Assembly (NCBI GenBank): GCA_020720325.1
Contig: DYOW01000018.1
Coordinates: forward strand, 1 to 34,049
DNA length: 34,049 nucleotides
DNA from: Desulfobulbus propionicus
GTDB lineage: Bacteria > Desulfobacterota > Dissulfuribacteria > Dissulfuribacterales > DYOW01
Direction of reading: 5' to 3'
Of this stretch, positions 1-34,049 are shown piece after piece (positions within the stretch are counted from its first letter, which is position 1; each line of letters opens with the position of its first letter). Below the pieces are notes generated by a model that was not told the DNA's origin, did no database searches, and saw only the letters and a program-made list of their open reading frames with translations. The translations under genes were made by a program, and so were the position numbers.

Positions 1-231
1 ATTAAAACCGGCTACAAACATTTTAATAATGATGGGAAGCCTGATAACCCACTTAAGTATAATATGGGGTCTATTATAAAAGGAATAAAAATTGATCTTG
101 AAAAATTACGAACGCAATTTAAGCAAAAAAGCCAAAACATAGATAAACGAATATCTGGATTTATTGATTTTTGCCTGAAAGAATCATTAAGAGACAATTT
201 TAAGATATGCAATTTGGAACTTGCCGAATGA
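1..231 (+). CDS. C-terminal end of an unknown protein (partial)
   Basis: The window opens inside a reading frame that runs without a stop to a TGA at 229-231, giving the last 76 residues of a protein whose start lies to the left. The visible part is basic and hydrophilic, with a predicted helix rich in Lys, Gln and Asn (KLRTQFKQKSQNIDK) and an ending CNLELAE. There is no signal peptide, membrane segment or motif that I recognise, so no function is given. An opposite-strand frame of 74 codons also exists over 12-236, but it is Phe/Ile/Leu-rich in the manner of an antisense shadow and has no ribosome binding site. The forward frame looks more protein-like, but it cannot be proven from this fragment. 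Confidence 0.55.
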   Translation: MKTGYKHFNNDGKPDNPLKYNMGSIIKGIKIDLEKLRTQFKQKSQNIDKRISGFIDFCLKESLRDNFKICNLELAE

Positions 232-347
232 AGCATATAAAAATAAGGACCTCTCTCAGGATTTGTTTCATAGCTTAAAATAAATCACTAATAATAAACA
301 CTTATAATAAACTTATTTAATAAAAAACAAAAAAAGGGGAAAATAAC

Positions 348-887
348 ATGAAAAAAACATTATTAATCATCACAATGCTTATTACTTTAACCACATTTAT
401 TTCCACATCCGCCTTTGCAGGTGGAGCATTCAGAGAAGGCAAAACATGGGAAAATCCCGAAGGAGGAACAAGCGGAGCCGCCGCAAGCGGAGCTTATGGA
501 CCTAACGGCGGAACAGGCTCTGTTCGTGGATATACAAGCGATGGAGCTGGAAATGTCCAGACCGGAAGCGGCAGGGCGTTTAAGACTCCTGCAGGAACAA
601 CTGGCGGCAGGGCATCCACCACCACAAAAAACGCTGATGGCACAGGAACAAGACAAAGCGGCATGGCTGTTGACAGCGCATACGGCACAGCCAAAAGCTC
701 AGGAACAGCATCAAAAACATCTACAGGCGTTGAAGGCACAAAGTCAACCACTGCTACCTCAAAAACAACTGGTCAGACATATTCAGGTTCAACAAGCTAT
801 GATTATGACAAAACAACCGGCGATGGAAGCGTTTCACACACATGTTATGATACATATGGTAATCCAATCACCTGCCCCAAACAATAA
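348..887 (+). CDS. Secreted Gly/Thr/Ser-rich protein, copy 1
   Basis: This encodes 179 residues. Residues 1-24 are a Sec signal peptide (Lys pair, hydrophobic core, SAFA cleavage site). The mature part is low-complexity, rich in Gly, Thr, Ser and Ala, with no membrane segment. It ends in a motif with two cysteines (CYDTYGNPITCP) that could form a disulfide. The start is set by a Shine-Dalgarno run (AAAGGGGAAA) 8 bases upstream. A TATAAT at 303-308 could be a -10 box, but no good -35 box is visible. The gene is a tandem paralogue of the gene at 1168-1716. Their centres (394-652 and 1214-1472) match at all but one of 259 bases, while the signal peptides and C-termini have diverged. The function is unknown; composition suggests an exported or surface structural protein. 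Long frames in other phases are side effects of the G-rich repetitive sequence. Confidence 0.85.
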   Translation: MKKTLLIITMLITLTTFISTSAFAGGAFREGKTWENPEGGTSGAAASGAYGPNGGTGSVRGYTSDGAGNVQTGSGRAFKTPAGTTGGRASTTTKNADGTGTRQSGMAVDSAYGTAKSSGTASKTSTGVEGTKSTTATSKTTGQTYSGSTSYDYDKTTGDGSVSHTCYDTYGNPITCPKQ

Positions 888-922
888 TAACAATAAAGTA
901 TAAAAATCTGATATGTTAAGAG

Positions 923-953
923 CGCCTCCGGATAACTTCCGGGGGCTTTTTTT
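923..953 (+). terminator. Rho-independent terminator after secreted copy 1
   Basis: A hairpin with arms around GCCTCCGGA and TTCCGGGGGC (one G-T pair, short loop) is followed by seven T. It lies 35 bases after the stop of the first secreted gene. It corresponds in position to the terminator after the second copy and was duplicated with it. Confidence 0.85.
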
Positions 954-1075
954 ATTCTATCCCCAGTTTCTTCATCTTGTTAAAAAGTCTTTTGCAGCTA
1001 ATTCCAAGTTTTTTGGGCTACCTCAGTCTTATCATATTTACACTCCTTTTTACACACCTTCAGGACATTTATCAA
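952..1075 (-). pseudogene. Relic of the 3' end of the NtrC-type regulator
   Basis: Read on the minus strand, this segment aligns with the last ~40 codons of the regulator at 1777-3141. ECKYDKTEVAQK matches ECKYNKTEVAKK, then, after one inserted base in the A-run, SCKRLFNKMKKLGIE matches SYKTLFNKMKKLGIE, and both end at an equivalent TAA (952-954 versus 1777-1779). The frameshift and the absence of the rest of the gene show that it is dead. It holds only part of the Fis-type DNA-binding helix-turn-helix. It sits directly behind the terminator of secreted copy 1, just as the intact gene's end sits behind the terminator of copy 2, so it was carried along in the tandem duplication. Confidence 0.78.
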
Positions 1076-1107
1076 TACATACAAAAAGTAATTCTGTCTG
1101 AAATTAA

Positions 1108-1139
1108 TTGACAAATATCATAAAGTTATTCAATATAAA
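1108..1139 (+). promoter_or_regulatory. Possible promoter of secreted copy 2
   Basis: A perfect TTGACA (1108-1113) is followed by TATAAA (1134-1139). The spacing of 20 bases is long for sigma-70; CAATAT at 17 bases is a weaker alternative. It lies 29 bases before the gene's start codon. No GG-N10-GC sigma-54 signature was seen upstream of either copy. Confidence 0.3.
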
Positions 1140-1167
1140 ATAACATAATAAAAAAGGAGAAAATTCC

Positions 1168-1716
1168 ATGAGAAAATCATTTTTAACCATTGCAATGTTG
1201 ATGTTTATCACTTCATTTATTTCCACATCCGCCTTTGCAGGTGGAGCATTCAGAGAAGGCAAAACATGGGAAAATCCCGAAGGAGGAACAAGCGGAGCCG
1301 CCGCAAGCGGAGCTTATGGACCTAACGGCGGAACAGGCTCTGTTCGTGGATATACAAGCGATGGAGCTGGAAATGTCCAGACCGGAAGCGGCAGGGCGTT
1401 TAAGACTCCTGCAGGAACAACTGGCGGCAGGGCATCTACCACCACAAAAAACGCTGATGGCACAGGAACAAGAAAAAGCGGTTTTGCTGCTGATAACGCC
1501 AAAGGCACAATTAAAAGCCAGGGCTCCGCATCAAAAACAGCCACAGGAGTAGAAGGCAACAGATCTTCATCCGCAACATCTAAAACAACCGGAAACTCAT
1601 ATTCCGGCTCTACAAACTATGAATATGACAAAACAACCGACGATGGAAGCGTTTCACACACAGGCAAGTGTTATGATTCTTACGGCAATGAAATAGCCTG
1701 CCCTAAATCAAAATAA
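1168..1716 (+). CDS. Secreted Gly/Thr/Ser-rich protein, copy 2
   Basis: This encodes 182 residues and is a tandem paralogue of the gene at 348-887, offset by 820 bp. It has a signal peptide (residues 1-24, ending SAFA), a low-complexity Gly/Thr/Ser/Ala body, and a C-terminal CYDSYGNEIACP motif with two cysteines. An AAAAGGAGAAAA ribosome binding site precedes the ATG. Residues 17-102 are encoded by DNA nearly identical to copy 1, whereas residues 103-182 differ often (for example FAADNAKGTIKSQGSA instead of MAVDSAYGTAKSSGTA) and include three extra codons. This copy faces the sigma-54 regulator end to end and is probably the ancestral location, because the regulator next to it is intact. The function is unknown. 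Confidence 0.87.
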   Translation: MRKSFLTIAMLMFITSFISTSAFAGGAFREGKTWENPEGGTSGAAASGAYGPNGGTGSVRGYTSDGAGNVQTGSGRAFKTPAGTTGGRASTTTKNADGTGTRKSGFAADNAKGTIKSQGSASKTATGVEGNRSSSATSKTTGNSYSGSTNYEYDKTTDDGSVSHTGKCYDSYGNEIACPKSK

Positions 1717-1751
1717 TAAAATCAATTAAACAAAAACTGATATTTTTATAA

Positions 1752-1778
1752 AGCCCCCGATTTCAGGGGGTTTTTTTT
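1752..1778 (+). terminator. Rho-independent terminator after secreted copy 2
   Basis: AGCCCCCGA and TCAGGGGGT form a GC-rich hairpin followed by eight T. The T-run overlaps the stop codon of the convergent regulator gene at 1777. On the minus strand the hairpin is followed by a poorer T tract, so it may work weakly in that direction too. Confidence 0.88.
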
Positions 1779-3141
1779 ATTCAATCCCAAGCTTTTTCAT
1801 CTTATTAAAAAGGGTTTTATAGCTAATTCCAAGTTTTTTTGCCACCTCAGTCTTATTATATTTACATTCCTGCAGGGCATTTATTATAAACTCTTTTTCC
1901 TTGATATTTATGGCATCCTTGCAGACTGAGCGTAAATCCTTTTCTAAATCCCACTCAAATTCTTCTGTTTTTTTTTCTTTTACAGGCATATTCATTTGTT
2001 GTTTTTTAAATTCCAGTATTTTTAATATATTATTTCTGTCAATGACATTTTTTTCACAAAATATTGATGCCCTATCAAGAATATTAAAAAGCTCCCTGAC
2101 ATTTCCGGGAAATGAATAATCCTCGAGAAGTTTCACCGCATCATCTGATATTAAAAGATTTTTCTCAATTGTTTGCGAAAGGCTTATTAGATGAAATTTA
2201 ATAAGGGGATATATGTCTTCTTTTCTTTCCCTTAAAGGAGGAATATCTATTGGAAAATTATTCAGTCGAAAAAAGAGGTCTTCCCTGAATTTTTGTTTTT
2301 TTACCTCATCATAAAGATTTCTGTTAGTTGCGGCAATAACCCTTGCGCCGCTAAATTTTTCAATAACGCCTCCTATTGGGATAAAAGCGCCTGAATCAAG
2401 AAATCTAAGGAGTTTTGGCTGTAAATTCAGGAATAATTCGCCTATTTCATCAAGAAACAATGTGCCCTCAGAGGCGCTTTCCACAAGACCAGACTTGTTT
2501 TCAGTAGCGCCGGTAAATGAACCCTTTGTATGGCCAAACAGCAGGGATTCAGCCAGCTCAAATGGAAGGTTTGCGCAATTAAAAGGCACAAATGTTTTTC
2601 TGGCGCTGTGTTTATGAATATAATTTGCAATGACATCCTTTCCGACCCCGGACTCACCGGTTATCAAAACAGGAAAATTGGTTTTTGCCACCTGTCTGCA
2701 AATTTTTAAAATTTCATGCATCCTGACAGAATATGAAATTGGGAACATCTCATCTTTTGAAAAAACTTTATCTTTTTCAATTGCCAGATTTATTTTTTTC
2801 TCAAATTTTTCAATAAGCTCATTTAAGTCAACAGGTTTTTCAAGATAATCCGAGGCGCCAAGTCGCATTGCCTCAACAGCGGAATTTATTGTGCCGTGCG
2901 CAGTCGCCACAATTATGACGCAGTCCGGATTTATTTCCTTTGCAATGGGAATAAGGTCTATTCCTGAGCCGTCAGGAAGTTGCAGGTCAAGGAGGATGCC
3001 GTCAGGCTTTTTGGAGATAAAGCTTTCCTTTGCCTCTTTAAGATTGTAAACTGATAAAATTCCAAAGCATCCTGACAGGGCTTCCTTGAAAATTTCTGAT
3101 AATTTTCTCGTATCCTCAACAAGTAATATGGTTGGTTTCAC
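1777..3141 (-). CDS. NtrC-family sigma-54-dependent response regulator
   Basis: This encodes 454 residues in the usual three-domain layout. The receiver domain (3-120) has acidic residues ED at 9-10, the phospho-acceptor Asp52 in LLDLQLPDGSG, and Lys102 in EKPVD. The AAA+ domain (~135-370) has Walker A GESGVGKD at 162-169, the sigma-54 contact loop GSFTGA at 207-212 (Ser in place of the more common Ala), and Walker B TLFLDEIGE at 227-235. A Fis-type helix-turn-helix ends the protein (NKTEVAKKLGISYKTLFNKMKKLGIE region). Proteins of this type use ATP hydrolysis to open sigma-54 promoters when phosphorylated by a partner kinase. No kinase gene adjoins it; the one at 29.7-31.2 kb is far away and need not be its partner. 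It converges on the secreted gene pair and is divergent from ppx. I assign no target. Confidence 0.95.
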   Translation of the reverse strand: MKPTILLVEDTRKLSEIFKEALSGCFGILSVYNLKEAKESFISKKPDGILLDLQLPDGSGIDLIPIAKEINPDCVIIVATAHGTINSAVEAMRLGASDYLEKPVDLNELIEKFEKKINLAIEKDKVFSKDEMFPISYSVRMHEILKICRQVAKTNFPVLITGESGVGKDVIANYIHKHSARKTFVPFNCANLPFELAESLLFGHTKGSFTGATENKSGLVESASEGTLFLDEIGELFLNLQPKLLRFLDSGAFIPIGGVIEKFSGARVIAATNRNLYDEVKKQKFREDLFFRLNNFPIDIPPLRERKEDIYPLIKFHLISLSQTIEKNLLISDDAVKLLEDYSFPGNVRELFNILDRASIFCEKNVIDRNNILKILEFKKQQMNMPVKEKKTEEFEWDLEKDLRSVCKDAINIKEKEFIINALQECKYNKTEVAKKLGISYKTLFNKMKKLGIE

Positions 3142-3220
3142 TTTATTTTTATGTTATATGAATTAGAAAATAAGAAATAATAATTATTTATTATTAACAT
3201 TATAACAGAAATAAAAATTT

Positions 3221-4195
3221 ATGAAAAATAAAATTGCTCTTATTGATTTAGGCTCCCAGACATTTCGCCTTGCGATTGTCAATTTTGATAAAAATAGTTT
3301 TAATATTGAGGTTTCTCTGTTAAAAGACATCAAACTTGCCGAGGGATTGCAAAAAACAGGTTTATTATCCCAAAATGCAATGAAAAGAGGATTATCAGCG
3401 ATTTTAGAGTTTGGGGAATACTTAAAAAAATATCATGCGCAACATATCATTGTTGTTGGGACGCATCCTTTCAGAAAGGCTGAAAATGCAGGTTATTTTT
3501 TAGAAAAATCCAGGGAAGCAGGGATTAAAATAAATGTATTATCAGAAAAGGAAGAGGCATTGATTGCCGCGCAGGGCGCGCTTTTTTCCCTCGATGTTAA
3601 AGATGCTGTTATAATTGATATTGGAGGAGGCTCAACAGAGATAAGCTTTTTTAAAGAATGTTTGCCGGAAAAAATTTTTTCATTTCCTATTGGCGCAGTG
3701 GGATTAAAGGAAAAATTTGAGGAAATTTCTGATATATCTCACATATCAGATAAGAATAAGGCTGAAGCCATATATGACAGGATATTTGACAAATCATTTG
3801 GAATATCTGAGAAATTTTTTGCCGGTTATAATTTAAATAATGCAATTTGTGTGGGAGGAGCTGCCACTACAATTGCTTATATTAAATCAGGATTAAATCA
3901 ATACGACCCAAAGGTTATTCGGGGCTTAAAACTAAAATCAGATGAAATCAGCCGGTTATGGAATGAATTTTTCTTTATCTCAAGGGATGAAATTTCTAAA
4001 AAATTTGGTATAAATTCCAGAAGAAGTGATATAATCCATTCAGGATTATTTATAATAAAAAAAATATTAAAATGTCTCGCCTTAGACCATGTTACTATAA
4101 GTGATGCAGGTCTTTTGACGGGACTTATGATTAAATATATTAAAAAGGAGCATCCAGATGTTAAATTACCCGATCCCTGTAGCATATACCTTTGA
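3221..4195 (+). CDS. ppx: Exopolyphosphatase / pppGpp phosphohydrolase family protein
   Basis: This encodes 324 residues with the actin-like ATPase fold signatures of the Ppx/GppA family: the N-terminal phosphate loop [13 protein letters not shown] (~8-20) and the second loop [13 protein letters not shown] (~131-143). It also has the family's [11 protein letters not shown] region and a C-terminal LLTGLM motif. The length matches the short, two-domain type that lacks the C-terminal HD-like domain. Such enzymes release phosphate from polyphosphate or convert pppGpp to ppGpp; sequence alone does not decide which. The 3' end overlaps the start of guaB by 38 bases, so the two are probably co-transcribed, linking a possible ppGpp enzyme with GTP synthesis. 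No clear Shine-Dalgarno precedes the ATG, and the 79-bp gap to the divergent regulator is very A+T-rich. Confidence 0.88.
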
Positions 4196-5624
4196 CGATC
4201 TTCTGTTATTACCGTCATTTTCAGAGGTTATACCCTCGGAGGTAGATATTGCAACCCGCTTGACCCCTGAAATAAATCTTAATATGCCAATAGTAAGCGC
4301 TGCAATGGATACTGTCACTGAGGCTGATACTGCAAAAAGCATTGCAAGGGAAGGAGGCATCGGCTTTATCCATCGTAATATGCCCATTGAAAGGCAGGCA
4401 AAAGAGGTGGAAAAAGTAAAAAAATCCGAAAGCGGAATGATTTATGATCCAATAACAGTAAACCCTGACCAGAAAATAAGCGAGGTCATGGCAATAATGA
4501 GGGAATACAGGATTTCAGGGGTTCCGGTTGTTGTGGGTAAAAGACTTGTTGGAATTATCACAAACAGGGATCTGCGTTTTGAAACAAACTTTGACCAGTA
4601 TGTCAAAGATGTGATGACAAAGGAAAATCTTATAACAGCCGCGGTGGGAACAACCCTTGAAGAGTCCAAAAAGCTTCTTCATAAGCATAAAATTGAAAAA
4701 TTACTAATAGTAGATGACAATTATGAGCTTAAGGGACTTATCACTATAAAAGATATAGAGAAAATAAAAAAATATCCGCATTCATGCAAGGACTCCAGGG
4801 GAAGATTAAGGGTAGGCGTCGCAATTGGAGTTGGAGCAAACAGACTTGAGGCTGTGGAAAGGTTAATGAAAGCCGGCGCTGATGTATTTGTAATAGATTC
4901 TGCGCACGGTCATTCCAAAGGGGTTATAAGCGCTGTTGAGGATATAAAAAAAACATTTCCTGCTGTGCAATTGATTGCAGGAAATGTTGCAACCGCTGAG
5001 GGAGCTGAGGCTTTATTAAAGGCAGGGGCTGACGCAATAAAGGTTGGAGTTGGTCCCGGATCAATATGCACAACGCGAATTGTTGCCGGAGTTGGCGTGC
5101 CCCAATTAACTGCTGTTCACAATTGTGCGCTAATGGCTGAAAAATATGGAAGAACAATCATTGCAGACGGTGGCATTAAATTTTCTGGTGATATTGTAAA
5201 GGCGCTTGCTGCTGGAGCTTATTGCGTCATGGTAGGAAATCTCCTTGCAGGAACAGACGAAAGCCCAGGGGATATAGAGCTTTTTGAAGGAAGGTCATAT
5301 AAAGTTTACAGGGGCATGGGTTCTCTTGCAGCCATGAAAGAAGGAAGCAGCGAGAGATATTTTCAGGATAATGTGAGAACCGCACAAAAACTGGTTCCGG
5401 AAGGAATTGAGGGAAGAGTTCCTTACAGAGGCACTCTTTCCGCTATGATTCACCAGCTTGTGGGCGGGTTAAGGTCAGGCATGGGTTACGTTGGGGCAAA
5501 AACAATAGAAGATTTGAGAAAAAACACAAAATTTGTGCAGATAACCGCTGCGGGACTAAAAGAAAGCCATGTCCACGGTGTTATAATAACAAAAGAATCA
5601 CCAAATTACTGGCTTGGAAAGTAA
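4158..5624 (+). CDS. guaB: Inosine-5'-monophosphate dehydrogenase
   Basis: This encodes 488 residues, the normal length. IMPDH oxidises IMP to XMP with NAD+, the first committed step of GTP synthesis. The N-terminal [20 protein letters not shown] is characteristic. Two CBS domains (~95-205) interrupt the TIM barrel, and the catalytic Cys304 lies in [19 protein letters not shown] and the flap region ([16 protein letters not shown]) are also present. The ATG at 4158 has a good AAAAAGGAG site 7 bases upstream and places the conserved N-terminus correctly, so the 38-base overlap with the preceding ppx frame looks real and suggests translational coupling. No purine riboswitch is seen. Confidence 0.97.
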
Positions 5625-5627
5625 AAA

Positions 5628-5704
5628 AAGTTAAAAAAGTTTTAAGCTTGAGGAAGTTAAAATAAATTATGCATTGTTCTTAACACTTATTACTTTTTTA
5701 ACTT
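5628..5704. repeat. 13-bp A+T-rich inverted repeat between guaB and rhomboid ends
   Basis: AAGTTAAAAAAGT at 5628-5640 is the exact reverse complement of ACTTTTTTAACTT at 5692-5704, with about 51 bases between. It spans the gap between two convergent genes and touches the rhomboid stop. It could act as a weak bidirectional transcript end, but in such A+T-rich DNA it could also be chance. There is no GC-rich stem. Confidence 0.35.
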
Positions 5705-6390
5705 AAATCTTCTTTCTCGTCACTTTTATACAATATTTTCACATAAAAATAACCAAATATAAAACCTCCGATATGCGCCCACCATGCAATTGCGCCTGTA
5801 GCGTTTGGAAGCGCCAGGGAAAGCGCTCCGCTAAAAATCTGTTGAATAAACCAGAAAGCAAGGAAAATAACAGCCGGAGCCTCAAAAAAAATAGGAAAAA
5901 ACAGAATTGGAACCATTATAAGTATCTTTGCCCGGGGAAAAAAATAAAAATAAGCCCCCATTACCCCTGCAATTGCCCCGGAAGCCCCAATTATGGGTAT
6001 TTCTGAAGACAGGTTTGTTATAACATGCATTAAACTGGCAAAAATGCCCGATAATAAATAAAATACTACAAAATTTAGCTTGCCTATCTTATCTTCAACA
6101 TTATCTCCGAATATCCATAAAGTCCATAAATTGCCTATAATATGCACCCACCCTCCATGCAGGAACATACAAGTAAAAAAATTGAGAAAATCTTTTATTT
6201 TAAGATTATAATCCCCTGATATTGCTTGGCTAAATTTAAGCGGTATCACAGCATTTTCATAAATAAATAATTCCAAAGACCTCTCTGGCATCAATATTTC
6301 TCTCAAAAAGAATATTGTATTGATAAAAATCAATGTCCAGATGATAATTGGAATGCTTTTGCCTTTAATACTATCTTTAATTGGAAACAT
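5698..6390 (-). CDS. Rhomboid family intramembrane serine protease
   Basis: This encodes 230 residues with about six to seven hydrophobic segments. The rhomboid hallmarks are present: HGGWVHIIGN at 78-87 (His78, His83, Asn87), the catalytic Ser137 in GASGAIAGVMGAY, and the catalytic His206 in AHIGGFIFGY. Rhomboids cleave membrane-protein substrates within the bilayer. The substrate cannot be read from the sequence. It converges with guaB and is divergent from the TauE/SafE-like gene, so it is probably a single-gene unit. No GlpG-type N-terminal cytosolic domain is present. Confidence 0.93.
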   Translation of the reverse strand: MFPIKDSIKGKSIPIIIWTLIFINTIFFLREILMPERSLELFIYENAVIPLKFSQAISGDYNLKIKDFLNFFTCMFLHGGWVHIIGNLWTLWIFGDNVEDKIGKLNFVVFYLLSGIFASLMHVITNLSSEIPIIGASGAIAGVMGAYFYFFPRAKILIMVPILFFPIFFEAPAVIFLAFWFIQQIFSGALSLALPNATGAIAWWAHIGGFIFGYFYVKILYKSDEKEDLS

Positions 6391-6430
6391 TTTTCTATTT
6401 TACAAAGTTTTTACAAAAATATAAATTTTT

Positions 6431-6458
6431 TTGACAAAATCTATTGAAAATTTTTAAT
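6431..6458 (+). promoter_or_regulatory. Predicted sigma-70-type promoter of the TauE/SafE-like genes
   Basis: TTGACA (6431-6436), 16-base spacer and TTTAAT (6453-6458) form a near-consensus promoter. Transcription would begin near 6465, giving a leader of about 130 bases before the ATG at 6597. That leader contains the hairpin and T-run described separately. Confidence 0.6.
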
Positions 6459-6479
6459 TTTAATGTTTTAATTTTGTGC

Positions 6480-6546
6480 ATGAAAAGAAATAAAAGGAGG
6501 TGGTTGTCAAAAATTAATAATAAATATTAATTTTTGAGTTTTTTTT
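6480..6546 (+). promoter_or_regulatory. Attenuator-like leader: short frame, Shine-Dalgarno and AT hairpin with T-run
   Basis: Within the leader of the TauE/SafE-like gene, a 16-codon frame runs from ATG at 6480 to TAA (MKRNKRRWLSKINNKY). A very strong AAAAGGAGGTGG site (6493-6502) lies inside it and could instead serve a tiny TTG or GTG frame. A perfect 12-bp inverted repeat (6508-6519 and 6525-6536, 5-base loop) follows, then eight T (6539-6546). The hairpin has almost no G+C, so its strength as a terminator is doubtful. No upstream gene on this strand ends here, so it must act on the leader if it acts at all. The true gene has its own AAGGAGGATG site downstream. Confidence 0.4.
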
Positions 6547-6596
6547 ACTAAAAACAGCGTATTAATAACAATCATTTAAATAAGGAGGATGAAGTA

Positions 6597-7919
6597 ATGC
6601 AATCAAAAACTTTATTCCTGTTATCAACATTATTCCTTTTTAGCAGTTTTCTAACAGTTGATATCAGCGCCCAGAACACAACAACCACAACACCGGCTTC
6701 TCAGCAAGAAATAAAGGCTCCGGCTCCACAGCCAATGCCAGCGGCTCAGGGTGAAAAACCAAAGGTAGAAGCGGCAAAACCAACTATTCAGATTGACAAA
6801 ACATCCATAAATAACGGCGGAACAATAACAGTAACAGGCACAGCTCCCGCTGGCTCAAAAGTATATATTGAATTATGGAACGAAGAAAAAAAAGTCAGGG
6901 CAAATGTTTTCGATAACAAAAAAAATAAAGAAGGTGTGATTCCTTATATTTTATATCTTTCCCAGGATATGCCCTCATATTATAAAATTATAGTTCCAAA
7001 AGAATATAAAGATAATCTTGCTAAGGCAAAAGCAAATAAAAAATGGAAATATTCCGAAGTATTAAAAGAAATTGGCGCTGACGCTGCTTATTCAGTTCCT
7101 TCAAAGATTAAAATTGACGCCTATAAGGCAAGCATTATGGCAGCTGTCATTGGCTCAAGAGGAGAACTGCTTCCTGCTCTGGATGATAAGGAAAATAAAA
7201 AAAGGTCAATGCAGCTTGTTAAAGCCCGTTTCAGAAGCGTTGGAAATCTGCTTGGAGCAGATGTTGTTTCAAATCCAGACGGCACTTTTAAGGCAGAATT
7301 AAAGATAAGAGACAGCATTGCCCCTGGAAAATATAATGTAACCGCAGTAGCTGTCACAGAGCGCAAAAAAGAAGGCGACAAGGAAATTGTAAAAAAGGTT
7401 AAAAGCGACACAGCCTCCTTTACCAACGAGATTGGTTTCCCAAATCTTTATATGGCTAACGCAGGAACAAGCCTCAATATTATTATACCGTTTTTTCTTG
7501 CCCTTGGGGTTGTTATTTTTGGTGTTTTAATGGGCGCTGGCGGCGGATTTATCCTAAACCCTCTTCTTGTTACTTTTTTCCCCTTGCCACACACAATTGT
7601 CGCAGGAACAGTTATGCCCACAGTTCTTTTTGCCCAGGCAACAGGAATTATGAATTATTCAAAGATAAAATTTATTAACTGGAAACTTGGCATTGGCATT
7701 GGTATTGCCATGCTAGTAGGTGGTTTTATTGGACCTAAATTAACTGAGCTTATAACCCTTGATGAATTTAAGTTCCTCTTTGGATGGGTTCTTTTTATTC
7801 TTGCTGGTCTTATGTTCTGGCAGACAACCCCAAGCTATCTTGATAAAAACAAGAAGGAACAGGCAATCTTAAAAGAATTTAAGAAGCGAGCCGAAGAAAC
7901 TGCAAAGAAAAAAGGTTAA
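6597..7919 (+). CDS. Exported-domain protein fused to an N-terminal half TauE/SafE transporter
   Basis: This encodes 440 residues. A signal peptide (1-25) is followed by a Thr/Pro/Ala-rich linker (27-62) and a large extracytoplasmic region (~63-285) that begins like an Ig-type domain (INNGGTITVTGTAPAGSKVYIELW) and contains APGKYNVTAVAVTE. The end (~294-410) holds about four membrane segments with the motif GVLMGAGGGFILNP, typical of one repeat of the TauE/SafE (DUF81) family of anion or sulfite exporters, and a charged cytoplasmic tail. Complete family members have two such repeats in one chain of ~250 residues. Here the second repeat is encoded by the next gene, 23 bases downstream, so the two products probably assemble into one transporter. 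The substrate is unknown; sulfur anions are only a family-based guess. Confidence 0.82.
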   Translation: MQSKTLFLLSTLFLFSSFLTVDISAQNTTTTTPASQQEIKAPAPQPMPAAQGEKPKVEAAKPTIQIDKTSINNGGTITVTGTAPAGSKVYIELWNEEKKVRANVFDNKKNKEGVIPYILYLSQDMPSYYKIIVPKEYKDNLAKAKANKKWKYSEVLKEIGADAAYSVPSKIKIDAYKASIMAAVIGSRGELLPALDDKENKKRSMQLVKARFRSVGNLLGADVVSNPDGTFKAELKIRDSIAPGKYNVTAVAVTERKKEGDKEIVKKVKSDTASFTNEIGFPNLYMANAGTSLNIIIPFFLALGVVIFGVLMGAGGGFILNPLLVTFFPLPHTIVAGTVMPTVLFAQATGIMNYSKIKFINWKLGIGIGIAMLVGGFIGPKLTELITLDEFKFLFGWVLFILAGLMFWQTTPSYLDKNKKEQAILKEFKKRAEETAKKKG

Positions 7920-7942
7920 TAAAAGGAAAGGAGAATAAAACT

Positions 7943-8338
7943 ATGAATTTAACTATAGAATTCTGGGGACAGGAATTTAAGGCAAATATGATTGTTGGCT
8001 GTATTGGCGGCTTTTTTATTGCTATAATGTCATCAATGTTCGGTTTTGGAGGCGGTCCTTTTATGGTGCCTTTAATGACTGTTGGCATGGGACTTCCCAT
8101 GTATATTGTTGTGGGAAGCTCACTTCTTGCAATATTTTTTAACACTGCCATAGCATCCATAAGACATTATCAGTTCGGCAACTTTGACCTGCTGCTTTTT
8201 CTTATTATGTTTCCAGCAGCGATTTTAGGTGGTTATATTGGTCCTATGATTGCCAAAAAGATAAGCCCTCTTCTTGTTAAACGCATTGCTTCCGCAGGTC
8301 TTGTCATTCTTGGCTTAAAGCTTGTTGGATTATATTAA
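7943..8338 (+). CDS. C-terminal half of a split TauE/SafE-type transporter
   Basis: This encodes 131 residues with about four hydrophobic segments and the second-repeat motif SSMFGFGGGPFMVP (~30-43), matching GAGGGFILNP in the preceding gene. ILGGYIGPMIAKKISP and LVILGLKLVGLY are typical of the end of TauE/SafE proteins. It starts at ATG with an AAAGGAG site 8 bases upstream, so it is translated independently and is not a frameshifted tail: the upstream gene ends in its own charged tail with a clean stop. It is co-transcribed with the gene before it and followed by a strong terminator. Confidence 0.85.
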   Translation: MNLTIEFWGQEFKANMIVGCIGGFFIAIMSSMFGFGGGPFMVPLMTVGMGLPMYIVVGSSLLAIFFNTAIASIRHYQFGNFDLLLFLIMFPAAILGGYIGPMIAKKISPLLVKRIASAGLVILGLKLVGLY

Positions 8339-8390
8339 CCAACCTATTAAACATAAATACTTTCATTACTTGTTAATTTATTAAACATTA

Positions 8391-8421
8391 AGGGGCTTAT
8401 TTATAAGCCCCTGCTTTTTTT
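8391..8421 (+). terminator. Rho-independent terminator after the TauE/SafE pair
   Basis: A perfect 10-bp stem (AGGGGCTTAT with ATAAGCCCCT, 2-base gap opening to a small loop) is followed by GC and then a T-run. It closes the two-gene transporter unit. The bases from 8422 to 8573 are A+T-rich, and I see no further gene or clear promoter in them. Confidence 0.9.
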
Positions 8422-8573
8422 AGAGCTTTAGAATCTCACTTTATAACCTCACTCCTTATTAAAAAAAAGCATTTAAAAGCTTCTATCTTTGTTTTAATAT
8501 ATAATTTATTATCATCTTAATTTTCTGTATTTTTTTTTCCAAAACTTAAAAGATTAATTTTTAAAATTATCAA

Positions 8574-9788
8574 ATGACATTAATCCAGAATATTGCGGGC
8601 ATATTAAAAGAAATAATCTCAGATAAATTCAAAAGATACCTGCTTTTATTTCTAACTATAACGGGCTTATTTTCTTTTTTTTATCCCCAGATACAAGAAA
8701 TTAGAATTAAACACATTGAACCTTTTGAAATACATTTTTTCTTTCATCCAAATTGCGGGCATTGCAAGGAACAAAAAAAGTTTAATGCTGTTATTGAAGA
8801 AAATTTTCTTGTAAAATTTATTAATCATGATGTTTCAATGCCTTCGGAAAATGCCCTTTTTCATGAATTGGTGGACAAATACAAGGTCAATCCCACACAT
8901 CTCGGAGTGCCGGCTACTTTTTTTGGGAAATATCATTTTGTCGGCTTTTATACCCCTGAAACCACCGGCAGGAAAATCGTGGCTGCCCTTGAAGAATACA
9001 CAGGCATAAAATCAAAAATCAAATTCAGCGACACACCATCTGATGCAATAAATGAAAAGGTTTATATTCCGTTTTTGGGAGATTTAGATATTTATGCATA
9101 TTCCCTCCCCGTTCTTACAATTGTTCTTGGTCTTATTGATGGTTTTAATCCCTGCGCTATGTGGGTTCTCGCTTATTTAATTTCGCTTATAATCTGCACA
9201 AATGATAAAAAAAGAATATGGCTTCTTGTGGGTTCTTTTGTCCTTTCATCAGGCATTCTTTATTTTCTGTTTATGTCGGCATGGCTTAATGTCTTTCTGT
9301 TAATTGGCTATATGCGTAATTTAACAATTTTAATAGCCATTGCAGCCCTCTGGATAGGCATAAATGACCTTAAAACATTTTTTACACAACAGGAATTAAC
9401 CTGCAAAATAGGCAGTCCTGAATCCAAAAAGAAAACAATTGGAAAAATAGAAAAAATTGTGAACGCCCCATTAAATTTAATGACCATACTTGGGATTATT
9501 GCGCTTGCCTTTGTGGTAAATTCCATTGAATTTGCCTGCTCATCCGCTCTTCCTGTTATTTTTACCCAGATTCTTACAGTAAAACAGCTTCCAATAATGG
9601 AATACTACCTTTATATTTTATTTTATGTGTTTTTTTTCATGCTCGATGACCTTATAATATTTGGACTCACAGCCTTTGCTGTCTCATATACAATAACAAA
9701 CAAATATTCCATCTTTTGTAAGTTAATCGGTGGAATTATTCTTGTTATTGTGGGAATCTCCCTTATTTTGACAAATACTATCCTTTAA
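8574..9788 (+). CDS. Thioredoxin-like domain fused to a CcdA/DsbD-like membrane domain
   Basis: This encodes 404 residues. An N-terminal membrane anchor (~21-38) is followed by a thioredoxin/glutaredoxin-like domain (~50-145) with the redox pair Cys61-Gly-His-Cys64 (HPNCGHCKEQ) and a cis-Pro motif GVPATFF (Pro113). From ~175 there are about six to seven membrane segments. Their conserved cysteines, Cys194 in GFNPCAMW and Cys322 in NSIEFACSSALP, correspond to the electron-carrying pair of CcdA/DsbD transmembrane domains. Such proteins move reducing power from the cytoplasm to periplasmic thiols, for cytochrome c maturation or disulfide repair. The domain order (thioredoxin first) differs from DsbD, where thioredoxin is last. 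No clear Shine-Dalgarno precedes the ATG. Exported cytochromes c and a cysteine-rich exported peptide are encoded in this window, but any link is inference. Confidence 0.83.
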   Translation: MTLIQNIAGILKEIISDKFKRYLLLFLTITGLFSFFYPQIQEIRIKHIEPFEIHFFFHPNCGHCKEQKKFNAVIEENFLVKFINHDVSMPSENALFHELVDKYKVNPTHLGVPATFFGKYHFVGFYTPETTGRKIVAALEEYTGIKSKIKFSDTPSDAINEKVYIPFLGDLDIYAYSLPVLTIVLGLIDGFNPCAMWVLAYLISLIICTNDKKRIWLLVGSFVLSSGILYFLFMSAWLNVFLLIGYMRNLTILIAIAALWIGINDLKTFFTQQELTCKIGSPESKKKTIGKIEKIVNAPLNLMTILGIIALAFVVNSIEFACSSALPVIFTQILTVKQLPIMEYYLYILFYVFFFMLDDLIIFGLTAFAVSYTITNKYSIFCKLIGGIILVIVGISLILTNTIL

Positions 9789-9864
9789 ATTTCCTCTTTA
9801 ATATTGTAAATAATATTTATGTAATTAAAGTTATTAAGATTAAATTATTTATTTTAGGATTTGT

Positions 9865-11067
9865 ATGTCTTTTAATGATATTTGGGAAAGAAAAAAACTC
9901 TGGCGCTCTGAACTGATTATACTAATTATCCTTTGGTGTCTGACCTTTATTTTATTTTTTGCAACTAACCTTGATATAGAAATAATGAGATATTTTTATA
10001 TTGACGGCAAATGGCCTGTTCAATACCAGCCATTATGGGGCTTTTTCTATCATGCCTCCCCTATATTTGCTGGAATAATTGCCATTGGTTCTATAGCCTT
10101 TATAATTTTTGCATCCATAAATGCAAAATACACAAAATACCGGATTCATGCCTTATTTATCCTTCTTAGCCTTGCGCTTGGCGCTGGTTTAACAGTCAAT
10201 GCCATCCTTAAAGACCACTGGGGCAGGCCAAGACCAAGGCAAATCAGGGAATTTAACGGTAATTATAATTACACAAAACCATTTGTGATAGGAAGTGAGA
10301 CAGAGGGAAAATCCTTTCCATGCGGACATTCTTCTGTGGGATTTACATATGGAGTTCTATGGTTCATATTCAGGAGAAAAAACAAATATATTGCCATAAC
10401 CTCCCTTTTTGGAGCAATAATACTCGGAACATTAATAGGCACAGGAAGAATGGCTGCAGGAGGGCATTTTCCCTCTGATGTTGTGTGGTCCGGCATAATT
10501 CCCTACACCATAAGCTTTTTTCTCTATTATTTTATCCTTAACATACCCTTAAGGGAGGAAATAGCAGAAAAAACAACATATAAACCGGTTACTTTCGGAA
10601 TTAAACAGGCGGCTATTTACGGATGCCTTGCAGGAATCGCCATCTTTTCTGTTCTTCTTGCCACACCATACAAAAGAGATATTAATTATAAAATCAAAGA
10701 ATTTTCCGAAAATGCCACATTGCCCGCCATGTTATCCCTTGAAATTGAAAAAGCGGATATTTTAATTGATTTTGATAAAAAACAATCAGAGCCAATAATA
10801 ATAAGCGGAGATGCGACTGGATTCGGACTTCCCTGGAGCAAAATTCGTGCAATAGGCAAAATACATGCTGACAATCCATCAACAAATATAGTTTACAAGG
10901 TTTATAAAAAAGGCATTTTTACAGACATAGAAAGCAATATCAATATATCGCTAAATCCGGACTACTTTAATAAGATTAATATCAAACAAAAACAGGGAGC
11001 GCTTGATATAAAAAATGAAAAATTAGGAACTAAAAAAGACCTTGAGATTAGCATTGAAAAAAAGTAA
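9865..11067 (+). CDS. PAP2-family membrane phosphatase with extra C-terminal domain
   Basis: This encodes 400 residues. The three PAP2 active-site motifs are intact: KDHWGRPRP at 116-124, PCGHSS at 152-157 (a variant of PSGH), and GRMAAGGHFPSD with Arg195, His201 and Asp205. About six membrane segments cover residues 18-245. Such enzymes dephosphorylate lipid phosphates (lipid A 1- or 4'-phosphate, undecaprenyl or phosphatidylglycerol phosphate) at the periplasmic face. After a last hydrophobic segment (~247-265) comes a ~135-residue hydrophilic, beta-rich domain (IEKADILIDFDKK to the end) not found in minimal PAP2 enzymes and unidentified here. The start ATG has an AGGAT site. The substrate is undecided. 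Confidence 0.87.
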   Translation: MSFNDIWERKKLWRSELIILIILWCLTFILFFATNLDIEIMRYFYIDGKWPVQYQPLWGFFYHASPIFAGIIAIGSIAFIIFASINAKYTKYRIHALFILLSLALGAGLTVNAILKDHWGRPRPRQIREFNGNYNYTKPFVIGSETEGKSFPCGHSSVGFTYGVLWFIFRRKNKYIAITSLFGAIILGTLIGTGRMAAGGHFPSDVVWSGIIPYTISFFLYYFILNIPLREEIAEKTTYKPVTFGIKQAAIYGCLAGIAIFSVLLATPYKRDINYKIKEFSENATLPAMLSLEIEKADILIDFDKKQSEPIIISGDATGFGLPWSKIRAIGKIHADNPSTNIVYKVYKKGIFTDIESNINISLNPDYFNKINIKQKQGALDIKNEKLGTKKDLEISIEKK

Positions 11068-11235
11068 TCATATAACTTGTGCTTGCCGTTTAACATGGTG
11101 ACTTTTAAGTTTCTTTTTTGTATCATTTTAAAAATTAGCTAAAAGATATCTTTACAAAGCTCTCACTCCTATGTTATTTTTATTTTCCGAAAGATGGAGA
11201 TATTGGAACATTAAGTAACTTAGGAAGGTGTGCAA

Positions 11236-11352
11236 ATGAGAACTACTGTAGTAGCCCTTGTATCTGCAATTTATGCCACAACTCGTTATAACATATTTAA
11301 GGGTGTTCCCTGGGGTGACTGGTCAACATATACATTAAACACAGAACTTTGA
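11236..11352 (+). pseudogene. Fragment of a membrane-protein gene (38 codons)
   Basis: A frame of 38 codons starts at ATG behind a good AGGAAGGTG site and ends at TGA. The product (MRTTVVALVSAIYATTRYN, then IFKGVPWGDW and a short tail) has a half hydrophobic helix followed by a KGVPW segment. This resembles, from memory only, the first loop of small bacterial membrane proteins whose next segment continues with LNK. It looks cut off just where the next membrane helix should begin. It could be a real micro-protein, but a remnant is more likely given the neighbouring partial frame of different base composition. The rest of the 304-bp gap around it (11068-11235) shows nothing I recognise. Confidence 0.35.
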
Positions 11353-11371
11353 TCTATCACAATCAAACACT

Positions 11372-11575
11372 GTGGATCACTTAATCTATCAGCTTACCAG
11401 GACAAACACAACGGATGAGCACATTTTGGAATGCTACCGGATTCTTTCGGACGAGCAGGCGCAGGCAGTTGTGAAGTTCCTCAAGTTTATTGCCAGCCAA
11501 ACCTATGACTCTATCCTTGCGGAGGATGCGAAGAAGGCCTTATCTTCCCATTGGTCTTCGCGTTTTGTAAAGTGA
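11372..11575 (+). CDS. Small protein or C-terminal fragment, possibly DUF6714-like
   Basis: This is 67 codons from a GTG; the frame is open back to 11339, with no ATG and no Shine-Dalgarno at the GTG. The product contains ILSDEQAQAVVKFLKFIAS and EDAKKALSSHW. That pattern (a sequence like 'eQ..av..FL.fia', then 'da..AL..yW' at the very end) resembles, from memory, the C-terminal part of DUF6714-type proteins, so this is probably the last third of such a gene. Its G+C is about 48% by hand count, well above the flanking genes, which suggests acquired DNA. It lies ~180 bp from a tRNA gene. The stretch between its end and the tRNA (11576-11750) holds nothing I recognise. Confidence 0.45.
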   Translation: MDHLIYQLTRTNTTDEHILECYRILSDEQAQAVVKFLKFIASQTYDSILAEDAKKALSSHWSSRFVK

Positions 11576-11750
11576 GACATTAAACATCATGTGCCATTAA
11601 GACATTTATAGCCTTAACCGTAAGCATTCATATCAAAAATTCTCGTGCTTTATTATATCAAAAAAATAAATTGCAGAAATAAATTTAATAGGCATCATGA
11701 TTTTGACCACTCTTAAAATTTTCTGATTAGCGTAACTACTTGATATTATT

Positions 11751-11824
11751 TGGCTGGGGGAAAAGGATTCGAACCTCTATAGGCGGAGTCAGAGTCCGCA
11801 GTCCTGCCGTTAGACGATCCCCCA
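11751..11824 (-). tRNA. tRNA-Gln (anticodon CTG)
   Basis: A complete 74-nt cloverleaf on the minus strand: acceptor TGGGGGA pairs with TCCCCCA, discriminator G and encoded CCA. The anticodon stem GCGGA/TCCGC encloses the loop CTCTGAC, giving anticodon CTG (reads CAG). The T arm is AGAGG-TTCGAAT-CCTTT. The weak U1-A72 pair and G73 are glutamine identity elements. A TTG-anticodon partner for CAA codons must lie elsewhere. Confidence 0.96.
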
Positions 11825-11838
11825 ACGTGAAAAAAATA

Positions 11839-11867
11839 TATATACAATTTAAATCTTATTATGTCAA
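11839..11867 (-). promoter_or_regulatory. Promoter of tRNA-Gln
   Basis: On the minus strand, TTGACA (11867-11862), exactly 17 bases, then TATATA (11844-11839). Transcription would start about 7-8 bases before the tRNA 5' end. The gap behind the cytochrome gene ending at 11887 fits an independent transcription unit. Confidence 0.75.
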
Positions 11868-11886
11868 TGGATTAATTTAAAAAAAT

Positions 11887-12636
11887 CTAAATGGTATTTA
11901 AATAAGCAAGCAGACACATTACTTCATCATCAGACAAATGATCAAAACTTGGCATATTCTTAAAGGGATTTTTCAACTGACTTATAATATTTTCAGGTGT
12001 GGGAGTTTTTTTAATTACTTGCAATTGTTGTTTTTTTGTAAGATTAAAAAGATTTGGACAATTGGATGCCTCATTTTTATTAATTGCATGACAGAAAGTG
12101 CAACTGCTATTAAAGATATCCTTGCCTTTATTGATGCTTGTTGCATCAGTTCTGAAAGAAACAATTTTTTGCTGTTCTTTTGCGCTATTTTCATAAAGCG
12201 CTTTGGTCTGTAAGGAAAAGCCCTTGTTTTTTATCAGCATAAAGCCGCCTGAACTGCCAAATAAAAGAAAACTAAGCATTACAATGCTAAATCCAAATAT
12301 TTTAGCAGTATTAAAAAGCAATTGGTAATACTTAACAATGAGTATTTTAATAAATAATAAAATAAATATTAGTTCTGCAATAATAAGGTGCAAAGCTCCC
12401 CTTGGTGAAAGCTCTGTTCCGGTCTTCATCATATAATAAACACAAAGCAGAGAAATAATGCCAAATAAAGCAATATAAAAAATGCCGTTAATTTTGTGAA
12501 CAAGCTTTAAAAAATTTATATCAAATCTTTTTTTATCCCTCCCAAAGAGTTCAAGCATTGTAAAAAGCGCTACAATGGATAAAACCGGAATGAATAAAAC
12601 AAGAAGAGTTTTAAGCTGAATTAAATTCATTTTCAT
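11887..12636 (-). CDS. Membrane protein with C-terminal cytochrome c domain
   Basis: This encodes 249 residues. Four hydrophobic segments (~8-30, 50-70, 84-102, 112-134) form an N-terminal membrane part with His47 and His83 that could bind haem b, though I do not recognise a named family. The C-terminal domain (~165-249) carries a covalent haem c motif CTFCH (179-183) and a likely Met ligand in KNMPSF, as in class I cytochromes c. The protein should therefore expose a monohaem domain on the periplasmic side and pass electrons. It lies 36 bases downstream of a second cytochrome c gene on the same strand, suggesting one electron-transfer unit. The ATG has no ordinary Shine-Dalgarno: a G-run lies inside a hairpin just upstream (12638-12660). 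Confidence 0.83.
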   Translation of the reverse strand: MKMNLIQLKTLLVLFIPVLSIVALFTMLELFGRDKKRFDINFLKLVHKINGIFYIALFGIISLLCVYYMMKTGTELSPRGALHLIIAELIFILLFIKILIVKYYQLLFNTAKIFGFSIVMLSFLLFGSSGGFMLIKNKGFSLQTKALYENSAKEQQKIVSFRTDATSINKGKDIFNSSCTFCHAINKNEASNCPNLFNLTKKQQLQVIKKTPTPENIISQLKNPFKNMPSFDHLSDDEVMCLLAYLNTI

Positions 12637-12637
12637 T

Positions 12638-12668
12638 AAAGGGGGAACTACCCCCCTTTTTTTTCAAT
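12638..12668. other. GC hairpin with T-run between the two cytochrome genes
   Basis: AAAGGGGG and CCCCCCTTT form a strong stem with a loop of about five bases, followed on the plus strand by eight or more T. In that orientation it has terminator form, yet no plus-strand gene ends here. Both flanking genes run on the minus strand, where the hairpin follows an A-run and abuts the downstream start codon, covering the only G-rich stretch that could serve as a ribosome binding site. Confidence 0.6.
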
Positions 12669-12672
12669 CCGT

Positions 12673-13008
12673 CTATTTTTTTAATGATTTTATATAAGCA
12701 ACTAAATCCTGCATTTCCTGTGATTTTGGATCAAGCGCCTTGCCTTTTAATGGGTTTTCTATACAAAAATTAATTGCGTCTTCAAGACTTGTATATTTTT
12801 TCCCCATAAGGCTTATTTCCTTTTTTTCTCCGGATTTATCAAGTCCTTTTCCTTCATTATGACAGGAATTACATGTTTTTCCAGATGTTCCAAGTTTAGC
12901 GTCATTAAATAATGCCTTGCCTTTTTCTGCATTTCCTGCCGCCATAACAGAAAATGCTGTTAAACAAAAGCAAAATAAACTGAAAGTTAGCATAGTTAAT
13001 TTTTTCAT
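12673..13008 (-). CDS. Periplasmic monohaem cytochrome c
   Basis: This encodes 111 residues. A signal peptide (1-24, ending VMAAG) precedes a small class I cytochrome c with haem site CNSCH (46-50) and likely axial Met99 in KSQEMQDLVAYIKSL. The stretch CIENPLKGKALDPKS before the Met ligand is typical of a group of small periplasmic cytochromes that act as soluble electron carriers; an extra Cys82 is present. The start ATG has an AGGAGGAT-type site. It is the first gene of a pair with the membrane cytochrome at 11887-12636 and is divergent from the zinc-ribbon gene. Confidence 0.9.
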   Translation of the reverse strand: MKKLTMLTFSLFCFCLTAFSVMAAGNAEKGKALFNDAKLGTSGKTCNSCHNEGKGLDKSGEKKEISLMGKKYTSLEDAINFCIENPLKGKALDPKSQEMQDLVAYIKSLKK

Positions 13009-13128
13009 CTTAAATCCTCCATTTTTTTATACATAAACTCTAATAGTTAATAAAAAAAAGTCAATCATTAATTGCAATAAAAAAAAAAGTGTTTAAACTG
13101 ATTAAAATATTTAACAGGAGATATAAAA

Positions 13129-13452
13129 ATGATTTGTCCGGTATGCAAAGATACAGAATTAAAAATGGCAGATAAGCACGGAATTGAGATTGATTATTGC
13201 CCAAAATGCAGGGGAATCTGGCTTGATAGGGGAGAAATGGATAAAATTGTTGAAAGGGCGATGGCTATTGAAGATAATTTAAAGCAGGGGAAGGCAATTC
13301 CTCAGAATCAACCTTACCAGCAGCAACCACCCCAGCAGCAGTATCAACAACATCCTAATCAGGGATATCATCAGCCTCACTATGACAAAGATTATTACAA
13401 ACACAAAAAGAAAGAATCAGTTTGGGGCGAGATATTTGATATTTTTGACTAA
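13129..13452 (+). CDS. Zinc-ribbon protein of the zf-TFIIB type
   Basis: This encodes 107 residues. Residues 1-45 form a zinc ribbon with Cys3/Cys6 (ICPVC) and Cys24/Cys27 (YCPKC), followed by RGIWLDRGEMDKI, a signature of the bacterial zf-TFIIB-like family (function not established). Residues ~55-90 are rich in Gln, Pro and Tyr (QQPPQQQYQQ), likely a disordered tail, and the end is charged (HKKKESVWGEIFDIFD). An ACAGGAGAT site precedes the ATG. It probably stands alone, converging on the SIMPL gene with only 16 bases between the stops. Confidence 0.88.
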   Translation: MICPVCKDTELKMADKHGIEIDYCPKCRGIWLDRGEMDKIVERAMAIEDNLKQGKAIPQNQPYQQQPPQQQYQQHPNQGYHQPHYDKDYYKHKKKESVWGEIFDIFD

Positions 13453-13468
13453 AATCTGACCAAAATTC

Positions 13469-14236
13469 CTATTCAATGAGATAATCAACATTAATGACCA
13501 CCCTGACATTTTTTATGTGTGGTGTGTTCATATCTCTGTTGGTTATCTCAAAGAATCCCTGTTTAGCGCCCTTTATTGCCCCAATCTTTGAGTTGGAATC
13601 CTTGGCAAACTGTTCTGCTGTTTCCCTTGCAACGTGAATTGCCTTAGAAATCATCTCAGGTTTTATCTTATTAAGTCCCATAAAAAGAAATTCCGGCTGC
13701 TGTTCGTAATTTTTGTTTAATACTATTCCCTTTTTGAATAATTCATCAATTGTCTCCATAATCCTCATGGCTAGGGCAACCTGATTAGTTCTTATTGTGA
13801 TAACAGACTGGGACATATATCTGTGGAGTGGTTGTTTGTCCGTTGTCGCCATATAGCTTTGTGCCTGATAATCTGTGATAACAGGCTGTAAATCCGTTAT
13901 TTCCTCGTTTCTTAAACCGCTTTTTACAAGATGTTCCCTTATCGCAATTTTATCTGCGGCGATCTTTTGCTGAAGCTCATTTAAGTCATTATTTACATTA
14001 ATAAAGCTCACAGGCCATATCAAAAGGTCAGCGTCAACCTCCTGTTCCGCAAGACCTTTGACAGTAATGACTCTGTCGGCAGCCTTAAATTTTAATATTG
14101 CATCAAAAACAAAGTAACCCATGCCTGCCAAACCTGCGGCAATAAATAATCCGAGGATAAAAAAAGCAGGAAACAGAGATATGCTTCTTTCACTATCGTG
14201 TGTCTGTGACCTTGATTCATATGGCTTATTGGTCAA
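13469..14236 (-). CDS. SIMPL (DUF541) domain protein, membrane-anchored
   Basis: This encodes 255 residues. A single membrane segment (~22-48) anchors a periplasmic SIMPL/DUF541 domain (~55-255) recognised by VITVKGLAEQEVDADL, LVKSGLRNEEI and a C-terminal INVDYLIE. The family includes YggE and BP26 oligomeric envelope proteins linked to stress; the biochemical role is not settled. The start is TTG, one base after the hemL stop, but an ideal AGGAGG site lies seven bases upstream within the end of hemL, supporting this start and coupling to hemL translation. It is the last gene of the tyrS-hemL-SIMPL cluster. Confidence 0.88.
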   Translation of the reverse strand: MTNKPYESRSQTHDSERSISLFPAFFILGLFIAAGLAGMGYFVFDAILKFKAADRVITVKGLAEQEVDADLLIWPVSFINVNNDLNELQQKIAADKIAIREHLVKSGLRNEEITDLQPVITDYQAQSYMATTDKQPLHRYMSQSVITIRTNQVALAMRIMETIDELFKKGIVLNKNYEQQPEFLFMGLNKIKPEMISKAIHVARETAEQFAKDSNSKIGAIKGAKQGFFEITNRDMNTPHIKNVRVVINVDYLIE

Positions 14237-14237
14237 T

Positions 14238-15536
14238 TTACCACCTCCTGAACGCTTCTTCAGTTATTTTAATTGTTTTTTCAATATCTTCATATGTATG
14301 GGCAAGCGAGATAAATGATGCCTCAAACTGGGATGGGGCAAGATATACCCCGCTAATTAGCATACACCGGAAAAACCTTGAATACATGGCGGTATCTGAT
14401 TTAAGGGCAGCGGTAAAATCATTTATGATATCATCGCTTTTATGCCCAAAAAATCCGGTAAGCATGGATGCAATCCTTTGAATCCTGCAGTTTATCCCAT
14501 ATTTTGCGGCAAGCTTGTTAAGTTCTTCCTCATAAAAAGCTGCTTTTTCTTCAAGGTGAGCGTAGAAACCAGGACGGTTTAATACCTCAAGGGTGGCGAT
14601 GCCTGCTGCTGTGGCAAGGGGATTACCCGATAAAGTGCCTGCCTGATAAACAGGGCCGCTTGGCGCGACCATATCCATTATCTCTTTTTTTCCTCCGTAA
14701 GCGCCTACCGGAAGTCCTCCGCCTATAATCTTTCCAAGACAAGTAAGATCAGGGATTATTCCAAAATATTCCTGCGCTCCTCCTGGAGAAAGTCTGAAAC
14801 CTGTTATAACCTCGTCAAAAATAAGGACAATACCCATATCCTGTGTCCATTGCCTTAATGTGGGGAGGAAATCTTCATTTGGCAGAACAACTCCCATATT
14901 TGCAGGAACAGGCTCAACAATTACTGCTGCAATGTAATCTTCTTCCTGGTCTAAAGTTTGTTTTAATAATTTAAGGTCATTAAATGGGATTGAAATGGTA
15001 TTTTGCGTCACCTCTTCAGGAACTCCGGGACTTGCAGGGATACCAAGGGTGGCAAGACCTGAGCCTGCCTTGACAAGAAAAGAATCACCGTGTCCGTGAT
15101 AACATCCGTCAAATTTTAATATTTTTTTCTTACCTGTATATGCCCTTGCAAGCCTTATCGCGCTCATTGTCGCCTCAGTGCCGGAATTCACAAGCCTGAC
15201 CTGATGAATGCCTGGAACCATATCAATTATCATCTGCGCAAGTTTAACCTCATTCCAGGTTGGGATGCCAAAACTTGTTCCTAATTGCAGGGCTTCTTTA
15301 ACAGCGCTTTCAACATGGGGATGGCAGTGACCCAGAATCATAGGACCCCATGAGGATACAAAATCAATATATTGATTGCCGTCAACATCATAAATATAAG
15401 CGCCCTTTGCCTTTTCTATAAAAATCGGATCACAATCCACGGATTTACATGCCCTCACCGGACTATTCACTCCACCTGGTATAAGAGCCTCAGCCATTTC
15501 AAAATATCTGTTTGAAAGTGTATATGTCTTTCCCAT
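14238..15536 (-). CDS. hemL: Glutamate-1-semialdehyde 2,1-aminomutase
   Basis: This encodes 432 residues, the normal length. The enzyme converts glutamate-1-semialdehyde to 5-aminolevulinate, the entry to haem synthesis by the C5 pathway, using PLP. The PLP lysine is Lys269 in LGKIIGGGLPVGAYGG. NSGTEATMSAIRLAR (PLP phosphate binding), YHGHGDSFLVKAGSG and FDEVITGFR are also clear family signatures. The ATG follows an AAGGAGAT site. It lies 22 bases after tyrS on the same strand and overlaps the ribosome binding site of the SIMPL gene, so the three are probably one unit. Haem supply fits the cytochromes encoded nearby. Confidence 0.97.
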   Translation of the reverse strand: MGKTYTLSNRYFEMAEALIPGGVNSPVRACKSVDCDPIFIEKAKGAYIYDVDGNQYIDFVSSWGPMILGHCHPHVESAVKEALQLGTSFGIPTWNEVKLAQMIIDMVPGIHQVRLVNSGTEATMSAIRLARAYTGKKKILKFDGCYHGHGDSFLVKAGSGLATLGIPASPGVPEEVTQNTISIPFNDLKLLKQTLDQEEDYIAAVIVEPVPANMGVVLPNEDFLPTLRQWTQDMGIVLIFDEVITGFRLSPGGAQEYFGIIPDLTCLGKIIGGGLPVGAYGGKKEIMDMVAPSGPVYQAGTLSGNPLATAAGIATLEVLNRPGFYAHLEEKAAFYEEELNKLAAKYGINCRIQRIASMLTGFFGHKSDDIINDFTAALKSDTAMYSRFFRCMLISGVYLAPSQFEASFISLAHTYEDIEKTIKITEEAFRRW

Positions 15537-15558
15537 TTTTATCTCCTTAATATCTTTG

Positions 15559-16782
15559 TTAAATATCCTGAGACCTTACAATCCTTAAATATTTGAGCTT
15601 GCCAACCTTTATCACAGCGGAATCCAGATTAAACTCTATTTCATCGGATGTAATTTTTTTTCCTTCAATGCTAATGCCGCCCTGTTTTAAGAGTCTTTTT
15701 GCCTCAGAGCCTGATTCAACCAACTGCGAATCTTTTAATAATTTTGAAATATAAATTTTTGTTTCATTCTTTCCAATTAAAATCTGCGGTATATCGTCAG
15801 GAACTTCTTTTTTCTTAAATTGAGCGTCAAAACCTTCTCTTGCTTTTATTGCCTCTTCTTCATTATGAAATCTCTTTACCATCTCACATGAAAGATTCAT
15901 CTTGGCTTCCTTTGGGTGAAGCTTGCCTGTTTTTATATTATCTTTTAATGTATTTATTTCTTCAATGGAAAGATCGCTTAATAATTCATAATATCTAAAC
16001 ATTAACTCATCAGATATTGACATAAGCTTACCGAACATGGAGGATGGGCTTTCTGTTATTCCCACGTAATTTCCAAGGGATTTGCTCATCTTGTTTACGC
16101 CGTCAAGTCCCTCAAGAAGAGGCATTGTTATAACAACCTGTGGTTCTTTATTATATTCCCTTTGAAGATGTCTTCCAACAATAAGGTTAAATTTCTGGTC
16201 AGCGCCACCTAATTCCACATCAGCATCCATCGCAACTGAATCATAACCCTGAATGAGAGGATACATAAACTCGTGTATTGCTATGGGTTTTTGAGCGTCA
16301 TATCTTTTTTGAAAATCATCCCTTTCAAGCATCCTTGCAACTGTATGTTTTGCGCAAAGTCTTATCATATCCATTGAGGTCAGATTATTTAGCCAGATGC
16401 TGTTAAAACAAATTTCGGTTTTTTCAGGGTCAAGCATCTTAAATATCTGTTCCTTATATGTTCTGGCATTTTCCTGAACCTGTTCCGGGGTGAGCGCTGG
16501 ACGGGTTTCGGATTTACCAGTTGGATCGCCAATAAGGGCAGTAAAATCGCCTATTAAAAACTTTATATGATGTCCAAGTTCCTGAAAATGCCTGAGCTTA
16601 TGAATCAAAACAGTATGCCCGAGGTGTAAATCCGGCGCTGTTGGGTCAAATCCCGCCTTTATAATTAAAGGTTTATCCTTTTCAAAGGCCTTTTTTAATT
16701 TTTTAGCCAGTTCCTCTTCATCAATAATCTCAACAACTCCCCTTTTAATAAGATCAAGGGATTTTTTTAAGTCCTTCTCCAT
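15559..16782 (-). CDS. tyrS: Tyrosyl-tRNA synthetase
   Basis: This encodes 407 residues. It is a class I synthetase with HIGH variant HLGH (53-56, in [15 protein letters not shown]), GADQKFNL in the tyrosine pocket, and KMSKS (231-235). A C-terminal S4-type RNA-binding domain (~340-405, [16 protein letters not shown]) binds the tRNA. It charges tRNA-Tyr. An AAAGGTGATG site precedes the ATG. No T-box-type leader is visible in the 152-bp gap upstream (16783-16934), which holds only a weak hairpin. Confidence 0.96.
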
Positions 16783-16876
16783 TTTTATTTCATCACCTTT
16801 TAACGGAAATTGTTTTATTTTATGGTGAATAACATAAATGTTTTCATCATAATTTTAAAATTTTTAGGAAAGGGTT

Positions 16877-16910
16877 CGGGAAAACCTTTTTTATAAAAAT
16901 GATTTTCCCG
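16877..16910 (-). terminator. Possible terminator after rny
   Basis: CGGGAAAA (16910-16903 on the minus strand) and TTTTCCCG (16884-16877) can pair in an 8-bp stem with an 18-base loop, 25 bases beyond the rny stop. It lacks a clean T-run afterwards, so its strength is uncertain. Confidence 0.35.
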
Positions 16911-16934
16911 ATTTATTCAGAGTTTACTTAAATA

Positions 16935-18509
16935 TTATTTAGCAAATTCAACAGAGCGGGTCTCCCTGACAACTGTTACCTTAATCTGTCCGGGGTAAGT
17001 CATTTCCTCTTCTATTTTTTTTGCAATTTCAAAACTCATTAAAGCAGCTTCAGCGTCATTCACCTTTTCGCTTTCAACAATTATCCTTAATTCTCTTCCT
17101 GCCTGAAGCGCATATGATTTCTGAACACCTGAAATTGATGATGCAATGCCCTCAAGATTTTCAATTCTTTTAATATAGCTTTCCAAAACCTCTTTTCTTG
17201 CGCCTGGTCTTGCTCCTGAGATGGCGTCTGCCGCCTGCACAAGCACTGCAAGAATGCCCTCCATCTTTACATCTTCATGATGGGCTGCGATTGCATGCAC
17301 GATTTCCGGGGCTTCACCAAATTTTTTGGCAAGATCAGCACCAATCATGGCATGAGGTCCTTCTATTTCATGGTCAGCCGCCTTTCCAATATCATGGAGG
17401 AGTCCTGCCCTTTTTGCCTTTTTGGGATTAAGTTTTAATTCAGATGCCATAATTCCGCATAAAAAAGCAACATCAAGGGAATGGCTAAGGACGTTCTGGG
17501 TATAGCTTGTGCGAAATCTCAGTCTGCCTAATAATTTTATAAGTTCAGGGTTCATACCAAATACACCCACATCAAAGGCAGCCTGTTCTCCAGTTTCACG
17601 AATGGTGGTTTCAATCTCTTTTTCAACCTTTTTTACCATTTCCTCAATTCTTGCAGGATGTATCCTTCCGTCAGAAATAAGCCTCTCAAGCGTTAACCTC
17701 GCGATCTCCCTTCTTATTGGATTATATCCTGAAAGTATAACTGCCTCAGGTGTGTCATCAATAATAAAATCAATGCCTGTGGCTGCTTCAAGCGCCCTTA
17801 TGTTCCTTCCCTCACGTCCTATTATTCTTCCCTTCATTTCATCATTTGGAATTGGAACTGAGGAAATAGTCTTTTCAGCGACGTAATCGCCTGCATATCT
17901 GTTAATTGCAAGAGAAATAAGTTCTTTAGCCTTTTTATCTGCATTTTCCTTTGCCTCATTTTCAATGCGTTTGGCAAGTTTTCCTGCTTCCTGACGGATT
18001 TCACCCTCAATAAGCCTCAGAAAATGTTCTTTTGCCTCCTGCTCGGTCATCGATGTTATTTTTTCAAGCTGGTTTTTCTGCTCCTGAATAATGACATTTA
18101 ATTCTTCATTTTTTTCCGTTATTGTTTTATTAAACGAATTTAATTCTTTTTCTTTGTCTTTCAGCTCAATCTCTTTTTGATCTAAAAATTCCTGTTTTTT
18201 ATCTATCTGTTTTTCTTTTTGCAAGATTCTTTTTTCAAGGTTTGAGACCTCATATCTCTGCTCTTTAATATCTCTATCAGCCTCTTTTTTTTGCTTAAGG
18301 CTTTCATCCTGGGCCTTTGCCCTGGCTTCGTTAATTATTAAGGAAGCCTCAATCTCTGCTTCCTTCTTTATCTTTTCAATGGTTATATCAGCATCAATTT
18401 TATCATTTTTAGCCTTATTTCTGTAATATATGAATGCAGTGATAAGACCAACGGCGATCCCAGATATAATAAATGCAACTGACAGTATTATTTTAAATAA
18501 TGACTCCAT
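16935..18509 (-). CDS. rny: Ribonuclease Y
   Basis: This encodes 524 residues. An N-terminal membrane segment (~7-28) is followed by a long charged coiled coil (~30-200), a KH RNA-binding domain (~210-275, with [16 protein letters not shown]) and an HD metal-dependent phosphohydrolase domain (~330-430, with HSLDVAF and GLLHDIGKA). RNase Y is a membrane-bound endonuclease that starts mRNA decay, at home in Firmicutes and also present in many deep or delta-like lineages lacking classical RNase E. The ATG has a TAGGAG site 11 bases upstream. It lies just after the 6S RNA gene, an arrangement shared with other delta-type genomes as I recall it. Confidence 0.96.
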
Positions 18510-18649
18510 AACGGGTTAAACTCCTAATATATTTAAAGGTTTTCAACCCCTGAAAATGAGTGGAAAAAACGGATTAAAAATCGCAGTTTTTTTGAATTAA
18601 TCTTAAATAATCAATAAATTTTATATGTTACTGTCTGAAATAATAAAAA

Positions 18650-18678
18650 AATATATATAATTTATCCGTATATGTAAA
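18650..18678 (-). promoter_or_regulatory. Predicted promoter of rny
   Basis: On the minus strand: TTTACA (18678-18673), 17 bases, TATATT (18655-18650), each one mismatch from consensus. It would start a leader of about 130 bases before rny, downstream of the 6S RNA 3' end. The leader contains nothing else that I recognise. Confidence 0.5.
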
Positions 18679-18694
18679 CCCATTTTAAGGGATT

Positions 18695-18867
18695 AAACCC
18701 CGCGAATGCCGTGTCTAATAGTCTTATGAACCTGATTACTCAGGTGGGTGATTCTCTTTACAGCCTTCGGGACAGAGATTTTCCGTCACACCAACTGTAT
18801 GGAAGAGACACCCTTTATTTTAAAAATGGTTCAAAGAAATAAATCAATCACGGGCACCGCAGGGAAA
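18695..18867 (-). ncRNA. ssrS: 6S RNA
   Basis: About 173 nt on the minus strand directly behind zapA, the classical place for 6S RNA. The ends pair into a long closing stem: 5' CCCTGCGG-TGCC-CGTG with 3' CACGGCATTCGCGGGG, allowing one bulge. The interior contains the expected long irregular hairpin with a central open region (TTGAACCA near the 5' side, AATCACC and a CCTGA/TCAGG hairpin near the 3' side), similar to the E. coli order TTCACC-hairpin-GGCGGCA. 6S RNA mimics an open promoter and holds RNA polymerase with the main sigma factor in stationary phase. The exact ends are estimated. A 61-codon frame on the plus strand here is not a gene. Confidence 0.85.
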
Positions 18868-18870
18868 ATA

Positions 18871-19173
18871 TTATGTATGTGTCTCTTCTATAACTTTATC
18901 TATTGTTTCTGCAATTTTTTTTGTTTCTTTTGAGTATACCTCCTCCAGTGTTTGTAATTTTTTTTTTGATATTATACATTCTTTTCCTAACTTTAGGAAG
19001 GCAAGGACTATCTGCTTATGAGGGGCAAGATGTCCATACTGAGAATGAATTTCATTTATTGCATGCTGTACAAAGTCAACAACTTCCTTGGTGCGTATAT
19101 CATCGTTTTTATCTTTCAGATAATAAACATTACCAAAAAAATTAAATTCTACATCATTAGCATTATTTTTCAT
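18871..19173 (-). CDS. zapA: Cell division protein ZapA
   Basis: This encodes about 100 residues from the ATG at 19173. It matches ZapA: an N-terminal beta region (VEFNFFGNVYYLK), the conserved middle (KEVVDFVQHAINEI) and HKQIVLAFLKLGKE, ending in a coiled-coil helix. ZapA bundles FtsZ filaments at midcell. The frame extends upstream to 19203, but the conserved domain begins after MKNNANDVEF. The ATG at 19173 (or 19179) overlaps the zapB-like stop (ATGAAAAATAA), suggesting coupled translation; no strong Shine-Dalgarno is seen for any choice. The 6S RNA follows within a few bases of the stop. Confidence 0.85.
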   Translation of the reverse strand: MKNNANDVEFNFFGNVYYLKDKNDDIRTKEVVDFVQHAINEIHSQYGHLAPHKQIVLAFLKLGKECIISKKKLQTLEEVYSKETKKIAETIDKVIEETHT

Positions 19174-19420
19174 TGTCATCTGGAAGATCAGATGTAATAA
19201 CATCTAATTCATCTATTTTTGAAATTAATCCCTCAATTCTGTTTTTAATTTCATCCCTTTCAGACTCCAAATGTGAAATTTTTTCCTGTAATGAACTAAT
19301 TTCCTTAGTTTTGTCCTCATTTGATCTCAAAAGTATGTTTCTTTCATCCTTAATGGTTTGAAAGGCGTTAATTAAAACCTTTGTTTTATCTTCAAGTAAT
19401 TTTAATTCATTTTGTTCCAT
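19163..19420 (-). CDS. zapB: ZapB-like coiled-coil cell division protein
   Basis: This encodes 85 residues, almost entirely a predicted coiled coil with heptad-spaced Leu/Ile (LEDKTKVLINAF, ISSLQEKISHLESERDEI). Size, coiled coil and position just before zapA fit the ZapB-type factor that joins ZapA at the division ring. Sequence identity in such short coiled coils is weak evidence, so the name rests mainly on context. Its end overlaps the zapA start. Confidence 0.72.
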   Translation of the reverse strand: MEQNELKLLEDKTKVLINAFQTIKDERNILLRSNEDKTKEISSLQEKISHLESERDEIKNRIEGLISKIDELDVITSDLPDDNEK

Positions 19421-19445
19421 AAATATTTTTGTCCTTTGTAATAGA

Positions 19446-20450
19446 TTACGATTTTATTAATAAATTGTCAACATTTCTGTTAATAATTTTAGAATATGGT
19501 TCAAGTTTTATTTTTTTTTCTATATTGGAATCTTCTATATAAGAAAATCCTCCGATATAACAACCTTCATGAATAATAGTATTTCCTTTTATTATACAAC
19601 TTGGTTCAATTATTACATCTCTTGAAAGCCTTACATCCGAGCCTATATATATAGTTTCTGGCAAAATAAACTGAACTCCTTGCTCCATCCAGCCTTTTTT
19701 TATAAAATCCTGCATTATTGACTCTGCGACAGATAATTCCTCTCTAGAATTTATACCAGCGCCCTCACGATAATCAGCAAGGATAAAACCCCTTGTATAG
19801 ATTTTCTTTTGAAGACCAATTTTAACAATATCAGTAAGATAATATTCTTTTTGTACATTTTCATTGGAAACAAGGGAGATTAAATCAAACAAGATAGAAG
19901 AATTAACGCAATAAATACCTGTATTTATCTCTTTTATTTGCTTTTGCTGAGAATTTGCATCTTTTTCTTCTACTATTCCTTTTAAATATGTTGTATTATT
20001 GTCATCCCTGATTATCCTTCCATAACCATAGTTATTTTCAGGAAAAGATGTCACAACAGTAATTGCAAAAGGGTCAAGGCTATGAAATTCAATAATATCA
20101 CAAATTGTTTGAGACTTTAATAAAGGTGTGTCACAATTAATGATAAGGATGTTTTGTCCAGGCTTATCCTTAAAATAATCACAAAGGCAATTTACTGCGT
20201 GCGCTGTGCCAAGCTGTTCTTTTTGCTGAACAATATTTACATTAAAATTTTTTAGGTATTTCTCCACATATTCTGCCCCATGTCCAACAACAACAGAAAT
20301 ATTGGATATATTATTTTTTTCAAGACAAGTAATAATATAATACAAAAGAGGCTTGTCACATAATGTATGCAGCGCCTTGGGAAGAAATGATTTCATCCTC
20401 TTTCCCTTTCCTGCCGCTAAAATTATCGCTGAATAACTATTATCTTTCAT
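19446..20450 (-). CDS. Short GlmU-like sugar-1-phosphate uridylyltransferase
   Basis: This encodes about 334 residues from the ATG at 20450. The nucleotidyltransferase domain (~1-235) has LAAGKGKRMKS (11-21), QLGTAHA (79-85), NCDTPLL (105-111), NNYGYGRIIRD and EINTGIY, as in the N-terminal half of GlmU, which makes UDP-GlcNAc from GlcNAc-1-P and UTP. After a linker there are only a few left-handed beta-helix turns (TIYIGSDVRLSRDVIIEPSC) before the stop. Full GlmU has ~455 residues and a complete acetyltransferase helix, which is absent, and the next gene begins 25 bases on. The enzyme is thus probably monofunctional, or acts on another sugar phosphate. A TTG at 20468 would extend the frame into the atp terminator hairpin; the ATG is preferred although no ribosome binding site precedes it. 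Confidence 0.82.
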   Translation of the reverse strand: MKDNSYSAIILAAGKGKRMKSFLPKALHTLCDKPLLYYIITCLEKNNISNISVVVGHGAEYVEKYLKNFNVNIVQQKEQLGTAHAVNCLCDYFKDKPGQNILIINCDTPLLKSQTICDIIEFHSLDPFAITVVTSFPENNYGYGRIIRDDNNTTYLKGIVEEKDANSQQKQIKEINTGIYCVNSSILFDLISLVSNENVQKEYYLTDIVKIGLQKKIYTRGFILADYREGAGINSREELSVAESIMQDFIKKGWMEQGVQFILPETIYIGSDVRLSRDVIIEPSCIIKGNTIIHEGCYIGGFSYIEDSNIEKKIKLEPYSKIINRNVDNLLIKS

Positions 20451-20454
20451 AATC

Positions 20455-20485
20455 AAAAAAAAAGGCAAGCTTAAAGCTTGCCTTA
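20455..20485 (-). terminator. Rho-independent terminator of the atp operon
   Basis: On the minus strand a near-perfect palindrome AAGGCAAGC-TTTAA-GCTTGCCTT is followed by nine T. It starts 27 bases after the atpC stop and its T-run ends only four bases before the ATG of the GlmU-like gene. Confidence 0.9.
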
Positions 20486-20511
20486 AAATATATTAAGTTA
20501 ATAAATAACTT

Positions 20512-20922
20512 TTATTTTCCTGACACTCTTATTCTTGTAAGCGCCCTTGTAAGAGATGCCTGTGCCCTTGCAGTGTTAATATTTTCCTTAGATGAGATTG
20601 CTTCCTGCAATCTTTTTTCAGCTCTTTCCTTTGCCTTTAATGCCCTGTCAATATCTATATCTTCAGAAAATTCAGCTGCTTCAGCAAGCACTGTCATCTT
20701 GTTTGATGATATCTCACAAAATCCATTGCTTAAGGCAAGCCTAAAATTTTTACCATCATTTTGATATTTAAGCTCTCCAATTTTTAATGATGTTAAAAAA
20801 GGTGTATGGTTTGCCAAAACACCAAACACACCGTCAGAACCTGGCGCTGTAACCATTTCAACAGGTTGATTTAATACCTGTTTTGAAGGTGTAATTATTT
20901 CAAGATGGATTTTATTAGCCAT
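20512..20922 (-). CDS. atpC: F-ATPase epsilon subunit
   Basis: This encodes 136 residues, the normal length. An N-terminal beta sandwich (IHLEIITPSKQVL, VTAPGSDGVFGVLANHTPFLTSLKIG) is followed by a C-terminal two-helix hairpin (DIDRALKAKERAEKRL, ASLTRALTRIRV) that regulates the enzyme. It belongs to the F1 central stalk. Last gene of the atp operon, 11 bases after atpD and before the terminator. Confidence 0.97.
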   Translation of the reverse strand: MANKIHLEIITPSKQVLNQPVEMVTAPGSDGVFGVLANHTPFLTSLKIGELKYQNDGKNFRLALSNGFCEISSNKMTVLAEAAEFSEDIDIDRALKAKERAEKRLQEAISSKENINTARAQASLTRALTRIRVSGK

Positions 20923-20933
20923 TTTTTTTTCCC

Positions 20934-23254
<2,321 letters not shown>

Positions 23255-23268
23255 TTATTTAGCCCCCT

Positions 23269-24795
23269 TTATTGTATATTTCTTGTGGCTTTGAAATCTT
23301 TCTTGCATTCTTCAATAGCGCTTCTCATTTTTTTGTCAAGGTCTTCTGAAATAATCTGCTTTTCTTTTAGTTCATCATAAATTGCCGAATACTTCTTTTC
23401 AACAAAACCATATAATTCAGTTTCAAAATCCTGCAAAACATCAACAGGAAGTTCATCAAGCAAGCCTCTTGTTCCTGCAAATAATATAAGAACCTGCTTC
23501 TCCATAGAGAGAGGTTTATATTGAGGCTGTTTTAATATCTCAACCAATCTTTGACCACGATTTAATTGCGCAAGAGTTCCTTTATCAAGATCACTTCCAA
23601 ACTGAGCAAATGCGGCAAGTTCCCTGTACTGCGCAAGATCAAGTCTTAGTGTGCCAGCAACCTGTTTCATTGCTTTGACCTGTGCGGCGCCACCAACGCG
23701 GGAAACAGAGAGACCAACGTTAATAGCAGGTCTTACACCAGCAAAAAACAAGCTTGGCTCAAGGTAAACCTGACCGTCAGTAATTGAAATAACGTTTGTT
23801 GGAATATATGCGGAAACGTCGCCCTGCTGTGTTTCAATAATTGGAAGAGCTGTGAGACTTCCGGCGCCAAGCTCATCATTTAATTTTGCAGACCTTTCAA
23901 GAAGTCTTGAATGGTTATAAAAAATATCTCCGGGATAAGCTTCACGACCTGGAGGACGTCTTAATAAAAGTGAAAGCTCACGATAACCAACAGCCTGTTT
24001 TGAAAGATCATCATATATTATTAAAGCATGTCTTTTACTGTCTCTAAAATATTCACCCATAGCAGTTCCGGCAAAAGGAGCAAAATACTGTAGCGAAGCA
24101 GGCTCACTGGCGCAAGCTGCGACAACTGTTGTATAATCCATAGCTCCGTTTCTTCTTAATGCCTCAACAACAAGGGCTACTGTTGACTGCTTTTGTCCGA
24201 TAGCAACATATATACAAAAAACTCCGGTATTTTTCTGAGCAAGAATTGCGTCAACGCCAATTGCGGTTTTTCCTACCTGACGGTCGCCGATTATAAGCTC
24301 CCTCTGTCCTTTTCCAACAGGTGTCATAGCATCAACCGCTTTAAGCCCAGTATAGCAAGGTTCATGAACACTTTTTCTCTCAATAACACCAGGCGCCTTC
24401 ATCTCGATTCTTCTTGTCTGTTTTGCAGTGATTGGACCCTTGCCGTCAATTGGATTTCCAAGAGCGTCAACAACACGACCAAGCATTTCTTCACCAACTG
24501 GAACTTCAGCAATCTTTCCTGTTCTCTTAACAAGATCGCCTTCCTTAATACCTTCTATGCTACCCATGATAGCGACACCAACATTGTCCTGCTCAAGGTT
24601 CAGTGAAACTCCCATTGTTCCGTTTGAGAACTCAAGAAGCTCCATAGCCATACAATTTCTTACGCCATAGACACGGGCGATATTATCACCAACAGACAAA
24701 ACAGTGCCTGTTTCAGCAAGGTCAACTGTTTTTTCATATCCCTGTATCTGTTTCTTAATGATGTCACTGATTTCTTCCGCTCTGATGTTTGCCAT
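23269..24795 (-). CDS. atpA: F-ATPase alpha subunit
   Basis: This encodes 508 residues, the usual length. It is the non-catalytic nucleotide-binding partner of beta. The P-loop is GDRQVGKT (170-177; Thr is commoner at the Val position). [37 protein letters not shown] and [15 protein letters not shown] are classical alpha motifs. Only one base separates its start from the atpH stop, so the two are tightly coupled. Confidence 0.98.
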
Positions 24796-24796
24796 T

Positions 24797-25348
24797 TTAT
24801 CTTATTTCACCTCTCATTAAAGATTGTCTTATATTGTCTAATTGATTCCTGAGACTTCCATCCCAGACTTTATCGCCCATTGAAACAACCATGCCTGCTA
24901 TTATTGATGGATCTTCCTGTAACTCAACTTCTACTTTTTTCCCTGCAATTTTTGATAACACGTCAGACAAGTTTGCGTCAAGTTCACCGGACAAAGTCAC
25001 AGCGCTCTTTACCCTTGCCCTTACTATTCCCATTTCATCATCCATAAATTCCTGAAAAGTGTTGAAAATTTGATCCATTAAACCAACTCTTCCCCTCTCA
25101 ATCAAAAGACCAAGAAATACAGAAAAAGAAGGCTTAAAACCAAATGCATTGTCCATTTGAGAAACAATATTTTTTTTCTCGGCTAAAGGAAAAATAGGAC
25201 TGGATAATGCAATATTTATCTCTGGGTTTTCAAGTAAAAATTTATTTACTGAACTAAGATCATTAAAAAAATCCTTTAATTCTCCGGTCTCTTTGCCAAT
25301 AGAAAAGAGCGCCCTTGCATATCTTTTTGCTAAAACTATATTTGTCAA
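24797..25348 (-). CDS. atpH: F-ATPase delta subunit
   Basis: This encodes 183 residues. The N-terminal helical bundle begins [14 protein letters not shown], and the C-terminal region contains [20 protein letters not shown] and [15 protein letters not shown], both typical of delta (OSCP-like), which joins the b stalk to the top of F1. Its start overlaps the atpF stop by four bases (ATGA). Confidence 0.95.
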
Positions 25349-25965
25349 TTTTTGGTTACCACCTTTGCAAGATATTCTGTAATCAATCTCTGATGATCAT
25401 CAGAAGTTAAATTCTTTTTAATTATATCTTCAGACATCTTAACAGCAAGTTCAGAAACTTCTCTTTGGAGTGATAGTCTTGCCTTGGAAACTTCCTGCTG
25501 CACATAAAGATCAGCCTGTGATTTTATCCTCTCCGCAGTTTCTTTTGCCTGGAAAATTATCTTTTCTTTTTCTGCCTCACCCTGCTCTATAAAAGACTTA
25601 AATATCTTCTGGGCTTCAACATCAAGGTCTTTGAGCTTGTCTTCATATTCCTTAAACTTTCTCTCAGCATCAACCCTCTTTGACTCAAGCTCATCAAAAG
25701 TATTTTTGATTGACTGAGTTCTGTTTGAAAGACCTTCTGTAATGGGTTTTTTCAAAAACTTAAATAATACGAAAGCAAGAATTGAAAAGTTAAGACAATG
25801 CCAGATAAAATTCATAATCTGACTATGTGTCAGCGCATGATTAACGCCTTCAGCTCCATGCTCCGCATGTCCTGCATCCCCGCCGGATGCCATAACCACA
25901 GCAGCCAATGTCATTACAAGCAGAAAGACAAATAATGACAATGTCCATGTTTTTTTAGATAACAT
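25345..25965 (-). CDS. atpF: F-ATPase b subunit
   Basis: This encodes 206 residues, longer than the usual ~160. The N-terminus (1-26) resembles a signal peptide, followed by a His/Gly-rich stretch (GGDAGHAEHGAEG), then the true membrane helix (~49-70, MNFIWHCLNFSILAFVLFKF) and a long charged helix. Such N-terminal extensions occur in delta-type AtpF proteins. It forms the peripheral stalk with b'. Its A of ATG is the last base of the atpF' stop (TAATG). Confidence 0.94.
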   Translation of the reverse strand: MLSKKTWTLSLFVFLLVMTLAAVVMASGGDAGHAEHGAEGVNHALTHSQIMNFIWHCLNFSILAFVLFKFLKKPITEGLSNRTQSIKNTFDELESKRVDAERKFKEYEDKLKDLDVEAQKIFKSFIEQGEAEKEKIIFQAKETAERIKSQADLYVQQEVSKARLSLQREVSELAVKMSEDIIKKNLTSDDHQRLITEYLAKVVTKN

Positions 25966-26390
25966 TAAATTGCCCTCCCAAGTACTTTTTGAACGATTTC
26001 ATTGGCAAATGCCTCTGCTTTTGTATTAAGCTCTGACCTTACAGAATCAATTGCCTTTGTTATTTCTGAAATATCTCTTTGTTTTTTCTCTTCAGCTTCT
26101 CTGGCGCTTTGGCTTAAAATGCCTTTTTCATTTGCGCGGGCTTCACTAAGAAACTTTTCTTTTTCTTTAACGCCGTTTTGTCTGGCTTCATTAAGCTTTT
26201 GATTATAATTTTCAACAATACTAACAGCTTTTTGCTCAAAACCATCCATTTCTTTTTTTAGAGCATCCAATTTTTCCTGTCTTTCCTCAAGAATTGACCT
26301 TATTGGCTTAAAAAGAAGATTATTTAATAGAAACATCAAAAATAAAATAGATGCAATTTGAATAAAAACTGTAATGTCTATGTCTATCAT
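25965..26390 (-). CDS. atpF': F-ATPase b' subunit
   Basis: This encodes 141 residues: one N-terminal membrane helix (~6-26, FIQIASILFLMFLLNNLLFKP) and a long coiled-coil helix. With the following atpF it gives a heterodimeric b/b' peripheral stalk, as in cyanobacteria, many alpha and delta lineages. First gene of the operon, under the promoter at 26434-26462. The a and c genes are not in the window, as in delta-type genomes where atpI-B-E is separate. Confidence 0.93.
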   Translation of the reverse strand: MIDIDITVFIQIASILFLMFLLNNLLFKPIRSILEERQEKLDALKKEMDGFEQKAVSIVENYNQKLNEARQNGVKEKEKFLSEARANEKGILSQSAREAEEKKQRDISEITKAIDSVRSELNTKAEAFANEIVQKVLGRAI

Positions 26391-26433
26391 TTTAGCGCCT
26401 CATTTTTTTATGAAGATAAATTCATTTTTTTGC

Positions 26434-26462
26434 TTTATAAAACAAAATTTTAACATTGTCAA
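26434..26462 (-). promoter_or_regulatory. Promoter of the atp operon
   Basis: On the minus strand: TTGACA (26462-26457), exactly 17 bases, TATAAA (26439-26434), one base from full consensus overall. The TGA stop of queE (26461-26459) lies inside the -35 box. The leader to the atpF' ATG is about 35 bases. Confidence 0.8.
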
Positions 26463-27121
26463 CACTTTTTTGTAATAAAAATTTCTCTCTCTTCTCTCCA
26501 GAGCATTTTATGCAGTTGAATCTGAAACCTTACATTCATGTTATTAATTATGAGCATTTCTGCAATTTCTGCTGGTTTAGCCATATTATAGGCAGGCGAG
26601 ACAAGCGCTGAACACCATTTATCAAGGCAAAATTTTTCAATAATTTTTTTTGACCATAAAAAATCATCCATACCTGTGACTACAAACTTTATCTGATCAA
26701 TATCATTAATAAATCTTAAATTTTCAATTAAAAAACTATCCTCAGTTTTGCTTCCTGGAGTCTTGATATCAACAATTTTTACCACATTTTTTGGAACATT
26801 TTTAATATTTACACTTCCGTTTGTCTCAAGAAGAATTTTTGCATTTTTTTTTAAAAGGGCTTCCATCAACTCATAGACATTTTCCTGCAAAAGAGGTTCA
26901 CCACCGGTAATTTGAACAAGTTTAATACCACTTTCCTTCCATTTATCTATGATTTGCCCTGCAGAAAAAAATTCACCGTCAAAATAGGCATATTTTGTAT
27001 CGCAATAACTGCATCTCAGATTGCAACCTGTAAGTCTTATAAAAAAACATAATAATCCCTGATGAGTTCCTTCACCCTGAATACTTGAAAACATTTCATT
27101 TACTTTAAGAGAATTTTGCAT
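26459..27121 (-). CDS. queE: 7-carboxy-7-deazaguanine synthase (radical SAM)
   Basis: This encodes 220 residues. The radical SAM cluster motif is CNLRCSYC (Cys33, Cys37, Cys40) in a CX3CX2C arrangement, with MFSSIQGEGTHQG before it and QITGGEPLLQ after it, both characteristic of QueE. It makes 7-carboxy-7-deazaguanine from the QueD product in queuosine (or preQ1) synthesis. The start overlaps the queD stop by one base (TAATG), so they are coupled. KLVQITGGEPLL is the SAM-binding region. Confidence 0.95.
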   Translation of the reverse strand: MQNSLKVNEMFSSIQGEGTHQGLLCFFIRLTGCNLRCSYCDTKYAYFDGEFFSAGQIIDKWKESGIKLVQITGGEPLLQENVYELMEALLKKNAKILLETNGSVNIKNVPKNVVKIVDIKTPGSKTEDSFLIENLRFINDIDQIKFVVTGMDDFLWSKKIIEKFCLDKWCSALVSPAYNMAKPAEIAEMLIINNMNVRFQIQLHKMLWREEREIFITKKC

Positions 27122-27492
27122 TATTCGTAGTAGGTTACCCCTGCCCTTGGCGTTTCACATACAGTCACTTTACACATAGTCAGATTATCACTGCTTTTTA
27201 ATGATTCCTTCATCCTTATAAAAATATAAAAAGCAAGTAATTCAGAAGAAGGATTTTTATCCTTGAAAAATGCGTGGTCATTAATGCAGGTATGGTCAAA
27301 CTCATTCAAAATAGCGCCTAAAATCTTCTTTAGCTCCCTGAAATCTATTCCAACCCCTATATTATCAAGAATTTCTGTCTTTACAACCGCCTCAACAGTC
27401 CAGTTATGTCCATGCAATTTTTCACAATTTCCCTGATATTCCCTTAAATAATGCGCTGATGCGAATTCTGACCTAACAAATATCTCGTACAT
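27121..27492 (-). CDS. queD: 6-carboxy-tetrahydropterin synthase
   Basis: This encodes 123 residues of the PTPS/QueD family. Zinc ligands are His14 (SAHYL), His27 and His29 (KLHGHNW), and the catalytic Cys23 sits in GNCEKLHGH. DFRELKK, LNEFDHTCIND and the C-terminal VCETPRAGVTYYE complete the signature. It acts before QueE in deazapurine synthesis. An AAAGGAG site overlaps the end of yggS. Confidence 0.95.
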   Translation of the reverse strand: MYEIFVRSEFASAHYLREYQGNCEKLHGHNWTVEAVVKTEILDNIGVGIDFRELKKILGAILNEFDHTCINDHAFFKDKNPSSELLAFYIFIRMKESLKSSDNLTMCKVTVCETPRAGVTYYE

Positions 27493-27494
27493 AT

Positions 27495-28214
27495 TTATTT
27501 CTCCTTTATTTTTTCCTTGTTTTTTATTCTTTCGCCAAAAATCTGTGCGCCGGTTCTGACAAATGTCGCCCCTTCCATTACAGCCTCCTCAAAATCATCA
27601 GACATACCCATTGAAAGCTCATTCAGTTTTATATTTGTCTCAAGCTCCAGTTTGTCCCTTAATTCCCTTAACCCCTTAAACCATCTTATGGAATCTATCG
27701 GGTTATCACTTAAAGGATGTATTGTCATAAGACCTTTTATATCGAGATATGGGAATTTTTTTATCTCACAAAGAAAATCCTTGGCATTTTCAGGTAAAAT
27801 TCCGTGTTTCTGCCCTTCTTTTCCAATATTAACCTGAATTAAAACAGACAGCGCCTTTCCTTTTTTTTCAAGATGCCTGTTAAGCTCAAGGGCAAGCTCC
27901 AATGAATCAAGGGTGTGAAGATAATCAAAATATTTTGCGATATACTTTGCCTTATTAGTCTGCAAATGCCCTATAAAATGCCAGTTTATTTCATATTTTT
28001 CAATTAGCAGGGCTTCAATTTTATCCCTTGCTTCCTGATAAAAACTCTCGCCCAAGATCTTTTGCCCTGCAATAACTGCTTCTTTAATCCTTTCAATTCC
28101 CACACCCTTGCTTACTGCGACAAGTTTTACGTCATCAGGTGATCTTCCGGCTTTTTCAGCGGCAATTCTTATTTTTTTCAGAATATTATTGATGTTTTCT
28201 CTTATATTTTCCAT
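27495..28214 (-). CDS. yggS: PLP homeostasis protein, YggS family
   Basis: This encodes 239 residues of a TIM-barrel PLP-binding protein. The PLP lysine is Lys36 in LVAVSKGVG; LGESFYQEARDKI (usually GENYVQE), INWHFIGHLQTNKAK and ELSMGMSDDFEEAV are conserved. The family buffers free PLP and affects amino-acid balance. It heads a unit with queD and queE. The ATG has no obvious Shine-Dalgarno. Confidence 0.94.
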   Translation of the reverse strand: MENIRENINNILKKIRIAAEKAGRSPDDVKLVAVSKGVGIERIKEAVIAGQKILGESFYQEARDKIEALLIEKYEINWHFIGHLQTNKAKYIAKYFDYLHTLDSLELALELNRHLEKKGKALSVLIQVNIGKEGQKHGILPENAKDFLCEIKKFPYLDIKGLMTIHPLSDNPIDSIRWFKGLRELRDKLELETNIKLNELSMGMSDDFEEAVMEGATFVRTGAQIFGERIKNKEKIKEK

Positions 28215-28256
28215 TTGTTGTTATTTAGAGCTAAGTTTTGTTTCTAAAGGGGAGTA

Positions 28257-28284
28257 TGAATAGAATTTTATAGTTTGAAGTCAA
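28257..28284 (-). promoter_or_regulatory. Possible promoter of yggS-queD-queE
   Basis: On the minus strand: TTGACT (28284-28279), 16 bases, TATTCA (28262-28257). It lies about 40 bases before yggS in a 160-bp gap that shows nothing else apart from A+T-rich sequence. Confidence 0.4.
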
Positions 28285-28374
28285 TTTCAATAATTTACCA
28301 TCTATATTTCATTAAAAGCCTCAATTTTTCCAAAACATTAACAATTCAAACTTTCCAACTTAAAATTTTTTTTC

Positions 28375-28989
28375 TTATATAACTTTTATTGCATTGATTT
28401 TCAATAATCTTTCAATTGTCTCATAAACAGGAAGACCAACAATATTGGAGTATGAGCCTTCAATCTCCTTTACAAGAAACGCTCCTTTACCCTGAATCGC
28501 ATAACTTCCCGCCTTGTCAAGAGGCTCTCCTGTGGCGATATATGCTGTTGCAACATCAACAGAAAAATCTCCAATAAACGCCCTGCTTTTGGTGAACCAT
28601 GATTCAACAATTTTGTTGTTTTCTGAAACAGCGCAGCCTGAAACAACCCAGTGCCATTTTCCAATAAGGGATAAAAGCATATCCAGCGCATTTTTACTGT
28701 CTGTTGGTTTTCCAAGTATATTACCATCGATATAAACCAGGGTATCTGCCCCTATCACAATGGCTCCAGGATATCTTTCAGATACAGACAGGGATTTAGC
28801 CATAGCATTTTTAACGCTGTAATCTTCAGGTGTTTCGTGTTTTTCAGGTTCTGGCTCATCAAAGCCGCTTTCAAAAACATCAAAGACAATGCCTGTGGCT
28901 TTTAATAATTCATAGCGTCTTGGCGATGCTGAAGCGAGAATTATATGCCTCAGAGACTGAAAAATTCCGTTGCATTCCTTGTTGTGCAA
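28375..28989 (-). CDS. maf: Maf-family nucleotide pyrophosphatase
   Basis: This encodes 204 residues. Maf signatures are IILASASPRRYELLK near the N-terminus, ESGFDEPEPE, NAMAKSLSV, IVIGADTLVYIDG, and GSYSNIVGLPVYE near the end. The family hydrolyses dTTP, UTP or modified nucleotides to monophosphates. The start is a TTG at 28989 within the last 40 bases of tatD, supported by a GAGGAG site about eight bases upstream; the conserved core begins ~14 residues in. Confidence 0.93.
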   Translation of the reverse strand: MHNKECNGIFQSLRHIILASASPRRYELLKATGIVFDVFESGFDEPEPEKHETPEDYSVKNAMAKSLSVSERYPGAIVIGADTLVYIDGNILGKPTDSKNALDMLLSLIGKWHWVVSGCAVSENNKIVESWFTKSRAFIGDFSVDVATAYIATGEPLDKAGSYAIQGKGAFLVKEIEGSYSNIVGLPVYETIERLLKINAIKVI

Positions 28990-29714
28990 TGTGCTAACTC
29001 CTCAAGAGAAATTCCTTTTATTTTCGCAATTTCTTCCGCAATATATTTAAGATAAGAAGGCTCATTTGTTTTACCGCGGTTTGGAACAGGGGCAAGATAA
29101 GGACAGTCGGTTTCAAGCATTATCCTGTCAGAAGGAACAAAGGCTGCCACTTCTTTAAGGGTTATTGCCTTTGGAAAAGTTATAACTCCGGTAAAAGAGA
29201 TATAAAAACCCAAATCAAGAATTTTTTTTGCAAAAACAACATCCCCAGAAAAACAATGAAAAACACCTTTCATGCCATTTGCATAACCTTTCAATATCTC
29301 GTAAACATCTTCATTTGCTTCTCTCGAATGAATTATCAATGGAAGGTTTGTTTCCCTTGCAATATCAATCTGACTCAAAAATATTTCTTTTTGCTTTTCC
29401 GCGGGGCAGTAATCCCAGTGATAGTCAAGTCCTACCTCACCAATTGCGACTATTTTTTTTTCATTTGCAAGAGATTTTAATCTCTCAAGGTCATGAAAAG
29501 CAATATTTTTGGCATGATTGGGATGAATGCCGCAAGATGCATATACCATATCATATTTTAATGCATATTTAATGGATTCAAAAGAACTATCGATATCAAC
29601 AGCAATAGTAATAATTTTATGAATACCTGAATCCTTCGCCCTTTTTATAATATCATCTGTATTTTGATTAAGCGGTGGTATATCAAGATGTGCGTGTGTA
29701 TCAATTAGAGACAT
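28950..29714 (-). CDS. tatD: TatD family metal-dependent deoxyribonuclease
   Basis: This encodes 254 residues of a TIM-barrel hydrolase. Metal ligands sit in IDTHAHLD (His7, His9), GEVGLDYHWD, LIIHSREA, GVFHCFSG and LETDCPYLAPVPNRG. The family has 3'-5' DNase activity. It lies 19 bases after the histidine kinase gene and overlaps maf by 40 bases, suggesting one unit. Confidence 0.95.
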   Translation of the reverse strand: MSLIDTHAHLDIPPLNQNTDDIIKRAKDSGIHKIITIAVDIDSSFESIKYALKYDMVYASCGIHPNHAKNIAFHDLERLKSLANEKKIVAIGEVGLDYHWDYCPAEKQKEIFLSQIDIARETNLPLIIHSREANEDVYEILKGYANGMKGVFHCFSGDVVFAKKILDLGFYISFTGVITFPKAITLKEVAAFVPSDRIMLETDCPYLAPVPNRGKTNEPSYLKYIAEEIAKIKGISLEELAHCTTRNATEFFSL

Positions 29715-29733
29715 AACAATATAGTATTATGGA

Positions 29734-31164
29734 TTAACTAACAGCAATTAATGCCAGACTTACTGTTGTTCCTCCATATTTGTTTCTTAAAATACAAATA
29801 GAGCCGTCATGCGCCTCAATTATATTTTTAGCCACAGTTAAACCAAGTCCCATTGACTGTGATTTTGTTGTAAAAAAAGGCTCATCAATTCGCCTTAAAT
29901 GTCCCCTCGCAACACCAAGACCAGTGTCAATTATCTTTATATCAATTTCATCATTTATTTTTTCTGCATTTATAATAAGCAGTCCTCCCTCAGGCATTGC
30001 ATCAATTGAGTTTTTAAGTATATTATAAAAAGCGCCTTTGAGTAATTTCCTATCAACCCTTATGTGTATTGGCTCACCTGGAAGTTTAAGCTGGAGCTTA
30101 ATATGGTTGTTTTCAATATTTCTTTGAAGGGAAAAAAGGGCGCTGTCTATAAGCTCCTGAAAAGCTATATTTTCATAATTAAATGACTGTGGATACGCAA
30201 AATTTGCAAGATTTTCAAGGGTATTCTCAAGTCTTTCCATGAGGTCCAACACCCTGTCAGAATAGATTTTTAGTTCTGAATCCTTGGTTTTTTTATAAAT
30301 TATTCTTACAATTCCACCAAGAACCGAGAGAGGGTTTTTAATCTCATGGAGAATATGATCAAGCATCGTGCCAATCGCGGAAAATCTCTCGGATGAAAGC
30401 ATGATGTCCCGGTTTCTCTCTGATTCGACATTCATTTTCTGCAATTTTTCAAGCTTTTCCTCATATTCTGCGCATAATTTATATTTATCCAAAGCTATTG
30501 TCAATAATCCCACAAATAAAAAAAGGCTTTGCAAATCATCTTCATAAATCTCTTTTTTGGTAAAAACATTATCAACTATAATAAAACCAAATAGCTCCCC
30601 GCCAATCCTTATAGGTGAAACAGCGGAAAATCTGCTAAACAGAATCTTTTTTAAATTTACTGAAAGTCTTGATAATGCTATATCTTCATCTTGAATTAAA
30701 AAAGGATGATCTGAGGAGGAGAGTTTATAAATTAAAGGCTCGGTTTTGTCTGCAGAAAAACTGATTTTTTTGACTATTTTGTTTAAATAACTTATATCAT
30801 CCGCAAAAACTTCATTGGAATTTTCAATAATATCAAAAATCCCCTTTTTTTCCCTTTCTATTCCATGCCATATTCTTCCTGCTTCTTCCTGGTCTTTTGG
30901 ACCAATGGCATATTTTCCCCTGTAGGAATTGTTTTTTTGATCCTTTATAAACAGAAATGCCCTGTTAAAACCCAGACCCTCACCGCTTGTAACACCAATA
31001 AGAATTGACTTTAATAAAAAATCAACATCATCCACCTTTAATATGAGGGCGCTTATCTTTACAGCAACATCAAGAATAAATTTTATTCTCAAGTTACACT
31101 CATGAAGACTTATATGCTGGACAAAATCCCTGATTTCGTTATTTGAAGTTGCTTTTAAATTCAT
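29734..31164 (-). CDS. GAF-domain sensor histidine kinase
   Basis: This encodes about 476 residues from the ATG at 31164; the frame runs on to a TTG at 31194, but neither start has a clear ribosome binding site. There is no membrane segment. Residues ~30-225 form a GAF-like sensor (INRAFLFI-type segment, PIRIGGELFGFIIVDN). A short coiled coil leads to the HisKA dimerisation helix with the phospho-acceptor His273 in HEIKNPLSVLGG. The ATPase domain has the N box (NILKNSIDAMPEGG), G1 (DTGLG), F box (EPFFTTK) and G2 (GLGLTVAK). This layout resembles soluble NtrB-like kinases that often serve NtrC-type regulators; the regulator at 1.8-3.1 kb is a conceivable but unproven partner. It is followed by tatD and maf. 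Confidence 0.93.
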   Translation of the reverse strand: MNLKATSNNEIRDFVQHISLHECNLRIKFILDVAVKISALILKVDDVDFLLKSILIGVTSGEGLGFNRAFLFIKDQKNNSYRGKYAIGPKDQEEAGRIWHGIEREKKGIFDIIENSNEVFADDISYLNKIVKKISFSADKTEPLIYKLSSSDHPFLIQDEDIALSRLSVNLKKILFSRFSAVSPIRIGGELFGFIIVDNVFTKKEIYEDDLQSLFLFVGLLTIALDKYKLCAEYEEKLEKLQKMNVESERNRDIMLSSERFSAIGTMLDHILHEIKNPLSVLGGIVRIIYKKTKDSELKIYSDRVLDLMERLENTLENLANFAYPQSFNYENIAFQELIDSALFSLQRNIENNHIKLQLKLPGEPIHIRVDRKLLKGAFYNILKNSIDAMPEGGLLIINAEKINDEIDIKIIDTGLGVARGHLRRIDEPFFTTKSQSMGLGLTVAKNIIEAHDGSICILRNKYGGTTVSLALIAVS

Positions 31165-31382
31165 AAGCTTATTAACATAAAGATAACATATCAAGTTTCA
31201 ATTTTAGTATGTTTTATTTTTTTTTCAAATATAAAAAGTAATAATCATTGTAAATAAAAAAACTTTTTTTAAAGTTTTAAGAAACAATTTTATTAAAACA
31301 CATATATAAAAAATATTCTTATATTAATCCTGTTTTCTTATAAAAATTCTTTTTTTTTCTTTAAATTAACACGATTAATCAC

Positions 31383-31410
31383 TTGACATAATAAATTTTG
31401 GATTTAAATT
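31383..31410 (+). promoter_or_regulatory. Predicted promoter of the Cys-rich peptide gene
   Basis: TTGACA (31383-31388), 16 bases, TAAATT (31405-31410). A leader of about 40 bases follows to the ATG. The rest of the gap between here and the divergent kinase (31195-31382) is extremely A+T-rich with no gene seen. Confidence 0.5.
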
Positions 31411-31455
31411 AATAAATATTATTTTAAAAATTTAATAAGGAGTAATAAAAAAACA

Positions 31456-31704
31456 ATGAAAAAAACAATTCTTTCAATTTTATGCGCAATGGCTCTTACA
31501 GTAAGTTTTGCAGGCGCAGGTTTTGCCGGTGACTGCTGCGAAGGCAAAGTAAAATCAGCTGACGGCGGAAAAGCTATGGTAACATGCAAAGACGGAAAAG
31601 AAATGACAGTTGACTGCAAAGATGTTAAAGCTGGCGATGAAGTTACCTGCAAAGACGGAAAAGCAATGAAAAAAGGCGCAAAAAAGAAAGTTGAAGGCTG
31701 CTAA
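31456..31704 (+). CDS. Small secreted cysteine-rich protein
   Basis: This encodes 82 residues. A signal peptide (1-24, AGAGFAG) is followed by a 58-residue mature chain with six cysteines: a CC pair near the start, then three copies of a short unit (TCKDGKEM, DCKDVKAG, TCKDGKAM) and a final GC. It is rich in Lys, Asp and Gly. The repeated units look like duplicated beta turns; the cysteines could bind metal or pair into disulfides. I do not recognise the family. An AAGGAG site lies 13 bases before the ATG, slightly far. It is flanked by its own promoter and terminator, so it is a single-gene unit, probably well expressed. Confidence 0.82.
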   Translation: MKKTILSILCAMALTVSFAGAGFAGDCCEGKVKSADGGKAMVTCKDGKEMTVDCKDVKAGDEVTCKDGKAMKKGAKKKVEGC

Positions 31705-31726
31705 TTTCAACTTATAATTTAATTTT

Positions 31727-31754
31727 AAAAAGGGGCTTTAAGCCCTTTTTTTTT
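31727..31754 (+). terminator. Rho-independent terminator after the Cys-rich peptide gene
   Basis: AAAAGGGGCT and AGCCCTTTT form a hairpin with a three-base loop, followed by a T-run of eight or more. Confidence 0.87.
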
Positions 31755-31826
31755 GAGATAATCTCACTCTCTTTTAATTTAATTCATAAGCTATTATAAA
31801 AAATTAATAAAAAAGGAGCATTTCTC

Positions 31827-32312
31827 ATGAACTCTGTTTCTCAAAGGCTCTATCTTGTTTACTTTTTGGCATTTTTTTTATTTTCCGGCAACATCGCGAT
31901 CGCAAAAGATGTTTCCTCTCCTACAAAAGAAGAAATTTCACAGCTTTTTAACAGGTGGAACGCCTCCCTTCAAACAGGAAAACCAGACGATGTCGCAAAA
32001 AATTACGCTGCGGATGGCATTCTAATTCCAACAGTATCAAATAAGGTAAGACACAACCACGCTGAAATTGCGGACTATTTTGTGCATTTTCTTGAGCTTA
32101 AACCAAAAGGAAAGATTGATGAGCAAAATATCCGCATATTCGGAGATATCGCCATTGATTCAGGTCTTTATACCTTTGATGTTATTAAAGAAGGAAAACC
32201 CACTGAGGTTAAAGGAAGATATACCTTTGTTTACAAAAAAATAAATGGCAAATGGCTCATTATTGAACACCATTCTTCAATGCTTCCTGAAAAAACGCCT
32301 GCCACACACTAA
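31827..32312 (+). CDS. Secreted SnoaL-like / CaMKII-association-type domain protein
   Basis: This encodes 161 residues. A signal peptide (1-26, ending NIAIA) precedes a ~125-residue NTF2-like fold domain. Signatures are SQLFNRWNASLQTGKPDDVAK, YAADGILIPTVSN, YFVHFLELKPKG and the closing GRYTFVYKKINGKWLIIEHH, as in SgcJ/EcaC and CaMKII-association-domain proteins. In such proteins the end strand carries HHSS. The substrate or ligand is unknown. A strong AAAAAGGAG site precedes the ATG. Confidence 0.85.
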   Translation: MNSVSQRLYLVYFLAFFLFSGNIAIAKDVSSPTKEEISQLFNRWNASLQTGKPDDVAKNYAADGILIPTVSNKVRHNHAEIADYFVHFLELKPKGKIDEQNIRIFGDIAIDSGLYTFDVIKEGKPTEVKGRYTFVYKKINGKWLIIEHHSSMLPEKTPATH

Positions 32313-32331
32313 TCAAGATTTTTATCATAAG

Positions 32332-32356
32332 AAAAGGGGGTTAAGCCCTTTTTTTA
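32332..32356. terminator. Shared terminator between convergent genes
   Basis: AAAAGGG and CCCTTTT arms with a short loop are followed on the plus strand by seven T. The mirror strand also has a T-rich tail, so it can serve both the SnoaL-like gene and the DUF4337-like gene ending at 32381. Confidence 0.8.
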
Positions 32357-32380
32357 TCCAGAATATTTAAACTTATTTTA

Positions 32381-33004
32381 TCATATCCTGAGCGCTATAT
32401 AAAAAGCCCATACAGATAAAGACGAACCAATAACTCCCAGCAACATCATTAAATTAAAGAAATTATTTTTTAATTTAACTTCTTGCAGCATCAAACCAAT
32501 AGCGCCAATTACAAGGGTTATCTGTAGGAATAATGTGGCAAAATCAAATATATCGCCAGCTCCACCTAGCTTTTCAGCCAATATCTGATATTCCCTTGCC
32601 CCTGTGATATTGCCAAGTTTGCCCTCTTTATCTTCCTGCGCCCAGCTGGATTCGCCAACAGCTTTTGAGCCAATCAGGATTTCTTTTTTCTCTTTGTCAT
32701 ATTTTGTGACATCATTTTTTAGCGCTGCGATACGTTTTTGAAGCGCCTCTTTTGACGCATCTTTGATGATATCAGCGGCGACAAGGGATTCTAACATAGC
32801 CCTCTCGCCATCTTTGAGGCTTTTTTTTACATCCTTTGCCTGATACCATTGATATGCGTTTGATTTTTCATTATGGGCAATTATCTCATCATCACCAAAT
32901 TTTCCGGCGCCAAGGTCTGTGACTGCCAAGAAAGCCGCAAATATTGCAATTACAACTCCAAAACGCTTTTCCATAGGATTATCTGTTTGATTTTTATCAT
33001 TCAT
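32381..33004 (-). CDS. DUF4337-like membrane protein
   Basis: This encodes 207 residues. A first membrane segment (~14-30) is followed by a charged helical region (~40-150) containing NEKSNAYQWYQAKDVKKSL, similar to the NWAYYQAKSIK-type motif of DUF4337 proteins, and two more hydrophobic segments (~153-170, 183-205). The function is unknown. The gene stands alone; a TTGACA (33112-33107) lies upstream but without a good -10 box at normal spacing. The 171-bp gap to rpe shows only A+T-rich sequence. Confidence 0.8.
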   Translation of the reverse strand: MNDKNQTDNPMEKRFGVVIAIFAAFLAVTDLGAGKFGDDEIIAHNEKSNAYQWYQAKDVKKSLKDGERAMLESLVAADIIKDASKEALQKRIAALKNDVTKYDKEKKEILIGSKAVGESSWAQEDKEGKLGNITGAREYQILAEKLGGAGDIFDFATLFLQITLVIGAIGLMLQEVKLKNNFFNLMMLLGVIGSSLSVWAFYIALRI

Positions 33005-33175
33005 AATAGTTAATAATTCTTAATATTATGTTTTGTATTATTTACTTTTTTACACTCACTTCATACATATCCGAACAAGAATTAATTAAAATATTTTTTT
33101 TAATTTTGTCAAGAATTCTTTTTCAATAATTTTATCAATTTTTTTAAAAAAACCACTGGGATTTCTGATGTCTCT

Positions 33176-33838
33176 CTAACCTGCCAGTTCCCTTAATTTT
33201 TCTATTTTCTCTTTATAATCCCCTTTGCCAAATATCGCTGAGCCTGCCACAAATATATCACAACCAGCCTGTGACACTGCCTGAATTGTATTTACTCCAA
33301 TGCCTCCGTCCACCTGAATATCAACGTTTAATCCCTTTTCATTAATCATGTTGCGTAATTTTTTAATTTTTTCAATGGAGGAAGCAATAAATTTCTGACC
33401 ACCAAAGCCTGGATTTACGCTCATTAGCAAGACAAGGTCAACTTCTGGAAGGATTTCCTCTATTGTAAAAAGGTTTGTGGCTGGATTTAAAACAACCCCT
33501 GCCTTTATGCCCTTATCCTTAATTAAACTTATCACCCTGTGAAGATGTACGCAGGTCTCCTGATGCACTGTAATCCAGTCTGCCCCTGCCTTTACAAAAT
33601 CATCAATAAAATTCTGGGGGTTTTCTATCATAAGATGCACATCAAATGGAAGTTTTGTAACAGGTCTTATACCCTCAACCACAAGAGTGCCAATTGTGAT
33701 ATTTGGCACAAAATGTCCATCCATAACATCTATATGGATGACATCTGCCCCTGCCTCCTCCACTGCCTTAATTTCCTCGCCAAGCCTTGAAAAATCAGCC
33801 GATAATATTGACGGCGCTATTTTTATTTTTTTGTTCAT
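33176..33838 (-). CDS. rpe: Ribulose-phosphate 3-epimerase
   Basis: This encodes 220 residues, the normal length. A metal-dependent TIM barrel that interconverts ribulose-5-P and xylulose-5-P in the pentose phosphate pathway. Signatures: [29 protein letters not shown] (metal and catalytic Asp), [25 protein letters not shown] and [11 protein letters not shown] (catalytic Asp). No neighbour on the same strand within the window is close enough to show an operon. Confidence 0.97.
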
Positions 33839-33900
33839 TTTAACTGTCCTAATAAAAATTTTTATACATATAAAAAAAATTCACTTATGCCCTGATTTTT

Positions 33901-33990
33901 TTGTCTGAATCACGGAAAAAGAAGATTGCACGGATTACACGGAAAAAATCCCCCTCACCCTAACCCTCTCCCACAAGGGGAGAGGGAAGC
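33901..33990. repeat. Dispersed palindromic repeat at the right edge
   Basis: CCCCTCACCCTAACCCTCTC, then a perfect 9-bp inverted repeat CCCTCTCCC (33964-33972) with GGGAGAGGG (33978-33986). This G+C-rich, palindromic string is of a kind I have seen scattered in many unrelated bacterial genomes. It is preceded by a second repeat-like string (GCACGGATTACACGG at 33928-33942). A minus-strand frame without start reads from the window edge to a TAG at 33961-33963; it runs through the repeat, and I do not call it a gene. Bases 33839-33900 and 33991-34049 show nothing else that I recognise. Confidence 0.6.
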
Positions 33991-34049
33991 CATTTAATTA
34001 TTGAGTCCAGTATAAAAACGTCTTTTGCAGCGAATTGCATAAATTTATG

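Follow-up and report, generated by a model that had tools for sequence, protein, structure and literature searches.

Two neighbouring genes near one end of a contig assigned to Desulfobulbus propionicus encode small exported proteins that are nearly identical at the DNA level in the centre and diverged towards both ends. This raises the questions of how old the pair is and what has made, or kept, the two centres alike. The stretch that we analysed (34,049 nucleotides, referred to here as the window) makes up all of contig 64 in a genome assembly of 2.44 Mb and 204 contigs. Copy 1 is an ORF at positions 348-887 on the forward strand and encodes an exported protein of 179 aa that is rich in Gly, Ser, and Thr, has a signal peptide ending in AFA followed by GG (judged by eye), and carries a C-x(9)-C-P motif in its C-terminal region. 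Copy 2, its tandem paralogue, is an ORF at 1168-1716 on the same strand that encodes 182 aa, and the two proteins are 83% identical. A search of the genome for further copies, which the initial annotation had proposed, returned these two genes and neither a third copy nor fragments of one. The exported proteins had no profile match in Pfam, NCBIfam, or PHROGs and no match in the PDB, and no relative was found in viral contigs and phages. The structure model had a mean pLDDT of 39.6 and was uninformative. The family has no name and appears to be undescribed. Directly upstream of copy 1, positions 1-231 hold the C-terminal end of an ORF that is cut by the contig end. Farther along the window there is a 6S RNA (Rfam RF00013) at 18693-18868 on the reverse strand, between an rny-like gene (16935-18509) and a small ORF (18871-19203).

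The region of near-identity has sharp edges. The maximum-likelihood tract spans 394-653 in copy 1 and 1214-1473 in copy 2, both on the forward strand; it begins where the signal peptide ends and extends to codon 102. It contains one mismatch in 260 bases compared with 109 differences at 473 aligned flanking sites, which agrees with the initial annotation (one mismatch in 259 between 394-652 and 1214-1472) except that the tract is one base longer. The mismatch, at 617 in copy 1 and 1437 in copy 2, is a silent TCC/TCT difference in codon 90. The two copies match without interruption over as many as 223 aligned sites, and none of 20,000 permutations gave a run above 79. A model with three segments was better than a uniform model by 48 log units. 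The uniformity reaches silent sites, as had been claimed. By Nei-Gojobori counts, the tract differs at 1 of 67 silent and 0 of 188 non-silent sites, and the C-terminal part at 27.5 of 55 silent and 28.5 of 179 non-silent sites (Fisher P ~9e-11 for the silent sites). GC3 is alike in the tract (0.35-0.37) and the C-terminus (0.32-0.35).

A pattern of this kind might be produced by an assembler that placed the same centre sequence at two positions. The assembly is fragmented and is probably built from short reads, the locus lies 348 bases from a contig end, and the 223-base identical run is longer than common k-mer sizes. However, assemblers collapse or break at repeats and do not make diverged copies alike. 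This contig spans both copies, the single difference separates them, and the flanks, terminators, and regulator remnant are distinct. We therefore regard an assembly artefact as very unlikely.

Outside the tract the two genes have diverged substantially. Their C-terminal parts (654-884 in copy 1 and 1474-1713 in copy 2, forward strand) differ at 56 of 234 bases (24%), with pS of 0.50, pN of 0.16, and dN/dS of ~0.22, so that the C-terminus is under purifying selection. Approximately 31% of bases differ in signal-peptide codons 1-16. The initial annotation had put the divergence of both ends at about a third, which is somewhat high for the C-terminal part. It had also described the terminators as different, and the terminator-like hairpins 3' of copy 1 (924-946) and of copy 2 (1750-1774), both on the forward strand, do differ. 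Within the C-terminal part, a second, weaker island of similarity links 804-851 of copy 1 with its counterpart in copy 2. Only one of its 48 aligned sites differs (permutation P of 0.0004 for an island picked after looking), and it is perhaps an older and shorter conversion.

The DNA following each gene provides an independent clock for the age of these flanks. Convergent with copy 2 is an intact gene for an NtrC-type (sigma-54) response regulator (1777-3141, reverse strand; 454 aa) with the Pfam domains Response_reg, Sigma54_activat, and HTH_8. The relic that had been reported downstream of copy 1 is real. New here is its identity: judged from its translation and from local alignment to 1777-3141, the segment from 951 to ~1090 on the reverse strand is the 3' end (~45 codons) of this neighbouring regulator gene, with an upstream limit that is uncertain between 1055 and 1100. 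The genome holds no other copy of the 1777-3141 regulator, the next best match being 43%. The relic has a +1 frameshift as well as an insertion of 12 bases. The comparison with the intact gene covers 30 codons and includes an alignment gap that could not be placed exactly; across these codons, 8 of 16 silent and 4 of 71 non-silent sites differ. Had the relic drifted since a duplication of the silent age of the C-terminal part, ~22 non-silent differences would be expected (P ~1e-7), and its own silent/non-silent ratio departs from drift as well (P = 0.012). The relic differs mainly at silent sites and thus was a functional gene through most of its evolution; a relic that has merely drifted since duplication is rejected by this pattern. 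The change from SYKTL to SCKRL, in a stretch that is strictly conserved in orthologues, shows that there was also a later, unconstrained phase.

Silent divergence of the relic (0.50) equals that of the C-terminal part. From this we infer that the two units are old (pS ~0.5), that each had a working regulator during most of that time, that the first regulator was lost later, and that the centre was homogenised recently. The older age that the initial annotation read from the flanks is thus supported, but a duplication of the unit in its present form with simple drift of the relic since then is not an adequate account. Given the mark of purifying selection on the relic, there must once have been a functional second regulator or a donor from outside. 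Either the exported-protein gene and the regulator gene were duplicated as one unit or they came from a diverged lineage, with loss of the second regulator only afterwards.

We wished to determine whether selection, instead of recombination, keeps the centre uniform, through protein function, RNA structure, or an overlapping reading frame. Constraint on the middle of an exported protein is conceivable, and the initial annotation had named this alternative. The comparison used the single-copy homologues L006 and L007 from two genomes (G039 and G027) of another genus and family in the same order. Amino acid identity between the window proteins and these homologues is 44% for the centre and 43-51% for the C-terminus; overall, copy 2 is ~41% identical to them. 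Between L006 and L007, identity is 83% in the centre and 91% in the C-terminus, and silent pS is 0.45 and 0.37, respectively. Neither at amino-acid nor at silent sites did we find excess conservation of the centre in these two homologues. Their centre is no more conserved than their C-terminus, and therefore selection does not explain the match between the window copies, which extends to silent sites. In particular, a centre conserved at amino-acid but not at silent sites in relatives was looked for and was not seen, and gene conversion survives this comparison. We found no strong RNA structure in the tract (fold z of -1.43), and RNA structure was rejected as the cause of silent conservation. 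Two overlapping ORFs, 415-903 on the forward strand and 387-656 on the reverse strand, are open across the tract and closed in both L006 and L007. Selection on the centre is highly improbable in light of these results.

The relatives bear equally on the suggestion that the locus is a programmed system that sets variable C-termini on a constant secreted scaffold. Two adjoining genes with the same body and different ends would fit such a system. However, there are only two copies, with no cassettes or fragments elsewhere in the genome, and the other holders of the gene have one. The C-terminus has the low dN/dS given above and, of the two halves, is the one better conserved when L006 is compared with L007. 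We consider programmed diversification of this kind extremely improbable.

Recent gene conversion in the centre of two old neighbouring copies is the best explanation and a likely one. It had been proposed in the initial annotation, and silent sites, the relic, and the relatives all support it. In the most likely course of events, tandem duplication of both genes would have placed two diverging copies of the exported-protein gene and its converging regulator gene side by side. Both regulators would have been under selection most of the time, until only the last ~45 codons of the first remained. Much later, a RecA-dependent exchange between the exported-protein genes, with no net crossover, may have copied one 260-base stretch over the other, and one silent change would have gathered since. 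The genome contains recA. The same pattern could also arise from two unequal crossovers in succession or from a diverged homologue that became integrated.

The second of these possibilities ranks next after conversion. DNA from a diverged strain, with that strain's form of the gene and the last part (3' end) of its regulator, might have recombined into the resident gene via the central tract. The tandem arrangement, the truncation of the regulator, and the uniformity of the centre (through gap repair that made the centres identical) would then all stem from a single event, and the divergence of the flanks would be that between strains or species. This would explain the young age of the tract, the lack of another copy of the regulator, and the evolution of the relic as a functional gene. 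In relatives the regulator-ppx(-guaB) gene order is conserved: this NtrC-type regulator also lies by ppx elsewhere in the order, often with guaB. The locus is resident in the order, and the gene for the exported protein occurs sporadically (3 of 46 genomes). Against this, the decay of the relic, with its frameshift, its insertion, and the change in SYKTL, exceeds what one silent tract change at the same age predicts, and we rank integration second for this reason. GC3 gives no sign of a foreign part. We hold integration to be possible but unlikely. If it were true, an apparently old and later patched duplication would be a recent foreign insertion.

Gene neighbourhoods gave some indication of what the exported proteins do. 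Distant relatives occur in G039 and G027 (L006 and L007), in G383, and on an Azotobacter plasmid, and all adjoin an OmpR-type regulator and a histidine kinase. An LTXXQ protein is near in three of these four loci, although the G027 case is below the curated cut-off, and an EF-hand protein is near the Azotobacter plasmid homologue. The G383 kinase is nearest to CpxA but below the cut-off of that model. The regulator beside the window pair, unlike these OmpR-type systems, is of the NtrC type. A Saccharibacteria match (L005) is a different, larger exported protein that shares little beyond a DGAGNVQTG stretch and is no relative. Based on gene neighbourhood, the window proteins are probably exported envelope proteins with expression tied to a two-component system, and a role in envelope responses is a reasonable guess. 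Neighbourhoods in which an OmpR-type regulator and histidine kinase occur with an LTXXQ or EF-hand protein may be compared with CpxRA and with bfmRS and efhP in P. aeruginosa (PMC4148453). The likeness of the homologues to these loci is one of neighbourhood type only. We considered whether the bfmRS region of P. aeruginosa is linked directly to the family and rejected this: PA4103 is described with a ferric-reductase-like component.

Ectopic gene conversion between bacterial paralogues is known, for example between tufA and tufB (PMC6053082), where it likewise keeps the paralogues alike down to silent sites. The present case differs in being a partial tract in a tandem pair of small exported-protein genes, in one genome, with no evidence of recurrence. 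Rearrangement within duplicated genes for Gly-rich proteins has been described for a PE_PGRS pair of Mycobacterium (PMC1762029). The two cases share Gly-rich proteins, duplicated genes, and recombination between copies, but the window proteins are of an unrelated family with only two copies and show no sign of antigenic variation. Cassette-type antigenic variation uses several silent or partial donor copies and a variable part under diversifying selection, neither of which is seen here. Conversion at this locus is a common sort of genome patching and not a new system for making variable proteins. The locus is a clean, small case in which a conversion tract can be told from selection by means of silent sites, a pseudogene clock, and relatives, and it warns against dating a duplicate by the part in which the copies are most alike. 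The locus also draws attention to a family of exported proteins, apparently undescribed, that is found by two-component systems.
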